Positions 1 to 64,000 of a stretch of DNA of 64,000 bases are shown here, in pieces. The notes under the pieces are model-generated. The model did no database searches, was not told the DNA's origin, and worked only from the letters and a program-made list of their open reading frames with translations. Numbering within the stretch: the stretch's first letter is position 1; each line of letters opens with the position of its first letter. Made by a program: the position numbers and the translations under genes. The stretch covers positions 238,858-302,857 of the forward strand of contig NZ_QQXL01000004.1 of assembly GCF_003640665.1 (NCBI RefSeq). The letters run 5' to 3'. Origin of the DNA: Galactobacter caseinivorans (GTDB taxonomy: Bacteria; Actinomycetota; Actinomycetes; Actinomycetales; Micrococcaceae).

Positions 1-837
1 GCCCCGGACAATGGACTTCTTGGACTTGGCGCCGCGCGTGAAGTCACAGAAGTTCAGGACAAAGGTGCCGTAGATGGCCACCCACAGGGAGGCAGAGCCC
101 AGAGTGTCCACCCAGGATGCTGCGGGAACCTTGTCGTTGACCAGGGAGATGGAGCCGCCGGCCTGCATGAAGACCCAGATGGCGAGGGCGGCAAAGGTGA
201 CAAGGATGACCGGCCCGGCGAAGGCCTCGTACTTGCGAATCATCTCCATGCCGTAGGAAACGATGACGAGCTGCACCAGCCACAGCGCCACGAAGCAGAT
301 CCAGCCCAAGGGAGAGAGCCCCAGGACCTTGCCGCTATCCAACGAGACGGCCCCGGGGGCCACGGCAAGGACCATGACCTTGAGGACCATGGCGGCCAGG
401 TAGGTCTGGATACCGAACCAGGCGATAGCTACGGCGCCGCGAATGAGCGCCGGAATCTGCGCGCCGCGAATACCAAAGGCAATGCGGGACATGACGGGGA
501 AGGGAACCCCGGTCTTTTCTCCCATGAAGCCAGAGAGGTTGAGCAGCCCGAAGAGCAGGACGGCCCCGATGATGAGGGCCAGCAGGATTTGCCCGGCGCT
601 GAGGCCCAAGGCAAAGAGGCCAATGGCGAAGGCGTAGTTGCCCAGTGAATGTACGTCGTTGGCCCACAGGGTGAAGATGCTGTAGGAGCTCCAAGTGCGG
701 CCCTCGCGGGTGGTTGGCGCTAGGTCCTTGTTGTAGAGCGAGGGACTCAGCTCATACGGATTGTTGGCGTCGCCCAGATGCTGCGCGGAGATCCCCGCAG
801 CGGGGGCGGGGTGAAGCGTCTCGTCTGGCGACGGCAT
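1..837 (-). CDS. NCS1-family permease, probably for allantoin (C-terminus outside window)
   Basis: Integral membrane symporter of the nucleobase:cation symporter-1 family, which import purines, pyrimidines, hydantoins or allantoin. The minus-strand frame opens at an ATG (complement at 835-837) preceded by AAAGG and runs open to the window edge, giving 279 residues. Family signatures seen: SPSLYNKDLAPT near residue 31, WANDVHSLGNY at 59-68 in the first helix, and NFCDFTRG near residue 265. It is transcribed away from hyi-glxR-gcl-glxK-allB, so allantoin is the likeliest substrate; uracil or another purine product is possible. The family call is firm; the substrate is inferred from context. Confidence 0.85.
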   Translation of the reverse strand, partial: MPSPDETLHPAPAAGISAQHLGDANNPYELSPSLYNKDLAPTTREGRTWSSYSIFTLWANDVHSLGNYAFAIGLFALGLSAGQILLALIIGAVLLFGLLNLSGFMGEKTGVPFPVMSRIAFGIRGAQIPALIRGAVAIAWFGIQTYLAAMVLKVMVLAVAPGAVSLDSGKVLGLSPLGWICFVALWLVQLVIVSYGMEMIRKYEAFAGPVILVTFAALAIWVFMQAGGSISLVNDKVPAASWVDTLGSASLWVAIYGTFVLNFCDFTRGAKSKKSIVRG

Positions 838-1141
838 GGCGGAGCCTTTCAACAGGTGGGAATGTGATACGCCTTACATTGGGGACGAGTGTTGCAGTTT
901 TCGCATCAAAAGAGAACCCCTCCACCATGCGGAAATATATCTTTCGGAAAGGGCTGCTGGGAGGGTCGCCGCGGCGGCGGCAGGACCCATCGAGCCGCCC
1001 CACCCTTATCCACAATGCGGAATCTAAGAAACGCTAGGCGGAAAAGACTTGACTGTGTGCCGGGTCACGCCTTAGCGTTTCATTAGACAGAAACAATCTT
1101 CCGCATCATGGAAACCTGGTGCGGGTCAGGAAGGCGCGACC
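838..1141. promoter_or_regulatory. Divergent promoter region between permease and hyi
   Basis: A 304-base gene-free stretch serving both divergent units. The octamer ATGCGGAA occurs at 927-934 and 1015-1022 and inverted (TTCCGCAT) at 1099-1106; GCGGAA occurs again at 1038-1043. TTTC-G-GAAA lies at 942-950 and TTCC-N7-GGAA at 1099-1113. A TTGACT -35-like element is at 1049-1054 with TAGCGT 18 bases on. This looks like a multi-site target for a purine/glyoxylate regulator that is not in the window. A perfect DnaA-box match (1006-1014) also falls here, probably by chance. Confidence 0.5.
1029..1080 (+). promoter_or_regulatory. Inverted repeat straddling the hyi promoter
   Basis: Arms AAACGCTAGGCG (1029-1040) and CGCCTTAGCGTTT (1068-1080) are complementary apart from one extra T. 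They flank the TTGACT -35-like element, and the right arm covers the likely -10. The geometry fits a repressor operator or a DNA loop. The regulator is unknown. Confidence 0.4.
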
Positions 1142-1933
1142 ATGTCCTACACCGTGAACTGCTCCATCCTCCTCACGGAGCTGCCGCTCCTGGAGCGCCC
1201 GGCCGCCGCCAAGGCCGCCGGCTTTGACCAGGTCGAATTCTGGTGGCCCTTCGCGGAGGCAGTCCCGGCGACCAAGGACGTGGACGCCTTTGTTGGCGCC
1301 CTGCGGGACGCCGGCGTGCAACTCACCGGCCTCAACTTCCTGGCAGGGGACATGCCCGGCGGCGACCGCGGTCTGGTCTCCTGGAAGGGTCGCTGCGCCG
1401 AGTTCAAGGAGAATGTTGCGGTCGTGGCCGCCATCGGTGAGGCCACCGGCTGCCGCTCCTTCAACGCCCTCTATGGCAACCGCATGGATGGCGTCAGCCC
1501 AGAGGAGCAGGATGAGCTGGCCGTGAAGAACCTGGTCGCCGCCGCCCAGGGCGTGGCTCGCCTTGGCGGCACCGTCCTGCTTGAGCCCGTCTCCGGCGCC
1601 TCGCTGTACCCGCTCAAGACCGCCGCGGACGCACTGGCCGTCATCGCGAAGACCCAGGCGGCGGGCGTGGACAACGTCAAGCTCCTGGCAGATTTTTACC
1701 ACCTCGCGGTCAATGGTGACGACGTCCCGGCGGTGATCCAGGACCACGCCAAGGACTTTGGCCACATCCAGATCGCGGACAACCCCGGCCGCGGAGCCCC
1801 GGGCACCGGCACGCTCCCGCTCGGCGAGTGGATCACCCGCTCCCGCGAACTGGGCTATGCCGGCCCCATCGGCCTGGAATACAAGGCCCCGCTGGAAGCG
1901 GCCTTCGCCTGGCTCATCCGCGCCTCTGCCTGA
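1142..1933 (+). CDS. hyi: Hydroxypyruvate isomerase
   Basis: Cytosolic TIM-barrel isomerase interconverting hydroxypyruvate and tartronate semialdehyde. The 263-residue length matches the family. Visible features: the opening YTVNCSILLTELPLLER, metal/catalytic Glu148 in LLEPVS, Asp184 and His187 in ADFYHL, His208 in HIQIAD, and Glu246 in IGLEYKA, the second Glu of the Hyi pair. It is the first gene of the glyoxylate operon; glxR follows after 61 bases. The ATG at 1142 puts the conserved N-terminus in place. Closely related AP-endonuclease-2-fold isomerases exist, but gcl, glxR and glxK alongside make Hyi the clear choice. Confidence 0.93.
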   Translation: MSYTVNCSILLTELPLLERPAAAKAAGFDQVEFWWPFAEAVPATKDVDAFVGALRDAGVQLTGLNFLAGDMPGGDRGLVSWKGRCAEFKENVAVVAAIGEATGCRSFNALYGNRMDGVSPEEQDELAVKNLVAAAQGVARLGGTVLLEPVSGASLYPLKTAADALAVIAKTQAAGVDNVKLLADFYHLAVNGDDVPAVIQDHAKDFGHIQIADNPGRGAPGTGTLPLGEWITRSRELGYAGPIGLEYKAPLEAAFAWLIRASA

Positions 1934-1994
1934 GCGCGCAGCAACCAGCAACGCCACCCCACCGCACCCCTTCCCACGTTCCAAGGAGACTCTC

Positions 1995-2903
1995 ATGAGC
2001 AAGAAGATCGCCGTTATCGGGCTGGGCATCATGGGCCTTCCCATGGCCAAGAACCTGGTTCAGGCCGGCTTTGATGTCACCGGCTACAACCGTTCCCCGG
2101 AAAAGATCGCCGAGCTGGAGACCGCCGGCGGCACGGGCGCGCAGAGCATTTCCGACGCTGTGAAGGACGCGGACGTGGTCATCACCATGGTCCCGGATTC
2201 CCCCGACGTGGAGGGCGTGCTGCTCGGGGAGGAGGGCATCATCGCCAACGCCAAGCCGGGCACCTTCTGGATTGACGCGTCCTCGATCCGCCCGGACGTC
2301 ACGACTCGCCTGGCGGAGGCTGCCCGGGCGGCCGGCCTGCGCCCCCTGGACGCCCCGGTCTCCGGCGGCGAGCAGGGCGCCATCGACGGCGTGCTCTCCA
2401 TCATGCTTGGCGGTGATCCGGCGGATGTCGCGGAGGTCATGGACGTGCTGCGTGCCGTGGGCAAGACCATTGTTCACGTGGGCCCGGCCGGCTCCGGCCA
2501 GACCGTCAAGGCCGCCAATCAGCTCATCGTGGCGGGCAACATTGCCCTCCTCGCGGAGGCCATCCTCTTCCTCGAGGCGCATCACGTTGATACGCGGGCC
2601 GCGGTCAAGGTCCTTGGTGGCGGCCTGGCCGGCTCCAAGGTGCTGGATCAGAAGGCCCAGAAGATCCTGGACCGTGAGTTTGCCCCGGGCTTCCGCCTGG
2701 CGCTGCACAACAAGGACATGGGCATCGTCACCTCCGCCGCCCGCGAGGCTGGGCTGAGCCTGCCGGTCGGCGGGCTGATTGCCCAACTCGTGGCCTCCAC
2801 GGTCGCAACCGGGGACGGCGCGCTGGATCACTCCGGCCTGTTCCGCACGCTGGCCACGCTCTCTGGGGCGGATCCGGACCAAGCGCCCGACGCCGCCGCC
2901 TAA
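1995..2903 (+). CDS. glxR: 2-hydroxy-3-oxopropionate (tartronate semialdehyde) reductase
   Basis: NAD(P)H-dependent beta-hydroxyacid dehydrogenase reducing tartronate semialdehyde to D-glycerate, 302 residues. Seen: Rossmann motif GLGIMG at 9-14, substrate loop [11 protein letters not shown], and the catalytic-Lys helix [11 protein letters not shown]. An open frame extends upstream into hyi, but the ATG at 1995 has AAGGAG at 1983-1988 and starts exactly at the conserved [11 protein letters not shown]. It lies between hyi and gcl and uses the product of Gcl. Confidence 0.93.
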
Positions 2904-3079
2904 CGCCCCGCAGTAGCCTCACCACCCGGCGCCGCCGGGTGCTCAAGAAACCGCCGCACGCGCCGCACGCGGCGCACGCGCCTACCGCGCCACACGCCGT
3001 CGGGCCTTCCCTGCGGCACCCAACCCACATCCTTGTGGCCCAAGAGGGCCAGGAATGTCAGGCCCTCGAGGAGGACCCC

Positions 3080-4876
3080 ATGACCCGCATGCGCACCGTA
3101 GACGCCATCGCCCTGATCCTGGAAAAGGAGGGCAGCACGGAGGCCTTTGGGCTGCCAGGCGCCGCCATCAATCCGCTCTATTCGGCCATGCGTGCCCATG
3201 GCGGCATCCGCCACACCCTGGCCAGGCACGTGGAGGGCGCCAGCCACATGGCGGACGGCTACTCGCGCGCTGTGGCCGGCAACATCGGCATCTGCATCGG
3301 AACGTCCGGCCCGGCGGGCACGGACATGATTACCGGCCTCTATGCGGCCCAGGCTGACTCCATCCCGATGCTGTGCATCACGGGCCAGGCGCCCACCAAT
3401 AAGCTGCACACCGAGGACTTCCAGGCCGTGGATATTGCCTCCATCGCCGCGCCCCTGTGCAAGCTGGCCGTCACCGTCCTGGAGCCCGGGCAGGTACCCG
3501 GCACCTTCCAGAAGGCCTTTGGGCTGATGCGCAACGGCCGCCCCGGCCCCACGCTGATTGACCTGCCGATCAACGTGCAACAGGCGCAGATCGAGTTCGA
3601 TATCGACACGTATGAGCCGCTGCCCGTGGCCAATCCGCGGGCCACCCGCGCGCAGGCGACCAAGGTGCTTGACCTGCTCACGGCGGGCAAGCGGCCGCTG
3701 CTGATCGCCGGCGGCGGAGTGCTCAATGCGGACGCCGCCTCGGAGCTGGTGGAGCTGGCGGAGCTGTTGGGCGTTCCCGTTGTGCCCACGCTCATGGGCT
3801 GGGGCGTGATCCCGGATGATCACCGGCTCATGGCAGGGATGGTGGGCCTGCAGACCCATCACCGCTACGGCAACGCCACCTTCCTGGCCAGTGACGCCGT
3901 GGTGGGTATCGGCAACCGTTTTGCCAACCGCCACACCGGCGGCCTGGAGACCTACCGTCGCGGGCGCACCTTTGCGCACATTGACATTGATCCCACGCAG
4001 ATTGGCCGCATCTTTAACGCGGACGTCTCCGTGGTGTCAGACGCCAAGGCGGCGCTGCAGGCGCTGCTGGAGCTGGCCAAGGAGCGCGCGGCAGAGGGCA
4101 CGTTGCCGGATTACAGCGAGTGGGCGCAAGAGGTGCGCGCCCGTCGCGGCGAGTTGCAGCGCAAGACCAACTTTGAGAACCAGCCCATCAAGCCCCAGCG
4201 CGTGTACCAAGAGATGAATGCGCTCTTTGATCAGGACCGGGACACGGTCTATGTGAGCACCATTGGCCTGAGTCAGATCGCCGGCGCGCAGATGCTGCAC
4301 GTGTTCAAGCCGCGCCACTGGATCAACGCTGGCCAAGCCGGACCCCTGGGCTGGACCGGCCCCGCGGCCCTGGGCGTGGCCCGCGCGCTGCCGGGCAAGA
4401 CCGTGGTGGCGCTCTCCGGCGACTACGACTTCCAGTTCATGATGGAGGAGCTCGCGGTGGGCGCGCAGCACAAGCTGCCGTACATCCACGTGGTCGTCAA
4501 CAACTCCTACCTTGGCCTGATTCGCCAGTCCCAGCGCCCCTTCGAGATGGACTATCAGGTGTCCCTGGGGTTCGAGAACATCAATTCCCCGCAGACTCAG
4601 GGATATGGTGTGGATCACGTGAAGGTGGCAGAGGGACTGGGCTGCAAGGCCGTCCGCGTGGAGGATCCGTCCCAGCTCGCCCAGGCCTTGGCCACCGCCA
4701 CGTCGCTGGCCGCCGAGCACCAGGTTCCCGTGGTGGTGGAGGTCATTTTGGAGCGCATCACCAATATCGCGATGGGCAGCGAGCTGGATAACGTGAATGA
4801 GTTTGAGGACGTGGCCAGTAGCGCCACGGACGCGCCGACAGCGCTGGTGCCCATGCCGGTGGCGGTCTCGGCGTAG
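3080..4876 (+). CDS. gcl: Glyoxylate carboligase
   Basis: Thiamine-diphosphate/FAD enzyme condensing two glyoxylates to tartronate semialdehyde and CO2. At 598 residues it is near-collinear with E. coli Gcl as I recall that sequence. Position 51 is Val ([13 protein letters not shown]), the hallmark of Gcl: other ThDP enzymes have a catalytic Glu there. The ThDP-binding region [15 protein letters not shown] and the following [11 protein letters not shown] are intact. Start chosen at ATG 3080, preceded by GAGGA and followed by [10 protein letters not shown]; a longer in-frame extension to 2939 is His/Pro/Ala-rich and not family-like. This is the committing step of the operon. Confidence 0.95.
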
Positions 4877-4946
4877 CTGTTCGCCCCACCAGACCCGACT
4901 TCCCTCCCGACCCGACCCCACCCGCCCCGACCCGAAGGAGCCTCCC

Positions 4947-6101
4947 GTGCGCATCGTGCTTGCCCCGGACAAGTTCAAGGGGTCGCTCACCGCCGCCCAG
5001 GTCGCCTCCAGGCTGGAGGCGGGCCTCGCTGAGGTAATCCCCGCTGTTGACGTGGTGCGCGTGCCCATGGCGGACGGCGGAGAGGGCACGGTTGAGGCGG
5101 CGCTGGCCGCGGGATTCTGCCCGCGATCCGTGGTGGTCACCGGGCCAACGGGCGCCCCAGTTGAGGCGATCTTTGCCCTGCGCGGCGAGCATGCGGTGGT
5201 GGAGATGGCCGCCGCCTCCGGGTTGGACGTGCTGCCCGGCGGCGTCAAAGACGCGCTGGGCGCCACCTCCCGCGGCACGGGAGAGTTGCTGGCGGCCGCG
5301 CTGGACGCGGGCGCTCGGACCATCATTCTGGGTGTGGGCGGTTCCGCCTCCACGGACGGGGGCGCTGGACTGCTGGAGGGCCTCGGCGCGCGGGTGCTCG
5401 ACGCCGCGGGGGAGCCGCTGCCTGCCGGCGGCGGTGCCCTGGCGCGGGCAGCGCGCCTGGACCTTTCGGCGCTTGATCCGCGGCTCAAGGGCACCACGCT
5501 GGTGCTGGCCGCGGACGTGGACAACCCCCTCACCGGTGCGCGCGGCGCCCCAGCCGTGTTTGCCCCGCAGAAGGGCGCCTCACCCGAGCAGGTCACCCAG
5601 CTCGACGCCGCGTTGGGGACTTGGGCACGCGTCGTCGGGCAGGCGCTGGGTCAGGAGGCTGCCGCGGCCGCCCAGCTTCCCGGGGCCGGCGCGGCCGGGG
5701 GCGTGGGCTATGCCGCGCTGGCCGTGCTTGGCGCGAGCCGGCGGCCCGGCGTGGAGGTCGTGGCTGAGTTGGTGGGGCTCTCTGAGATCATCGAATCCGC
5801 GGATGCGGTGATCACGGGGGAGGGCAGCCTGGATGAGCAATCGCTGGGTGGCAAGACTCCCACGGGGGTGGCGCAGGCCGCGCGCCGGGCGGGGAAACCC
5901 GTCTGGGCGGTGTGCGGGCGCACCACCCTGGAGGAGGCGCAGTGGCGGGCGGCCGGTTTTGCCGGGGTGCTGGCACTGAGTGAGTTTGAGCCAGATCCGC
6001 GGGCGTCCATGGCGCGCGCGGGGGAGCTGGTGCAGAGGGCAGGTCAGGAGCTGGGTCGGCGATTGCTGGCCCAGGCTAAGAGCATGGAGGAGGACGCGTG
6101 A
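4947..6101 (+). CDS. glxK: Glycerate kinase
   Basis: Type I (GlxK/GarK) glycerate kinase, 384 residues, phosphorylating D-glycerate to 2-phosphoglycerate to feed glycolysis. The GTG start at 4947 has AAGGAG at 4935-4940 and gives the family opening MRIVLAPDKFKGSLTA. Other motifs: MADGGEGT, GVGGSASTDGGAG, and VITGEGSLDEQSLGGKTP near the end. It completes the glyoxylate to glycerate to central metabolism route and overlaps allB by four bases. Confidence 0.93.
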   Translation: MRIVLAPDKFKGSLTAAQVASRLEAGLAEVIPAVDVVRVPMADGGEGTVEAALAAGFCPRSVVVTGPTGAPVEAIFALRGEHAVVEMAAASGLDVLPGGVKDALGATSRGTGELLAAALDAGARTIILGVGGSASTDGGAGLLEGLGARVLDAAGEPLPAGGGALARAARLDLSALDPRLKGTTLVLAADVDNPLTGARGAPAVFAPQKGASPEQVTQLDAALGTWARVVGQALGQEAAAAAQLPGAGAAGGVGYAALAVLGASRRPGVEVVAELVGLSEIIESADAVITGEGSLDEQSLGGKTPTGVAQAARRAGKPVWAVCGRTTLEEAQWRAAGFAGVLALSEFEPDPRASMARAGELVQRAGQELGRRLLAQAKSMEEDA

Positions 6102-7480
6102 GCCAGATGAGCAATGCTGAGGTAGCGGCTGAGGCCGGGGCGACGGTGAGCGGCGCCCTTGACCTGGTGGTCCGCGCCGAGCGCGCCTACACCCCCGAGG
6201 GGGTGCGCGCCGTGGAGGTGGGCGTGCACCAGGGCCGCATCGTGGCCGTCGAGGCACTGGGCGCCGGGCTGGAAGGCGCGCGAGTGGTGGACGTTCCCTC
6301 GGATCAGGTGCTGCTGCCCGGGTTGGTGGACTCCCACGTGCATGTGAATGAGCCCGGCCGCACCGAGTGGGAGGGCTTTGCCTCCGCCACGCGCGCCGCG
6401 GCCGCCGGTGGTGTCACCACCATCATCGACATGCCGCTGAACTCCATCCCGCCCACCGTCACGGTGGACGCGCTCAACGTGAAGCGCGCCGTGGCCGGGC
6501 CCAAGGCGTTTGTGAACGTGGGCTTCTGGGGCGGGGCCATCCCCGGGAACCTGGCGGACATGCGCCCGTTGCTGGATCAGGGGGTCTTTGGCTTCAAGTG
6601 CTTCCTGCTGCATTCCGGCGTGGACGAGTTCCCGTCCCTCACAGCGGATGAGATGCAGCAGGTCATGGAGGAGCTGGAGCCCGTGGACGGGCTGCTGATT
6701 GTCCACGCGGAGGACGCGCACATCATTGACTCGGCGCCGCAGGCGCACGGGCAGCACTACTCGGACTTCCTGGCCTCCCGCCCGCGGGATGCGGAGGACC
6801 GGGCCATCGCGGACGTGATTGAGCGGGCCAAGCGCACCGGCGCCCGCGCCCACATTCTGCACCTCTCTAATGCGGACTCCATTGAGCGCGTGCGCCAGGC
6901 CAAGGCGGACGGCGTGCGGCTCACGGTGGAGACGTGCCCGCACTACCTCACGCTCGTGGCGGAGGAGGTTCCGGACGGCGCCACCGCCTTCAAGTGCTGC
7001 CCGCCCATCCGCGAGGAATCCAACCGCGACGCCCTCTGGGCCGGGTTGCTGGATGGCACCATCGACATCATCGTGTCGGATCATTCCCCGGCCACGGCAG
7101 AGGTCAAGGGCGTGGATCACGGCGACTTTGGCGAGGCATGGGGCGGCGTGGCCTCCCTGCAGCTTGGCTTGCCGCTGGTCTGGTCCGAGGCGCGGCGACG
7201 CGGGGTCTCCCTGGAGCACGTGCTCGGGTGGATGGCCACCAAGACCTCCGCATTTGTGGGCCTGGAGTCCAAGGGCAAGATCGCCGTGGGGGCGGATGCC
7301 GACCTGGCATTCTTTGCCCCCGAGCAGAGTTTTGTGGTGGACGCGCGGGCGCTGCGGCACAAGAACCCGGTGACGCCGTACGACGGCCGGGAGCTCTTTG
7401 GCGTGGTGCACAGCACGCTCGTGGCCGGCCGCGAGGTGGACTTCGAGACGCCGACGGGGCAGTTGCTGAGCGCGAACTGA
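6098..7480 (+). CDS. allB: Allantoinase
   Basis: Binuclear-zinc amidohydrolase opening the hydantoin ring of allantoin to allantoate, 460 residues. Metal ligands: His80 and His82 in DSHVHVNEPGR, carboxylated Lys167 in FGFKCFLLHSG (the FKCFL form is typical of allantoinases rather than dihydropyrimidinases), HAED, and the Asp of SDHSPA. The GTG at 6098 overlaps the glxK stop (GTGA) with GGAGGA upstream; Met4 (6107) is an alternative start. It supplies the purine branch whose later product, glyoxylate, is consumed by Gcl. Allantoate-processing genes are not in the window. Confidence 0.92.
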   Translation: MSQMSNAEVAAEAGATVSGALDLVVRAERAYTPEGVRAVEVGVHQGRIVAVEALGAGLEGARVVDVPSDQVLLPGLVDSHVHVNEPGRTEWEGFASATRAAAAGGVTTIIDMPLNSIPPTVTVDALNVKRAVAGPKAFVNVGFWGGAIPGNLADMRPLLDQGVFGFKCFLLHSGVDEFPSLTADEMQQVMEELEPVDGLLIVHAEDAHIIDSAPQAHGQHYSDFLASRPRDAEDRAIADVIERAKRTGARAHILHLSNADSIERVRQAKADGVRLTVETCPHYLTLVAEEVPDGATAFKCCPPIREESNRDALWAGLLDGTIDIIVSDHSPATAEVKGVDHGDFGEAWGGVASLQLGLPLVWSEARRRGVSLEHVLGWMATKTSAFVGLESKGKIAVGADADLAFFAPEQSFVVDARALRHKNPVTPYDGRELFGVVHSTLVAGREVDFETPTGQLLSAN

Positions 7481-7854
7481 GGTCTGCTGCGCTCGCGTCA
7501 CCCACCAGCTTTACCCCTAAGTTTGGCCGGCGGAATCGGGTTTCACCGGCCAGAAATCCCGGCGCCGTCCTACCTCCGGCGCGCCCCCAGTTTTGATGGG
7601 GGACGGGACGCCAGCGGCGTCGGCTCTCACCTCTGAGGGTCGACGTCGTTGGCGCGCCCGGGTGCGCGGGCGTGGTGTTTCTGGGTGGCCTGTGAGGGAC
7701 GGGGCCTGTGGATAAACCTTGTTTCTGTGGGTCTGAAATATTCTTTGGTGGATCTGGCCGAAAACGGTTCAAAAGCGGAGCAAAGTGTCAGGGGGTCACG
7801 AGACGCTTGAGGTGTTCAAGGGGGAACACCAGTCGCCTGGGGAGGTGAGCGGTC
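7481..7854. other. Gene-free stretch between allB and the DUF222/HNH gene
   Basis: 374 bases with no credible ORF. Contents: a weak hairpin after allB (TGGCCGG at 7524-7530 with CCGGCCA at 7546-7552, 15-base loop), a perfect DnaA-box match in reverse (TGTGGATAA, 7707-7715), and a 7-bp hairpin GGTGTTC/GAACACC (7811-7830) 25 bases before the next start codon. I see no clear promoter. Confidence 0.4.
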
Positions 7855-9750
7855 GTGGATCAGAGTCACGAGGGGTCGGAGTCAGGGTCGGGGGCTGCCG
7901 CCGGGGCGCTCGCTACCGTGGTCGGGGTGCTGCGGGGCGCGGTGTTGCCGGATTCGGCGCGGTGGGTTGAAGAAGCCAGCGATGCTGAGGTGGTGGCGGT
8001 GCTGGTTGAGCTAGCTGGGCTTTCGGTGGTGATGGATGCTTTGCGGGTGCGTGCCGCTGCTGCTGTGGTCTCTCGGTCTGAGGGTTTGAACGGTGGTGTG
8101 GGCAGGGCCGGTCCGGATTCGTTGGCGCACCGGGTGGGTGCGCGCGGGTCTAAGGCGTTGTTGATGCAGCTCTTTGGGGTCCCTGCCCCGACGGCTCAGG
8201 GGTGGATCTCCGTGGCCGGAGCCGTCACAACGCGCAATGGTTTCTCTTCCGGGGTGTTGGCGCCGTTGCGGCCTGGGATTGCTCGGGGTTTGGAGGCCGG
8301 GGAAGTGTCCGCTGAGCAGGCGTTGACCATTCACCGGGAACTGCCGCAGGAGGTGCCCGACACTGCGGAGAACCCTGAAGTGGTGGCGGGGATGTTGGAG
8401 TTCGCCGAGGCCACCCTCGTGGCTCAGGCCAGTGGTGGGCGGGTGCTCCCCGGGGAGGGTGAGCCGGGGTTTGGGTGTGAGTCCGGGGTGGAGTTCGCCG
8501 TGGACCCTTGGGGTGGGCGACGGCTGGAGAGCGCAGCGCTGGTCCAGGTCGCCAGGGCATGGGCTAACGCGATTGACCCCGATGGCGTAGAGCCGGACTA
8601 CGAGAAGCAGGTGAAGGCTCGATCGTTCAAGATCAGCATGGCGCGCGGTGGTGGGTGGCGGATGACGGGGTTCGCCCCAGAACTAGAGGGCGCTGCGATC
8701 CGCGCCGTGCTGGATGCCTACACCTCACCCCGCCGGAAGGAACCAGCCCCAGACCCCGAATCAGGCGCTGTAGTGGACGTGGAGGCGGGGGAGGATGCCC
8801 GCACCATGGACCAGAAGTCCTTCGACGCCCTGGCCTCCTTGTTCGCGGCTCATGCCAGCTCCGGGAACGCACCCACTAACCACGGCGCCGCTCCCACGCT
8901 GCTGGTGACTGCGACCCTGCCGGCCCTTCATGCTTTCCTCCACGCCGCCACCGCCCAGCAGCCCACAGCCCAGCCGGCCGCCGCAGTTCAACGAGCCGGG
9001 ACTGATGGCCCGACCGAAGGCGGGGACGTGTTTGCAGATCCGCGTTCGGCAGGTCAGGGGTGGGGCGGGCCGCCGGATCGGATGGAACCGCCCCATCCCT
9101 TTGCAGGAATGCGCGCCCCCTTCGGGGCGCCGCAACCAGAACAATCGCCGGTGCAGGCCGTGGCATCTTCACCACCACCACCAGCACCACCGCCACCGCC
9201 ACCCGTGTTTGCGCCGGCGCCGCCTCGTGCGCTGGGCACGATGACTGGAATTGATCCTCAAACACTGGTGGATGAACGGTTCGCCAGGGTGGCACGGTCG
9301 GACGCTGCCGTGCCTGTATCCCAAGTCATGAGCATGCTCTGTAGCGCCGATGTGCAGTTCATGCTCACCGACGAAGCAGGGCTACCGCTGAAATTGGGTA
9401 GGGCCAGGCGTCATTTCAGTGTTCACCAGCGCCGAGCGTTGATGGTCCGCGATCGGCACTGCAAGGCTCCCGGTTGCGGTGCGCCCCCAGGGTGGTGCGA
9501 GGCCCACCACGTGATTCCGTGGCAGCAGGGCGGACCGACCGACGTGGAGCACGCCGTGCTGCTGTGCAACTTCCACCACCACGAGGTGCACCTGGGCAGG
9601 CTCGTCGTGGAAGCCACCACCGAGCCCGCCGCAATACGGCCGGCCAACCCTGGTGCGCCCGAGGTGGGGACGGCTCCCGGAGGGGCGGTCCGTCGCCCGT
9701 GGACTGTCGTCAGCTCCTGGACCACCCGCCAACGCCAGCGTGGCCCGTGA
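7855..9750 (+). CDS. DUF222 domain / HNH endonuclease protein (13E12-repeat type)
   Basis: A 631-residue member of the multi-copy actinobacterial DUF222-HNH family (13E12 repeat family of mycobacteria); biological role unknown. The DUF222 region covers about residues 20-400. A Pro-rich linker (runs such as PPPPAPPPPPP) follows. The C-terminal HNH module at about 525-585 has CKAPGC, the paired His of CEAHHVIPW, an Asn/Cys in LLCNF and HHHEVH, so the zinc and catalytic residues are present. The GTG at 7855 has GGGGAGG about 10 bases upstream. Its Phe codon use differs from the rest of the window (see findings), consistent with a later arrival. Confidence 0.85.
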   Translation: MDQSHEGSESGSGAAAGALATVVGVLRGAVLPDSARWVEEASDAEVVAVLVELAGLSVVMDALRVRAAAAVVSRSEGLNGGVGRAGPDSLAHRVGARGSKALLMQLFGVPAPTAQGWISVAGAVTTRNGFSSGVLAPLRPGIARGLEAGEVSAEQALTIHRELPQEVPDTAENPEVVAGMLEFAEATLVAQASGGRVLPGEGEPGFGCESGVEFAVDPWGGRRLESAALVQVARAWANAIDPDGVEPDYEKQVKARSFKISMARGGGWRMTGFAPELEGAAIRAVLDAYTSPRRKEPAPDPESGAVVDVEAGEDARTMDQKSFDALASLFAAHASSGNAPTNHGAAPTLLVTATLPALHAFLHAATAQQPTAQPAAAVQRAGTDGPTEGGDVFADPRSAGQGWGGPPDRMEPPHPFAGMRAPFGAPQPEQSPVQAVASSPPPPAPPPPPPVFAPAPPRALGTMTGIDPQTLVDERFARVARSDAAVPVSQVMSMLCSADVQFMLTDEAGLPLKLGRARRHFSVHQRRALMVRDRHCKAPGCGAPPGWCEAHHVIPWQQGGPTDVEHAVLLCNFHHHEVHLGRLVVEATTEPAAIRPANPGAPEVGTAPGGAVRRPWTVVSSWTTRQRQRGP

Positions 9751-9845
9751 CCAGGCGCCTGGATCCCACGCCCTCGCCGCACAACAGCTCGCCGCACCAC
9801 AGCTCGCCACACCTCGTCCCGCCAACACAACCCCACGCAGCGTGG

Positions 9846-11123
9846 CTAGTGATTGCGGGGCGTATCCAGGGTGTCGAGCGAGGCGGCCTGGAGGGGAAGC
9901 GATCCATCGCCCAGATCGCGGTCCGGCACGGAACCCTTGGGGTCCACCAGATAAATCCGGTGACCCTCATTGCGCAGCGATCGCATGGCCTCCAGCAGCA
10001 TGCGCCGGCTGACCTCGTCCGCGGAGGAAACGCGCGTCAGGTCCAGGGCCACGCCGTAGTTATCGTGAGGCACCTGCTCAAGCCGACGCATGACCCGCTC
10101 GGCACTGGAGAAGCGCAACGGCCCCTGAAGCTCCACAGCGTGAACCGGACCCAACGCCGTCGAACGCATGGTTGCCGTGCGCACCACGTCCTTGGACAGC
10201 GGCGGCGCCTTGAGCAGGTGCATGCCCATGTCCTTGGAGAAGCGCTCAAAGGCCTGCACGCCGCGGACCGAGTTGCCTACATCGTCCAGGCGCGGTGAGA
10301 AGACCGCCGCGCCCACCTGGCCCGGCAGCGCCCCGATGACGCCGCCGCCCACGCCGGACTTGGCGGGGATGCCGACCTGGGTCATCCAGTCTCCCGTGGC
10401 GTCGTACATGCCGCAGGTGGTCAGGACGGAGAGCACCTGCTGCGCCACGTCGGCGTGAACCACGCGCTCCTTGGTCACCGGGTTCACGCCGGAGTTGGCG
10501 AGGGTCATGGCCATGACGGCCAGGTCTCGCACGTCCACGAGCAGCGAGCATTGGCGGGTGTAGCCCTCCACAATCTCGCGCGGGTCCTGCTCAAAGCCGT
10601 CCACGCTGCGCACCAGGTACGCCAGCGAGTGGTTGCGGAAGGCGGTGCTGATCTCCGAGGAGTACACGGCCTGATCAATCTGCAACTGGCGCCCGGCAAA
10701 GGCGGAAAGCCCGCGACGTACCGCCTCGGAGCGCTCGGCGCACGTTCCGTCCGGCATCACCAAAGCGTGGGTCGCAATGGCGCCGATGTTGACCATGGGG
10801 TTGTCCGGGCGCTGTGTCTTGGGATCCAAGGAGGCGGAGTTGAAGGTCTCGCCGCTCGGCTCCACACCGATACGCTCCATCACGGCTTGCACGCCGTTCT
10901 CTTGCAGGGCCAGCGCGTAAACAAAGGGCTTGGAAATGGACTGGATGCTGAAGCGGGTCTCCACTTCTCCCGCGCCGTAAATGGTGCCATCGGCCATACA
11001 CAGGGCGGCCGAGAGCCGGTCCGGGTTGGCCCGGGCCAATTCGGGAATATAGGAGGCCACTTCACCGCCGTCCACGGTGTCGTTGAGGACTTCTTCCAGG
11101 TACGCGGGGATGGGAGATCTCAC
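9846..11123 (-). CDS. glsA: Glutaminase with C-terminal STAS domain
   Basis: Serine-dependent beta-lactamase-fold glutaminase converting glutamine to glutamate and ammonia. 425 residues: the catalytic domain (about 1-300) has the SxxK motif at Ser62-Lys65 (QSISKPF), MVNIGAIA, and the GVGGGVIGALPGQ loop. Residues about 315-415 look like a STAS domain (LDLTRVSSADEVSRRMLLEA), an architecture known for actinobacterial glutaminases. GTG start at 11123. It is divergent from a PLP decarboxylase across 115 bases. Confidence 0.9.
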   Translation of the reverse strand: MRSPIPAYLEEVLNDTVDGGEVASYIPELARANPDRLSAALCMADGTIYGAGEVETRFSIQSISKPFVYALALQENGVQAVMERIGVEPSGETFNSASLDPKTQRPDNPMVNIGAIATHALVMPDGTCAERSEAVRRGLSAFAGRQLQIDQAVYSSEISTAFRNHSLAYLVRSVDGFEQDPREIVEGYTRQCSLLVDVRDLAVMAMTLANSGVNPVTKERVVHADVAQQVLSVLTTCGMYDATGDWMTQVGIPAKSGVGGGVIGALPGQVGAAVFSPRLDDVGNSVRGVQAFERFSKDMGMHLLKAPPLSKDVVRTATMRSTALGPVHAVELQGPLRFSSAERVMRRLEQVPHDNYGVALDLTRVSSADEVSRRMLLEAMRSLRNEGHRIYLVDPKGSVPDRDLGDGSLPLQAASLDTLDTPRNH

Positions 11124-11238
11124 GTGGCCAGTCTAGGGATACGCGCGGCAAGGGACTCACACCCGCCTGGCCGCCGCCCTCTGCTAGCGTTGCTGTGGCC
11201 CAGCGGGTGTGCCGCAGGCTCAACAAGGAGAGTCACCA

Positions 11239-12612
11239 ATGGATCCCATGCGCATGCACGCAAGCACCCCAGAGCAGGCCGCGATTGTTGACTCGGTGCT
11301 GGACTATTCCCGCCGGCGCATGCTCGCCAAGGATGTCCCGCTGGACAAGCCGCTGGCCCCCGCGGAACTGCGCCGCCTGGCCGGCCGCACCATCACCGAT
11401 GAGGGCCTGGGCAACAACCGTGCCCTGGCTGTGTTTGAGCACATTCTGGCCCCGGCCTGCCTCACCGCGAGCCACCCGCGCTACCTCTCCTTCATCCCCA
11501 CCGCGCCCACCACCGCGGCCATCGCCTTTGACCTGGTCGTCTCCGCGTCCGGCCTGTACGGCGGCAGCTGGCTTGAGGGTGCGGGCGCCGTGCATGCGGA
11601 GAACGAGGTGCTCAGTTTCCTGGCCGGCGAGTTTGGCTTCCCGCAGGGAGCCGGGGGCGTGTTTGTGCAGGGCGGCACCATCGGTAACCTTTCGGCGCTG
11701 GTGGCAGCGCGCGACGCCGCGAAGCGTCGCCTCTCCGAGGCCGGAAAGGCCCTGCCGTCGCGCTGGAAGCTGGTCTGCAGCGCAGAGGCGCACTCCTCGA
11801 ATAAGTCCGCCGCCAAGGTCATGGATGTGGACACCATCGCCGTCCCGGCCGGGGCGGACGGGAAGTTGCATGCGGACGCGGTCCGGGCGGCGCTGGAGGA
11901 GCACGGGGACGCGGTTTTTGCCGTTGTGGCGACCACGGGGTCCACCAACTTCGGCATCATTGACGACATCAAGGGCATCGCAGCCCTCAAGGACGACTTT
12001 GACTTCTGGCTGCATATTGACGGTGCCTACGGGCTCACCGGCATCCTGGCACCCGAGGCACGCCACCAATTCAGCGGCGTCGAGCGTGCCGACTCCGCGA
12101 TCGTTGACCCGCACAAGTGGCTCTTTGCGCCCTACGACTGCTGCGCGCTGATCTATCGCGACCCGGAGACCGGGCGGCGCGCGCACACCCAGCACGCCGA
12201 GTACCTGGACACGCTCACGGAGAGCGATGACTACAGCCCCTCTGACTATTCCATCCAGCTCACGCGACGCCCGCGCGGCCTGCCGCTCTGGTACTCGCTG
12301 GCGACCTACGGCGTGCAGGCCTACCGCGACGCGGTCTCCAGCACGCTGCAGCTGACCCAGCGCATCGCTGAGGAGATCCGTCATCGTCCCGGCTTCACGC
12401 TGGTGCGGGATCCGCAGCTCAGCGTGGTGGTGTTTGAACGGGATGGCTGGGAGCGCGAGGACTACGCGCGGTGGTCTGATGGTCTGCTGGATGAGCAGTT
12501 TGCGTTTGTGGTGCCCAGCTCGCACGGCGGCCGGCCCAACACTCGCTTTGCGATCGTGAACCCGCTGACCACGTTTGAGGACCTGGTGCAGATCCTGGAC
12601 ACCATGAAATAG
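11239..12612 (+). CDS. PLP-dependent group II amino-acid decarboxylase
   Basis: Fold-type I PLP decarboxylase of the aromatic-amino-acid/diaminobutyrate/aspartate group, 457 residues. The PLP lysine is Lys293 in VDPHKWLFAP, with Asp261 in HIDGAYG holding the pyridine nitrogen and His185 (AEAHSS) stacking on the ring; GGTIGN binds phosphate. ATG 11239 follows AAGGAG at 11225-11230. HKWL is the DDC-type motif, whereas classical glutamate decarboxylases have a different Lys context, so the substrate is uncertain. Lying next to glutaminase suggests a glutamate-related role, but that is inference. Confidence 0.88.
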   Translation: MDPMRMHASTPEQAAIVDSVLDYSRRRMLAKDVPLDKPLAPAELRRLAGRTITDEGLGNNRALAVFEHILAPACLTASHPRYLSFIPTAPTTAAIAFDLVVSASGLYGGSWLEGAGAVHAENEVLSFLAGEFGFPQGAGGVFVQGGTIGNLSALVAARDAAKRRLSEAGKALPSRWKLVCSAEAHSSNKSAAKVMDVDTIAVPAGADGKLHADAVRAALEEHGDAVFAVVATTGSTNFGIIDDIKGIAALKDDFDFWLHIDGAYGLTGILAPEARHQFSGVERADSAIVDPHKWLFAPYDCCALIYRDPETGRRAHTQHAEYLDTLTESDDYSPSDYSIQLTRRPRGLPLWYSLATYGVQAYRDAVSSTLQLTQRIAEEIRHRPGFTLVRDPQLSVVVFERDGWEREDYARWSDGLLDEQFAFVVPSSHGGRPNTRFAIVNPLTTFEDLVQILDTMK

Positions 12613-12622
12613 GTGCGCCGGG

Positions 12623-13606
12623 TCAGGGCAAGACCACCAGCTTGCCTGTGGCCTGTCCTGATTCCATGAGCCGGTGCGCGTCTTGGATCTGATCCATGGA
12701 GAAGGCTTGGTCCAGCGGGGCCACGGCACTGCCGAGGGCCACATCGTCCAGGAAGCCCTGCAAGATCTGCGCCGGCAGGTCCGCGGCCTCGCCCGCATAG
12801 CCTGTCAGCCGGACCCCGCGCGGCAGGTAGGCGATGGGGTAAAAGTCTGGCACGGTCCACTCGTTGGAGAGCATGCCGGTGAAGCACACGGTGCCGTGCA
12901 CGCGCGTGGCCAGCAAAGTGTCCGGGAGCGTTGGCGTGCCGATCAGTTCGATCGCGCCGTCCACTCCATCAGGAAGGATTGCACGCACCTGCTCCGCGAC
13001 CTTGCCGTTGTCGATCAACACATGGTCCACGCCGAGCTGCGTCAGTGCCTCTGCCTTGGTGGGGTTGCGCGTCGTGGACAAGACGCGCATGCCGAGACGG
13101 TGGCCCAGGACTGCGGCTGCCATCCCAACCGATGAGGTTCCGCCGCGGATCAACAGGCTCTGGCCTGGCTGGGCGTCCAGGCCCACGGTGAGTGAACCGT
13201 AGGCGGTCTGTAGCATCTCTGGGATGGCCCCGAGGACATCCCAGGGCAGCTCTGATTCAAAGGCGATGACCTGCCCCACCGGCACGCAGGTGTATTCGGC
13301 GTAGCCGCCGTCATAGCTGCGGCCCATTCCGCCCATCATGGTCGCAACCTGCTGGCCTATGGGAAAGGTGCCGCTGGGATCCTCGTCGATCACCCCGGCG
13401 GCCTCGATGCCAAGGATGTGGGGGAAGGTGACGTCACTTTCCGCGAGGCCTAGCCGGGTGTGAAGCTCGGAGCGGTTGAGCCCAAAGGCCTTGACCTTGA
13501 TCCGCAGCTGACCAGGCGCTGGTTGCGGGAGCGGCACGTCTCGGATCTGTAACTGCTCGACGCCGCCTGGTGAGCTGAGCACCACGGCTCGCATGGTGGG
13601 GTTCAC
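12623..13606 (-). CDS. Zinc-less MDR/quinone oxidoreductase-type dehydrogenase
   Basis: NADPH-dependent medium-chain dehydrogenase/reductase, 327 residues. N-terminal GroES-like domain (PAPGQLRIKVKAFGLNRSELHTR), nucleotide-binding region LIRGGTSSVGMAAAVLG, and VLSTTRNPTK at the adenosine-phosphate site. Zinc-ligand cysteines of classical alcohol dehydrogenases are absent, which points to the quinone oxidoreductase branch. The GTG at 13606 follows AGGAG; ATG 13594 (MRAVVLSS) is possible. It ends 10 bases from the decarboxylase stop, convergent. The substrate is unknown. Confidence 0.85.
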   Translation of the reverse strand: MNPTMRAVVLSSPGGVEQLQIRDVPLPQPAPGQLRIKVKAFGLNRSELHTRLGLAESDVTFPHILGIEAAGVIDEDPSGTFPIGQQVATMMGGMGRSYDGGYAEYTCVPVGQVIAFESELPWDVLGAIPEMLQTAYGSLTVGLDAQPGQSLLIRGGTSSVGMAAAVLGHRLGMRVLSTTRNPTKAEALTQLGVDHVLIDNGKVAEQVRAILPDGVDGAIELIGTPTLPDTLLATRVHGTVCFTGMLSNEWTVPDFYPIAYLPRGVRLTGYAGEAADLPAQILQGFLDDVALGSAVAPLDQAFSMDQIQDAHRLMESGQATGKLVVLP

Positions 13607-13683
13607 GAGGGGGTACTCCTAATGTTTTTGGGTCTGGGGCTGTTCTCCAGCGTAGACCCGGAAGCTGAGGTAGTCTCGGCACA

Positions 13684-14496
13684 GTGATCGATAGAACCCA
13701 ATTACTTGCCGCCTATGACCAGCAGCTGCGCTCTGAGGCGGAGATGACGGGCACCCTGAGCACCGAGCTGGGCATCTATGAGGGCGGGCAGGGTTTTGTT
13801 TCCTACGCCTCGCTGGCGGATCGGGACGGCCACCTGCCCGACGCCGCTGGGGTGCGCGCGTTGGTCGCTTCCGTTGCCGCGTGGGTGCGTGAGCACCCCG
13901 AACTGGATGAGGTGGAGGTCAAGACCCGGGCGCACGATCACGCGCCGGGCCTGCACCAGGCGCTAGAACAGGCGGGTTTTGCGGCCCAAGCGGCCGAGTC
14001 CGTCATGGTGGGCTCCGCACAGGGGCTGGCCGGCGTTCAGGCTCCGTCAGGGATCACCCTGGAGCAGGCGCAGACGGAGGCTGCCATGATGGCCGCAGCT
14101 CGCATGGAGGACCACGTGTTCGGTACACAACTGGCGGGGCGCATGGTCCCCGAGCTGCTGCGCCGCCAGGCAGCCGGAGAACCGGTGGAGTTGTGGGCCG
14201 CACTCGCGGAGGGCCGGGTGGTCAGCGCGGGCCGGATTGATCCCGTGGCCGGCACCGAGTTTGCCGGGATCTGGGGCGGCGCCACGCTTCCCGAGTACCG
14301 CGGGCGGGGTATCTACCGCGCGTTGACTTCTGCCCGGGTGCAGAGCGTGCTGCGCCGGGGCGTGCGGTGGATCCACTCCGACTCCACGCAGGATTCCCGC
14401 CCCATTCTGGAGCGGGCCGGGTTAGTCAAGGTCACGGAGACGACGCCTTACCTGTGGACGCGAGCCGGTAGCGACGGTGAGTCAACGGAGCGCTGA
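13684..14496 (+). CDS. GNAT-family N-acetyltransferase
   Basis: 270-residue acetyltransferase with the acetyl-CoA pyrophosphate loop LPEYRGRGIYRALT near residue 205 and the following SDSTQDSRPILERAGL segment. The N-terminal half is divergent, as in two-lobed GNATs. The GTG start at 13684 lies 77 bases from the divergent dehydrogenase. Its 3' end overlaps the next, convergent gene by 65 bases. The target is unknown. Confidence 0.8.
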   Translation: MIDRTQLLAAYDQQLRSEAEMTGTLSTELGIYEGGQGFVSYASLADRDGHLPDAAGVRALVASVAAWVREHPELDEVEVKTRAHDHAPGLHQALEQAGFAAQAAESVMVGSAQGLAGVQAPSGITLEQAQTEAAMMAAARMEDHVFGTQLAGRMVPELLRRQAAGEPVELWAALAEGRVVSAGRIDPVAGTEFAGIWGGATLPEYRGRGIYRALTSARVQSVLRRGVRWIHSDSTQDSRPILERAGLVKVTETTPYLWTRAGSDGESTER

Positions 14497-14875
14497 CCCA
14501 CCAGGCCACCGCGGCCACGCCGGCGCAGAGCACCGCGCCAAGTAGGGACGCGACGATCATGGAGTACAGCAGCACCAGGAGCGCAAAGCCAAGGAGCGCG
14601 TCCACGGCCAGGAAGAGCCGTGGCGGCTTGATGAGTTTGCGCAGGGCAGAGGCCAGCGCCTCCGCCACCACAAACCAGAGCGGCACGCCGAGCAGGATGA
14701 TGCCGGTGGCCAGCCACGGCACCAGCGAGCTTCGCAGCTGCGTGGGAATCACCAGAAGGGCGAGCAGCCCGCAGGCAAAGGGAACGCACGCGAGCAGGCC
14801 AACCAGGAGCCATTGCCCCAGGCGAGTCCACCCTCCCTGCGTGCGCGTGTGTCCGTCCCAAGCCGCATGTTCCAT
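14432..14875 (-). CDS. Small four-helix membrane protein, function unknown
   Basis: 147 residues with about four hydrophobic segments (near 22-44, 53-72, 88-110 and 111-128) and short charged ends. No family recognised. Codon use matches neighbouring real genes, which supports a true gene despite its 65-base antisense overlap with the acetyltransferase. The ATG at 14875 is the first good start. Confidence 0.65.
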   Translation of the reverse strand: MEHAAWDGHTRTQGGWTRLGQWLLVGLLACVPFACGLLALLVIPTQLRSSLVPWLATGIILLGVPLWFVVAEALASALRKLIKPPRLFLAVDALLGFALLVLLYSMIVASLLGAVLCAGVAAVAWWVSAPLTHRRYRLASTGKASSP

Positions 14876-14993
14876 TGACCTCAGCCTAGGGCGGCGGGCC
14901 TAGCCGGACCCATGAGTTCCCCGGTAGTCAGGTGGCAGGACGGTCTCGATTCAATGACGGCCGCCCGGCTATGGCCCGGCCGGTGAGCGCCGC

Positions 14994-15488
14994 TTAGAGC
15001 CCCAGCTCCTCACGCAGGCGACGCACGTGGCCCTCTGCTTGCACGTCGTATTCCGCGTGCATCAGGCTCCCGTCCTTGCCCACCACAAAGGTGGAGCGCT
15101 GCGTGCCCGTGAAGGTCTGCTCTCCCATGACCTTGGAGCCGTAGGCGCCGTAGCTCCGCGCCACCGCGTAGTCGGGATCTGAGAGCAGCGTGTAGGTGAG
15201 GTGTTGCGCGTCGCGGAAGTCCCGCAGGGCCTCCGGCTCATCCGGGGAGACGCCAAGCACCAGGTACCCGGCGCCCTGCAGCGAGGCCAGGTTGTCGCGG
15301 AAATCGCAGGCCTCGGTGGTGCAACCCGGGGTGGCTGCCTTGGGGTAGAAGTACACCACCACGCCCCGTCCGGCATCGGCGAGGGACTGCTCAAGCGAAA
15401 CCTGGCCCCCGTCCGCCTCCGTGAGGGTGAAGCTCGGGGCGGTGGTTCCTGCGGACAGGCGCTCAATGTTCTGTGACTGCTGCGGCAT
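14994..15488 (-). CDS. bcp: Thioredoxin-dependent thiol peroxidase (Bcp-type peroxiredoxin)
   Basis: Peroxiredoxin reducing hydroperoxides with thioredoxin, cytosolic, 164 residues. The peroxidatic Cys sits in ATPGCTTEACDFRDN, with the nearby resolving Cys of the PrxQ/Bcp class (CxxxxC). YFYPKA, GVSPDE and STFVVGKDG are family features. ATG 15488 opens MPQQSQNIERLSAG. It is a single-gene unit. Confidence 0.92.
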   Translation of the reverse strand: MPQQSQNIERLSAGTTAPSFTLTEADGGQVSLEQSLADAGRGVVVYFYPKAATPGCTTEACDFRDNLASLQGAGYLVLGVSPDEPEALRDFRDAQHLTYTLLSDPDYAVARSYGAYGSKVMGEQTFTGTQRSTFVVGKDGSLMHAEYDVQAEGHVRRLREELGL

Positions 15489-15580
15489 GTGGACTCCTCG
15501 GGCTGTGGGGCTGGTTCACTCGCCAGCGTATCGCTAGGTGGAGTCCAGTTTCCATGATTAGGAAACATTGCCCAGCAAAA

Positions 15581-15618
15581 AGGGTCTGCCCCGGAGCGAG
15601 TGCTCCGGGGCAGACCCT
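15581..15618 (-). terminator. Strong intrinsic terminator of the surface-protein gene
   Basis: Perfect 17-bp stem (15581-15597 with 15602-15618) and GAGT loop. On the minus strand it is followed by TTTTGC, a short U-tract, 46 bases beyond the surface-protein stop. Confidence 0.85.
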
Positions 15619-15663
15619 GTGTTTGCGACGTGTCACCGCGAGGCGGTGTCAGTCACGGTGTGC

Positions 15664-17490
15664 TCAGTGGCGAGCGCGGCGGCGGGAGAAGCCCACCGTC
15701 AGCAGGCCACCGACCAGCAGCAGAACTGCTACACCCACACCGATGCCGACCGAGGCGCCGGTGTTAGCCAGCGGCGGGGTGGTCGGGGTGGTCGCCGGAG
15801 TGGAATCCACCGGCGTGGTGGCCGGGGTCGTCTCCGGCGTGGTCGGAGGGGCCGTGGTCGGGGGAACCGTCGTGATGGGGTTCTCCAGGGTGACCTCAAC
15901 CGTCTCGCCCTTGGCGATCGTGACCGTGTCCTTGTTGAACTTGGCCTTGCCCCAGGTAGCGCCGTCAACGGTGGCCGGGGCCACCTCAGAGAGCTTCAGC
16001 ACCGCGCCAACGGGCAGCTTGGGGCTGGTGACCTCGGTGCCATCCGCGCGCAACTTCAGCTCGCCGGCGCCGGCCGGGAAGGCATCGCCAGCGGGGTAGT
16101 TGTACTTCACGGTGAACTCGGCATCGGCCGGGATCAGGCTTGCACCGGTGCCGGAGAGAACCTTCTTGGCCTTAAAGAAGCCGGTTTCCAGCGAGGCGGT
16201 GTTGGTCAGCGCGACCACAGTATTGGTCCCGCCCTCCAGCTCAAACTCGGCCTTGTCGAAGACCGGGGCGGCCCAGGTCACCGAGGCGGAGTCCTTGGGC
16301 TTGGCCTCGGAGAGCTTCACCTTGGCGCCAGTCGGGTATTCCTCGCTCTTGAACGACTTAGTGGCAGAGACGGTGGCGTCCGCATCTGCCAGCACAGTGC
16401 CGGTGGAGCTGGTCACCACGTAGTGCACGGTGAACTCGGTATCTGCAGAGACGATGGCGTCGCCGGTGACCTTCTTGTTGATCGTGAACGTGCCGACGTT
16501 GTCACCGATGCCGGTGCCGCTGCCACCCTGCTTCTTCACGACATTGCTGACCTCGATCACGTCCTTGGAGCCCACCTTGATGGTGGCCTTGTTGGTGTAG
16601 GTCGTCGTGTTGCCCTCAGTGCTGCTGTTGCTGCTGGCGGCAAGCTTCATCTGGATGCGGTAGTACTTGCCCTGCTCAGCGGTCCACTTGGCGGTGTAGG
16701 GCGGGCCGTCATCAAAGCTCACGCGGCTGCGGTCCGTTTCCGACCATCCGTCGGGGTAGCTTCGGCCGGACTCGTGCTCCGTGACCGTGGAGGTTTCCTG
16801 GACAACAAAGTCGGAGTCCGCTTTCAGCTCCTGGCCATCCCCGGGGGTGTCGGTGACAACGATTTCCTCGCCCGCGGTCATGCCGCCCACGGGGGCGGGA
16901 ATCTCGATGTACCACCACACGTCGTTGTTGACCTTGTCATAATCGCCAAACTTCTGGCCGGACCAGCCCGTGAACTCGCACCGCTCGGTGCACTTGTCGG
17001 GCTTGACCGTGACGGTCGTCTTGCCCTCAACGTTCTTGAAGGTGAAGTCCTTGACCTCTTCTTCCGAGTTGTTCAGCTGCGTGCTGGCCCAGAAGGTGAA
17101 AGTTCCGCGCAGATTGCGCGGGTTCGTGTCGATGTAGTCGTCATTGACGCTGCAGTCCAACGTGGTCTTGGTGACCACACACTTTCCCATGGGCTTGCCG
17201 GTGTCGGTAGCCTTCAGATCAAAGGTTTCCGCGAGGCCCTGCAACTCCACGGGGAGCGCCAGCGTGAAACCTGCCGGCTTGGTGGGGTAGTTCGGCAAGG
17301 ACCACTCGCCGGTCAACTCGCTCTTCTTGCCGTCGGTGATCGTGGTCTCCACGAACTTCACGTTGGAGACGGTGCCATTCGTTTCGTATGGCGCTGCCGC
17401 GAAGGCTGCGGACGGGACTGCTGCGAGTCCCAACACTGCTAAGGCGCCGGCTGCAAGCACGGCCCAGATCGATCTTGTGCGTTGACGCAT
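15664..17490 (-). CDS. LAxTG-anchored cell-surface protein with DUF5979-like repeats
   Basis: 608-residue secreted wall-anchored protein. A signal peptide (about 1-32, cut after AFA) is followed by an adhesin-like domain (about 33-300), two related Ig-like repeats of DUF5979 type (about 305-410 starting GTFTINKKVTG, and 412-510 starting TGFFKAKKVLSG), a Thr/Pro-rich stalk (about 520-573), then LANTG at 574-578, a hydrophobic helix and the tail SRRRARH. LANTG fits the LAxTG signal of class E sortases. The open frame reaches 17586, but the ATG at 17490 starts the signal peptide. No sortase gene is in the window. Likely role: adhesion or surface coat. Confidence 0.85.
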   Translation of the reverse strand: MRQRTRSIWAVLAAGALAVLGLAAVPSAAFAAAPYETNGTVSNVKFVETTITDGKKSELTGEWSLPNYPTKPAGFTLALPVELQGLAETFDLKATDTGKPMGKCVVTKTTLDCSVNDDYIDTNPRNLRGTFTFWASTQLNNSEEEVKDFTFKNVEGKTTVTVKPDKCTERCEFTGWSGQKFGDYDKVNNDVWWYIEIPAPVGGMTAGEEIVVTDTPGDGQELKADSDFVVQETSTVTEHESGRSYPDGWSETDRSRVSFDDGPPYTAKWTAEQGKYYRIQMKLAASSNSSTEGNTTTYTNKATIKVGSKDVIEVSNVVKKQGGSGTGIGDNVGTFTINKKVTGDAIVSADTEFTVHYVVTSSTGTVLADADATVSATKSFKSEEYPTGAKVKLSEAKPKDSASVTWAAPVFDKAEFELEGGTNTVVALTNTASLETGFFKAKKVLSGTGASLIPADAEFTVKYNYPAGDAFPAGAGELKLRADGTEVTSPKLPVGAVLKLSEVAPATVDGATWGKAKFNKDTVTIAKGETVEVTLENPITTVPPTTAPPTTPETTPATTPVDSTPATTPTTPPLANTGASVGIGVGVAVLLLVGGLLTVGFSRRRARH

Positions 17491-17735
17491 CAAAGCATCT
17501 ACCCCCCCTGTGTGGTCATCGGCGCGGCAAAACCGCTTGGCGACGACATGCAGGGGCCCCCAATGGCCGCGGAAGAGCGTTCCCATTCACGCTCCAGCCG
17601 CGTACTCGGCGCACAATGCGCCAAGTCCCCCACTTCATTGATCCAAAAATAACACGGTTACGGCGCCCACAGGGGGCGGATTCTGAGATTTGCCTCACAA
17701 CCCGAGTTACCCTACGTGCGCTACCCCACACATCA

Positions 17736-18845
17736 CTATATATCCCCCCATGCCAGAAATCCCGCCATCAGTGGATCGGTGATCACCACCGCCTCCCCCG
17801 CCACGGTGGCGGGCGTTGCTGTGGCCCAGACGGTGGGGTCATGGGGCACCCGCAATACCAGCGTGGCGCTGTCCAGTTCCACCCGCTGGAACCCGGCCGA
17901 GGCCAGGTCCACTTCCGTTCGGACCAGGACGCAGGCCGGCCCGTTGTCAACATGCGGCTCCACGCCGTGGCTACGCAAGGCAATGGAGCCGCTCACCAGC
18001 GGCCACGCGCCCTCGCGCTGGGCCACCAGCACGGCCGCCCTGGCCTGCTGCAGCGGCGGTAGAGGATGCCACCATCCCGTCACCACCCCGCCGGGGCCGG
18101 AATAGGCGCCGTCCCATGCCGCACGCAGTTGCGGCCCGTTCACAGCCGACCACGCGCCGTCGGGCGCTCGGTGTACCCAACCGCCCCATTGCTGCAGCGC
18201 GCGGCCCACGGCCTGCCGCGAAACCCCCAGCACGTCAGAAAGCCGGCCCACTGGCTGCGGACCGCGCAGCAGGAGCAGGCGGGCCACGGCCCAGCGCGTC
18301 CACGCCGGCCGCCCACCGGTGTGCGGCAGCGGCGCTGGCTCGGTGCTGTGCCCGACGCCGTGGGGAGACACCGCGCGCGAGCCCGCGACTCCAGGGGGCA
18401 GGGGAGCGGGGGCCGTCGCGGGGGCAACGGCACCGAGCCGGTCGCGGCGACGGGGGGCATCGGCCGGCGCGCCCATGCCAACAGCCGCGTAAGAGACACC
18501 ATTGATCAGCGCCTCCGGCCCGTCCCAGAGCAGCAGGTCCCAGCGGCCAAGCCGCGCGGCGCTGATCACGCCGGGGGAGGCGGACGGGGCCACGAGGAGC
18601 GCACGCTCCCCGCCGTGCTGGTCGCCGCGCTTGCGCGCCTCAGAGAGCGTGATGCGGCCGCGATCCCCGCGCAGGGTGCGCACCGCCGGGCGCGAATTGG
18701 GGAGGGTAAAAGCCCAGGTGTCTGCGCTCTTGTGGCCCAAGCGGAAGCCAAGGGAGCGCAGCGCCGCCTCGCTCGCGGTCGCGACCTCTTCCAGCACTGT
18801 GCTCACTTCCTCTGGGGCAGGGAAGTCCAAGCATCTCAGGTGCAC
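17736..18845 (-). CDS. Protein with central winged-helix/HTH segment, function unknown
   Basis: About 369 residues from GTG 18845; GTG 18797, with GAGGAA upstream, is a good alternative. Residues about 180-215 form a helix-turn-helix (ARLLLLRGPQPVGRLSDVLG, then SRQAVGRALQQW). The flanks have no recognised domain; the C-terminal part (SGSIALRSHG, VITDPLMAGF) is reminiscent of nucleotidyltransferase-like antitoxin partners, but I cannot assign it. It is divergent from the CoA transferase, with an imperfect palindrome GTGTTTACAC at 18861-18870. Confidence 0.6.
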   Translation of the reverse strand: MHLRCLDFPAPEEVSTVLEEVATASEAALRSLGFRLGHKSADTWAFTLPNSRPAVRTLRGDRGRITLSEARKRGDQHGGERALLVAPSASPGVISAARLGRWDLLLWDGPEALINGVSYAAVGMGAPADAPRRRDRLGAVAPATAPAPLPPGVAGSRAVSPHGVGHSTEPAPLPHTGGRPAWTRWAVARLLLLRGPQPVGRLSDVLGVSRQAVGRALQQWGGWVHRAPDGAWSAVNGPQLRAAWDGAYSGPGGVVTGWWHPLPPLQQARAAVLVAQREGAWPLVSGSIALRSHGVEPHVDNGPACVLVRTEVDLASAGFQRVELDSATLVLRVPHDPTVWATATPATVAGEAVVITDPLMAGFLAWGDI

Positions 18846-18914
18846 CGGCTCGCAACCCAACGTGTTTACACTTGGCACGCCGGTGGTGCTGTTGCGGAGG
18901 GGCTGGAGGCGCGG

Positions 18915-20414
18915 ATGGAACGAGAACCGAGCGGCGATCAGGACGGCGGTGTGGGGGCCGCGCTCCAGTTGGGACGCGGGCTCATGGGTTCCGCTGGCGC
19001 CGGCATCAGCGAAGCCAGCATCGCAGCCGTCAGGGTTTCTGGACCGCGGCGCTGGTGGGGCGGACCGCTGGATGTGGAGGGGCTGGCCCTGGGGTCCACC
19101 CGCTTGGCAGCCGCGGCCGTGGCTGAATTGACTGACCTGCGGGGGCGAATCTCCACGAGCAGTGCGCGCGTGTGCGCCGGATTCGATTCCCTGTCCCGGC
19201 TGCGCGTCATCGACGCCGAGCATCCCGAGGGACGGGCGCCGCAGGGCTTTGCTCCGCTCTCACGCTTCTGGCCCACCGCGGATGGCTGGTTGCGCACCCA
19301 CGCGAATTACCCGCACCACCACGCCGCGCTGCTGCGGGCGCTTGGGCCGGGGGGAGGTGTGGAGGTTGGGGAGGAAGCAGACAGGGTGGGAGCCGTGCTG
19401 GCCCGGCTCACGAGCGCCGAGGCAGAGCGCGCCATCCTCGCCGCCGGTGGGGTGGCCGCGGCATCGCGCTCGGTCATCGCGTGGCGGGCCAGCGCTGCGG
19501 GTGTGGCGGCGGCCGCGGCGGTGGACGCGCACGGGGCGCTGGAGCTCTTGCCGGACGTCGCCCCCGCCCAAGGCGCCTGCCCGGCACAGGACCAGGTGCC
19601 CGGCCCGCGATGGCAACCCCACGGAGCCGGGCAGCGCGGCGCCGGGCAGGGCGGCCCGGCAGCCGTGGCCCCGCTCGCCGGCCTGCGCGTCGTCGAGTTC
19701 ACACGGGTCATAGCGGGCCCCACCGCCACCCGGACCCTGGCCGCGCTGGGCGCGGAGGTGATCCGGATTGATCCGCCGCAGCTGCCGGAGTTGGAGGATC
19801 AGCACCTGGACACGGATGCGGGCAAGCGCGTGATGCACCTTGACCTGCACCGCGACGCGGCCACGGTGCACAGGCACCTGGCGCAGGCGCACGTGATCGT
19901 CACGGGCTACCGCCATAACGCGCTGGCCGCCTTTGGCCTGGACGAGGCCGCGCTGGAGCGCACCCACCCCCATCTGGTGCGCGCCTCCCTCAGCGCGTGG
20001 GGGCCCGGTCCGTGGCAGGAGCGGCGCGGGTTTGACTCGTTGGTGCAGGCCGCCACGGGGATCGCGGGCGCTTACCGGGGCCCCGATGGGCGGCCCGGCG
20101 CCTTGCCGGTGCAGGCGCTGGATCACGCCACGGGACAACTGCTGGTGGCGGGGATCGCAGCGCGGCTGCGGAACCGAGCGGTCGACGGCGTGGGCGGGGG
20201 TTCGGTGCGCACGGCCCTGGCGTGGACGGCGGAGAGCCTGCTGCGCCTGACTGCGCCCACCGGGGTGCCCGTGGGCGAGCTGGAACCGGTGCCTCAGGTG
20301 CGCTGGGAGGGCGTGCAAGGCCGGGTGGCAGAGACGGAGCTGACGCTGCTCGCCTCGCCGTCCGCCCTTAACGTGGATGAGGTGGCGGCCGCGCCCACAG
20401 CGTGGGGCGATTGA
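18915..20414 (+). CDS. CaiB/BaiF family (type III) CoA transferase, two-part
   Basis: 499-residue protein; family III CoA transferases move CoA between organic acids. The canonical N-terminal CaiB motif (RVVEFTRVIAGPTATRTLAA, then LGAEVIRIDPP) is not at the N-terminus but at about residue 257, with RGFDSLVQAATGIAG after it. Residues 40-225 resemble the C-terminal half of the family (DGWLRTHANYPHHHAALL). The halves are joined by a Gly/Ala/Gln-rich linker, so the order looks permuted relative to E. coli Frc/CaiB. ATG 18915 has GGAGG at 18905-18909. Substrate unknown. Confidence 0.75.
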   Translation: MEREPSGDQDGGVGAALQLGRGLMGSAGAGISEASIAAVRVSGPRRWWGGPLDVEGLALGSTRLAAAAVAELTDLRGRISTSSARVCAGFDSLSRLRVIDAEHPEGRAPQGFAPLSRFWPTADGWLRTHANYPHHHAALLRALGPGGGVEVGEEADRVGAVLARLTSAEAERAILAAGGVAAASRSVIAWRASAAGVAAAAAVDAHGALELLPDVAPAQGACPAQDQVPGPRWQPHGAGQRGAGQGGPAAVAPLAGLRVVEFTRVIAGPTATRTLAALGAEVIRIDPPQLPELEDQHLDTDAGKRVMHLDLHRDAATVHRHLAQAHVIVTGYRHNALAAFGLDEAALERTHPHLVRASLSAWGPGPWQERRGFDSLVQAATGIAGAYRGPDGRPGALPVQALDHATGQLLVAGIAARLRNRAVDGVGGGSVRTALAWTAESLLRLTAPTGVPVGELEPVPQVRWEGVQGRVAETELTLLASPSALNVDEVAAAPTAWGD

Positions 20415-20664
20415 GGCGCCGAGCCGGCCATGCGGCGTCGGGCACATGCGCCGGTCGAGAGCACCGCGCGTCAGCGCGTGTTTAAAGTTCATTCGTTCGG
20501 AGGATACCGGGGTGTCGGCCTCGCGTTATAAGCTTGCGGTCGCTTGGGAGGCAGCCGGCCCCCAAGCCCTCCCGCTGATTCCCCTAGGTCCGTGTGCCCT
20601 GCCCGCCGGCACCGCGCGCCGCCACGAACTGTGAGGGTATGGGGCGGAAAGAAGAAGGAAACAC

Positions 20665-22398
20665 ATGCTGTTCAAGCTCATCGCTCGGCATTCAAAGCCA
20701 TACATCGGCTGGATCCTCCTGGTTGTTCTGTTCCAGTTGGCCTCCACCATCACCACCCTTTACCTGCCCTCGCTGAACGCCCAGATCATTGACGAGGGCG
20801 TCATCAAGGGCGACGTTGACCGGATCTGGGAACTCGGCGGCATCATGCTGATCGTCGCGTTCATCCAGGTGATCGTCGCCGTCGCCGCCGTCTACTTCGG
20901 TTCCAAGACGGCCATGGCCGTTGGTCGCGACATCCGCAAGGCCGTCTTTGGCCGCGTCTCAAACTTCTCTGCCCGTGAGGTCAATAAGTTTGGCGCCGCA
21001 ACGCTGATCACCCGTGGTTCCAATGACGTTCAGCAGATCCAGATGCTGGTCCTGCTTGGCCTGAACTTCATGGTCAACGCGCCCATCATGTGCATCGGCG
21101 GAATCATCATGGCGCTGCGCGAGGACGCCGGGCTGTCGTGGCTGGTGTGGGTCTCCGTGCCGCTGCTGTTCCTGGTGGTGGGCCTGCTGGTCATCAAGCT
21201 CATGCCGCTCTTCCGCGAGAACCAGACGCGCCTTGACGGCATCAACGGCGTGCTGCGTGAGCAGATCACCGGCATCCGCGTGGTCCGCGCGTTCACGCGT
21301 GAGAAGCACGAGTCCAAGCGCTTTGCCGGTGCGAATGAGGACCTGACCAAGGTCGGCGTGCGCGTGGGCAACCTGTTTGTGCTCATGTTCCCGCTCATCA
21401 TGCTGATCCTGGAGGGCGCCACCACGGCGGTCCTGTGGTTCGGTGGGCACCGCGTGGACAGCGGCGACATTCAGGTCGGTTCGCTGACCGCGTTCATGCA
21501 GTACCTCATGCAGATTCTGACCGCGGTCATGATGGGCACGTTCATGGCCATGATGATTCCCCGCGCCATGGTCTCCGCAGAGCGCGTGGGAGAGGTGCTG
21601 GACACCGAGCCCTCCATCACGGACGCGACCGTGGACGTTGACCCAGTCCCGGGCGCGCCCGCCGTGGAGTTTCGCGGCGTGAGCTTTGGCTACCCGGGTG
21701 CAGAGAAGAACGTGGTGAACCGCCTCAACTTCACGGCTGAGGTGGGTAAGACCACCGCCATCATCGGCTCCACCGGCTCCGGCAAGACCACGCTGCTGAA
21801 CCTGATTCCCCGCCTGTATGACGCGGATGAGGGAGAGGTGCTGATCAACGGCGTCTCCACCCAGCAGATGACCCGCCAGCGCCTGTCGCAGACCATCGCG
21901 GCCGTGCCCCAGAAGCCGTTCCTGTTCTCCGGAACCGTGGCCACCAACCTGCGCTTTGGCGCGCAGAAGGCCACGGAGGAGGAGCTGTGGGAGGCGCTGA
22001 CGGTGGCCCAGGCCACCGACTTTGTCACCGAACGAGAGGGCAAGCTTGACTCGCCCATCTCGCAGGGCGGCACCAACGTGTCCGGCGGGCAGCGTCAGCG
22101 CCTATGCATTGCGCGCGCGCTGGCGTCCAAGCCGCAGGTGTACCTCTTTGATGACTCCTTCTCCGCCTTGGACGTGGCGACGGATGCCCGCCTGCGGGCG
22201 GCCCTGGCAGAGCCCACCAAGAACGCGGCGGTGATTGTGGTGGCGCAGCGCGTCTCCACCATCATCGAGGCGGATCAGATCCTGGTGCTTGAGCACGGGG
22301 AGATCGTCGCCAGGGGCACCCACGAGGAACTCGTGGAGTCCTCAGAGACGTACCAACAGATTGTCCAGTCCCAGATCAGCGCGGAGGAGGTGGCCTGA
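20665..22398 (+). CDS. Heterodimeric ABC exporter, subunit 1 (degenerate ATP site)
   Basis: 577-residue half-transporter: six-helix exporter domain (about 1-320) then ABC ATPase. Walker A GSTGSGKTT near 368, signature VSGGQRQR near 471, Walker B VYLFDDSFSALD near 491. Asp replaces the catalytic Glu after the Walker B Asp, the mark of the non-hydrolysing site in heterodimeric exporters such as TM287/288. AAGGA precedes the ATG. The stop overlaps the partner's start (TGATG). Probable role: drug or lipid export. Confidence 0.9.
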   Translation: MLFKLIARHSKPYIGWILLVVLFQLASTITTLYLPSLNAQIIDEGVIKGDVDRIWELGGIMLIVAFIQVIVAVAAVYFGSKTAMAVGRDIRKAVFGRVSNFSAREVNKFGAATLITRGSNDVQQIQMLVLLGLNFMVNAPIMCIGGIIMALREDAGLSWLVWVSVPLLFLVVGLLVIKLMPLFRENQTRLDGINGVLREQITGIRVVRAFTREKHESKRFAGANEDLTKVGVRVGNLFVLMFPLIMLILEGATTAVLWFGGHRVDSGDIQVGSLTAFMQYLMQILTAVMMGTFMAMMIPRAMVSAERVGEVLDTEPSITDATVDVDPVPGAPAVEFRGVSFGYPGAEKNVVNRLNFTAEVGKTTAIIGSTGSGKTTLLNLIPRLYDADEGEVLINGVSTQQMTRQRLSQTIAAVPQKPFLFSGTVATNLRFGAQKATEEELWEALTVAQATDFVTEREGKLDSPISQGGTNVSGGQRQRLCIARALASKPQVYLFDDSFSALDVATDARLRAALAEPTKNAAVIVVAQRVSTIIEADQILVLEHGEIVARGTHEELVESSETYQQIVQSQISAEEVA

Positions 22399-24515
22399 TG
22401 AGCCCCAAGAAGAAGAGCCAGGAGCTCAAGAGTGAGACCGCCGCCGTGCAGGCAGCGGAGGGCAAGAACGCCACGGAGGCACCGGAGACGGAAGCCTTTG
22501 ATATGAACATGGACGATGGCTTTGGTGGCCAGCAGTCCGTGCGCAAGGCAGAGAACTTCTGGCCCAGCGCCAAGCGGTTGCTGAGCCTGCTTTCCCCCTA
22601 CAAGGTCCAGCTCTCCGGAGTGTTCTTGTTGGTGGCCGTCTCTGTGGTCTTCAACGTGGTGGCGCCCAAGGTCATGGGCCGCGCCATGGACATCATCGTT
22701 GGCGGACTGGTGGGGCGAAACATGCCCACCGGGATCACCAAGGAACAGGCCATTGAGGGCCTCCGCGCCCAGGGGCAGACCGAGGAAGCCGACCGCCTGA
22801 GCCACATGGTCTTCACGCCCGGACAGGGCATCGACTTTGTGGCGCTGGGCAATGTGCTCATCACCGTGCTCATGCTGTACGTGCTGGCCTCACTGTTCAT
22901 GTGGGCCCAGGGCTGGCTGCTCAACCGCCTGGTGATGAAGGTGGTGCGCAAGCTGCGCGACGACGTGGCGAACAAGCTCAACCGCTTGCCGCTGAACTAC
23001 TTCGATCCGCGCCAGCGCGGAGACGTGCTCTCCCGCGTCACCAATGACGTGGACAACATCCAGCAGGCGCTGCAGCAGGCCCTGAGCCAGCTGGTCTCCT
23101 CCGTCTTCACCGTCATCGGCATCATCATCATGATGTTTGTGGTCTCCTGGCAGCTGGCCCTGATTGCGCTCGTTGCGCTGCCGCTCACCGCAGTGGTCAT
23201 GGCGGGAATCGGCAAGCCAAGCCAGAAGAAGTTTGTGGCGCAGTGGAAGGCAACGGGTGCCCTGAACGGGCAGATCGAGGAGTCCTTCTCCGGTCACGAA
23301 CTGGTCAAGGTCTTTGGTCGCGAGCAGGACATGATGGACCGCTTCGAGGAGCGCAACCAGGAGCTGTACAAGGCGGCCTTTGGTGCGCAGGCGCTGTCCA
23401 TGTCCATGATGCCGGTCATGATGTTTGTGACTTACCTGTCCTACGTCGGCATTGCCGTGGTGGGTGGCCTGCGCGTCGCCGCCGGGCAGATGAGCCTGGG
23501 CGACGCCACGGCGTTCATCCAGTATTCGCGCCAGTTCACGCAGCCCCTCTCCGAGATTGCGGGCGTCGCGAACATGCTCCAGTCCGGAGTGGCCTCCGCG
23601 GAGCGCACCTTTGAGCTCCTGGATGCCGATGAGGAGTCCCAGGAGGAGGCAACGGCCCACCTGCCGCAGCAGACCGAGGGCCGTGTGGAGTTCCAGAACG
23701 TCTCCTTCTCCTACTCGGAGGACAAGCCGCTCATCGAGGAGCTCTCCTTTGAGGCGGATCCGGGGCACACGGTGGCCATCGTTGGTCCCACGGGTGCGGG
23801 TAAGACCACGCTCGTGAACCTGGTGATGCGCTTCTACGAGCTCAACGCCGGGCGCATCCTGTTGGATGGCGTGGATACCCGCGAGCTCTCCCGCCAGGAG
23901 CTGCGCTCCAAGGTGGGCATGGTGTTGCAAGATGCCTGGCTCTTTGGCGGAACCATCATGGACAACATCCGCTACGGGCGCCTGGACGCCACCGACGAGG
24001 AGGTCATCGCGGCCGCGAAGGCCACCTATGTGGATCGCTTTGTGGGTGCGTTGCCAGATGGCTACGACACCATCTTGGATGAGGAGGCGACCAACGTTTC
24101 CACGGGCGAGCGCCAGCTCATCACCATTGCGCGTGCCTTTGTCTCCAACCCGAGCCTGCTCATCTTGGATGAGGCCACCAGCTCGGTGGATACGCGCACG
24201 GAGCTGTTGGTCCAGCAGGCCATGAAGGCCCTGCGCTCGGATCGCACCAGCTTTGTGATTGCGCACCGACTCTCCACCATTCGCGATGCGGACACCATCT
24301 TGGTGATGGAGTCCGGTCGCATTGTGGAGCAGGGCAGCCACGAGGATCTACTGGCCGCGATGGGTGCCTACTACCGTCTCTACATGTCCCAGTTTGTGGG
24401 GCCGGCTGATACGGAGATGGCGGAGGAGGACCGGGTGGCGGCAGAGGTGCTGGCCACCGGCGCTTTGCCGATTGTCCCGGCGGCGCAGGAGCCCTCCACG
24501 CAGGACGACGCCTAG
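22398..24515 (+). CDS. Heterodimeric ABC exporter, subunit 2
   Basis: 705-residue partner with a charged ~55-residue N-terminal extension, an exporter domain with an extra-cytoplasmic insertion between the first two helices (about 110-140), and an ATPase domain: Walker A GPTGAGKTT near 464, signature VSTGERQ near 566 (departing from LSGGQ), Walker B LLILDEATSSVD near 588 with the catalytic Glu intact. Its degenerate signature faces subunit 1's Glu-less site, and subunit 1's good signature faces this competent Walker B: the expected asymmetric pair. Confidence 0.9.
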   Translation: MSPKKKSQELKSETAAVQAAEGKNATEAPETEAFDMNMDDGFGGQQSVRKAENFWPSAKRLLSLLSPYKVQLSGVFLLVAVSVVFNVVAPKVMGRAMDIIVGGLVGRNMPTGITKEQAIEGLRAQGQTEEADRLSHMVFTPGQGIDFVALGNVLITVLMLYVLASLFMWAQGWLLNRLVMKVVRKLRDDVANKLNRLPLNYFDPRQRGDVLSRVTNDVDNIQQALQQALSQLVSSVFTVIGIIIMMFVVSWQLALIALVALPLTAVVMAGIGKPSQKKFVAQWKATGALNGQIEESFSGHELVKVFGREQDMMDRFEERNQELYKAAFGAQALSMSMMPVMMFVTYLSYVGIAVVGGLRVAAGQMSLGDATAFIQYSRQFTQPLSEIAGVANMLQSGVASAERTFELLDADEESQEEATAHLPQQTEGRVEFQNVSFSYSEDKPLIEELSFEADPGHTVAIVGPTGAGKTTLVNLVMRFYELNAGRILLDGVDTRELSRQELRSKVGMVLQDAWLFGGTIMDNIRYGRLDATDEEVIAAAKATYVDRFVGALPDGYDTILDEEATNVSTGERQLITIARAFVSNPSLLILDEATSSVDTRTELLVQQAMKALRSDRTSFVIAHRLSTIRDADTILVMESGRIVEQGSHEDLLAAMGAYYRLYMSQFVGPADTEMAEEDRVAAEVLATGALPIVPAAQEPSTQDDA

Positions 24516-24519
24516 CCCA

Positions 24520-24580
24520 ACGGACCCTCAGGTCCGTTTCACGAGGCCGTGCGGCGCACTCCAGCGCCGCACGGCCTCGT
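24520..24580 (+). terminator. Tandem hairpins after the ABC exporter
   Basis: A 7-bp hairpin ACGGACC/GGTCCGT (24520-24537) starting five bases beyond the stop, then a perfect 17-bp stem (24541-24557 with 24564-24580, loop ACTCCA). There is no U-tract, as often in high-GC actinobacterial terminators. Confidence 0.7.
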
Positions 24581-24826
24581 GCCATGTGGGCGCCTCGAGG
24601 ACACGAGGCAAGCGCTTGCGCCCAAAGTGTCCACATGCTGGACAACGGGTGATATTTGTTTGATCTGCGACTTCACTGCGCTCGCGGTCGGACTGTCAAC
24701 TCTTGACTGATTTGTGGCTTGTTGTGACAAGCCGCCGCAGGACGGGAACAATGCGTCAGGTGTCGGATACTTTCGCATCGGGTTACCGGCGCGAAAAATA
24801 TGAAACGTGACGGCGTTAGTCAATTA

Positions 24827-25156
24827 GGGGCATGGCATCGACTCGCTCCGTGGAATCGTCGGGGCGCGGGCGGGTTGTGGCAGGGTCGTTGGCCTGCCAA
24901 ACTCTGGTTTAGCCACTCAACGCGATGGGGGGTAGCAGACCGGCCGGGGGAACTAAGGCCGGGTGCTGTTGCTTCGCGGGGGGAGTGGTGGTGCGCCAGA
25001 CGGGCGGCATATGGGGTGGAATTTTGAGGAAGGCCACCCCCTTTGCTTCCCCTGAGTGCGTCACGTGATGCGGGGCCAGTAGGCCCAAGGTACGGGGGTA
25101 CCGATGCATCACGCGAAGCGGGACGGGCCTCAGGCTCGTCCCGCTTCGCCATGTCT
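24827..25156 (+). ncRNA. Candidate structured RNA (or long mRNA leader)
   Basis: No credible ORF, yet perfect helices follow one another: closing pair CATGGC (24831-24836) with GCCATG (25148-25153), extendable with G-U pairs; TGGCAGG/CCTGCCA (24878-24899); CCGGCC/GGCCGG (24940-24962); GGGGTGG/CCACCCC (25013-25040); a three-way junction from CGTGATGC/GCATCACG (25064-25113) enclosing GGGCC/GGCCC (25073-25086) and GGTAC/GTACC (25089-25102); then a 12-bp stem 25114-25125 with 25137-25148. I do not recognise RNase P RNA, tmRNA, SRP RNA or a known riboswitch. It may be a free RNA ending in the last hairpin, or the leader of the gene at 25182. Strand is presumed. The less GC-rich stretch 24600-24826 upstream also carries a 12-base palindrome (24608-24619). 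Confidence 0.4.
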
Positions 25157-25181
25157 GGCCCGCACCGTGTTGACTAGAACC

Positions 25182-25856
25182 ATGTCTGCCTCACGTTCGG
25201 TCCAGCCCGCCACACCCCGCGTCCCCCTGGCGGAGCCCAGCTCCTCGCATCACGTGCTGGGGTGGGATGAGATGGGCCTAGGCGGCGAGTTCGACGGCGC
25301 TCGGCTAGAGGGCGCGAGCGGCGCCACAGACCTGAGTGATGTCACGTTCCGAGACTGCGTGGTGGCCCGCGCGGACCTCTCCGGGGCGGACCTGACGCGC
25401 AGCCGCTGGGAGGGCAGCCTGCTGGAGGGCGTCTTTGCTGATGAACTCCGGGCGGGAAAGTCCTCGTGGCGCAACGTGATGTTGCGGCAGTCCCGGATGG
25501 GCGTGCTTGATCTGGTGGACGCCAAGGTGCAGGCCGTGCGGATCGGCGGGGCCAAGCTGGGCCGCGTTGACCTGCGCAGGGCCATCGTCACGGATCTGCT
25601 GATCGAGGACGCCGTGATTGAGGAGTTGGACCTGGACGAGGCCAAGGCCACCAGGATCTCCTTCTCAGAGGTGCACATTGGCCGTCTGAGCCTGCACGGC
25701 AGCGTTTTGAAGGACGTGGACCTGCGCGGCGCGCGGCTGGCGGGAGTGGGTCCCGTCATGGGCCTGCGCGGCGCCATCATCACCGACTGGCAGCTGCAGG
25801 AGCTGGCGCCGGCGCTGGCCGCGGATCTCGGGTTGCGCGTGCTGGGCGAGGGCTGA
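25182..25856 (+). CDS. Pentapeptide-repeat-like protein
   Basis: 224 residues folding as a right-handed beta-helix, judged from spaced A-D-L-S/x repeats (RADLSGADLTRSRWEGSLL, then KLGRVDLRRAIV and VDLRGARLAG). Such proteins include DNA mimics that protect gyrase and many of unknown role. The ATG at 25182 has no Shine-Dalgarno; GTG 25167 is in frame. The candidate structured RNA ends 26 bases upstream. Function unassigned. Confidence 0.75.
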   Translation: MSASRSVQPATPRVPLAEPSSSHHVLGWDEMGLGGEFDGARLEGASGATDLSDVTFRDCVVARADLSGADLTRSRWEGSLLEGVFADELRAGKSSWRNVMLRQSRMGVLDLVDAKVQAVRIGGAKLGRVDLRRAIVTDLLIEDAVIEELDLDEAKATRISFSEVHIGRLSLHGSVLKDVDLRGARLAGVGPVMGLRGAIITDWQLQELAPALAADLGLRVLGEG

Positions 25857-25959
25857 GCGGGCCCGACCGAGGGCTGGTGGGCGCACATGCGCTGCCGTTC
25901 GCTCCACAATCTGCTTGGAGCACATATCAAACAGCATTATCTTGGCCCGTTATGGGAGG

Positions 25960-26868
25960 ATGACGCTCGTGTGGTCAGAGAACTCAGCGTATAAATCCGG
26001 CAAAGACCTGGGCCGGAACGTCCTGGATCCCTACCTCTCTGACGCCCAATTGCGCCGGGAGGTCATCCTTCGCATGCGCAGCCAGTTCACACCTCGCAAG
26101 ACGGTGGCGGAGGGCAACGCGGAGGCGATGGCCAGCCTCTGCGGCGTCACGATCCTTGTGACCATCCTGGTGGGCGGTGCCATGGTGCTGACCAGGTTCC
26201 CGGGGCTGTTTCCCGGATTCGGCACATCGGTGTCAGAGGCCGTCCTGAGGACGCTTCCCTCGCAGGCCGTGGATCCCGTGCTCTGGGGCATGGTGGCGCT
26301 GCTCATCCTTGTGGTGGCGCTGACCGTACGCAGCACTCGCCGGGCCAAGGCCTCCCGCAAACGGGCGCGGCAGCGGCTGGCCAATGCCGCCGTCGCGGGT
26401 GCCATGGACGCCATCCACCGGCGCCGGGGCGTGGGCACCACCCGAACGGCGGTACCCGCGCCGGCTGGCGGTTTTGGTGCCCCGGCTCCGCGACACTACG
26501 AGATCACGCCGCTGGAGGCGGAGACGCTCGCGGCTGAGTGGATGCGCTTCATGGGCGAGTCCTCTGCACAGACCACCGCCGCCACGGGTGATGGCGGCAT
26601 CGATGTGGAAGGCCACTTCTACGTGGCGCAGGTGAAGCACTATGCGGGCAGCGTCGGTGTGAAGGACATCCGCGAGTTTGCCGGTGTGGTGAATCATGAC
26701 CCCCGCGGGCGCAAGGGCCTCTTCTTCACGCGAACCGGCTACGCTCCCGGCGCCTTGGCCTTTGCCGAGCAATCAGGGATCGCCCTCTTCCGCTACGACG
26801 CCGCGGCGGGCACCCTGCAGGCCGTGAACACCCATGCGCAGCGGCTGCAAGCCAACGGGCTGGGCTGA
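25960..26868 (+). CDS. Membrane-anchored Mrr-like restriction endonuclease
   Basis: About 302 residues. Two hydrophobic helices (about 52-75 and 100-120) precede an Arg/Lys-rich segment and a C-terminal Mrr_cat-type PD-(D/E)xK nuclease domain. Catalytic signature: GDGGIDVEGHFYVAQVKHY, with the Asp and the QxK of Mrr enzymes, followed by KDIREFAGVV and KGLFFTRTGY. Start ambiguous: ATG 25960 abuts GGGAGG, while GTG 25969 has ideal spacing. No methyltransferase is nearby, as expected for an Mrr-type nuclease that cuts modified DNA. Defence or DNA quality control is likely. Confidence 0.8.
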   Translation: MTLVWSENSAYKSGKDLGRNVLDPYLSDAQLRREVILRMRSQFTPRKTVAEGNAEAMASLCGVTILVTILVGGAMVLTRFPGLFPGFGTSVSEAVLRTLPSQAVDPVLWGMVALLILVVALTVRSTRRAKASRKRARQRLANAAVAGAMDAIHRRRGVGTTRTAVPAPAGGFGAPAPRHYEITPLEAETLAAEWMRFMGESSAQTTAATGDGGIDVEGHFYVAQVKHYAGSVGVKDIREFAGVVNHDPRGRKGLFFTRTGYAPGALAFAEQSGIALFRYDAAAGTLQAVNTHAQRLQANGLG

Positions 26869-26936
26869 GAAGCCGGCCGGGCGCGCCCGGTGAGCCGCGC
26901 AACCGCGTACCGCGCGGCGTCGGGCACCGATCTACG

Positions 26937-27761
26937 ATGGACCCTATGAGCTACCCGGCCCACTTCGCCCCGACCCCGTACCCGCCCGCCATGCCGGCGC
27001 CGCGCAAGCGTCCCCGGCATCCCGAGGCCAAGCTGGGCCGTTTTTCTGTCATGGACTGGGTCACCTTTGCCTTTTACGTGGGGCTCATGTTTGTGCTCCC
27101 CTTGGCGCTGACTGCGCTTCTGGGGGACGCGGCTGCGGAGGCGGAGGCCGCCGCCGCGGATGAGGACCAATTCTCTAGCTTTGTGGTCAATTTTGGGATG
27201 TACGCCATCCTCGTGACCCTCACGCTCTTTGCCTTGGGCAGGGAGCTGTGGCGCTCCTTCAAGACCTTCCTTTGGTACCCCTGGGCCAAGTTCTGCGGGC
27301 TCCCGGCGGCGTGGTTTGCGACCATCATCGCGACCGCCGTCCTGGTGGCTCTGGCGGCTGCCGCCAGCGGCGTCGGCCTTGACGGCGTCAATCAGAGCCA
27401 AAATCAGGACGCCGCAACCGCCATGATGCAGGCCATTCCGTGGCCGCTCATGGTGCTGATGGTGGGCCTCATGGGACCGCTCGTGGAGGAGTACATCTTC
27501 CGGCATCTCTTGGTGGGCAAGCTCTCGCGCTGGATCAATCCTTGGGTGCTGGTGGTGCTGTCAGCGCTGGTGTTCATGTCCCTGCACTTCATCGGCAAGG
27601 AATGGCCCACTCTGATGACGGGATTGCCGTACTTGCTGATGGGCATCTCCTTTGGTGCGGGCTATGTGCTCTCAGGAAAATCCATCGCCTACTCCTATTG
27701 CATGCACGCCTTTTCTAATTGCATGGCGCTGCTGTTGACCTACACCACCGCCGGGGCCTGA
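26937..27761 (+). CDS. CPBP-family intramembrane metalloprotease (CAAX-type)
   Basis: 274 residues, about seven to eight hydrophobic segments after a Pro-rich cytosolic head. Catalytic motifs of the Abi/CPBP family are present: EEYIFRH (EExxxR), FMSLHF (FxxxH) and the later HAFSN. ATG 26937; ATG 26946 is possible. The MFS gene begins 8 bases after the stop, so the two are probably cotranscribed. Substrates unknown; relatives act in bacteriocin immunity or membrane protein processing. Confidence 0.85.
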   Translation: MDPMSYPAHFAPTPYPPAMPAPRKRPRHPEAKLGRFSVMDWVTFAFYVGLMFVLPLALTALLGDAAAEAEAAAADEDQFSSFVVNFGMYAILVTLTLFALGRELWRSFKTFLWYPWAKFCGLPAAWFATIIATAVLVALAAAASGVGLDGVNQSQNQDAATAMMQAIPWPLMVLMVGLMGPLVEEYIFRHLLVGKLSRWINPWVLVVLSALVFMSLHFIGKEWPTLMTGLPYLLMGISFGAGYVLSGKSIAYSYCMHAFSNCMALLLTYTTAGA

Positions 27762-27769
27762 TCCTCGAG

Positions 27770-29017
27770 ATGTCCTTGGGCGGTTCGGAATCCGGGGCGA
27801 GTCCCTGGTCGGGGCATGAGCGCGGCAGCCGCGGCTACCGGGCCATGATTCTGGCGCTGTTTGCGGCGGGCGTCGCCACGTTCTCGCAGCTGTACTCGGT
27901 GCAGGGCGTGCTGCCGGAATTGGCTGCGGATCAGCGGATCTCAGAGGCGGATGCCGCGCTGGCGGTGTCCATGGCGACCCTGGGCCTGGCCGTGTCCGTG
28001 ATCCCCTGGTCCGTGATGGCGGACAGGCGCGGGCGGCGCACCACCATGCGTCTGGCCATCCTGTGCGCCGTGGTGCTGGGGCTCCTGGTGCCTTTTGCCC
28101 CCACCTTCCAGGTGCTGCTGGGCCTGCGCCTGCTGGAGGGCCTGGCCTTGGGCGGCATTCCCGCCGTGGCGTTGGCCTACCTCACCGAGGAAGTGGCGCC
28201 GTTGGCCGCGGCCGTGGCAAGCGGAACGTACATCTCCGGGACCACGCTCGGCGGGCTGCTTGGCCGCCTGGTCGCGGGGCCCCTGAGTGAGTTTTATACC
28301 TGGCGGGTGGGCACCTTTGTGGTCTCCGCCGTGGCGGCGGTGGCCGGGCTCATTTTCTTCTTGGTGGCGCCGGCCCCACGCGGATTCCAACCGGTGGTGC
28401 GGCGTTCGGCGCGAGACATTCCCTTGCTGCGCAAGCTGGTGACGTGCCTCAAGGACCGCCGGCTCGTGGCGTTGTTCTGCCAGGGAGGGCTGCTGATGGG
28501 CGGCTTTGTGGCGGTGTACAACTACCTTGGATTCCGGCTGCAGGCACCGCCCTTCCTCATCCCCGCCTCGCTCTCCGCACTGCTGTTCCTGGCCTACCTC
28601 TCCGGGACGTGGTCCTCAGCGCAGTCCGGCAGGCTCTCCTCCCGTCATGGCCGCTATCCCGTGCTGCGTGGGGCGAGCGGCGTCATGCTCGCAGGCCTGC
28701 TACTGACATGGATGGACTCCCTGCCGGCCGTGATCGCTGGCCTTCTCCTCTTTACCGCAGGCTTCTTCGCGGCGCATGCAACCGCTTCCGGTTGGGTGCC
28801 AGGGCTGGTGCGCACCGGCCGCGCGCAGGCCTCCAGCCTCTACAACCTGGCTTACTACGGCGGTTCCTCGCTCTTTGGCTGGGCCGTGGGCCTGGCCTTT
28901 CAGGGTCAGGGATGGGGCGGTGTGGTCGCGAGCGTCGGAGCCATGATTGTGCTCGCCGTGCTGATCGCCTGGGCGGTGCTGCGCAAGGAAGGTCGCGGCG
29001 CCGCGCTGGGGAGTTAA
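27770..29017 (+). CDS. MFS transporter, YnfM-like
   Basis: 415 residues, 12 predicted helices. The MFS loop 2-3 motif is MADRRGRRTTMRLAIL; the opening LYSVQGVLPELAADQRIS resembles the YnfM/AraJ (DHA1) group of drug or metabolite exporters. ATG 27770 was chosen over the upstream extension, which overlaps the protease gene and is not hydrophobic. Substrate unknown. Confidence 0.85.
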   Translation: MSLGGSESGASPWSGHERGSRGYRAMILALFAAGVATFSQLYSVQGVLPELAADQRISEADAALAVSMATLGLAVSVIPWSVMADRRGRRTTMRLAILCAVVLGLLVPFAPTFQVLLGLRLLEGLALGGIPAVALAYLTEEVAPLAAAVASGTYISGTTLGGLLGRLVAGPLSEFYTWRVGTFVVSAVAAVAGLIFFLVAPAPRGFQPVVRRSARDIPLLRKLVTCLKDRRLVALFCQGGLLMGGFVAVYNYLGFRLQAPPFLIPASLSALLFLAYLSGTWSSAQSGRLSSRHGRYPVLRGASGVMLAGLLLTWMDSLPAVIAGLLLFTAGFFAAHATASGWVPGLVRTGRAQASSLYNLAYYGGSSLFGWAVGLAFQGQGWGGVVASVGAMIVLAVLIAWAVLRKEGRGAALGS

Positions 29018-29025
29018 AATTCGGT

Positions 29026-29637
29026 ATGCACAGCGCGCGGAAACGTAGCAAGATTCTCACATGTTTGCAGCGCTCCCAGCGCGAGGCCGCGATCGTGAGG
29101 TATCGCCGAGCCGCGGTGCTCGGGAAGCGGGGCGGCCACCAGGATCGCGAAGCGTTCTATGGCGTGGTGTTAGACCGCGGGCCGGAGTGGGTGCTCTTTG
29201 CCGTGCTGCGTGATGGCGGCTACCCGAATGGATACAGCGTGGTTCGCCTTCGCGACATCACCGAGGCCAGGCTTGCCCCGGTGTTCCAGGAGTTCGTTGA
29301 GTCTCGCGATCCGTGGCCCCTTATCGCTCCGGAGCACCCTCTGGATCTTTCGGAGACGGGCGGGCTCCTGCAGAGCGTCGCCAAGAACGCAGCCGTCTAC
29401 GAGCTGTATGAGGAAGAGCGGCGGTTGGGGCACATGTGGATCTGCTCCCCGCAGACATGGCGCAAGCGCTCGGTCTGGGTCCGCATGATCGATCCGGACG
29501 GCAGATGGGATGCCATGTGGACCAATACGCGCTTTAAGCACGTGACCCGGATCGATTTTCTGGGCGACTACTCCTGCGCCATGGAGCAGATGGCCGGACC
29601 GAATCCTGATGATGCTGCCAGTCCCGTGACCGCGTGA
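29026..29637 (+). CDS. Hypothetical soluble protein
   Basis: 203 residues, no signal peptide or membrane helix, Arg- and Trp-rich, with QTWRKRSVWVRMIDPDGRWD near the C-terminus. I recognise no domain. ATG 29026 lies 8 bases after the MFS stop, with no obvious Shine-Dalgarno. Codon bias is weaker than in the neighbours (more A/T at third positions), so this may be an accessory gene. Confidence 0.6.
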   Translation: MHSARKRSKILTCLQRSQREAAIVRYRRAAVLGKRGGHQDREAFYGVVLDRGPEWVLFAVLRDGGYPNGYSVVRLRDITEARLAPVFQEFVESRDPWPLIAPEHPLDLSETGGLLQSVAKNAAVYELYEEERRLGHMWICSPQTWRKRSVWVRMIDPDGRWDAMWTNTRFKHVTRIDFLGDYSCAMEQMAGPNPDDAASPVTA

Positions 29638-29759
29638 ATCCACAGGTGAGCGGCGCTCCCGTCCCTCACAGGCCCTGAACTGCCACACTCTGGTGAGGGT
29701 CCGGCTCGCGCCGAGACGGGCGATACGCAGCGCAATGCTCTGTGGGGAGGGTGGCAGAT

Positions 29760-30242
29760 ATGGGGGACGTTCCAGAGGAGCGGGCGGAAGTCGTTGCAGC
29801 AGCGCTCAAGGCGTTGGAATGGCGGCGCTACACCATCATGTTGGTGTGGGTCTTGGCCTTAGGGTTCTGTCTTTCCGTGGTTTGCTTCGCTGTCCTGCTG
29901 GGGGCCCTGGACGACGCCTTTCAACTCGGGGCACTGGTGATTGCCCTCTACTGGGGGATATGCGTTGCACTATTAGGGCTAGGAGTCGCAGCGGCTGGGA
30001 CGGCTCTGACCAAGAACGCAGCGTGGGGGCATGTGATGGGCTTCGCGGTCGTGGTGCTCTGCACGCTGGCCGCCATGTGGATGCTCTCGCACTTGCTTCC
30101 TTCGGCCTTCGAGCTGGACTTCGCCCGCCGTTGGGCGGTCCTGCTCCGCGTGTTCCTGCCGATCGTTCCCCCCTACGGCGTGGCTCTTGTGATGGGATGG
30201 CTAGCAACAAGGCAAGAGGTTCCGCGCGCACAGACTGGCTAG
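29760..30242 (+). CDS. Small four-helix membrane protein (paralogue of the next gene)
   Basis: 160 residues, four hydrophobic segments, short charged N-terminus. It shares GTALTKNAAWGHVMGF and the final helix with the following gene (ATALTKSAVWGHVMGL), so the pair is a tandem duplication. ATG 29760 sits 8 bases after GGGGAGGG. Family and function unknown. Confidence 0.65.
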   Translation: MGDVPEERAEVVAAALKALEWRRYTIMLVWVLALGFCLSVVCFAVLLGALDDAFQLGALVIALYWGICVALLGLGVAAAGTALTKNAAWGHVMGFAVVVLCTLAAMWMLSHLLPSAFELDFARRWAVLLRVFLPIVPPYGVALVMGWLATRQEVPRAQTG

Positions 30243-30297
30243 GATTCAGGCTGAAGTCACTGGCACGCGTTGGGCATGGGGAGAAGGAGCGGCAACT

Positions 30298-31002
30298 ATG
30301 GGGACCACACCGCAGGAACAGCCACGGGAGCGTCCGCCGCTGATCGAGACCAACGTGGATCACCTCCTGCCCACCCAGGCGCCGCCGCCCGCTGGCCCGG
30401 TCTTGCCGTACCGGCCCACTGGCTACCCCGCGCCGCCGGCACCGTTAGCGCCGCTGCCCCCGGCTGGTCCCCAGCCGTACGCCGTCCAGCCTTACGCCCC
30501 CCAGCAGTACGGCGCCGGGCTCGTTGCCGCACCCGTGGACCCGGCCTCGGAGCAAGCCTCGTTGCTGTGGCGACGCTACTGGCTCATGACGGGCGTCATC
30601 ATGGTTGGCGGCGCCGTCCTTGCGGTCCTCCTTGGCCTGGTCCTGTCCGTCTCCCTGCTGTTCATGGTGGGACTCGTGACCCTCATGGGGGTGCTCGTGG
30701 GCGGCGGCTTCTTTGCCATGGTCGGCGTGGGCATCGCGGCGGCCGCGACCGCACTCACCAAGAGCGCCGTCTGGGGGCACGTGATGGGGCTGGTGATCGC
30801 TACCCTGCTGGCCGTGCTGGTGCTGGTGGGCATCGGGGCAGCGGAGTCACGGTCGCAGTATGGAAGCGATGCCGGGTCGGTGTGGATGCTGGGCGTCATC
30901 TTGGCCCAGGTGGTGATCCCCTACGCCATCGCACTGCTCGGCGGGTGGCTGTGGGCCAAAACCATCAAGCCGCGCACCATCTACGCCTGGGCGCCCGCCT
31001 AA
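30298..31002 (+). CDS. Pro/Tyr-rich membrane protein (paralogue of previous gene)
   Basis: 234 residues: a disordered Pro/Ala/Tyr/Gln-rich cytosolic head (about 1-80, with PYAVQPYAPQQYG) then four membrane helices homologous to the preceding gene. Such heads occur on several membrane proteins in this window. GGAG lies upstream of the ATG. Function unknown. Confidence 0.65.
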   Translation: MGTTPQEQPRERPPLIETNVDHLLPTQAPPPAGPVLPYRPTGYPAPPAPLAPLPPAGPQPYAVQPYAPQQYGAGLVAAPVDPASEQASLLWRRYWLMTGVIMVGGAVLAVLLGLVLSVSLLFMVGLVTLMGVLVGGGFFAMVGVGIAAAATALTKSAVWGHVMGLVIATLLAVLVLVGIGAAESRSQYGSDAGSVWMLGVILAQVVIPYAIALLGGWLWAKTIKPRTIYAWAPA

Positions 31003-31145
31003 GGTGGGCACCCGCATCAGCACTCGCCACTGCTGAGCGCGGCACCGCCCCCGCCCGGGTGCATTGCGCGCTGAGGGTGCGCCTCGTACTGTGCAAGGTG
31101 GGTCACATCGACGGGATGGTGGCCGCGGATCGCGAGGAGTTCACC

Positions 31146-32294
31146 GTGCCAGAGGCCTTCATTGTCGACGCGATCCGAACGCCGGTGGGGCGCCGTGGCA
31201 AGGGCCTGTCCGCGGTGCACCCGCTGGACCTGGCCGCGGCCCCGCTGCGTGAGGCCGTCTCCCGCGTCGGAGTGGACAGCGGCGAGTATGACGAGGTGAT
31301 CCTGGGTTGCATTGACCAGCTGGGACCCCAGTCCATGGACATTGCCCGCAACGCCTGGCTCGCGGCGGGCCTGGATCAGTCCGTCCCCGGCACCACGGTT
31401 GAGCGCCAATGTGGCTCCGGCCAGCAGGCCATCATGTACGCGGCCCAGGCCGTGATGAGCGGCACCAGCGATCTCATCGTGGCCGGTGGGGTGCAATCCA
31501 TGAGCTCCATCCCCCTCCAGGCCTCCAATCGGGCGGCCGCCGAACTGGGCTTTCCGGACCCCTTTGCCGGCTCCAAGGACTGGGCGGCGCGCTACGGGGA
31601 CCAGGAGATTTCCCAGTTCCGAGGCGCGGAGATGATGGCGCAGAAGTGGGGCTTCACCCGCGAGCAGCTGGAGGACTTCGCGACCGCCTCACATGAGCGC
31701 GCCATCGCGGCGCAGGCGGCCGGCCGTTTTGATCGGGAGATCCTGTCGCTGGGTGGGTTGGCCCGGGACGAGGGGCCGCGCGCCCCCGACCGGGACAAGA
31801 TGGCCACGCTGGCTCCCATCGTGGAGGGCGGCCTCCACACGGCGGCCACCGCCTCGCAGATGTCCGACGGCTCGGCGGCCCTGGTGATCGCCTCGGAGGA
31901 GGCGGTGAGGCGCCACGGCCTCACCCCGCGCGCCAGGATCCATCACATCAGCGCCCGTGGGGATGATCCCGTCATGATGCTGTCCGCGCCCATCGAGGCC
32001 ACGCGTCACGCGCTGAAGCGCACCGGCCTGAGCCTGGACGCCATGGACGTGGTGGAGATCAATGAGGCCTTCGCCGCGGTGGTGCTGGCCTGGCAACACG
32101 AGCTGGGAGCGGACCCGGCCAAGACCAATCCCAACGGCGGCGCCATTGCCCTGGGGCATCCCATCGGTGCCACCGGGGCGCGCCTCATGGTCTCGCTGCT
32201 GCATGAACTGGAGCGCACGGGCGGCCGCTATGGCCTGCAGACCATGTGCGAGGGCGGCGGGCAGGCCAACGTGACCATCATCGAGCGGCTCTAG
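31146..32294 (+). CDS. Acetyl-CoA C-acyltransferase (thiolase)
   Basis: 382-residue thiolase catalysing the last step of beta-oxidation or acetoacetyl-CoA formation. Catalytic residues: Cys89 in VERQCGSGQQ, His338 in GHPIGATG, Cys368 in MCEGGGQAN; NEAFAA is present. GTG 31146 follows CGAGGAG. An acyl-CoA ligase starts 33 bases downstream, so the two probably form a fatty/organic acid activation and cleavage operon. Confidence 0.92.
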   Translation: MPEAFIVDAIRTPVGRRGKGLSAVHPLDLAAAPLREAVSRVGVDSGEYDEVILGCIDQLGPQSMDIARNAWLAAGLDQSVPGTTVERQCGSGQQAIMYAAQAVMSGTSDLIVAGGVQSMSSIPLQASNRAAAELGFPDPFAGSKDWAARYGDQEISQFRGAEMMAQKWGFTREQLEDFATASHERAIAAQAAGRFDREILSLGGLARDEGPRAPDRDKMATLAPIVEGGLHTAATASQMSDGSAALVIASEEAVRRHGLTPRARIHHISARGDDPVMMLSAPIEATRHALKRTGLSLDAMDVVEINEAFAAVVLAWQHELGADPAKTNPNGGAIALGHPIGATGARLMVSLLHELERTGGRYGLQTMCEGGGQANVTIIERL

Positions 32295-32327
32295 AGCCCT
32301 GCGATCCCTAGAGCAAGGACCACACCA

Positions 32328-33908
32328 GTGAACGCACTCGAAGACACCATCGCGGCGGCCCGTTCCACGCGGCTGGACTCGCTCCTGACGCGGAGCGCGG
32401 AACGCACCCCACACGCCGCAGCCCTGCGCTTTGAGGAGCGCGAGTGGAGCTACGCGGAGCTAGAGGCGGCCGTGGACAGAGTCGCAGTGCGGCTGCTCGG
32501 CGCGGGCCTCAGCAGAGGCGACCGCGTGGCCGCCTACGGCCTGAACTCTGACGCGTACGCGGTGCTTTTCTTGGCCTGTGCCCGCGCCGGGCTGGTCCAC
32601 GTCCCCGTGAACTTCGCGCTCAAGGGTGATGAGCTGCGCTATCTACTAGAGGACTCTGGTGCCACGCTGCTTGCGGCGGACCCGGCCCTGCGGGCCACGG
32701 TCAAGGCGGTGTTCGACGCCGGCGGGGCTGCCTCGGTGCGCCAGGTGTGGGACCTTCTGCCCCCGCCTGGGGGAGAGGGCCACCCGTCCGTGCTCACCAC
32801 GGCGCTTGATCCCGCTCCGCACGGCGGCACGGAGGCGCTCGCCGCGGTCCGCGTGGACGGCGATGACCTGGTGCAACTGCTCTATACCTCGGGGACCACC
32901 TCGGCACCCAAGGGCGCCATGATGACACACGCCGCGCTGATGGCCGAGTACGTCTCTGCCACGATCGCCCTGGATCTGGACGCGGAGGACCGCCCGCTGG
33001 TCGCCATGCCGCTGTATCACTCGGCGGCCATGCATGTCTTTTTGATGCCGTACCTGGCACTCGGTGCCACTGTGCGGCTCCTACCCAAGCCGGACGTCGG
33101 GCAGATTGTGGAGTTGGTGGAATCCGAGCGCGCCCGCTCGCTGTTCCTGGCGCCCACCGTGTGGGTGCCGCTCGCGAACCATCCCGAGCTGGCCACACGT
33201 GATCTTTCCTCGCTCACTAAGGCCCAATACGGCGCGTCCATCATGCCGGTCACGGTGTTGGCGCGCCTGCGCGAGCGATACCCGAGCATCGGCTTTTACA
33301 ACTGCTTTGGGCAGTCGGAACTCGGCCCGCTCTGCACGGTGCTGCGACCGGAGGAGCATGAAGCGCGGCCCGCGTCCGCCGGGCGCCCCGTGTACTTTGT
33401 CCAGGCGCGGGTTCTCACCGCCAACGGCGACGTGGCCGGGCAAGACGAGCCGGGCGAGATTCAGTACCGCGGACCGCAGCTGTTTAAGGGGTACTGGAAC
33501 AAGCCGGAGCAAACGGCGGAAGCGTTCGACGGCGCGTGGTTCCGCTCCGGCGATCAGGTCACCAAGGACGCGGGGGGCTTCATTACCGTGGTGGATCGCA
33601 TCAAGGACGTGATCAATACCGGCGGGGTGCTGGTGGCGCCGCGTGAGGTGGAGGACGCGATTTACGAACTGGAGTCCGTCGCGGAGGTCGCGGTGATTGG
33701 TCTGCCGGATGAGCGATGGATCGAGGCGGTGACGGCGGTCGTGGTGCTCAAGCCGGGGGCCAGCCTCACCGCAGAGGCCGTGCGGGCCCATGTGAAGGAG
33801 CGCATCGCCGCGTTTAAGGTGCCCAAGGCGGTGGAGTTTGTGCAGGAGCTGCCGCGGAATCAGTCCGGCAAGCTGCTCAAGCGCGAGCTGCGGGCGGAGA
33901 GGTCATGA
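32328..33908 (+). CDS. Acyl-CoA synthetase (AMP-forming)
   Basis: 526-residue ANL-superfamily ligase that adenylates a carboxylic acid and transfers it to CoA. P-loop YTSGTTSAPKG at about 186-196, FGQSELGP as the adenine/substrate motif, GDQVTKDAGGFITVVDRIKD hinge, and the C-terminal catalytic Lys in NQSGKLLKR. GTG 32328. Fatty or aromatic acid specificity cannot be told. The stop overlaps the next gene by four bases (ATGA). Confidence 0.9.
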   Translation: MNALEDTIAAARSTRLDSLLTRSAERTPHAAALRFEEREWSYAELEAAVDRVAVRLLGAGLSRGDRVAAYGLNSDAYAVLFLACARAGLVHVPVNFALKGDELRYLLEDSGATLLAADPALRATVKAVFDAGGAASVRQVWDLLPPPGGEGHPSVLTTALDPAPHGGTEALAAVRVDGDDLVQLLYTSGTTSAPKGAMMTHAALMAEYVSATIALDLDAEDRPLVAMPLYHSAAMHVFLMPYLALGATVRLLPKPDVGQIVELVESERARSLFLAPTVWVPLANHPELATRDLSSLTKAQYGASIMPVTVLARLRERYPSIGFYNCFGQSELGPLCTVLRPEEHEARPASAGRPVYFVQARVLTANGDVAGQDEPGEIQYRGPQLFKGYWNKPEQTAEAFDGAWFRSGDQVTKDAGGFITVVDRIKDVINTGGVLVAPREVEDAIYELESVAEVAVIGLPDERWIEAVTAVVVLKPGASLTAEAVRAHVKERIAAFKVPKAVEFVQELPRNQSGKLLKRELRAERS

Positions 33909-34531
33909 GCCAACCGCCGGGCCCGTACTCGCAGCAGGGGCCGTACCTGGAGCGGCCGCAGATGGTTCCGGTCGGCTACGTGATTCCGCGGGCCCCGCTC
34001 CCCACGGATCCCTCGTGGAAGGCCATTCTCTGGTTCAGCGCCGGGCTGGTGCTGGTGCCCGTGGGGCTTGCCTTCTTGGTGCTGCTCCTGGTCTTGGGCG
34101 GCGCCGCCTCCATCCTGGGGGCGTTCGAAGCGCAACAGGCGGGGGACTACATGCCCTTCGCCTCGGCCGTGATCGTGGGCATGCTTCCCTCCACGGTGCT
34201 TCCTGCGTTGATCATCATCGGCAACCGGGCACTGCGGGCGCCCTGGTGGGCGGGAACGCTCGTTTCCGCCGCCGTGGTCGTTGTGGTGGGCCTAGTCCTG
34301 AGCAGGGCCTTTATTCACACTGGCAACGGGTGGTTGCAGGGGGTCTCCGTGGTGGCCGGCCTCTTTCTCGTGTTCGGGGCTTTCTGGATGATCTTGGCGC
34401 TGGTGCTCGGCCCGCTACTCATCGCCCAGTCCAGCCGGCGCCGGCGGGCTAGGGCGTTCATGGCAGCTGGTTACCCAGGGCCGGGCTATCCAGGACACCC
34501 GCCGCCCCCTCCATGGAAGGCAGGATCATGA
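33905..34531 (+). CDS. Small membrane protein with Pro/Gln head (paralogue of next gene)
   Basis: 208 residues: a short Gln/Pro/Tyr-rich head, DPSWKAILWF entering the first of about four helices, NRALRAPWWAGTLVS, then a basic SSRRRRAR tail and a Gly/Pro C-terminus. Coupled by ATGA to the ligase before it and to its paralogue after it. No known family. Confidence 0.7.
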   Translation: MSQPPGPYSQQGPYLERPQMVPVGYVIPRAPLPTDPSWKAILWFSAGLVLVPVGLAFLVLLLVLGGAASILGAFEAQQAGDYMPFASAVIVGMLPSTVLPALIIIGNRALRAPWWAGTLVSAAVVVVVGLVLSRAFIHTGNGWLQGVSVVAGLFLVFGAFWMILALVLGPLLIAQSSRRRRARAFMAAGYPGPGYPGHPPPPPWKAGS

Positions 34532-35208
34532 GCCAGTCACCGGGCCAACACCCTCCTCAGGGTCAGTACCCACCGCCGGGCCAGTACCCCCCGCTCGTGT
34601 ATGGGGGCGGCGTGCCGGCCCGGCCGCAGGGACCTCTTCCCCGGGACCCCTCGTGGAAGGCCGTGCTGTGGTTCTGTGCGGCGCTGTTGTTGGCCCCTGC
34701 GCTCCTGGTCTCGGGTGGGATGCTGCTCCTGGGCATCCTGTTCCTGATGCTGGGCCACGGCAGCCTCTCGATGTTTGGCGACGTGTTGTCGGCCGGGGCC
34801 GACCTGTTCGTGGACACGCTGCCTATGCTCCTGCCACCGTGTCTGGCCCTCATCGGAAACCGAGCCCTGCGGGGCCCGTGGTGGGCCGGGGCGCTGGTGT
34901 CCATCCCGGTGTTCTTGGCGGCCACCGTCGCCGCGTCCCTCATCTGGAAGGACGTTCGCACGCCGTGGGCAACGGGGATAACCCGCATAGCTGAGTGGTT
35001 TTTGATGCCCGGTGCGCCGCTGGTGATCCTGGTGCTGGTGCTGGGGCCGCTCTTCGTGGCACGCTCGGCCCGGCGCAGACGGGCCCGCGCCATGATGACA
35101 CCCGGGGCTCCGGTCCAGCAGTATCCAGGCCAGCAGTTCCCGGGCCAGCAATACCCAGGCCAGCAGTACCCGGGCCAGCAATACCCGGGTGGACCGCCGC
35201 GACGCTAA
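34528..35208 (+). CDS. Membrane protein with C-terminal QQYPG repeats
   Basis: 226 residues, paralogue of the preceding gene (DPSWKAVLWF, NRALRGPWWAGALVS, SARRRRAR), with a Gln/Pro/Tyr-rich head and a C-terminal run of five QQ(Y/F)PG pentads. It starts at ATG 34528 in an ATGA overlap. Its TAA overlaps the TAG of the convergent permease (shared CTAA), so the two genes have no spacer. Function unknown; the tails suggest cytosolic low-complexity interactions. Confidence 0.7.
   Translation: MSQSPGQHPPQGQYPPPGQYPPLVYGGGVPARPQGPLPRDPSWKAVLWFCAALLLAPALLVSGGMLLLGILFLMLGHGSLSMFGDVLSAGADLFVDTLPMLLPPCLALIGNRALRGPWWAGALVSIPVFLAATVAASLIWKDVRTPWATGITRIAEWFLMPGAPLVILVLVLGPLFVARSARRRRARAMMTPGAPVQQYPGQQFPGQQYPGQQYPGQQYPGGPPRR
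35116..35190 (+). repeat. Five 15-base in-frame tandem repeats
   Basis: Units of the type CAGCAGTACCCGGGC differ at a few third positions and encode QQYPG (second unit QQFPG). They form the C-terminal tail of the membrane protein and are a likely slippage site. Confidence 0.9.
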
Positions 35209-36584
35209 CTGCCGGGCGTGGCGTCGTCAGCCAGGTGCTGGTATGGCTCAACCGAGCCACGGGTTCGCGCGGGCAACATCAGACCCAGGTAGAGCACAAA
35301 GGAGATGGCGAGGGCCGGAACGGTGGCACCGATGGGGCTGGGCCACACGTAGGTCAGGGCCGCGGATGAGAGCGCACCCGCAATCCAGACCCCGACCGCT
35401 ATCCAGTTGACGCCAGCCTGATACCAGTAGCGTCCGCCAGTGGGGCGGAGCAGGTCTCGGTTGTAGCGCCCGCGCTTGATCAGGTAGTAGTCCACGATCA
35501 TGATCGCGAACACCGGCACAAAGAAGGAACCGACGACAGTCAGGAAGGTCGTGAACTGATCAAGGAGCGCCAGCCACGTGGAACCCGCGATGGAGACCAC
35601 GCCGATGATGAGCGCCGTGGGAAGGAACTTCACGCGACTGCCGACCTTTGAGTTGACCACGGAGGTGGTCATTCCGTAGACCACCATCGTGTTGGTTGCC
35701 ATCACGGAGAGGAAGATGACGATCGCGATGGGGGCGCCGAACGCATCCACGAGCAGGGTCGGATCAAATGCGATCACCTGGGTTCCGCGCAGCGCTACGT
35801 ACGCGATGGCCGTGGCACCGAGGGTCATCGAGATGATGGTGGAGAACATGTAACCGAGGCCGGAGCCCAGGATGCCGGCCTTGCTACTGCGGGCCAGGCG
35901 GTTGAAGTCTGCCGAGAGCACGGTCCAGGAGATAGCGGTCGCGAACACGATGTCGAATGCGCTGAAAGGCGTCGTCCCAGTCGAGGCATCCACGGGAAGG
36001 GCCTGGAACTCGGCCGGTGAGTAGGCACCAAAGGCGGTGGCAAAGATCCACGCGATGATCACCAGCATCACCACGGCCAGCCAGGGCTCCACCCTCGCAA
36101 TGCCGGTGTGGCCAAAGATCGCGAGGATCACCACAATGGCCTCGCATAGGACCGAGAAGAGGACGGGGTTGGAGAAACCTGTCAGGCTGGCCACCAGGTG
36201 ATTGACCGTGACCCCGGCCAGCATCGCTTGGACCCAACTCCAGCCCATCAGCACGCAGAGATTGGCCGCGACCGGTAGGAAACTGCCTTTGGTGCCGAAG
36301 GCTCCGCGGGTCAGCGCCATGGTAGGCAAACCGGTGCGGGTGCCGATGTTTCCCACCAAGGTGAGCACCACGGCGCCGCAGACGGTGCCGAGTGCAATCA
36401 TGGCGAGGGTGGTGCCAAAGTCCAGTCCAGGGATGAAGAGCGTGCCGGTGAGCAGGGTCGTCACCACCAGGTTGGCGGCGAGCCAGATCATGCCAATGCG
36501 CGGCATGTTGAGCGTGCCGCGGACCGCACCGCCGTCCTCTGCGTTGGATTGCAGGCGGGATTCAAGGCCCTTGTAGAGGGACAT
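35205..36584 (-). CDS. Purine/cytosine permease (CodB-like NCS1)
   Basis: 459 residues, 12 hydrophobic segments. NCS1 features: GFSNPVLFSVLCEAIVV region, TAISWTVLSADFNRLARSS, and VDYYLIKRGRYNRDLL near the C-terminus. CodB-type rather than the allantoin type at the window start. The ATG at 36584 overlaps the stop of the SnoaL-like gene (ATGA), so the two are translated as a unit. Likely imports a nucleobase or a related heterocycle. Confidence 0.87.
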   Translation of the reverse strand: MSLYKGLESRLQSNAEDGGAVRGTLNMPRIGMIWLAANLVVTTLLTGTLFIPGLDFGTTLAMIALGTVCGAVVLTLVGNIGTRTGLPTMALTRGAFGTKGSFLPVAANLCVLMGWSWVQAMLAGVTVNHLVASLTGFSNPVLFSVLCEAIVVILAIFGHTGIARVEPWLAVVMLVIIAWIFATAFGAYSPAEFQALPVDASTGTTPFSAFDIVFATAISWTVLSADFNRLARSSKAGILGSGLGYMFSTIISMTLGATAIAYVALRGTQVIAFDPTLLVDAFGAPIAIVIFLSVMATNTMVVYGMTTSVVNSKVGSRVKFLPTALIIGVVSIAGSTWLALLDQFTTFLTVVGSFFVPVFAIMIVDYYLIKRGRYNRDLLRPTGGRYWYQAGVNWIAVGVWIAGALSSAALTYVWPSPIGATVPALAISFVLYLGLMLPARTRGSVEPYQHLADDATPGS

Positions 36585-37009
36585 CAGCGCTCGCCTGCGT
36601 CGTCCAGCGCGCTCAGCGTGGAGAGGTGCTCGTGCACGGCGAGCAGCCCGTCACCGTCCGTGCGGAACACGATGGACTCGCGCTCGCGATAGGAATCCTG
36701 CGTGCCATTGCCTAGGTCCACAGTGGTGGCGACAGTGTGGCTGAAGATGCCACCGCCCGGGTACGCCTGTGCCAGCTGCTCAGTGGAGACGCACTTCAGC
36801 ACGCGCCAACCTTCCGCGATCCAGCCCTGCCACAGAGCCTCGTACTCGGCCCGGGCGTCCAGGCGGCCCGGCTCGGTGTGGAAGACAAAGCTTGCGTCCG
36901 GGGCGAAGGCCGTGAAGTACTCCGTGCCGTCGTTAGCGGCAAACGCCCTGACAATCTGGGCGGCTGCAGCGAGGATCTCTTCGAGGGCGGGGGTGCGTAG
37001 GTTGGTCAT
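36584..37009 (-). CDS. SnoaL/NTF2-fold protein
   Basis: 141 residues with the nuclear-transport-factor-2 cone fold pattern (SFVFHTEPGRLDARAEYEALW, then VDLGNGTQDSYRERESIVF). Members are small hydrolases, isomerases or ligand-binding proteins. ATG 37009 was chosen; an upstream in-frame extension to 37045 is Arg-rich and unlikely. It heads the two-gene operon with the NCS1 permease, so it may act on the imported heterocycle. Confidence 0.75.
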   Translation of the reverse strand: MTNLRTPALEEILAAAAQIVRAFAANDGTEYFTAFAPDASFVFHTEPGRLDARAEYEALWQGWIAEGWRVLKCVSTEQLAQAYPGGGIFSHTVATTVDLGNGTQDSYRERESIVFRTDGDGLLAVHEHLSTLSALDDAGER

Positions 37010-37058
37010 GATGCGTCTCCGAGCGTGTGGGGCTGATCGTGCCAAACGTCAGACCTAT

Positions 37059-37075
37059 GTTGCACAGCAGGCAAC
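37059..37075 (-). promoter_or_regulatory. Operator-like inverted repeat upstream of SnoaL-permease operon
   Basis: GTTGC-N7-GCAAC, 50 bases before the start codon. The spacing suits a dimeric regulator. No regulator gene is adjacent. Confidence 0.35.
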
Positions 37076-37170
37076 TTCTGATGCGCAGTGATGAAACTAC
37101 GCGAGCTTATGGCGCACTTAGAGTGATGTCAACCACAGTTCGGAAGGCGCTCGCGCGCCCCTTCGCCCAC

Positions 37171-38004
37171 TCACGCAGACTGTGACGTCTTGCGGTCCGC
37201 GCTAGCGGCCAGCCCGCCGTCACCCGCGGGCTGACTCTTGGCAGCGAAGCGGGCAATCAGCTCCTGGGACTCTGGCCCGGAGCAGGACTGGGCAATCAGC
37301 GTGGCCTCCCGGTCAAGGTGCTCGGAGTAACCCAGCGAGGGTTCCATGGCCTGGCGTGCGAGGCCCTTGGTGGTGGCGAGCACCTGGGCGGGGACGCGCA
37401 GGAGTCGGGACTCCCACTGGGTCACCGCGGCCTCGAAGCGTTCGGCCGAGGTCACCTCGTTGACCAGGCCCCAGTCCTTGGCCTCTGCCGCGGTCAGCGC
37501 CTTCCCGCCCACCAGCATCTCCATGGCCCGCTGGTGGCCCAAGATGTGGGGAAGCATGCGCGTGGCGCCGCTGTCCGGGGTCAGTCCAATGCTGGCGTAG
37601 GCGGCCAGGAACTTGGCGTGATCGGTGGCGACCACCAGGTCGGAGTTCAATACCAGCCCCAGCCCGGCGCCAGCGGCGGCGCCGTTGACGGCCGCAAGGA
37701 TCACCAGTCGTGAACCCGCCAGCGCCCGCATGACTGAGTGAGCGGCGTCGGCCAGCTCCGTCAGGAAGGCGGGCCGCTCCGCGCTGCCGTGCGCTGCCAT
37801 GGCTGCGACATCTCCGCCGCCGCAGAAGATGCGCCCGGTTCCGGTCAGGGTCAAAACGGCCGTGGTGGGGTTCTCCTCCGCGGCGTGGATGGCCTCCACG
37901 AGCGCCCTCGCGGTGCTCACATCCAGGGCGTTGCCCTGGTCCGGGCGGTTGATGTTGACTCGCGTGACGCCGGGACGGGAGGTGATCACCAGGGGTTCAG
38001 TCAT
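37171..38004 (-). CDS. Enoyl-CoA hydratase/isomerase family protein
   Basis: 277-residue crotonase-fold enzyme. NRPDQGNALDVS opens the first motif, oxyanion-hole glycines lie in IFCGGGDVAAM and NGAAAGAGLGLVLNSDLVV. The region usually carrying the second catalytic Glu reads SIGLTPDSGATRML, with Asp at that place, so isomerase rather than hydratase activity is possible. Single gene, divergent from the MATE pump across 67 bases. Confidence 0.85.
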   Translation of the reverse strand: MTEPLVITSRPGVTRVNINRPDQGNALDVSTARALVEAIHAAEENPTTAVLTLTGTGRIFCGGGDVAAMAAHGSAERPAFLTELADAAHSVMRALAGSRLVILAAVNGAAAGAGLGLVLNSDLVVATDHAKFLAAYASIGLTPDSGATRMLPHILGHQRAMEMLVGGKALTAAEAKDWGLVNEVTSAERFEAAVTQWESRLLRVPAQVLATTKGLARQAMEPSLGYSEHLDREATLIAQSCSGPESQELIARFAAKSQPAGDGGLAASADRKTSQSA

Positions 38005-38071
38005 GTCCCGATCTCACCCGCAATGGGCCGCGGAAGCAAGCGTGTGCGGCGCGCGTCGCTAGGCTCGGTGC

Positions 38072-39460
38072 GTGCAGTCCTCGCCCCAGCCCCCAGCAGA
38101 ACCCTCCGCGAAGCCCCGGCGCACCGCCGCGGGGCGTCCCGCGCGCCAGCAGTTCCCGGGGCTGACCAAGCAGATCCTGGTGCTGGCGGTCCCGGCGCTT
38201 GGCGCGCTGATTGCCGAGCCGCTCTTCCTGCTCGCTGACACGGCGATTGTGGGGCACCTGGGCGTGGAGCAGCTGGCCGGCGCGGGCCTTGGCACCACAG
38301 TCCTGGGGACCGTGGTGGGCCTGATGGTCTTCCTTGCATACGCCACCACGCCCGCCGTTGCGCGGCAATTTGGGGCGGGGAACCTGCCCAAGGCCCTGGC
38401 CTCTGGGCGCGACGGCGTGTGGCTGGGCCTCTTCCTTGGGCTGGTGTTGGCGGTGGTGGGCTTTGCCACTGCGCCGACACTGGCTGAGTGGATGGGGGCA
38501 CGGGGGGCCACCGCGGACTACGCGGTGGAGTATCTGCGCTGGTCCATGCCGGGTGTGCCGGCCATGTTGTTGGTGCTCGCGGCCACGGGCGTGCTGCGTG
38601 GCCTGCAGGACGGGCGCACCCCCTTGCTGGTGGCTGGCGGGGGGTTCGGCATCAATATCTGCCTCAACTTTGTGCTGGTTTACGGGGTGGGCCTTGGTGT
38701 GGGTGGGTCTGCGCTGGGCACATCGATAGCCCAGTGGCTCATGGCGCTGGTCTATGTGGCGCTGCTGGTTCCGCGGCTGCGCAGGCGCAGCGTCTCGCTG
38801 CGTCCCAGCGTGGCGGGGCTGAGGCGCTCGGCGCACGCCGGCGGGTGGCTCATGCTGCGCACGCTCTCGCTGCGCATCGCGATCCTGGCTACCGTCTGGG
38901 TGGCCACCTCCCAGGGCGCCATCACGTTGGCCGCGCACCAGCTGGTCTTCACCATGTTCTCCACCTTGGCCTTTGCTCTGGATGCCCTGGCGGTGGCGGC
39001 GCAGTCCCTGATCGGCAAGGAGCTGGGCGCGGGGGACAAGGACCGCACGCGGGCCCTGACGCGCACCATGATGCGGTGGGGCGTCTGGTTTGGGCTGTTC
39101 ACGGGCGCGATGCTGGCTGCGTTGGCCTGGGTGCTGCCACCGCTTTTCACGCCGGACGCTGCGGTCCAGAGCGCTGCGACACTGGGCATGTTCATCCTGG
39201 CGGCGTCGCAGCCGGTGTGCGGTTTGGTTTTTGTGCTCGACGGCGTGCTGATCGGCGCCGAGGACGCCCGTTACCTGGCGCTCACGGGCCTTCTCAACCT
39301 GGCGCTCTACGCGCCGCTGCTGGTCCTCACTGACGTGCTTGCCCTGCCCGGCGAGGCCCTGGTGTGGATCTGGGTGGCGTTCTGCGGCTACCTGCTGGCC
39401 CGGGCCGCCACCTTGTCCTGGCGCGTGCGCAATGATCGCTGGATGCGGGTGGGAGCGTGA
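38072..39460 (+). CDS. MATE-family efflux transporter (DinF-like)
   Basis: 462 residues, 12 helices, cation-coupled multidrug/toxin exporter. PALGALIAEPLFLLADTAIVG in helix 1 and the equivalent AHQLVFTMFSTLAFALDALAV in the second half are DinF/MATE signatures. GTG start at 38072 with a Pro/Ala-rich cytosolic head. Convergent with the MFS exporter, 8 bases apart. Confidence 0.88.
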   Translation: MQSSPQPPAEPSAKPRRTAAGRPARQQFPGLTKQILVLAVPALGALIAEPLFLLADTAIVGHLGVEQLAGAGLGTTVLGTVVGLMVFLAYATTPAVARQFGAGNLPKALASGRDGVWLGLFLGLVLAVVGFATAPTLAEWMGARGATADYAVEYLRWSMPGVPAMLLVLAATGVLRGLQDGRTPLLVAGGGFGINICLNFVLVYGVGLGVGGSALGTSIAQWLMALVYVALLVPRLRRRSVSLRPSVAGLRRSAHAGGWLMLRTLSLRIAILATVWVATSQGAITLAAHQLVFTMFSTLAFALDALAVAAQSLIGKELGAGDKDRTRALTRTMMRWGVWFGLFTGAMLAALAWVLPPLFTPDAAVQSAATLGMFILAASQPVCGLVFVLDGVLIGAEDARYLALTGLLNLALYAPLLVLTDVLALPGEALVWIWVAFCGYLLARAATLSWRVRNDRWMRVGA

Positions 39461-39468
39461 GCGCGCGG

Positions 39469-40647
39469 CTATTCGTGCTGCGCTAGCTGCGGTGCTTTTT
39501 CTCTTCCACGGATCAGGTGACTGACCCCGACGGCCAGCAGCGCCAGCAACGCCGCGCCCACTCCAACGAAGACGAGAGACCGCGTTCCGGCGGCTGCGAT
39601 CTGCAGCGCGCCCAGCGCCGAGCCAAGAGTGATGCCGATGTTGGAGGAGGAAACGAAGAGGCTGTTGCCGAACGTGGGCGCCTCCGTGGACTCGCGGGCG
39701 ATCAGCGATTGGCCGAGCAGGAGCCCGCCGGAGTGCAGCAGGCTCCACGGGATCACGAGGATCGAGATGGCCCACGCGGACGGCGCCACCGCGTACATCA
39801 CCAGGTACAGCGCCACGTAGCCACCCAAGAACCACAGCAGAGTCGCGAGCAGGCCGTGCTTGATCAGCCGCGCAAAGGCGAGGTTGCCCGCGATCATCAC
39901 GAGGCCAAAGAGCATGAGCAGCGCACCGATGGTGAGGGAGGGGACGCCGCTGACCCCGCCCAAGAAGTCCGAGAAGTAGGAGTAGCTGGAGAACATGACA
40001 GCGAACACCAGCGTCACGATGATCAGTTGGAGCCAGAGGCGAGGGCGGCGCAGGATCTGCAGCTGTTTCCCGTAACTCAGGTGTTGCTCTGACGGCATGG
40101 CCGGCACCCACAGAGCGATTCCGATGAAGGCGAGCACGTTCACCAGGGCCGCGATGGAAAACGCCGTGGGCACCGAGGCGCTGCTGGCCAGGAAGGCCAT
40201 GGCCGGAACGCCGAAGGCAAAGCCGACGGTCACTCCGGTGAACACCCGGGCGGCCGCTCCCGCCTCCTTGCCCGGTTGCGCCATCGAGGTCGCGGCGGTC
40301 AGGGCAACCGCAAAGAAGATGGGGTGGAGCAGGGCCGGAATGATCCGGAACGCCACCAGCACGGGGAAGCTTTCGGAGAAGGCGTAGACGATGTTCGCGA
40401 GGGCAAAAACTGCCATGGCAAGCAGGAGAACCGTTTTGCGATTGAAACGAGACGCGGCAAGCACGCCAAAGGGTCCGCTCACTGCCACCACCAGGGCAAA
40501 GACACTCACGAGCAGGCCGGCCTGAGAGATTGACACGTCCGCCCGGTCTGCCAGCTCAGGGAGCACGCCAACGATCCCGATCTCGGTGGTGATGATGCTA
40601 AAGACGCCCAGCGCAAGCATGGTGCTGGCCAAAAAACCGTGTTTCAT
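39469..40647 (-). CDS. MFS exporter (DHA1) under ArsR-type control
   Basis: 392 residues, 12 helices, of the sugar-efflux/drug-efflux DHA1 group (TTEIGIVGVLPELADRADVS, then ASRFNRKTVLLLAM as the loop 2-3 motif). GGAG lies 5 bases before the ATG. A 20-base operator 9 bases upstream of the start is shared with the regulator gene that precedes it. Substrate unknown; not an ArsB/Acr3 arsenite pump. Confidence 0.87.
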   Translation of the reverse strand: MKHGFLASTMLALGVFSIITTEIGIVGVLPELADRADVSISQAGLLVSVFALVVAVSGPFGVLAASRFNRKTVLLLAMAVFALANIVYAFSESFPVLVAFRIIPALLHPIFFAVALTAATSMAQPGKEAGAAARVFTGVTVGFAFGVPAMAFLASSASVPTAFSIAALVNVLAFIGIALWVPAMPSEQHLSYGKQLQILRRPRLWLQLIIVTLVFAVMFSSYSYFSDFLGGVSGVPSLTIGALLMLFGLVMIAGNLAFARLIKHGLLATLLWFLGGYVALYLVMYAVAPSAWAISILVIPWSLLHSGGLLLGQSLIARESTEAPTFGNSLFVSSSNIGITLGSALGALQIAAAGTRSLVFVGVGAALLALLAVGVSHLIRGREKAPQLAQHE

Positions 40648-40655
40648 GAATCTCC

Positions 40656-40675
40656 ATATCTAGATAATTAGATGT
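40656..40675 (-). promoter_or_regulatory. Operator copy 1 (MFS exporter promoter)
   Basis: ATATCTAGATAATTAGATGT (plus strand) containing ATCTA-N6-TAGAT. It matches operator copy 2 at 17 of 20 positions and lies just upstream of the exporter's Shine-Dalgarno. Confidence 0.75.
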
Positions 40676-40720
40676 ATTAGGCGAAGGATCTCCCCGACCC
40701 TTGCTGCGGTGAAATCTGGG

Positions 40721-41056
40721 TTAGAGCGACTGGCCGATGCGGTCGGCGATGGTGCGGATCGCCTTCTCATCGCGTCGGTAGTACGTCCAGCGACCCTCGC
40801 GGTATGAGGTCAAAAAGCCCGCATCCTGGAGGGATTTCAAGTACGTCGAGGCCACCGACTGCGAGATCTTGGTGGCCTTCTGAATGTCCTGAACGCAGAC
40901 GCCATCCTCGAGGCTGAGGCCCAGGCCCCGGTACTGCTGGTGATCAAAGTGGGCGTGGGGATCGCGGAGGAGGTCGAGGATGAGCCGGCGCGTGTCATTG
41001 GCGAGGGCTCGGTAGACGGTCCCCAGCGAGACGTCCCGTGCGGCGTTGTCATCCAT
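40721..41056 (-). CDS. ArsR-family winged-helix repressor
   Basis: 111 residues. HTH: CVQDIQKATKISQSVASTYL followed by KSLQDAGFLTSYREGRWTYY, the beta-wing. No ArsR cysteine metal box (ELCVCDL) is present; Cys54 in the HTH region stands alone, so the signal is probably not arsenite. The gene has its own operator abutting the start codon and lies 73 bases upstream of the MFS exporter, same strand: autoregulation plus exporter control. Confidence 0.88.
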   Translation of the reverse strand: MDDNAARDVSLGTVYRALANDTRRLILDLLRDPHAHFDHQQYRGLGLSLEDGVCVQDIQKATKISQSVASTYLKSLQDAGFLTSYREGRWTYYRRDEKAIRTIADRIGQSL

Positions 41057-41076
41057 ATATCTAGAATATCAGATGT
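41057..41076 (-). promoter_or_regulatory. Operator copy 2 abutting the ArsR-type start codon
   Basis: ATATCTAGAATATCAGATGT (plus strand), ending exactly at the start codon. There is no Shine-Dalgarno. TATTCT on the minus strand could be a -10 six bases before the ATG, which fits a leaderless mRNA with the operator over its promoter. Confidence 0.75.
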
Positions 41077-41099
41077 GTTGCTCGCTGCGCCGCCCGGGC

Positions 41100-41360
41100 T
41101 TAGTGAGCCAGCGCTGCCTTGGCGTACGCCACCACGGCATTGGCGTGACCGTGACCCATGCCGTGTTCGGTTTTGAGCCACGTCACCACCTCCATGTGTG
41201 ACGCGCCGCCCTCCAAACGCGACACCACGTCGTCGAGCCATTCCTGCAGGCCGCGCCCATACTTGGCCTCAATGCTGGGGAAGTAGGACGCAGGGCCCTT
41301 GGGCTTGTTGTCCGGATCGATCTCAGGGGCCAGGACGCGGGGCGTGGGGGAAGCGCTCAT
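41100..41360 (-). CDS. DUF4287-type small protein
   Basis: 86 residues. YFPSIEAKYGRGLQEWLDDV and EVVTWLKTEHGMGHGHANAVVAYAKA are the repeated features of DUF4287 proteins (function unknown, cytosolic). The open frame extends far upstream, but ATG 41360 starts just before the domain. Single gene between the ArsR-type regulator and a VanY peptidase. Confidence 0.8.
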   Translation of the reverse strand: MSASPTPRVLAPEIDPDNKPKGPASYFPSIEAKYGRGLQEWLDDVVSRLEGGASHMEVVTWLKTEHGMGHGHANAVVAYAKAALAH

Positions 41361-41546
41361 GGCCCCAGCGTGGCAGGTTCCGCCCCGGAGAGGTAGCCCC
41401 CGGGTATGAGTGCCACGTAGATTCTTCACTCCCTCGCCCGACGCGCCGAGGGGGGTCCGGGCGGCAAAGTAGTGAGAGTCGGCCGGGAAACGTCCCGCCG
41501 GCACACGGAGCCATTCCCGACTCGTGCAGACAAACCAGGAGCCCCC

Positions 41547-42179
41547 ATGCCCCCCATTGAAGGAACCACCAGCCAGGCGGACAAGCGGCGCCAGCGGATG
41601 GGGGCCATTGTGGTGCTGATCCTGGCCCTGGTCGCCACGATCTTTGTGGCTCAGCGGATCATGGCCACCCCCGCGGATGAGGCCACGGCGAGCGCCACCA
41701 AGGGAACCACGAACAGCGCGGGACTCGCGACGCCATCGGCGTTGAAGGACCCGAGCCAGCTGCGGGACACCAGGGTGGACCCCAGCAATAGCGAGCACCC
41801 CGCAGTGAAATACATGAACCCCGCACTGCTCAAGGCCATCAAGGAGGCCAAGGCTGCCGCCAAGGAGGACGGCGTCGACGACTTCTGGCTGACCTCCGGA
41901 TGGCGCACCGCCGACTACCAGCAGGAGCTACTGGACCAGGCCATCCGCAAGCGCGGCAGTGAAGCGGCCGCCAAGAAGTGGGTCAGGACCCCAGAGAACT
42001 CCGAGCACGTGCACGGCGCCGCCGCGGACGTGGGCCCCACCGCCGCCGCCTACTGGATGGACCGCAACGCCAGCGACTTTGGGCTCTGCCGGACCTACGC
42101 CAACGAGGTGTGGCACTACGAACTCAAGGACCCCAAGGCACAGAGCTGCCCGGCCATGAAAGAGAACGCCGCGGGCTAG
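41547..42179 (+). CDS. Membrane-anchored D-Ala-D-Ala carboxypeptidase (VanY/M15B)
   Basis: 210 residues: a basic head, one N-terminal helix (about 22-40) anchoring an extracellular M15B peptidase domain. Zinc and catalytic motifs: SGWRTADYQQELL, SEHVHGAAADV (SxHxxGxAxD) and EVWHYEL with the last His ligand. ATG 41547 has AGGAG upstream. Trims peptidoglycan stem peptides. Confidence 0.87.
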   Translation: MPPIEGTTSQADKRRQRMGAIVVLILALVATIFVAQRIMATPADEATASATKGTTNSAGLATPSALKDPSQLRDTRVDPSNSEHPAVKYMNPALLKAIKEAKAAAKEDGVDDFWLTSGWRTADYQQELLDQAIRKRGSEAAAKKWVRTPENSEHVHGAAADVGPTAAAYWMDRNASDFGLCRTYANEVWHYELKDPKAQSCPAMKENAAG

Positions 42180-42278
42180 TCGCCACGATGGTCCGGGCGG
42201 CACCCGGGGGCGCCCTGAGGGGGGCAGCGCGAGCGCAGGCCCGGTGATGGTTGCGGCCGGATACTGCCGCGAGGCCGG

Positions 42279-42800
42279 TTAGAACAAGTGCGCCACCAAT
42301 TCCAATGCCACGGCCAGCGTGCCGACGGCCACCAGTGCCGCGACAAGCAAGACGCGCTGGAGCAGGGGAAGTTGTACGCGGCGCAGGGCGATGAACGCGA
42401 GCGCGCCGAGGGTCACGACCAGCACCACCTGGCCCACCTTGAGGGCCGCAGGAAGCCCGAAGAGCCCCAGCCCAGCGGCGCCGATGAGCAGGAGGGGCAA
42501 CGTGACGGCGCCCAGCGCCCCGGTGCCAACCTTGATCATGTGCCGCAGATCCGCGCGGCCGGGGAGATGCTGGTGAACCACAGTGTGCGCCACCAGATCC
42601 GCACAAAAGCTGGCCAGGAGCACACCAAGAACGGTGATGAAGAGGGTCAGCGCCGCCCGGCCGGGGGTCTCCGTGTCCGCGTGCATCGACAACGCAAGCA
42701 GCACGGCCAGCGCGGTGAAGGTGACGTAGACGCGCTCCTTGAGGCGCTCGGCGCTCTTCTCGAGTTCGTCCTGATCCGGGGCCGGGTTTTGGGTGTTCAC
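42279..42800 (-). CDS. Four-helix membrane protein, function unknown
   Basis: 173 residues: acidic N-terminus (DQDELEKSAERLKERVYV), then four helices (about 28-42, 52-75, 95-115 and 120-137) and a final one near the C-terminus. HTVVHQHLPGRADLRHM is the only polar, His-rich loop. No recognised family. Divergent from the following lipoprotein across 48 bases. Confidence 0.7.
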   Translation of the reverse strand: MNTQNPAPDQDELEKSAERLKERVYVTFTALAVLLALSMHADTETPGRAALTLFITVLGVLLASFCADLVAHTVVHQHLPGRADLRHMIKVGTGALGAVTLPLLLIGAAGLGLFGLPAALKVGQVVLVVTLGALAFIALRRVQLPLLQRVLLVAALVAVGTLAVALELVAHLF

Positions 42801-42848
42801 GACGCGAGTCTAGGGGAGCACGCGGCCTGCGCTTAGAGTTCAAGCACC

Positions 42849-44054
42849 ATGAAGATCACGCCCCCCGCCCCGGCACGCAGCGCCCTGCGCCAGCGCGCCC
42901 GCCTCGCGATGGCGGCCGGCGCCACGGCGCTCGCGTTGGCCCTGGCGGGCTGTCAGGCGCCCGGCACGGGCGCGGAGGGTGCGCCGGGGAACCCGGCCAC
43001 GGGTCAAGCGGGAGGATCGACGGCGGGTGAGGCAGCGGCGTCGGGCACTGCAGGCGGCACTGCCGGCGATCCCACCGGCGGCGCCCCGGACGTCACCGCG
43101 CCGCCCGCCCCGGGGTCCGCCGCGTCGGGCGCCGCCAAGCCGGCCACGCCACCCACAGCCAAACCCAAGCCCGCCAAGTCAGACAAGCCCAGGGCGGACA
43201 CCCGCCCCACCAGCGGCGGCGGCAGGTACGTGCGCATCAATGAGGACTACAGCACCAATCGGGCGGGCCTGGCGGACCGCTTCTTCACGGGCTCGGAGGG
43301 GGCCCAGCTCTTTCGTAGCATCGGCGGGGCGTTGATAGCAGGGGACCTTCCGGCCAACTCGGTGGCGTACCGGGACGTGGCCTACGAGAGGGCCGGAGGG
43401 CAGCGGCGCGGTTGGTATTTTGTGCGCACGCAGGGCATGACCGGTTGGATGAAGGAGGCGGCGCTGGTCCGAGAATCCACGGCCCCCACGTCCAACGCCG
43501 CCGGCCTCACGCGGGCGCAGGTGCGTGCCCAGCCCAACGGCCGCCTGCCGAGCGGCTCGCTCGTGGCCATTCCGTGGGATAGCGAGCGCACGCTCCTCGC
43601 GGCGCCCGCGCTGGCGGATCTGACCCGCCTGAACGCCGCGTTCCAGGCCAGGTTTGGGCGCCCGTTGCAGATTGACCTGGCGTATCGCACGCGCCAAACG
43701 CAGGACTATCTGTTCAAGGAGTTGGGCCCCAACCTGGCGGCGATCCCGGGCACGTCCAATCACGGTTGGGGGGACGCGATCGATGTCCCGGAGACCCCGG
43801 AGTATGCCTTTGGGGGCAAGTACTACCTGTGGCTCAAGGCCAACGCGGGTACGTACAACTGGATTCACCGCCGAAACCTGGAGGAGTTCACCGTTTCCGG
43901 GGCCAGGAACCCCAACGCGGAGGCGTGGCATTTTGAGTACCTGGGCGGCGAAGGCACCGCTTCCCCCCACCCCGCGCCGCTCAGATTGTTGAACAATCCG
44001 TCTCGATGGTGCATTCTGGTGAGGATTCATCACCGAGACGGAGGTCACACATGA
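42849..44054 (+). CDS. Lipoprotein D,D-carboxypeptidase (VanY family) with run-on C-terminus
   Basis: 401 residues. Lipobox LALAGC at about 31-36, a long Gly/Ala/Pro/Thr linker (to about 120), an SH3-like middle part with [14 protein letters not shown], then an M15B peptidase domain: [23 protein letters not shown] and EAWHFEYLG. After EYLG the family normally ends; here about 35 more residues, ending in [10 protein letters not shown], read straight through the pxp operator and promoter to a stop overlapping the pxpA start (ATGA). The tail is probably not functional protein sequence. Confidence 0.85.
43985..43997 (+). promoter_or_regulatory. Pxp operator copy 1
   Basis: ATTGTTGAACAAT, a perfect 6-bp-arm palindrome about one central G, 53 bases before the pxpA start. 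It is the exact reverse complement of the site at 49222-49234. The shape fits FadR-type GntR regulators (TTGT-N3-ACAA). Confidence 0.75.
44000..44039 (+). promoter_or_regulatory. Leader hairpin next to the pxpA ribosome-binding site
   Basis: Outer arms GTCTCG (44000-44005) and CGAGAC (44034-44039) enclose GGTGA/TCACC. The pxpA GGAGG (44040-44044) follows immediately. It could influence translation or mark the transcript start. Confidence 0.35.
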
Positions 44055-44809
44055 GCGTCATGGACCTGAACAGCGACGTAGGCGAATCCTTTGGCGCCTG
44101 GACCATGGGGGATGACGCGGCGATCCTGGATTCGGTGACGAGCGCCAACATCGCCTGCGGCTTCCACGCCGGGGACCCCTCCCACATGGCCGCCACCGCG
44201 CGCGCAGCCGCCGAACGGGGCGTGGCCGTGGGCGCGCACGTGGCCTACCGCGACCTGGCGGGCTTTGGCCGACGCTTTGTGGACGCCACCGCGACGGAGC
44301 TGGCGGATGACGTGCTGTATCAAATCGGCGCGCTGGACGCGATGGCGCGGGCCGCGGGCACGCGCGTCAGCTACGTCAAGCCCCATGGCGCCCTCTACAA
44401 CACGATTGTTCATCACGAGGTCCACGCCCGCGCGGTGGTGGATGGCGTGCGCGCCTTCAGCCCGGACCTGGCGCTGTTGTTGCTGCCCGGTTCGCTGGCG
44501 CTGGAGTTCGCGGAAGCCGCGGGCCTGCGCGGGGTCAGCGAGGCTTTTGCCGATCGCGGCTACAACCCCGACGGAACCCTGGTGTCACGGCGCGAGCCCG
44601 GGGCGGTGCTGCACGACGAAGCGACGGTCGCCGCGCGCATGGTGCGCCTGGCCACCGAGGGGGTGCTGGAGGCGGTGGACGGCAGCCTGATCCGCCCCCG
44701 CGCTCAGAGCATCTGCCTGCACGGCGACACCGAGGGTGCCGTGCGCCTGGCCGCCGCAGTCCGCGCGGGCCTTGAAGAGGCCGGCGTGGAGATCACGAGC
44801 TTCGCATGA
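44051..44809 (+). CDS. pxpA: 5-oxoprolinase subunit A (LamB/YcsF family)
   Basis: 252-residue subunit of the prokaryotic ATP-dependent 5-oxoprolinase PxpABC, which opens pyroglutamate to glutamate. Signatures: [46 protein letters not shown] and CLHGDT. GGAGG precedes ATG 44051. It is the first gene of a unit tightly joined by 4-base overlaps to pxpBC and the biotin carboxylase. Confidence 0.93.
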
Positions 44810-46560
44810 ATGCGCCCGCCCCGACCGTGCTCATGATGGGGCGCACGGCAGTTCTGGTGGACGTGTCCGCGTCCCCTGAGCCCCTGGAATCCGTGCTTTC
44901 TTGGCACGCCGAGCTGGTGGCCCGGCCCCTTCCCGGCCAGCTAGAGGCGCTGCCCGCCGCCGCCACCGTGCTGCTGCGCTTCTCCTCCGCGCCGGCCGCT
45001 GAAGCAGCGGTGGCAGAGGTCAAGAACCGAGTGCCCGACGCCGCTGCGGCACGTTCCAGCCGGATCGTCACCCTTCCGGTGGAGTACAGCGGCGAGGACC
45101 TGGAGCAGGTCGCCCGCCTGACGGGCCTCTCCGTGGAGGCCGTCATCGCCGCCCACACCGGAAGCGACTGGACGGCGGCCTTTGGCGGATTTGCCCCTGG
45201 CTTCCTCTACCTGACCGGCGGGGACCCGCGCCTAAACGTGCCGCGCCGCTCCACCCCACGCACCGCCGTGCCCGCGGGATCCGTGGCGCTGGCCGGCGCC
45301 TTCTCCGCCGTCTATCCCCAGCGCTCGCCGGGTGGCTGGCAGTTGCTTGGACGCACCGATGCGCCGCTCTGGGACGCGAGCCGCGAGCAGCCCTCGCTGA
45401 TCCGCCCCGGCGACGTGGTGCGCTTCGAGGCGGTGCGAGCCACGGCGAGGGCAGGCGCCGAGGTGCAGGTGGCATCCACGACCCTGCCAGAAGGGGCGCG
45501 GGACACCGTGACGCACCCCCCACGACCCGCCGCGCTGGAGGTGCTCAGCCCCGGCCTGCGCACCGTGTTCCAGGACCTGGGCCGCCCGGGGCTTGGCGAG
45601 CTGGGCGTCACCGCGTCCGGTGCAGCGGATAGGCCAAGCTCCGCCCAGGCCAACCGCCTGGTGGGCAACCCCGACTCCGCCGCGGTCTTGGAGACTCTTC
45701 TTGGCGGGCTGAGCCTGCGTGCCCAGGAGACCTGTGTGGTGGCGTTGACCGGCGCGGTGGGCGGGGCCATGATCGACGAGTCCGTCCCCGCGCCGGTAGG
45801 CGCTCCCTTTGCGCTGTACCCCGGGCACATCCTGACCTTGGGCCAGCCCGCCTCCGGCCTGCGAGGGTACGTGGCGATGCGCGGCGGGTTTGCCGCAGAA
45901 CGGGTGCTGGGCAGTGCATCGCTGGACACGCTCTCCGGGCTGGGCCCCGCGCCCCTGACCGGGGGCCAGGCGCTGTGCAGCGCAGGCCTTCCGGTGCTTC
46001 CCGTTGCCGAACCGCAGGAGCCGGCCACCGAGTTGCCCAACCCCGGGGAAGTGGTTCAGCTGCGCGTGAGTGCGGGCCCCCGCGCGGACTGGGTCGGCGA
46101 GGCTGGCCTGGACGCCCTGCAGCGCACGAGCTGGGTGGTGGGCCCGGACACCGATCGGGTCGGCGCGCGGCTGCGTGTGGACCCGGAACAGCCCCAGGAC
46201 CCGGAGCAGTCTCTTGACCCGGACGGCCAGGACACCCCTGCCAGCCAGGACGCCCCGGCCCATCCCGCCCCACCGATCGCGCGCCTCCGCGACGGCGAAC
46301 TGGCCTCGGAGGGCATGGTGCCCGGTGCCCTGCAGTTGCCACCTTCCGGCCTGCCGGTCCTCTTCCTTGCGGACCACCCGGTGACGGGCGGCTATCCCGT
46401 CATCGCGGTCGTGGAGCCCCACGACCTTCCCCTCGCCGCGCAATTGCCCCCGGGCACCCGGGTGCGCTTCCGCGTCGTCGAGCAAAAAACCGCACCGAAT
46501 CCCCCTCACCCCGCCAGCCAGCAGCACTCAGGCCAGCAGAACCCAGGAGCCACCCCGTGA
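44806..46560 (+). CDS. pxpBC: 5-oxoprolinase subunits B and C fused (KipI-KipA)
   Basis: 584 residues. Residues about 1-235 are PxpB (KipI/AHS1): [20 protein letters not shown] and PAGSVALAG. Residues about 239-560 are PxpC (KipA/AHS2): [36 protein letters not shown]. Separate genes in E. coli and Bacillus, here one polypeptide. A Pro/Asp/Gln-rich insertion of about 30 residues (around 463-493) and a Gln/Pro tail are extra. AHS1/AHS2 are also the carboxyltransferase domains of urea carboxylase, which matters given the next gene. ATGA overlap with pxpA. Confidence 0.92.
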
Positions 46561-48302
46561 AGAAGGTCCTCATCGCCAACCGCGGCGAGATCGCCGTGCG
46601 CGTCATCCGCGCGTGCACCGACGCCGGCCTCACCTCAGTGGCGGTCTACGCGGACCCGGACGCGGACGCCATGCAGGTGCGCCTGGCGGATGAGGCCTAC
46701 GCGCTGGGCGGCTCCAGCGCCGCGCAGAGCTACCTGGACATCGCCAAGATCATGGACGTGGCCCGCCGCAGCGGCGCGGACGCCGTGCACCCCGGGTACG
46801 GCTTCCTCTCGGAGAACGCGGACTTTGCCCAGGCCGTGTTGGACGCGGGCCTGGCGTGGGTTGGCCCCAGCCCGGAGGTCATTCGCACGCTGGGCAACAA
46901 GGTCTCTGCCCGCGAGCTGGCGCAGAAGGTGGGCGCGCCGCTGGCTCCGGGCAGCGACGGCCCGGTGTCCGGAGCGGAAGAGGTCACGGCCTTTGCCAAG
47001 GAGCACGGCCTGCCGATCATCATCAAGGCCGCGTTTGGCGGCGGCGGGCGTGGCATGAAGGTGGTGCGCGCGCTGGAGGACGTGGCCCAGGCGTATGACT
47101 CTGCCGTGCGGGAGGCGGTGGCCGCCTTTGGCCGCGGCGAGTGCTTTGTGGAGCGCTTCCTGGAGCGGCCGCGTCACGTGGAGGCGCAGGTGCTGGCGGA
47201 CACGCACGGCACCGTGATCGTGGCCGGAACCCGGGATTGCTCGCTCCAGCGCCGCCACCAGAAGCTGGTGGAAGAGGCACCCGCACCGTTCCTCAGCGAT
47301 GAGCAGCGCACCCGCATCCACGAGGCCGCCCGTGCCATCTGCGCAGAGGCCGGCTACACCGGTGCGGGCACGGTGGAGTTCATGGTGGCCGCGGATGGGC
47401 TCATCTCCTTCCTGGAGGTCAACACGCGCCTGCAGGTGGAGCACCCCGTCACCGAGGCCACCACGGGTCTTGACCTGGTGCGTGAGCAGTTCCGGATTGC
47501 GGACGGGCTGGCGCTGTCCATCTCCCAGGACCCGCAGCCGCACGGTCACGCCTTTGAGTTCCGCATCAATGCCGAGGACCCGGGGCTGGGCTTTTTGCCC
47601 ACGCCCGGCCCGGTGGAGGACTTCACCGCGCCGTCCGGTCCGGCCGTGCGCGTGGATACAGGAGTGGTGCGCGGGGACGTGGTTCCGGCGCAGTTTGACT
47701 CGCTGATGGCCAAGCTCATCGTCACCGGCGCGGATCGCGACCAGGCCCTGCGCCGGGCCCGCGTGGCGCTGGAGGAGTTCCGGATCGGCGGCCTGCCCAC
47801 GGTGCTGCCCTTCCACCGGGCCGTGCTTGCGGAGCCGGACTTCACGGACGCGCCCTTTCGCGTGGACACCACTTGGATTGAGCGTGTCTTTGGCGACCGG
47901 CTGGCGGCCGCCCCGCAGGCCGACGCGCTGCCCTCCGGCGAGCGTGCCGAGTTCACCATTGACGTGGACGGCAAGGCGGTGCGCCTTGGCCTGCCAGCGG
48001 CGCTGACGGCCATGCTGGGCGCCGGCGCGGCGGCGTCGGGCGCTGCCGGTTCAGGCGCTGTGGGCGGTTCCCCGGCCGTTTCTGCGCCCGACGCCGCGGT
48101 GCTGGCACCCGTGGACGGCACCTTGGCAGCGTGGCGAGTGAGCGAGGGGCAACGCGTAGAGGTGGGGGACCCGGTTGCCGCCGTGGAGGCCATGAAGATG
48201 GAGACCGAGGTGCGCGCCACGCGTGCCGGGACGGTGCGCATCGTGGGCCCGGAGGCTGGCGCAGCCGTTACACGCGGGCAGGAACTGGTGCGCATCGACT
48301 AA
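46557..48302 (+). CDS. Biotin carboxylase fused to biotin carboxyl carrier domain
   Basis: 581-residue acyl-CoA-carboxylase-alpha-like protein. ATP-grasp biotin carboxylase (1-445): [17 protein letters not shown], the glycine loop [28 protein letters not shown]-terminal carrier domain (510-581) with the biotinyl-Lys at 547 in EAMKMETE. No carboxyltransferase beta subunit is encoded nearby. GTG 46557 overlaps the pxpBC stop (GTGA), so it is translationally coupled to the 5-oxoprolinase genes. It could be an AccA-type subunit for acyl-CoA, but the coupling suggests PxpBC as its carboxyltransferase partner. Confidence 0.88.
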
Positions 48303-48416
48303 CGGTGCATCGGCGGCCACACGGTATATCTGTGGGTCTGCGAGCGTCGGCCGCCAGGTTCTCTGACGTGGTTATGATTGGTGGCGCATCCATCGCAGAC
48401 GGACTGGGAGACCATC

Positions 48417-49130
48417 ATGAGCACGCCGGACGAGTACCGCGCTCAATCACATGACAAGGCTGCGGCAGCGGGGGCATCGCAGCAGGCGCGTCAAGGGGGA
48501 CTGCAGCCCGGCGGGCCGGCCCCGTTCCAGACTCCGACCGGCTATGGCGAACCGACGAGCTATGGCCAAGCGATGAGCTACGACCAGCCCGGCATGTACG
48601 CGGCCCCGGCCGGGTACGGCATGCCTCCGGCGCCCGGCGCCGAGCCTCCGCTGCACCTTCCCCTCTACGGCGCGAACTTGAAGCAGGCCGTGGTGAGGTA
48701 CTTCAAGAACTACGCCGTCTTTTCTGGGCGGGCCTCCCGCAGTGAGTACTGGCTCGCCTATTTGGCGGGCTGGTTGGCGGCCTTGTTCCTGATTGTGCTC
48801 TTTTACGGGAGCATGTTCGTCCTGATTCCACCTGGGACGTCGACGACCGTGCTGCCATGGCCCCTCGTGGTGATTCTGATTCTCGGGTTGCTCCTGTGGC
48901 TTGGGACGATCGTTCCGAACCTGTCCCTCATCTGGCGCAGGTTGCACGACGCGAACTTCTCCGGCGCCATGTTCTTCCTACAGTGCCTTCCGTTCGGTGG
49001 GATCATCGTGTTCATCCTGACTCTGTATCCGGCGGATCCCCAGGGCGTGCGCTTTGACGAGGGGTTCGCGGGGTACGCAATGGTGCCTGCCGGGCAGGCC
49101 CCGTACGGCTGGGATCAGGGTCAGAAGTAG
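48417..49130 (+). CDS. DUF805 membrane protein with low-complexity head
   Basis: 237 residues. Residues 1-85 are Gln/Gly/Tyr/Pro-rich (SYGQAMSYDQPGMYAAPAGY). The DUF805 domain follows: YFKNYAVFSGRASRSEYWLA, three helices, and NLSLIWRRLHDANFSG. ATG 48417. It lies between the two pxp units with its own 115-base upstream gap; TATGAT at 48373-48378 may be its -10. No reason to link it to 5-oxoproline. Confidence 0.85.
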   Translation: MSTPDEYRAQSHDKAAAAGASQQARQGGLQPGGPAPFQTPTGYGEPTSYGQAMSYDQPGMYAAPAGYGMPPAPGAEPPLHLPLYGANLKQAVVRYFKNYAVFSGRASRSEYWLAYLAGWLAALFLIVLFYGSMFVLIPPGTSTTVLPWPLVVILILGLLLWLGTIVPNLSLIWRRLHDANFSGAMFFLQCLPFGGIIVFILTLYPADPQGVRFDEGFAGYAMVPAGQAPYGWDQGQK

Positions 49131-49209
49131 TCACTACCCGGGAGTAGGCGGCGCGCGCGGCGGGGGCCGCCCAAAAAAGTTCCACCCAGGAGTGGCGCTG
49201 CCCATGATT

Positions 49210-49234
49210 TTGATGAACACTATTGTTCAACAAT
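49210..49234 (+). promoter_or_regulatory. Pxp operator copy 2 with adjacent degenerate copy
   Basis: ATTGTTCAACAAT (49222-49234) is the exact reverse complement of the pxpA operator. TTGATGAACAC (49210-49220), 13 bases away centre to centre, matches the core TTGTTGAACAA at 9 of 11. The pair is bracketed by CCATGATT (49202-49209) and AATCATGG (49232-49239). Confidence 0.75.
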
Positions 49235-49296
49235 CATGGTGGTGATGCCGGTCACGGCACACCGTATGCCGCGTCACCCCCTCGGAAGGACCCCAC

Positions 49297-50346
49297 ATGT
49301 CGCGCCCAGAGTCGTCTCACCCCGCCCCAGTAGAGGCATTCGCCGCAGTGGCCCTGGACAACGTCACGACTGAGTTCCCCTACGCCACCCAGCACGTCAC
49401 CCGTGGCCCCGAGGACGTGGTGCTCCCCGTTGCGCTTCACCCTGCCTTTGGCACTTCCTTTGACTGGCACTCCAGCGTGCACATGCACTGGCTGCTGGTC
49501 TCCCTCCTAGAGACCGAGCCCGCGGCGGGGGAAGGCGCTGCCTGGCGCGAGCAGGCCATCAGCTTCCTGTCCCAGCACCTGAGTGCAGAGAACATCGCCG
49601 TGGAGTCCGCTTACTTGCTCTCCCATCCCACCTGGGAGCGCCCCTACGGTTGGGCCTGGGCGGCCCAACTGGTTGCGGGACTGCAGGCCTCGCGCCTGCC
49701 GCAACTGCGCGCCGTCGGGCAGGATGCCCAGCCTTTGCTTGACGCCGTCTTTGACCTGACGCTCGCGTGGCTGCCCAAGGTGCCGGAGCCCGTGCGCCAC
49801 GGCCTGCACACCAATACCGCCTTTGGCCTGCGTCGCATCCTGCTGGTGGCACGCGAACAGGGCCGCGCGGACGTGAGCTCCGCGATCGAGTCGGCGGTGC
49901 GTCGCTTCTTCCTGGCGGATGCCGCCTGGTGCTTTGAGCAGGAGCGCAGCGGCCAGGACTTCCTCTCCGCAGGCTTCTGCGAGGCGGATCTCATGGCCCA
50001 GGTGCTGACCCCGCAGGAGCTGGCCGCGTGGCTGCCCGCCTTCCTGTCCGCGCTGCGCCCGGATTCCAAGGTGCTCACCCCGGTTCCCGTGCTTGACCCC
50101 ACGGACGGCTACCAGAGTCACCTTGACGGGCTTGGCCTCACCGCCGCCGCGTCCATCCTGCGCTTGGCACCCCTCCTTGAGGCGGATACCGAACAATCCG
50201 AGCTGGCCGGCGCCCTGCGCGCCAGCGTGGACCGGCTCATGGCGCCGGGACTGGAGGCCGCCGTCTCTGATGAGTACATGGCCAGCCACTGGCTCGCCAC
50301 CTTTGCTTGGGAGGCGCTGCAGCAACGCGCCGCCCTGGCCGGCTGA
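49297..50346 (+). CDS. DUF2891 family protein
   Basis: 349 residues, soluble, all-alpha in appearance, no signal peptide. Conserved-looking polar clusters are SFDWHSSVHMHWLL, RHGLHTNTAFGL, GQDFLSAGFCEADLM, DGYQSHLDGLGL and MASHWLATFAWEAL: repeated His/Asp/Glu motifs at helix starts, as in alpha/alpha-barrel enzymes. Function not established as far as I know. GGAAGGA precedes ATG 49297. It opens the second pxp-operator unit and is followed by DUF969-DUF979, so a role in pyroglutamate or N-terminal-pyroglutamyl compound breakdown is likely (inference). Confidence 0.85.
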   Translation: MSRPESSHPAPVEAFAAVALDNVTTEFPYATQHVTRGPEDVVLPVALHPAFGTSFDWHSSVHMHWLLVSLLETEPAAGEGAAWREQAISFLSQHLSAENIAVESAYLLSHPTWERPYGWAWAAQLVAGLQASRLPQLRAVGQDAQPLLDAVFDLTLAWLPKVPEPVRHGLHTNTAFGLRRILLVAREQGRADVSSAIESAVRRFFLADAAWCFEQERSGQDFLSAGFCEADLMAQVLTPQELAAWLPAFLSALRPDSKVLTPVPVLDPTDGYQSHLDGLGLTAAASILRLAPLLEADTEQSELAGALRASVDRLMAPGLEAAVSDEYMASHWLATFAWEALQQRAALAG

Positions 50347-50431
50347 GGGTTCAGACCCGCAACCGGCAGCTTCACCGTTTAACACCCCCTCGCAATTCCC
50401 CACATCCATCACTCACACCCTCGGGAGGGAC

Positions 50432-51142
50432 ATGTATGTCCTGATCGGCGTGGCACTGGTCGTCATCGGATTCGCCCTGCGCGTCAATCCGTTGCTGGTC
50501 GTCACGATCTCCGGCATCATCACCGCACTCATCGGCGGCATCACCCCCATCGACATCCTCAACATCTTTGGCACCGGCTTTGCCGGCAGCCGCTCGGTGA
50601 CGACCTTTGTCTTGGTGCTGCCCGTCATTGGTCTGATTGAGCGTTACGGCCTGCAGGCGCAGGCCGGCAACCTCATCCAGAAGCTGCAAAAGCTCACCAC
50701 CGGGCGCATTCTTGCCCTCTATTTGGTCATCCGACAGGTGCTTGCCGCCGTGGGCCTGACCAGCATCGCAGGCCCGGCTCAGACCGTGCGCCCGCTGGTT
50801 TACCCCATGGCGGAGGCGGCAGAGAAGCGCCGCATCGGCAAGGAGCCCAGCGAGAAGGCCAAGGAGAAGATCAAGGGATACACCTCCTCCGCGGACACCG
50901 TTGGCCTGTTCTTTGGCGAGGACGTGTTTGTGGCGGTGGGCTCCATCCTGCTCATCACCTCCTTCGTTGACACCACCTATGGCCTGTCGCTTGAACCCAT
51001 CCAGCTGGCCATCTGGGCCATCCCGGTGGGTATCGCCGCGCTGCTCATCCACGGGTCCCGCCTGCTCATGCTGGATCGCAAACTCGACAAATTGGCCGGC
51101 TTGGACCCCAATCTGCGCAGCCGTAAGGGGGCCCAGGCGTGA
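50432..51142 (+). CDS. DUF969 membrane protein (putative transporter half)
   Basis: 236 residues with about six helices and a charged loop (MAEAAEKRRIGKEPSEKAKE). Opens MYVLIGVALVVIGFALRVNP; TTGRILALYLVIRQVLAAVG is typical. DUF969 always pairs with DUF979 and, in several Firmicutes, lies beside pyroglutamyl peptidase; together they are thought to carry 5-oxoproline. ATG 50432 follows GGGAGGG. GTGA overlap with the next gene. Confidence 0.87.
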   Translation: MYVLIGVALVVIGFALRVNPLLVVTISGIITALIGGITPIDILNIFGTGFAGSRSVTTFVLVLPVIGLIERYGLQAQAGNLIQKLQKLTTGRILALYLVIRQVLAAVGLTSIAGPAQTVRPLVYPMAEAAEKRRIGKEPSEKAKEKIKGYTSSADTVGLFFGEDVFVAVGSILLITSFVDTTYGLSLEPIQLAIWAIPVGIAALLIHGSRLLMLDRKLDKLAGLDPNLRSRKGAQA

Positions 51143-52113
51143 TCAACTCCGAATGGATGTACTGGCTCATCGGAGCCTTCTTCCTGGTCGTGGCGGTCAT
51201 GATCGCCACCAATCAGGACCACCCCAAGCGCGCGGGTAGCTCCGCCTTCTGGGGCCTGCTTGGCCTCTGCTTCTTCTACAGCACCTGGGTGCAGGCCAAG
51301 GCCGCGCCCGCATGGATCCTTGGCTGCGCCGTCCTGGTGTTGGTCATTCTGGCCGGCTTCAAGTTCATGGGCGCCGGTCCGGAGAGCACCACCTCGCCCC
51401 AGGAGCGCGCCGCCTCCGCGGCCCGCCTGCGCAACAAGCTCTTCATCCCTGCGCTGGCCGTGCCCGTTGTGACCGTGATCGTGGCACTGGGTGCCCCGCT
51501 CATCAAGATCAACAACAAGCCGCTCTTGGCGGAGGGCACCGCCACGCTCACAGGCCTTGGCCTGGGCGCCATTGTGGCGCTGATCGTCGCGTTTGTGATC
51601 CTGCGCCCGGTCAAGCCGGCCGTGCCGTTCCGCGAGAGCACGCGCCTGCTAGAGGCCATCGGTTGGGCGGCGCTGCTGCCGCAGATGCTCTCCACGCTCG
51701 GCACGCTGTTCACACAGGCCGGCGTGGGCAAGGCCGTGGGCGATATCTTCGGCAGCATTGTGCCGCAGGATGTGCTGATCTGGGGCGTGGTTGCCTACTG
51801 CGTTGGCACCGCGCTGTTCACCATGATCATGGGCAACGCCTTCGCGGCCTTCCCGATCATGACCGCCGCGGTGGGCTGGCCCATCCTGGTGCAGAACTTT
51901 GACGGCAACGCCCCGGCCATCTTCGCCATGGGCATGCTGGCCGGCTTCTGCGGCACGCTCTGCACTCCGATGGCCGCCAACTTCAACATCGTCCCCGCGG
52001 CGCTGTTGGAGATGAAGAACAAGTACGGGCCCATCGTGGCCCAGGCGCCCACCGCCGGAATGCTGCTGATCGTCACGATCGCGTGCATGTACTTCTTCGC
52101 CTTCCCGCACTGA
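51139..52113 (+). CDS. DUF979 membrane protein (putative transporter half)
   Basis: 324 residues, about nine helices. Pore-like segments include NAFAAFPIMTAAVGWPILVQ and FCGTLCTPMAANFNIVPAAL, which resemble helical-hairpin carriers of the ion-transporter superfamily. GTG start overlaps the DUF969 stop. With DUF969 it is the likely uptake system feeding PxpABC; the substrate is inferred from neighbourhood. Confidence 0.87.
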   Translation: MINSEWMYWLIGAFFLVVAVMIATNQDHPKRAGSSAFWGLLGLCFFYSTWVQAKAAPAWILGCAVLVLVILAGFKFMGAGPESTTSPQERAASAARLRNKLFIPALAVPVVTVIVALGAPLIKINNKPLLAEGTATLTGLGLGAIVALIVAFVILRPVKPAVPFRESTRLLEAIGWAALLPQMLSTLGTLFTQAGVGKAVGDIFGSIVPQDVLIWGVVAYCVGTALFTMIMGNAFAAFPIMTAAVGWPILVQNFDGNAPAIFAMGMLAGFCGTLCTPMAANFNIVPAALLEMKNKYGPIVAQAPTAGMLLIVTIACMYFFAFPH

Positions 52114-52154
52114 TCCCTGCGGATGCGTTGAAGTGCGTTGAAGAAAGACGCCAC

Positions 52155-52188
52155 GATGGGCCCCAGGACGTCAGTTCTGGGGCCCATC
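52155..52188 (+). terminator. Hairpin between DUF979 and gntR
   Basis: 12 perfect pairs (52155-52166 with 52177-52188) extended by three more to a GTCA loop. No U-tract. It ends 9 bases before the gntR ATG, so it may end the DUF979 message or lie in the gntR leader. Just upstream TGCGTTGAAG is tandemly repeated (52124-52143). Confidence 0.6.
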
Positions 52189-52197
52189 TGGCACAGT

Positions 52198-52845
52198 ATG
52201 AGCGTGATTGCACCCCAAGCCCAGACCGCGTCTTGGGTGGCTGAGCGCCTCCGAGAGGACATCTCCCGCGGGCGGCTGCTCCCCGGCGTCAAACTGGCCG
52301 AGCAACAGCTCGCCACCCAACTCCAGGTCTCACGCAACACCCTGCGAGAGGCCTTCACCACCCTTGACGGCGAGGGCATGGTGGAGCGTTTCCCCAACCG
52401 CGGCGTGTTCGTCAAGCGCCCCACGGCGGCGGACATTCGCGAGATTTACCGGGTGCGGCGCATGGTGGAACCTGCCGCCGTGCTCTGGGGTGAGGTGCCC
52501 GACGACGCTCTGGACCGGATGGGTGCCATCGTCACCGAGGCGGCGCGCGCCAGGGCGGCGGGTCAGGTCCCGGCGATGGCCGCGGCGAACGAGGCGTTGC
52601 ACCGCGAGGTGGTGGGGCTGACGCAGTCCGCCACCTTGTTGGAGGCCATGGAGCGGGTCATGCTCCAGACCCGCCTGGTGTTTTTCACGATGGCTTCCGT
52701 GCCGGACTTTCACACCCACTACGTGGACGGAAACCTGAACCTGGTGCGCCGCCTGCGCGCGGGGGAGCGGGCGGAGGCGGCCCAGGAGCTGCGCGCCTAT
52801 CTGGAGACGGCGGAGGCTGAACTGCTGGGCCACCTGGGGGACTGA
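52198..52845 (+). CDS. GntR-family regulator (FadR/FCD type), candidate 5-oxoproline repressor
   Basis: 215 residues: N-terminal winged helix (about 10-75; LAEQQLATQLQVSRNTLREA then FTTLDGEGMVERFPNRGVFV) and a helical FCD effector domain with Asp/His positions (NEALHREVVG, HTHYVDGNLNLVRRL) that bind a metal-carboxylate ligand in relatives. An upstream in-frame extension passes through the hairpin; ATG 52198 gives the normal length. Last gene of the locus; it probably binds ATTGTTGAACAAT at 43985 and 49222. Confidence 0.88.
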   Translation: MSVIAPQAQTASWVAERLREDISRGRLLPGVKLAEQQLATQLQVSRNTLREAFTTLDGEGMVERFPNRGVFVKRPTAADIREIYRVRRMVEPAAVLWGEVPDDALDRMGAIVTEAARARAAGQVPAMAAANEALHREVVGLTQSATLLEAMERVMLQTRLVFFTMASVPDFHTHYVDGNLNLVRRLRAGERAEAAQELRAYLETAEAELLGHLGD

Positions 52846-52847
52846 CC

Positions 52848-53015
52848 AGTTTTTTGGGGGCCGATGATGAAGCCGGCGTCTATCGCGCCGTCGCCGCCCC
52901 GGACCCCCTCATCGCGGACTCCGCGCACCCCAGGGCGCAGGACGTGTTCACGGTGGTCTCGAACCGATTGGGGGTCAAGCGACCGAGGTGGGGTTGCCTG
53001 GGCCGGCGGTGCTAG
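52848..53015 (+). pseudogene. Orphan coding remnant
   Basis: Beginning three bases after the gntR stop, an open frame with no start codon reads about 55 residues to a TAG at 53013-53015. Within it PDPLIADSAHPRAQDVFTVV and the following SNRLGVKRPRW look protein-like, and third positions are overwhelmingly G/C, as in real genes here. No family recognised. It looks like the 3' end of a gene lost by deletion. The rest of the 349-base gap (53016-53194) holds only the upstream region of the protease gene. Confidence 0.4.
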
Positions 53016-53165
53016 GTCCGTTCGATCCAGGAGACGATCGCTCTCCGCGGTGGCTCGCGGGCCATCACGCCAGGGATGGTGCGTTGGCGGCTTTCGGAGC
53101 GGGGTTGGCGATCACAGGATCGGCACAGCGGTGCCACACACGCTTCAACGGGTCCTTCGGTGAAA

Positions 53166-53190
53166 TCTTCCTAAGAGTTCTTCAGGAGGA
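53166..53190 (+). promoter_or_regulatory. Hairpin that hides the HtrA-type gene's Shine-Dalgarno
   Basis: TCTTCCT (53166-53172) pairs with the Shine-Dalgarno AGGAGGA (53184-53190), one U-G pair; AAG/CTT extends the stem inward to an AGTT loop, leaving one bulged C. The start codon is 4 bases beyond. The layout is that of an RNA thermometer or a translation-controlling leader. Confidence 0.45.
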
Positions 53191-53194
53191 AATC

Positions 53195-54922
53195 ATGAAC
53201 GAGCAGTTCCCCCAGGTCCCGGCCAACGGCCAGCAGCCTGCAGAAGGTCAGCCAGTCCAGCCCGCACAGCCGTCGCAGCCCGAGCAGCCGACGCAGCGCA
53301 TCGAGGCGCCGCAACAACCCACCACCCAGTACCCGTCGGTGCACGCACCGAGCGGACCGGCGCCGACCAACCCGGCGCCGACCAACCCGGCACCGAGCGA
53401 CCCGGCGCAGGCCGGCCACGCGTCGTCGGGCAGTTGGCGGCAGCCATCCCAGGCTCACGCCGCCCACGCCCAGCCCGGCCAGCAGCCGGTCGCGTGGGGG
53501 CACAGCGCCTGGGACAGGGCGCCGCAGTCGGACGCCCAATTTCAGCAGAGCGCCCCGCAGCCCGGCATGGCAGGCGCTGGCGGCGCAGGCGGACCGCAAG
53601 ATCCGTACCAATCAAACGCCTGGCAAAATGCGCGCCAGCCGAGCAGGCGGCGGGGCTTGAAGTATTCGCTCGCGGCAGGGGCCCTGGCGCTCGCCGTGGT
53701 GGCCGGCGCGGTGCCCGGGTGGGCGCTTGGCCACAGTGCCGGGAGCACCGAGGCGTCCTCGCAGACCCAGACGCAACCGGGCAGTGGGTTTGGGCAGAAC
53801 CAGACCCAGAACGGCCAGGGGTTTGGCCAGGGCAACGGAAGCACGGACGGTTCAACGGATGGCTCCGACGGATCAGACGGCAGCTCCGGCGATGGCCAGC
53901 AGTACAACCAGATGCCCTTCAACCGCGGCGACGGCTCCAATGGCTCCAATGGATCCAACGGCTCGGAGCCCGGCGGGACCAGCGGCTCCTCCGTGCAGCA
54001 GGGCTCCGCCCTCAAGAGCGGCCAGGATGGCATGGTCCTGATCGACACGGTGGTGGGCGGCGGCCAGGGCGCAGGCACCGGCATGATCCTTTCCGAGGAC
54101 GGCTACGTGCTGACCAACTACCACGTGGTGGAGGGCAGCTCCGAGGTCAGGGTCACGGACACCACCACCGGCAAGGAGTACACGGGAGAGGTGGTGGGGC
54201 ACGACGAAACGCAGGACGTGGCCCTGGTGAAGCTCAAGGACGCGTCCGGCTTGAAGGTGGTCCAGACCGCCAGCACCGGCGTGAAGGAGGGCGATGAGGT
54301 CTCCGCGATCGGCAACGCCTCTGGCGAGGGCTACCTGCGCCAGCTGACCGGCAAGGTCACGGCCACCGAGCAGTCCATCACCACGCAGGCGGAGGCAAGC
54401 TCCGACGGCGAGAAGCTGAGCAATCTGATCCAGACGGACGCGGACGTGGTCCCGGGATACTCCGGCGGCGCGCTCGTGAACGGCAGCGGCCAGGTGGTTG
54501 GCATGACCACGGCGGCCTCCACGGGGCGCACCTCGGAGAACGTGGACGGCTACGCCATCCCCATCTCCGAGGCCCTGAAGATCGCGGACCAGATCAAGTC
54601 AGGGCAGGCCTCTGGCACGGTCCAGATTGGCAAGGGCGCGGCGCTGGGCATCTCGGTGCTCTCAGCGGACACCGGCCAGGTGGGCGGCGGCTACGGCGTC
54701 ACCGTGCAGGAGGTCATCAAGGGCGGCGCCGTGACGGGCGCCGGCATCAAGACGGGAGACACGATCATTGGCCTGGATGGCAAGAGCGTGAAGAGCTACG
54801 ACGCCCTCAAGGAGATCCTGGCCGGCCACAAGGCCGGAGACCAGGTGGAGCTGGTGTGGCTGAACTCCGAGGGAAAGCAGTCCTCCAAGACGGTCACGCT
54901 GGGTGAGTCCTCCGTGAACTGA
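53195..54922 (+). CDS. HtrA/PepD-type membrane-anchored serine protease with PDZ domain
   Basis: 575 residues. Long Gln/Pro/Ala-rich cytosolic head (1-150), one helix (about 156-178), a Gly/Ser/Asp/Asn linker, a trypsin-like domain with triad His310 (TNYHVVEG), Asp341 (DVALVKL), Ser423 (PGYSGGAL, where most relatives have GNSGGP), and a PDZ domain at about 490-570 (GAGIKTGDTIIGLDGKSVKS). Envelope protein quality control. AGGAGGA at 53184-53190 supports ATG 53195. Confidence 0.92.
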   Translation: MNEQFPQVPANGQQPAEGQPVQPAQPSQPEQPTQRIEAPQQPTTQYPSVHAPSGPAPTNPAPTNPAPSDPAQAGHASSGSWRQPSQAHAAHAQPGQQPVAWGHSAWDRAPQSDAQFQQSAPQPGMAGAGGAGGPQDPYQSNAWQNARQPSRRRGLKYSLAAGALALAVVAGAVPGWALGHSAGSTEASSQTQTQPGSGFGQNQTQNGQGFGQGNGSTDGSTDGSDGSDGSSGDGQQYNQMPFNRGDGSNGSNGSNGSEPGGTSGSSVQQGSALKSGQDGMVLIDTVVGGGQGAGTGMILSEDGYVLTNYHVVEGSSEVRVTDTTTGKEYTGEVVGHDETQDVALVKLKDASGLKVVQTASTGVKEGDEVSAIGNASGEGYLRQLTGKVTATEQSITTQAEASSDGEKLSNLIQTDADVVPGYSGGALVNGSGQVVGMTTAASTGRTSENVDGYAIPISEALKIADQIKSGQASGTVQIGKGAALGISVLSADTGQVGGGYGVTVQEVIKGGAVTGAGIKTGDTIIGLDGKSVKSYDALKEILAGHKAGDQVELVWLNSEGKQSSKTVTLGESSVN

Positions 54923-54972
54923 TCACCGACCACGGCTGCAACTGCTCGCGGCAAGAGGCAGGCTGCTCGACG

Positions 54973-55004
54973 ACGCCGGGACGCCCTCTGGGGCGGCCCG
55001 GCGT
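54973..55004 (+). terminator. Hairpin after the protease gene
   Basis: ACGCCGGG (54973-54980) pairs with CCCGGCGT (54997-55004), with inner GCCC/GGGC. No U-tract. It stands between this gene and the convergent acetyltransferase. Confidence 0.6.
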
Positions 55005-55043
55005 TGCGCTGTGTGGAGGGCTGGCGCCTACGGCTCCACTCAC

Positions 55044-55586
55044 TCACCCTTTGCGGCGCAGCGGGGCCAACTCCGGGGTGGGGTCGGTGTGCAGGCGGGC
55101 GTGAAGCTCCACGTCGTAGCGCGCCCCGTCATAGAGCAGCTTGCCGCGCTCAACGCCCTCCGCCTGGAAGCCGGCCCGCGTGGCCACGCCGCAGCTGGCT
55201 GGGTTGTTGGTGCGGTGGCCCAACTCCAGGCGCTGGAGCCCACGCTCGGCAAAGGCCCAGTCCGCGGCGGCCGCCAGGGCGCGGGAGGCCAGCCCCAGGC
55301 CGCGCGCGGCGGGCAGCAGCCAGTAATGGCACCAACCGGAGAGATGGGTGTCCTCCATGGCAGAGATCCCCACATTGCCCACGGCCTTGCCGCCCAGCAC
55401 AATCGCGAACGGCGCGTGGGAGGCGTTAGGGGTGCCGTACTCGTTCGCAAAGAGCTTTACCAGCGAGGCGTCGTCTGGCCCGTGCCCTGCCATCTGGCGG
55501 GCCAGGTCTGGGTCGTCACAGGTGATGGCCGCGCGCAGCGACGGGGCATCCTTGTCCGCATTCCAGGGGCGAATCAGGGCATCCAT
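55044..55586 (-). CDS. GNAT acetyltransferase (RimJ/RimL-like)
   Basis: 180 residues. Motif A LLPAARGLGLASRALAAAAD (acetyl-CoA loop RGLGLA) and LELGHRTNNPASCGVATRAG, then FQAEG, typical of RimL-type N-terminal acetyltransferases. ATG 55586 overlaps the stop of the MntR-type gene by one base (TAATG), so it is cotranscribed with it. Target unknown. Confidence 0.85.
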   Translation of the reverse strand: MDALIRPWNADKDAPSLRAAITCDDPDLARQMAGHGPDDASLVKLFANEYGTPNASHAPFAIVLGGKAVGNVGISAMEDTHLSGWCHYWLLPAARGLGLASRALAAAADWAFAERGLQRLELGHRTNNPASCGVATRAGFQAEGVERGKLLYDGARYDVELHARLHTDPTPELAPLRRKG

Positions 55587-56269
55587 TAGTCGGAGACGTC
55601 CTCCGGTGAGCCGTGCAGTGGGCGGGCGTGGATGGAACTCAGTGCGGATTCCCCCAGCGCCTCCCCGTCCTCGGTCAGCGCGGCGCCGTTGGCGGCGATG
55701 CGCACGGTGGAGCCCGGGCGCACCCGCAGATCCGTGAGGCGCTGAAGCACCTCGGTGTGATCGTCGTTGATGCGCACCACCAGGTACGCGCCGGGGGCCG
55801 CCTCGTCCAGGCGCCCCACGTCCGCCGGGTGGGGCACCGTGAGGTCCGCGCGCGGAATGGGATCCCCGTGCGGATCCGCCTCAGGGTGACCCAAGAGATC
55901 ATCAATCCTGGCCATCAGCAGAGGCGAGACCGCGTGCTCCAGCCGCTCCGCGTCGTCGTGCACCTCATCCCAGGTGTAACCAAGCGTGTTGACCAGAAAG
56001 GTCTCTAGCAAGCGGTGCCGCCGGACCATCACCAACGCCAGGCGCCGGCCCGCGTCCGTGAGGACCACCGGCTTGTAGGGCGCGTAGGCGACCAGGCCCT
56101 GGCGCGCCAGGCGGCGCAGCGTCTCAGAGACGTTGGGCGCAGAGGTCTCGAAGCGGGCCGCGAGCGCCTTGGTCGTGATGGGGGGCTCGCCCCATTCGGT
56201 GGCGTTCCAGATCGCCTTCACATAATCCTGCGCCACGGGCGTGATGTCGTCGATCTCCACGGGTGTCAC
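55586..56269 (-). CDS. DtxR/MntR-family metal-dependent repressor
   Basis: 227 residues (225 if GTG 56260 is the start). Winged HTH (ITTKALAARFETSAPNVSET, then LRRLARQGLVAYAPY), metal-binding/dimerisation domain (RRHRLLETFLVNTLGYTWDE, HDDAERLEHAVSP), and a C-terminal SH3-like domain with ADLTVPHPADVGRLDE. The HTH and HDDAERLEH are characteristic of manganese/iron sensors. The Nramp gene in this window carries a matching palindrome, so Mn-responsive MntR is the likeliest identity. The GNAT gene follows in the same unit. Confidence 0.88.
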   Translation of the reverse strand: MTPVEIDDITPVAQDYVKAIWNATEWGEPPITTKALAARFETSAPNVSETLRRLARQGLVAYAPYKPVVLTDAGRRLALVMVRRHRLLETFLVNTLGYTWDEVHDDAERLEHAVSPLLMARIDDLLGHPEADPHGDPIPRADLTVPHPADVGRLDEAAPGAYLVVRINDDHTEVLQRLTDLRVRPGSTVRIAANGAALTEDGEALGESALSSIHARPLHGSPEDVSD

Positions 56270-56335
56270 AGTACCGGGCGGTCGGTTCCCCGGGGCGCCT
56301 CGCACGGAGCGCAGGGCAAAGTGACGGGGGTCACC

Positions 56336-56346
56336 GTTAAGGTAAG
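56336..56346. promoter_or_regulatory. Possible half-site of the manganese operator
   Basis: GTTAAGGTAAG shares its first nine bases (GTTAAGGTA) with the palindrome at mntH, but the right arm is lost. It lies 67 bases upstream of the repressor gene's start and 41 before the MFS gene. Confidence 0.3.
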
Positions 56347-56386
56347 CGAGTCGCTGATCGCTGTGAGTCTGGATGTGGGGTGCTGG

Positions 56387-57805
56387 GTGGACAAGGTGAA
56401 GCCGGACCGGCCGGGCAAGGTTGAGCCTCAGCGCGACGCCAAACCCACGGACACAACCAAGCCAACGCGTAGGCCGTGGGCTCCTGGTCTGCGCTCGCTG
56501 CTCGTGGCGGCTGGGCTTGGCGCCACGAGCTCCGGCATCCTCAACGTGGCCAATGACTTGGTGGCGGTGCTGGCGCTGAACGCCGGGCCGCAGCAGATTG
56601 GCCTGCTCAACGCGGTGGAGTCCCTGGCGTTCCTGGTGTTTTCCGTCCCGGCCGGCTGGTGGCTTGACCGGGTGGATCGGCGCCGGGCGCTGCTGTGGAC
56701 GCAGGCGCTGGCCACGCTGGCGCTGCTCTCCGTGCCCATCGCCTGGTTGATGGGCCTGCTGACGTTCCCGCACCTAGTGATCGCGTCCTTCTTTGTGGGC
56801 ACCGCTGGCATGGTGTGGGCCCTGGGGCTGGGCGCGCTGCTGCCCTCGGTGGCCGGGCGGGACCGGGCTGGGGCCGCCTTTGCGCGCAAGGCGGCCGTGG
56901 AGACCAGCGCGTCGCTGGTGGCGCCGGGCCTCACCGGCTTGCTGCTCATGGTGCTGGCCGCGCCCATCGCGCTGTTCTTTTCCGCGTTCCTGGAGGCCCT
57001 GGCGGGCCTGGTCCTGTGGCGCGGCGGGGTAGGAGCGGCGCGAAAGGGCGCGGACGGTGAGGGCTTGGCGCCAGGCCAAGCGCCCGACGCCGCGGGGCCC
57101 AGTAACGCCGCTACACCCCCTTCCGGGGAGGCGGCGGAGCAGCCCTTGGGTTTCGCGGCGGGTGTGGCGGAGGGCTTCCGCTTTGTGGTGGGTTCCAGGC
57201 CCATCCTGCTCTCCACCATCAACTCGGCCGTATTGAATGCGAGCCTGGCGATGTCCGCCGCCGTCAGCATCGTCTACGTGGTGCGCCAGCTCGGCTTTTC
57301 GCCCGCCTTGGTTGGCCTGCAAGGAGTGGTCATTGGCTTCTCCGGCCTGATGGGCTCCATCCTGGCGGCCAAGCTGCTGGACCGCTTTAACGGGCTGAAG
57401 GTCGCCGCGGTCGGGATCACGGTGGCTGCCGCCGGGTCCGTGCTATTCCCCCTTGCCTCCCTGCACCCTGGGCTTGGCTGGTCCCTGCCCTTTGTCCTGG
57501 GGTACAGCCTCTTGTGGAACGCCAGCATCGTCTCCGCGAACTCTGGCCTCTTCGGCATCGTGGCCGCGCTGACGCCGGAGGGGCTGATGGGCCGCGTTCA
57601 GTCCTTCCGCATGCTGGTGGCGCTGGGCCCGCTTCCCATCTTTGGCCTGGTGGGCGGCTTCCTGGGAGAGCGGATCGGGGCCGTGCCCACCCTCTGGCTC
57701 GTGGTGGGGCTCGCCTTCGTCTCGGTGAGTATGACTTGGTCGCTCTGGCTCCTGTCGCGGCGCCGGCCCTGGGGCGTCATCGTGGCGCAGAAGTCCGCCG
57801 ACTAA
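56387..57805 (+). CDS. MFS transporter
   Basis: About 472 residues, 12 helices with a cytosolic Gly/Ala/Pro-rich loop (about 225-260). GWWLDRVDRRRALLW is the loop 2-3 motif; resembles enterobactin/macrolide-efflux-type MFS carriers. Start uncertain: GTG 56387 or 56396 lie just before the basic head, and the open frame extends back into the MntR-type region. The 3' end overlaps a convergent gene fragment by 29 bases. Substrate unknown. Confidence 0.82.
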   Translation: MDKVKPDRPGKVEPQRDAKPTDTTKPTRRPWAPGLRSLLVAAGLGATSSGILNVANDLVAVLALNAGPQQIGLLNAVESLAFLVFSVPAGWWLDRVDRRRALLWTQALATLALLSVPIAWLMGLLTFPHLVIASFFVGTAGMVWALGLGALLPSVAGRDRAGAAFARKAAVETSASLVAPGLTGLLLMVLAAPIALFFSAFLEALAGLVLWRGGVGAARKGADGEGLAPGQAPDAAGPSNAATPPSGEAAEQPLGFAAGVAEGFRFVVGSRPILLSTINSAVLNASLAMSAAVSIVYVVRQLGFSPALVGLQGVVIGFSGLMGSILAAKLLDRFNGLKVAAVGITVAAAGSVLFPLASLHPGLGWSLPFVLGYSLLWNASIVSANSGLFGIVAALTPEGLMGRVQSFRMLVALGPLPIFGLVGGFLGERIGAVPTLWLVVGLAFVSVSMTWSLWLLSRRRPWGVIVAQKSAD

Positions 57806-58088
57806 GCACCCAGCGCACCTCCTCCTCCAACAGGTCAAGGGCGGCGGCGGCCGTGAACGCCGTCGTGCTCAGGAGAAGGTTCGCGCCGGAGCCAACCAAG
57901 CGTCGAACGCCAGCGTGGTCCGCGGCGTCGATCGCCGTGAAGCGCGCCCCGAGCCGCGTGAGCGGGCCCGGCAGGTTGCGTTCGTCGCGTCCCGTGACGT
58001 CCACCCGCCAGCCGGCGCGCAGCAGCCGGAGCGCGGTGGCCGATCCGATGGCGCCCGTGCCGCCCAGGATCACGGCACGCATGGACAC
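57777..58088 (-). pseudogene. Truncated NAD(P)-binding Rossmann (epimerase-type) gene
   Basis: 103 residues covering only the N-terminal nucleotide-binding part: MRAVILGGTGAIGSATALRL (GxxGxxG), VTGRDERNLPG, and ANLLLSTTAFTAAAA. Epimerase/dehydratase relatives run about 300 residues; the catalytic and substrate half is missing, and the frame ends inside the 3' end of the MFS gene. A deletion probably joined the two. ATG 58088 (or 58082). Confidence 0.7.
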
Positions 58089-58186
58089 GTCCGCATCACG
58101 ATGGGTTCACTGTTCTTGTCACAGGCTGGCATGCGCGCCAGTCTAGAGGTCGGAGATCAGCTCGACGTCCGCGATCGGGAGGCACC

Positions 58187-58342
58187 ATGACGTACTGGCA
58201 GTGGATGAAGGGACCGGGGTATCGGAACTTTCTCAAGAGCCACTCGTGGGCCCAATGGTGGATGGGCGCCGTGGTCGGCGCGGCGCTCATGAACATCGCG
58301 GCCTTCCGTTGGGCCAAGCAGCAGCTTTCCGCCCCGGCGTAG
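58187..58342 (+). CDS. 51-residue Trp-rich single-helix membrane protein
   Basis: GGGAGG at 58177-58182 stands 4 bases before ATG 58187; the frame ends at TAG 58340-58342. The product opens MTYWQWMKGPGYRNFLKSHS, has six Trp in 51 residues, one hydrophobic segment (about 26-40, MGAVVGAALMNIAAF) and a basic/polar tail RWAKQQLSAPA. Third positions are mostly G/C, as in real genes. It stands alone between convergent and divergent neighbours. No family recognised. Confidence 0.65.
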   Translation: MTYWQWMKGPGYRNFLKSHSWAQWWMGAVVGAALMNIAAFRWAKQQLSAPA

Positions 58343-58357
58343 CCGCGGGCACCCCGC

Positions 58358-59050
58358 CTAGCCCACGGCCAGCGGTTTCGTGATCCTTCCGTCCACGAGG
58401 TGAACGGTGCCGTGCAGGCGCGGCAGGTGCACCAGATCGTGCGTCACCAGCAGCGTGGAGGTCTCCAACTCCGCTGTGAGGCGCAGAATCAGCTCGATGA
58501 TGCTGGCCCCGCGCTCCTGATCCAGCGCGCTGGTCGGCTCATCCACCAGCAGCACCGAGGGGCCGTTCATGAGGGCCCGCGCAATATTGACCCGCTGGCG
58601 TTGGCCGCCCGAAAGCTGGTGCGGCCGCTTCTCGGCGTGCTCGCTCAAACCCACCGCATGCAGCAGGGCCGCTGCATGCTCCGCGGTCTGTGCGCGCCGG
58701 CGTCGGCTGTGCGGCGCACCCAACTCGTTCATGACCATCAGCTGCTCCCGCGCGGTCAGCGCGGGCACCAGATTGGATTGCTGGAACACGATCCCGATGT
58801 CGGTTCGGCGCAGCTCGGTCGCCTCCCGCGCGCTCAGCGCGGACACGTCGGTGTTGTTGATCATGACCTGCCCGGAATCCGGGCGAATCAGCGTGGCGGC
58901 CACGGCGAGCAGGCTGGATTTGCCGGAGCCGCTTGGCCCAGTAATGGCCGTGACGGTGCCGGGGTGCACGGTCAGTGAAACCTGGTCCACGGCGGTGACT
59001 CGGCTCTCGCCGTCGGGGAAGGTGAGGGTGATGTTGTTCAGGCGGATCAT
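58358..59050 (-). CDS. ABC transporter ATP-binding protein (LolD/MacB-type)
   Basis: 230 residues. Walker [11 protein letters not shown]-loop [11 protein letters not shown], signature LSGGQRQR, Walker [13 protein letters not shown], switch His in VTHD. Belongs to the group working with FtsX/MacB-type permeases. Its ATG overlaps the stop of the permease gene (ATGA). Convergent with the small Trp-rich gene, 15 bases apart. Confidence 0.92.
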
Positions 59051-60117
59051 CGGTTGCTCCCAAGGGCAGTGAGGGGGTCAGCGGAGGTGACCGAGCGCAG
59101 GGCGAAGGCGGCGCCCGCCAGGCCAAGCAGGACCATGATCAGGCCCGGCACCACGGTGGTGAGTGGGCTGAGCAGGAACGGAAGGGATGCGCCGGCGAGC
59201 GAACCAAGCACGGCAACCAGGGCCAGACCAAGGCCTATTCCGAGGAGCAGGACAATCAGCGCCTGCCCCAGGGCGTCCCGGACCAGGGACCGGGTGCTGG
59301 CGCCCAAGGCCTTGAGCACGGCGATGTCTCCCTTGCGCTGCATGGTCCAGACGGTGAAGAACGCGCCGATCACCAGGCCGGAGATGCCAAAGAGCATGCC
59401 GACCATCAGGAGTAGCGAGCCGATCTCCGAGCGGAAGGCGCTCAGTGCGGTGAGCGAACCAAACGTGGACTCTGACACGGTGTCGTGGGCGGCATCCGCC
59501 CCGTTCCAGTCGGAGTTCCCGGCGACCGCGAGCACGGTGGCGAAGGCGTCCGGATGGCCGGTGGCGGCGGAGTAGCCCTGCCAGTCGTGCAGGGTCATCT
59601 GCACCACTGGGGTGTGGCTGTACCAAGCATCGCCCTGGATTGACTCGACCACATACGAGCTGCCGGCGATGGTGACCTGGTCACCGCGTTCCACTCCCAG
59701 CGCCGTTGCCGCAGGTTCAGACAGGCCAAGCCGGCCGTCGGCCGTGGGAGCCCAGGAGTTGAAACCTGCCTCCACCCCAAAGGCAGCGATCGCAGCTCGG
59801 GTGTCCCCGGCCTCCGCGCGGGTCTGGCTGATGCCGACGGGACGGGCCGCCGTGACGCCCGGGGCGGCCGCCCAACCGGCGGCCTGCTTCTGGGTGAGTG
59901 CGGAGTCGGAGTAGCTCGGCCCCGATTCCCCGGCCAGGGGAGCGGAGAACACCACGCGATCGGCCGGCAGGCCAAGGACGGCGGAGATGTTTTGCGTCGC
60001 CAGGCCTCCCGTGAGCCCACTCAAGAAGCCGACCAACACGGTGATGAGAGCCACCACGGAGCCAATGAGGATGAACCGGCCCCGAGCAAAGCGGAGATCG
60101 CGTAAAGCGACAAACAT
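59047..60117 (-). CDS. FtsX/MacB-type ABC permease
   Basis: 356 residues: one helix at about 15-38, a large extracellular domain (about 40-235), then three helices (about 240-265, 285-315, 320-345) with the FtsX-type sequence [20 protein letters not shown] coupling to the ATPase. First gene of a two-gene unit with the ATPase. Divergent from the kinase/regulator pair across 182 bases, which suggests control by it: export of, or defence against, an envelope-active compound. Confidence 0.9.
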
Positions 60118-60299
60118 TGAGTGCGCCTTTCCCTGGCGTGGGTGTGATTCGTCGCCGGATGAGGCGACTCCTTCACTCTGCTCGTTTGCAAGGAGCGCGG
60201 CATCGGCCGCCCGGACGGCGCTGCGCGCCCGGAAGGTGTACCTGCCGGTCCACCTTTTGAACGATGCCCGCGGCGGGCGTGCGGCGTACTGTTCAGGGC

Positions 60300-61484
60300 A
60301 TGGCTCACAGCGCTTTGACCCCCGTCTTTGTGGGTCTGCGCACCGGACTGCACGCGGTGTTCATGGGGCTCACGGTGTTGGTGATAGCCCGCGCCATCCT
60401 GGTCCCCAACCAGGCGAGCGCCGCCGCCATCGTCACCGCGGTTCTCCTGGCGCTCACCTATGGAGCCGGCGCCCTCCTGGCCCGGTCCGCCGTGGTGAGG
60501 CGACCGCTCCTACTGTGCTGGCTGGCGGTCCTGACGGCGGAATGGGTGCTGCTGCTCTGGCTCATCGCTGACGCGGCCTACCTGGTCTTCCCCCTCTTCT
60601 TTCTCTACCTGCATGTGCTGGGCCGGTGGTGGGGTTCCGCCGCCATCCTGGCCTCCACCGTGGTCGCCATCTGCGCGCTTGGGCTGCACAGCGGCTGGTC
60701 AGTGGGCGGCGTCGTCGGGCCGCTGGTTGGTGCCGGAGTCGCCCTGCTGATTGGGCTGGGATACCAGGCCCTGGCCCGTGAGGCCCAGCAGCGCGAGGCG
60801 CTGGTCAGCGAACTCATGGCCACCCGCGGGCAGCTAGCGGCCACCGAACACGAATCCGGGGTGCTTGCGGAGCGCGCGCGTTTGGCCAGGGAGATTCACG
60901 ACACCGTGGCGCAGGGCCTCTCTAGCATCCAGATGCTGCTGCACGCGGTGGAACGCGCCGACCCGGGACGTCCCGGCTCCGAACACCTCCAGCTGGCGCG
61001 GGAAACCGCCGCGGCAAACCTGGCTGAAGCGCGGCGCTTTATCCGCGAACTTACCCCGCCCCAACTGGATGATCAGAGCCTGGGTGGGGCGCTGCGCCGG
61101 CTGGCCCGCACACAATGGGCCGCGCAGGGGCTGGAGGTGCGGGTGCACGTCTCGGACTCGCTCGCGCTGCCGATGCACCTGCAGACCGCGCTACTGCGCA
61201 TTGCGCAAGGGGCCATTGCCAACGTGATCCAACATGCCAAGGCCAGCGCCGCCACGGTCACCATCGTGACGGAGCAGGACCGGCTTCACTTTGCTGTGGC
61301 GGACGACGGCGCTGGGTTCAGTCCGGCGGCGGGCGCGAGCGGGACGGCGCAAAAGTCGGATTCCTTTGGGCTTCAGGCCACGGCCGAGCGGGTGCAACAG
61401 CTGGGCGGAACGCTCAGCATCGCTTCCGAACCGGGCAGGGGCACCACCCTGAGCGTTGACCTTCTGGTGAAGGAGAACGCATGA
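60300..61484 (+). CDS. NarL-type sensor histidine kinase
   Basis: 394 residues. Five to six N-terminal helices without a large extracellular domain (membrane- or partner-sensing kinase), a short coiled coil, HisKA_3 domain with phospho-His200 (LAREIHDTVAQGLSSIQ), and HATPase (VADDGAGFSP, GLQATAERVQQLGGTL). ATG 60300. ATGA overlap with the response regulator gene. Confidence 0.92.
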   Translation: MAHSALTPVFVGLRTGLHAVFMGLTVLVIARAILVPNQASAAAIVTAVLLALTYGAGALLARSAVVRRPLLLCWLAVLTAEWVLLLWLIADAAYLVFPLFFLYLHVLGRWWGSAAILASTVVAICALGLHSGWSVGGVVGPLVGAGVALLIGLGYQALAREAQQREALVSELMATRGQLAATEHESGVLAERARLAREIHDTVAQGLSSIQMLLHAVERADPGRPGSEHLQLARETAAANLAEARRFIRELTPPQLDDQSLGGALRRLARTQWAAQGLEVRVHVSDSLALPMHLQTALLRIAQGAIANVIQHAKASAATVTIVTEQDRLHFAVADDGAGFSPAAGASGTAQKSDSFGLQATAERVQQLGGTLSIASEPGRGTTLSVDLLVKENA

Positions 61485-62107
61485 TCCGGCTTGTGATCGC
61501 GGACGATCATCCCATTGTCCGCGCCGGACTCAACGCGCTCTTCAGTCTTGAGGCAGACCTTGAGGTGGTGGCGGAGGCCGGCACGGCACTGGAGGCCGTG
61601 GCACTGGCGCAGGACCGCACCCCGGACGTGGTGCTGATGGACCTGCAATTTGGCGCCGATGAGGCGGTCACCGGGGCAGAGGCCACCAGGCGGGTTCGCG
61701 CGCTGGACGCCGCACCCTACGTGCTGGTCTTGACCAACTACGACTCGGACGCGGACATCCTCAGCGCCGTGGAGGCCGGAGCCAGCGGCTACCTGCTCAA
61801 GGACGCCCCGCCCCACGAACTCATCGCCGCGGTCCGGGCGGCCGCCGCGGGGGAGAGCGCCCTGGCGCCGGTCATCGCGTCCAGGCTGATCAACCGCATG
61901 CGCGCGCCCAAGGCCAGCCTGAGTCCGCGCGAGGTGCAGGTGCTGCAGCTCGTCGCCGCGGGCCGCTCAAACACCGCAGTGGCCCAGGAGCTGTTCGTGA
62001 GTGAGGCCACCGTGAAATCGCACCTGGCGCACATCTTCTCCAAGCTGGACGTCAGCTCCCGTACCGCGGCGGTCTCCGAGGCCAGGCAGCGCGGCATTCT
62101 GCGCTGA
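61481..62107 (+). CDS. NarL/LuxR-family response regulator
   Basis: 208 residues. Receiver domain with the acidic pair in VIADDHP and phospho-Asp54 (VVLMDLQFG); Lys in YLLKDAPPHE. C-terminal LuxR HTH SPREVQVLQLVAAGRSNTAV then AQELFVSEATVKSHL. Partner of the preceding kinase; the divergent ABC genes are the likely targets. Confidence 0.93.
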   Translation: MIRLVIADDHPIVRAGLNALFSLEADLEVVAEAGTALEAVALAQDRTPDVVLMDLQFGADEAVTGAEATRRVRALDAAPYVLVLTNYDSDADILSAVEAGASGYLLKDAPPHELIAAVRAAAAGESALAPVIASRLINRMRAPKASLSPREVQVLQLVAAGRSNTAVAQELFVSEATVKSHLAHIFSKLDVSSRTAAVSEARQRGILR

Positions 62108-62120
62108 TGTTGGTCAGCGA

Positions 62121-63401
62121 TCACCCACCGGTGAACGTCAGCCACAACAGCGCCACGTTCAACGCGACGATCAGCGCCGTGCACGCCCAGATGGCCAGCC
62201 GCAGCGCCAGGCCATTGGTATTGGCCCCCATCAGGGCCCTGTTCCCGGTGTAGAGCGCCAAGGGAATCAGCGCAAAGGGAATGCCCAAGCTCAGCACCAC
62301 CTGGCTCAAGACCAGCGCCCACGTGGGGTCAATCCCGAGCCCAATCACGATCAGGGCGGGCACCAGGGTGATGGCGCGCTGGGCCAGTAATGGCAGCCGG
62401 ATCCGCAGCAGGCCGGACATGATGGATGCGCCGGCGTAGGCGCCCACGGAGGTGGAGGCCAAGCCGGAGGCCAGCAGTCCCAGCCCAAAGGCGATGCCGA
62501 CGGCGGGCCCAAGGCTCTGGGTGATGGCCGCGTGGGCTCCCTCGATGGTGTCCGTTCCCTCGCGCCCGGCCAGCGCGCTCGCCGCGAGCAGCAGCATGCC
62601 GATGTTCACCGAGCCCGCCACCACGAGCGAGACCACGACGTCGATCCGGGTGGCCTTGAGCAGCCGGGGGAGCGCCGCCTGTGAGGGGGCGCCGTGGCGG
62701 TCCCGCGCCAGGGCGGAGTGGACGTAGATGGCGTGTGGCATGACGGTGGCGCCCAGCATGGAGGCCGCCAACAACACCGTCTCCGATCCCTGGAAGCGCG
62801 GCAGTAGCCCCTCCGCCGCCTGGCCCCAATTCGGGGGAGAGAAGAGCAGGCCGGCTAGGAACCCCAGCGCGATGATGAGCAGCAGGCCCATCACCACAAA
62901 CTCGAACGGGCGCTGGCCGTGATGGCTCTGGAAGACCAGCAGCCCAAGGGAGACCACACCAACGATCACCCCGCCGAGCAGGAGCGGGACGCCAAAGAGC
63001 AGGTGCAGGGCAATGGCGCCGCCCACCACCTCTGCCAGGTCCGTGGCGATGGCCACGATCTGCGCCTGCAGCCAGAACAGCAGGCGGGGGGCGCGCTTGA
63101 GGCGGGAGCCAAGCACCTCCGGGAGGGACTGGCCGGTGATGAGGCCCAGTTTGGCGGAGAGGTATTGGATGAGCACGGCCATGACGTTGGCGGTGACCAG
63201 CACCCAGACCAGCAGGTAGCCGTACTTGGCACCGGCGGTGAGGTTGGCGGCCACGTTTCCGGGGTCCACGTAGGCCACGGCGGCCACGAAGGCGGGGCCG
63301 AGCAGGGCGATGAGTCTGCGTTCGGCGCGGGGCCGGTCCGAGGCGGGGGAGGCGCTCGGACCGGCGGTGGGGGGTTGCGTTGAAGGCGGCAATGACTCCA
63401 T
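62121..63401 (-). CDS. mntH: Nramp-family manganese transporter
   Basis: 426 residues, 11 helices, proton-coupled Mn(II)/Fe(II) importer. Metal-binding motifs: DPGN in helix 1 (VAYVDPGNVAANLT) and MPH in helix 6 (GATVMPHAIYVHSAL). Cytosolic Pro/Ser-rich head. A perfect 18-base palindrome ends three bases before the ATG and there is no Shine-Dalgarno, so the message is probably leaderless and shut off by a metal repressor over its -10. Its stop is 14 bases from the convergent regulator gene. Confidence 0.93.
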   Translation of the reverse strand: MESLPPSTQPPTAGPSASPASDRPRAERRLIALLGPAFVAAVAYVDPGNVAANLTAGAKYGYLLVWVLVTANVMAVLIQYLSAKLGLITGQSLPEVLGSRLKRAPRLLFWLQAQIVAIATDLAEVVGGAIALHLLFGVPLLLGGVIVGVVSLGLLVFQSHHGQRPFEFVVMGLLLIIALGFLAGLLFSPPNWGQAAEGLLPRFQGSETVLLAASMLGATVMPHAIYVHSALARDRHGAPSQAALPRLLKATRIDVVVSLVVAGSVNIGMLLLAASALAGREGTDTIEGAHAAITQSLGPAVGIAFGLGLLASGLASTSVGAYAGASIMSGLLRIRLPLLAQRAITLVPALIVIGLGIDPTWALVLSQVVLSLGIPFALIPLALYTGNRALMGANTNGLALRLAIWACTALIVALNVALLWLTFTGG

Positions 63402-63404
63402 AAG

Positions 63405-63422
63405 AGTTAAGGTACCTTAACT
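63405..63422 (-). promoter_or_regulatory. Metal-repressor operator at the mntH start
   Basis: AGTTAAGGTACCTTAACT, a perfect 18-base palindrome with the TTAAGG/CCTTAA look of DtxR/MntR-family sites. On the minus strand its end overlaps a likely -10 five bases before the ATG. Confidence 0.8.
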
Positions 63423-63596
63423 TTACGAGTGGGGAAACGGCAAGGGTCATTTTTCGCCGCCGGACCGTCCCTGCACCGTCGGCTCACGGTGATGTTTCCG
63501 ACGGGTAGGTCCTCTAGCGTTAAAGGACGGCATGGCGCCACCCCAAAAGGGCGCCGCGCTACCAGCTGTAAACTTTTGACCCGAGAGGAGCACACC

Positions 63597-64000
63597 ATGG
63601 CTCACCGTCGCAGCAACCGCCTCGCCGCCTCACTCAGCGCGCTCGGCCTCACCCTGCTCCTGGCGCTCTCGGCATGCGGCTCGCCGGCCTCCCTCCGAGT
63701 GGAAGGCCCGGCCTCCACGCAAGCGGAGATTGTCCGCCCCGCCCAGTCGGAGCCCACCGAACGGTGGGAGACGCCGTTTGGGCCCAAGCAGATCGAGAAA
63801 GCCCTGCGCAAGGTCACGCTCTCCGAGCTGCCACAGGGCATCGGCGCTGGCACCGACACGGAGCAGGCCAGCCCCTCAGATTCAGCCTCCGCCACCGGCG
63901 CGCCCTCCACCGACCCCGCAGTCGCCCCCTCCGGCACCGGCGCCCCCTCCGGCACGGCCGGATCCGAGTCAAGCGATGCCAACTACTTCAGCTACGCCGA
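63597..64000 (+). CDS. Secreted lipoprotein, N-terminal part (runs off window)
   Basis: 134 complete codons visible. Signal peptide with lipobox LALSAC (lipidated Cys about residue 26), then a segment with ERWETPFGPKQIEKALRKVT and a Ser/Thr/Ala/Pro-rich linker (GAPSTDPAVAPSGTGAPSGT) leading out of the window. GAGAGGAG lies 7 bases before ATG 63597. The functional domain is not visible. Confidence 0.8.
   Translation, partial: MAHRRSNRLAASLSALGLTLLLALSACGSPASLRVEGPASTQAEIVRPAQSEPTERWETPFGPKQIEKALRKVTLSELPQGIGAGTDTEQASPSDSASATGAPSTDPAVAPSGTGAPSGTAGSESSDANYFSYA

Follow-up and report, generated by a model that had tools for sequence, protein, structure and literature searches.

The window analysed here, a 64,000-nucleotide stretch of the Galactobacter caseinivorans genome, carries an operon in which a gene for a 5-oxoprolinase subunit A homologue (PxpA) is followed by a fused pxpBC gene and by a gene joining a biotin carboxylase (BC) to a biotin carboxyl carrier protein (BCCP). 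The features of the operon are as follows:

44051..44809, + strand: pxpA, 5-oxoprolinase subunit A (LamB/YcsF), 252 aa (PF03746, 329.8 bits)
44806..46560, + strand: pxpBC, fused PxpB (CT_C_D) and PxpC (CT_A_B), 584 aa (PF02682, 200.5 bits; PF02626, 246.3 bits)
45244..45246, + strand: codon of PxpB Arg147, at the position of catalytic Lys1605 of urea amidolyase (from alignments)
46557..48302, + strand: BC-BCCP, biotin carboxylase and biotin carboxyl carrier, 581 aa, GTG start (PF00289, PF02786, PF02785, PF00364)
48195..48197, + strand: codon of the biotinyl residue Lys547 of BC-BCCP (motif EAMKMETE)
49297..50346, + strand: DUF2891 protein, operon neighbour (PF11199, 302.5 bits)
50453..51142, + strand: DUF969 protein, candidate half of a 5-oxoproline transporter (PF06149, 259.8 bits)
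51139..52113, + strand: DUF979 protein, candidate second transporter half (PF06166, 377.2 bits)
52138..52845, + strand: GntR/FCD regulator, start approximate (PF00392, PF07729)

The pxpA gene starts at an ATG with a GGAGG motif ending 6 bases upstream, and it shares four bases with pxpBC (ATGA at 44806), as pxpBC does with the BC-BCCP gene (GTGA at 46557). The coordinates of the latter pair (44806-46560 and 46557-48302) bear out the fused gene and the four-base overlap described in the initial annotation, and the EAMKMETE motif agrees with its choice of Lys547 as the biotinyl lysine of the carrier. Past the BC-BCCP gene, the operon goes on along the same strand with the DUF2891, DUF969, DUF979 and GntR/FCD regulator genes; those for DUF969 and DUF979 overlap by 4 bases, and the DUF2891 gene adjoins DUF969/979 genes also in loci L089 and L141.

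PxpA passes the curated cut-off of its NCBIfam model (NF003814, 360 bits against 226). The PxpB and PxpC domains of pxpBC (PF02682, residues 7-198; PF02626, residues 266-556) both score well above their Pfam cut-offs, while the equivalog models TIGR00370 for PxpB (132.1 bits against 145.55) and NF045499 for PxpC (154.9 bits against 500) match below theirs, so that the curated models leave the fused form unnamed. No ATP-binding family was found among the Pfam matches of pxpBC at E 0.001. The AlphaFold2 model of PxpBC (pLDDT 85) takes the fold of the urea carboxylase carboxyltransferase (CT) domain, in line with the kinship to the AHS1 and AHS2 domains that had been claimed for PxpB and PxpC; its best fold matches among those listed are MSMEG_0435, TTHA0988, E. 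coli YbgJK and K. lactis urea amidolyase, the PxpC part matching the last of these (5i8i) with Z 34.1 over 294 residues. The BC-BCCP protein comprises Biotin_carb_N, ATP-grasp, Biotin_carb_C and Biotin_lipoyl domains and matches all 67 columns that are strictly invariant in 49 other BCs, 63 of which are also shared by all 25 pxp BCs.

Urea carboxylase and urea amidolyase (K. lactis, 3va7, 5i8i) contain the same four modules, namely BC, BCCP, AHS1 (PxpB) and AHS2 (PxpC). The arrangement differs, however, as urea carboxylase is a single BC-AHS2-AHS1-BCCP polypeptide, whereas the Galactobacter modules are divided over an AHS1-AHS2 and a BC-BCCP protein. Neither reaches the full-length urea carboxylase model TIGR02712, for which pxpBC scores 128.5 and BC-BCCP 522 bits against a cut-off of 1303.85. 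In addition, urea carboxylase has its own BC lineage (seven BCs in one clade with support 100, apart from the pxp BCs) and a catalytic lysine, which in urea amidolyase is Lys1605 (PMC5770610). Here, the lysine was present in 28 of 28 urea carboxylases spanning BC to AHS1, counted by similarity (34 loci tried, 32 matched, 4 of these not spanning BC to AHS1). In G. caseinivorans PxpB, Arg147 occupies this position, and an alignment of 94 PxpBs shows arginine whether a BC is linked (25/25) or not (69/69). Overall, lysine is found in the urea carboxylases and in 9 of 12 class II rows, and arginine in the others. A split urea carboxylase was rejected because of the differences in BC lineage, in the order of AHS1 and AHS2 and at the Lys-to-Arg position. 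The initial description of the operon as holding all parts of a urea-carboxylase-like enzyme is therefore right as a parts list and fails as a statement of descent. As arginine is shared by PxpBs with and without a BC, the CT site does not change with the carboxylase, and no PxpBC signature tracking it was found; the columns conserved in BC-linked PxpBC are, judged by eye, largely kept in the nearest PxpBC without a BC.

The survey of co-occurrence that the initial annotation had called for was run over the bacterial order examined, where pxpA, pxpBC and BC/BCCP genes follow each other in 23 of 81 loci, the window included. The 80 other loci were hand-picked among the matches listed, with at least one per genus, and represent 76 of at least 143 matching genomes; urea carboxylases with open frames above about 1100 aa are omitted from this sample. 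At 53 of the 81 loci the BC is missing, meaning that none lies in a stretch of ~7 kb on each side, shorter at contig ends. The same gene order occurs in all 12 fused pxpBC loci taken from plasmid records, 11 of them proteobacterial and one from Arthrobacter. Four of these (L218-L221) came from the best matches, one of them chosen because a biotin carboxylase was already named there, and the other eight from 16 one-piece rows of an evenly spaced list, whose remaining rows were the record of L220 and seven Klebsiella rows that were left out; seven split plasmid loci were hand-picked. Recurring in 22 of the 80 additional loci and in every one of the 12 fused plasmid loci, the gene order is not a matter of chance. 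One tree has at least six gains or losses of BC genes on its starred branches (a larger tree has five) while PxpBC persisted. BCs of other lineages lie near split PxpB/PxpC genes in class II, Bradyrhizobium and Rhizobium loci. In seven genomes, all with an arginine PxpB, pxpA, pxpB and pxpC are kept although no biotin carboxylase was detected (2 of 19 in one sample and 7 of 10 in another, which includes the same two).

In trees of the BC part, all 25 actinobacterial pxp-linked BCs fall outside a clade of 27 AccA3-type BCs (support 99), as do the 12 from plasmids; locus L010, being incomplete, was left out. AccA3, the alpha subunit of actinobacterial acyl-CoA carboxylases, likewise unites BC and BCCP in a single chain some 600 aa long, and the host's own AccA3-type protein is 66% identical to the pxp BC in the BC part. 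Free quick trees do not draw the 37 pxp-linked BCs as a single clade, yet such a clade is not rejected and has a likelihood above that of the free tree (p-AU 0.74), the set having been gathered by adjacency to pxpBC with relatives elsewhere sought in 27 genomes only. Distances among PxpBCs and among BCs are correlated over the 37 loci (r 0.78, p 0.0005), and over 16 genomes the correlation holds after AccA3 distances are allowed for (partial r 0.81, permutation p 0.0002); among the 16 AccA3 stand-ins used there, four (L206-L209) are divergent. The pxpBC and BC pair is thus inherited together across several bacterial classes, which makes a biotin-driven version of the enzyme likely.

Within the 64,000-nucleotide window no PF01039 acyl-CoA carboxyltransferase was found, as had been noted initially, and the suggested search for a beta subunit elsewhere in the genome gave two PF01039 genes, both on another contig (C13, the window lying on C14) and each with a different BC near, one 9 kb away and one adjacent. 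Carboxyltransferases number 31 in 16 genomes with a pxp-linked BC and 24 in 11 genomes without one, six of the former having just one, and no spare carboxyltransferase for the pxp BC was seen among these genomes.

PxpA, PxpB and PxpC homologues are encoded in one operon here as in the 5-oxoprolinase systems of E. coli, B. subtilis and C. glutamicum. Mixing PxpA, B and C of B. subtilis in vitro reportedly gave ATP-dependent activity. For C. glutamicum, PMC13274462 describes PxpABC as required for growth on 5-oxoproline, gives the operon as pxpTABC, with no biotin gene named, and places a GntR regulator near the pxp genes, as at the Galactobacter operon. There, as in record L231 of E. coli, pxpB is not joined to pxpC and no neighbouring biotin gene is named, whereas in the Galactobacter operon the two are fused and followed by BC/BCCP. 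A closer arrangement is found in S. aureus, where pxpB, pxpC, pxpA, accB and accC lie in one six-gene operon according to the accessible portion of PMC11315280, so that 5-oxoprolinase and biotin carboxylase genes share a single transcription unit; accB and accC are separate genes there, treated in that portion as fatty acid synthesis genes, with no joint enzyme proposed. Finally, PDB entry 9yx5 (released 2025-11-26) presents the M. smegmatis long chain acyl-CoA carboxylase with MSMEG_0435-MSMEG_0436 bound, so that PxpC and PxpB homologues appear together with AccA3. This entry, the one precedent for a physical complex and one for which no accompanying paper was found, is known from its title, chain names and printed alignments, and it pairs split PxpB/PxpC with AccA3, while G. 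caseinivorans has a fused PxpBC and a BC-BCCP of a separate lineage.

The initial annotation had proposed that the operon may carry out a biotin-dependent N-carboxylation of a lactam or amide, perhaps priming 5-oxoproline for PxpA. What stands of this is the partnership: the position outside the AccA3 clade, the co-divergence, the lack of a spare carboxyltransferase and entry 9yx5 make BC-BCCP probably a dedicated functional partner of PxpBC. The carboxylation of the lactam itself fares less well, with arginine at the position of the catalytic lysine, and whether the full biotin-carboxylation chemistry takes place at PxpBC is evenly poised. In the model that we put forward, the fused PxpBC would form a complex with the BC-BCCP encoded beside it and act in the catabolic opening of 5-oxoproline. 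The BC domain would use ATP and bicarbonate to carboxylate the biotin on Lys547, and the carrier would visit the carboxyltransferase-fold active site of PxpBC, where the carboxyl group may activate 5-oxoproline, the simplest form of which would be an N-carboxy-lactam. PxpA could then open the ring to N-carboxyglutamate, which would lose CO2 to give glutamate; by analogy, the route would parallel that from urea through allophanate to ammonia. The co-inheritance of PxpBC with an intact BC/BCCP, together with the linkage to BCs of different lineages, suggests that biotin carboxylation is used. Taken as a whole, this variant opening of 5-oxoproline, in which PxpBC with its own BC/BCCP provides a carboxybiotin-fed activation for PxpA, is offered tentatively.

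The strongest competitor, though itself unlikely, has PxpABC work as an ordinary ATP-dependent 5-oxoprolinase, PxpBC phosphorylating the substrate and PxpA opening it, while BC/BCCP would be an accessory of PxpBC dispensable for the core reaction, which might for instance regulate it, boost it or serve as a bicarbonate-activating arm. The arginine in all 94 aligned PxpBs, the seven PxpABC genomes in which no biotin carboxylase was found, the 53 of 81 loci without a BC and the growth of C. glutamicum on 5-oxoproline (PMC13274462) are all as expected from it. Against it stand the long co-inheritance of PxpBC with a BC/BCCP that has kept its conserved columns, the linkage to BCs of different lineages and the lack of any Pfam ATP-binding match of pxpBC at E 0.001. 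Section 3 of PMC13274462 offers the way in which PxpB/PxpC couple ATP to lactam opening as an assumption only. Given the arginine in all 94 PxpBs and the seven genomes without a detected BC, the carboxylase appears to serve PxpBC as a dedicated partner and not to be needed universally.

5-Oxoproline is a cyclic by-product of glutamate. In a sister operon (L220), genes for DUF969, DUF979 and the pyroglutamyl peptidase pcp stand beside pxpA, and from this gene context DUF969 and DUF979 are candidate halves of a 5-oxoproline transporter, which would import the substrate in the proposed model. Genes for uptake proteins of the NRAMP family, the family of PxpT/YcsG, or for D-glutamate cyclase-like proteins lie near 19 of 23 loci with a BC versus 3 of 53 without, although the queries were taken from operons with a BC and may favour such loci. 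After allowing for relatedness, this association with uptake genes loses its significance (6 independent pairs, median p 0.06; fused loci only, p 0.125). In the host genome, neither pyroglutamyl peptidase (PF01470) nor the eukaryotic-type 5-oxoprolinase (PF02538) was found, and thus no second type of 5-oxoprolinase was seen. It is improbable that the enzyme is biotin-dependent as modelled but acts on another lactam, amide or ureido compound: the sub-cut-off scores of PxpB and PxpC (132 against 145.6 and 155 against 500) and the missing PF01470 would fit such a substrate, while the PxpA score above its cut-off, the sister operon and the genes near most BC-linked loci point to 5-oxoproline. That BC/BCCP is instead an acyl-CoA carboxylase alpha subunit, pairing with a beta subunit from another locus, its place in the pxp operon being incidental, as the initial annotation had allowed, is highly improbable, for although AccA3 is the nearest solved relative of BC-BCCP (E 1.1e-222) and is common to several mycobacterial carboxylase complexes in the accessible text of PMC11001197, none of the 37 pxp-linked BCs falls within the AccA3 clade, they co-diverge with PxpBC, genomes carrying them have no extra carboxyltransferase, and the same gene sits within proteobacterial pxp operons.

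The enzyme proposed here is a variant of a known one, and the S. aureus operon in the accessible portion of PMC11315280 has already put 5-oxoprolinase and biotin carboxylase genes together in print. No proposal of a biotin-dependent PxpABC was found in the literature searched, which left most subscription papers outside its reach. With a form that brings its own biotin carboxylase, the question of ATP coupling can be tested directly, and if the model is true, carboxybiotin would act on nitrogen in lactam activation as it does in urea carboxylation. The model would also correct annotation. More speculatively still, this second 5-oxoproline-opening chemistry may have travelled as one module through Actinobacteria and Proteobacteria, with PxpBC borrowing the housekeeping AccA3 in actinobacteria where the BC gene was lost or never present. 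The annotations that the model would change are those for S. aureus accB and accC, now counted as fatty acid genes in the accessible portion of that report, and for the pxp-linked BC genes in plasmid records, which are annotated as acetyl-CoA carboxylase, biotin carboxylase or ATP-grasp proteins.

The fused pxpBC gene of the window and the gene behind it, which encodes biotin carboxylase and biotin carboxyl carrier in one protein (BC-BCCP), most probably form a dedicated partnership, a reading that is well supported. The overlap of the two genes, described in the initial annotation, is borne out by gene coordinates and Pfam/NCBIfam assignments, and four-base overlaps are found at both the pxpA/pxpBC and the pxpBC/BC-BCCP junction:

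41472-42179: VanY-type D-Ala-D-Ala carboxypeptidase gene, upstream of pxpA
42849-44054: second VanY-type D-Ala-D-Ala carboxypeptidase gene, upstream of pxpA
44051-44809, + strand: pxpA, LamB/YcsF (Pfam, NCBIfam)
44806-46560, + strand: pxpBC, CT_C_D and CT_A_B (Pfam, NCBIfam)
46557-48302, + strand: BC-BCCP, Biotin_carb_N/ATP-grasp/Biotin_carb_C and Biotin_lipoyl, with biotinyl Lys547

Downstream of BC-BCCP, on the same strand, lie a DUF805 gene and then genes for DUF2891, DUF969, DUF979 and a GntR/FCD regulator (Pfam). DUF2891 accompanies DUF969/DUF979 in some pxp operons (window 49297-52113, loci L089 and L141), and a D-Ala-D-Ala carboxypeptidase family gene likewise lies near the pxp operon of Shinella (L219). 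PxpABC itself is already known, as is, from the available part of PMC11315280, an S. aureus operon with pxp and acc genes; no description of the fused PxpBC and BC-BCCP module as one enzyme was found in the literature searched.

A PF02626 gene is present in 143 of 198 sampled genomes of the order and in 27 of 119 genomes of the phylum sample. From 76 of the 143, 80 neighbourhoods were picked by hand, full-length urea carboxylases being deliberately left out, giving 81 loci with the window. BC-BCCP directly follows pxpBC at its 3' side in 23 of these (BC+, window included), five carry PxpB and PxpC as split genes plus a separate BC, placed between pxpA and pxpB or 3' of pxpC (class II), and 53 have no BC within the fetched stretch (BC-). 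PxpB and PxpC share a single frame in all 23 BC+ loci versus 17 of the 53 BC- loci. A similarity search in named genomes gave 21 loci, three of them with BC-BCCP (Kocuria marina L008, Cryobacterium L009 and L010). On plasmid records, BC-BCCP stands directly behind fused pxpBC in all 12 loci fetched, from Arthrobacter, Paracoccus (two), Shinella, Aureimonas, Ketogulonicigenium, Thioclava, Rhizobium (two), a Comamonadaceae, Pantoea and Enterobacter; of seven split pairs, three have separate BC genes (L232, L234, L236) and four have none. One of the latter, L233, carries a biotin/lipoyl carrier-like gene near the record end, with no biotin carboxylase up to that end; a similar gene lies near PxpB/PxpC at L243, in a genome (G364) in which a whole-genome search found no biotin carboxylase.

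At 67 columns strictly invariant in 49 other BCs, the window protein matches throughout, and at 63 of them every one of the 25 pxp BCs does. Among the 74 BC domains of a tree, 27 rows of the AccA3 type (the actinobacterial acyl-CoA carboxylase alpha subunit) form one group with support 99; the 25 pxp-linked BCs fall outside it, and the group still excludes them once plasmid loci are added. Free quick trees draw the pxp-linked BCs in several pieces; a single clade for all 37 is not rejected, with a likelihood higher than that of the free tree (p-AU 0.74). Eleven searched genomes without a pxp-linked BC hold only AccA3-type proteins at >60% identity. The trees and this search together mark the window-type BC as an old AccA3 paralogue that keeps to the side of pxpBC. 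One 51-row set of fused proteins (support 100) takes in all 37 fused BC+ PxpBCs; because 14 fused BC- proteins nest among them, repeated loss of the carboxylase would be the simplest reading, and the starred branches force at least six changes of BC presence in the first tree and five in the larger. L130, the nearest relative of the window module (44806-48302), comes from a different family of the order (BC 78%, PxpA 83%), which suggests transfer of the module or operon. Across 16 genomes, the distances between PxpBCs track those between pxp-BCs (r 0.88) more closely than those between AccA3 proteins (r 0.64), with a partial correlation of 0.81 (permutation p 0.0002; four AccA3 stand-ins divergent); a set of 37 loci gives r 0.78 (p 0.0005). 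Such co-divergence supports joint inheritance of PxpBC and its BC, and is by itself no proof of contact.

Genes of the NRAMP family, D-glutamate cyclase-like genes (recorded as putative hydro-lyase) or DUF969/DUF979 genes lie near 19 of 23 BC+ versus 3 of 53 BC- loci (Fisher p 3e-11, kinship ignored). In independent pairs, a mean of 4.5 of 6 run in the same direction and none in the opposite (median p 0.06; fused loci only, 0.125). The Comamonadaceae operon has the order DUF969-DUF979-pcp-pxpA-pxpBC-BC. PxpT and YcsG, which the use of 5-oxoproline requires, belong to the NRAMP family (PMC13274462). These neighbours point to 5-oxoproline as the probable substrate, so that the BC+ form looks catabolic and coupled to uptake. 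Since a carboxyltransferase fold recurs with its own biotin carboxylase, and with BCs of different lineages, activation of 5-oxoproline by carboxybiotin is the most natural reading, at roughly even chances.

Of the proposal in the initial annotation that a biotin-dependent carboxylation may prime 5-oxoproline for PxpA, the dedicated partnership is supported, but the Arg position and BC-free genomes speak for a core PxpABC reaction that can run without biotin. In urea amidolyase, Lys1605 most likely acts as general base in the carboxyltransferase reaction (PMC5770610); by counting, it falls on the Lys of the TKYNPART motif. Lys occupies the position in 28 of 28 urea carboxylases, Arg in 25 of 25 BC+ and 69 of 69 BC- PxpBs, and the residue is thus independent of BC presence; the Arg could instead hold the 5-oxoproline carboxylate. 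Among 19 PxpBC genomes from several phyla, two had no PF02785 match. In the class of one of these, PF02626 exceeded the cut-off in 9 of 118 genomes (a completeness floor of 90 applying to this class sample only), with one further match below it. PF00289 was not found in seven of ten genomes, namely the nine and the second BC-free genome, both earlier BC-free genomes being among the seven; in all seven, the stretch includes PxpA, PxpB and PxpC, and Arg stands at the Lys1605 position. A missed BC gene is possible in single cases. In C. glutamicum, pxpTABC is needed for growth on 5-oxoproline, and the portion of PMC13274462 available names no biotin gene in the operon. Apparently, biotin is not needed for PxpABC in general.

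That the BC-BCCP is a stray subunit serving an acyl-CoA carboxylase encoded elsewhere, the alternative first offered, is unlikely. The genome (2.95 Mb, 99.8% complete) encodes four biotin carboxylases and two acyl-CoA carboxyltransferases. On contig C13, one BC and one carboxyltransferase are 9 kb apart, and another BC directly adjoins the second carboxyltransferase; the third is part of a 1183-aa frame, the size of pyruvate carboxylase, and the fourth is the window's. PxpBC, the only PF02626 protein of the genome, is therefore the sole carboxyltransferase near the window's BC. Neither eukaryotic-type 5-oxoprolinase (PF02538) nor pyroglutamyl peptidase (PF01470) was found in this genome. 

A physical precedent for the partnership is offered by PDB 9yx5: AccA3, the nearest solved relative of BC-BCCP, is present in it, and its chains V and W are among the solved chains nearest PxpBC. 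The entry, released 2025-11-26, is titled 'Structure of the long chain acyl-CoA carboxylase complex from Mycobacterium smegmatis with MSMEG_0435-MSMEG_0436 bound'; no paper on it was found in the literature searched. Chain W is a PxpB homologue of the Arg kind (PRRAEPRT). Title, chains and alignments suggest that Arg-kind PxpBC can sit on an AccA3 complex.

A split urea carboxylase was rejected, the PxpB position being Arg, not Lys, and the BC lineage separate (BCs of urea carboxylase, MCC-like BCs and split-locus BCs are separate in the trees); the PxpB site likewise speaks against a simple copy of that enzyme. Class II-labelled PxpBs have Lys in 9 of 12 and Arg in 3 of 12, and the 19 plasmid loci have Arg in 18 and Lys in L236. 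A second, distant pxp kind, with split PxpB/PxpC and a separate BC nearby, keeps the urea carboxylase Lys in a VPKY..PRT...GGYQ motif (L090, L097, L104, L156, L166, L031, L034, L036, L042, L236), and, as a candidate for true carboxylation of an amide or lactam, is stronger than the window's system. Different substrates are probable for the two kinds, because single genomes contain two different pxp systems: this is so in G153 (L090, L091), G266 (L097, L098), G288 (L156, L157) and G236 (L166, L167), and on plasmids of R. leguminosarum CC283b (L228, L234).
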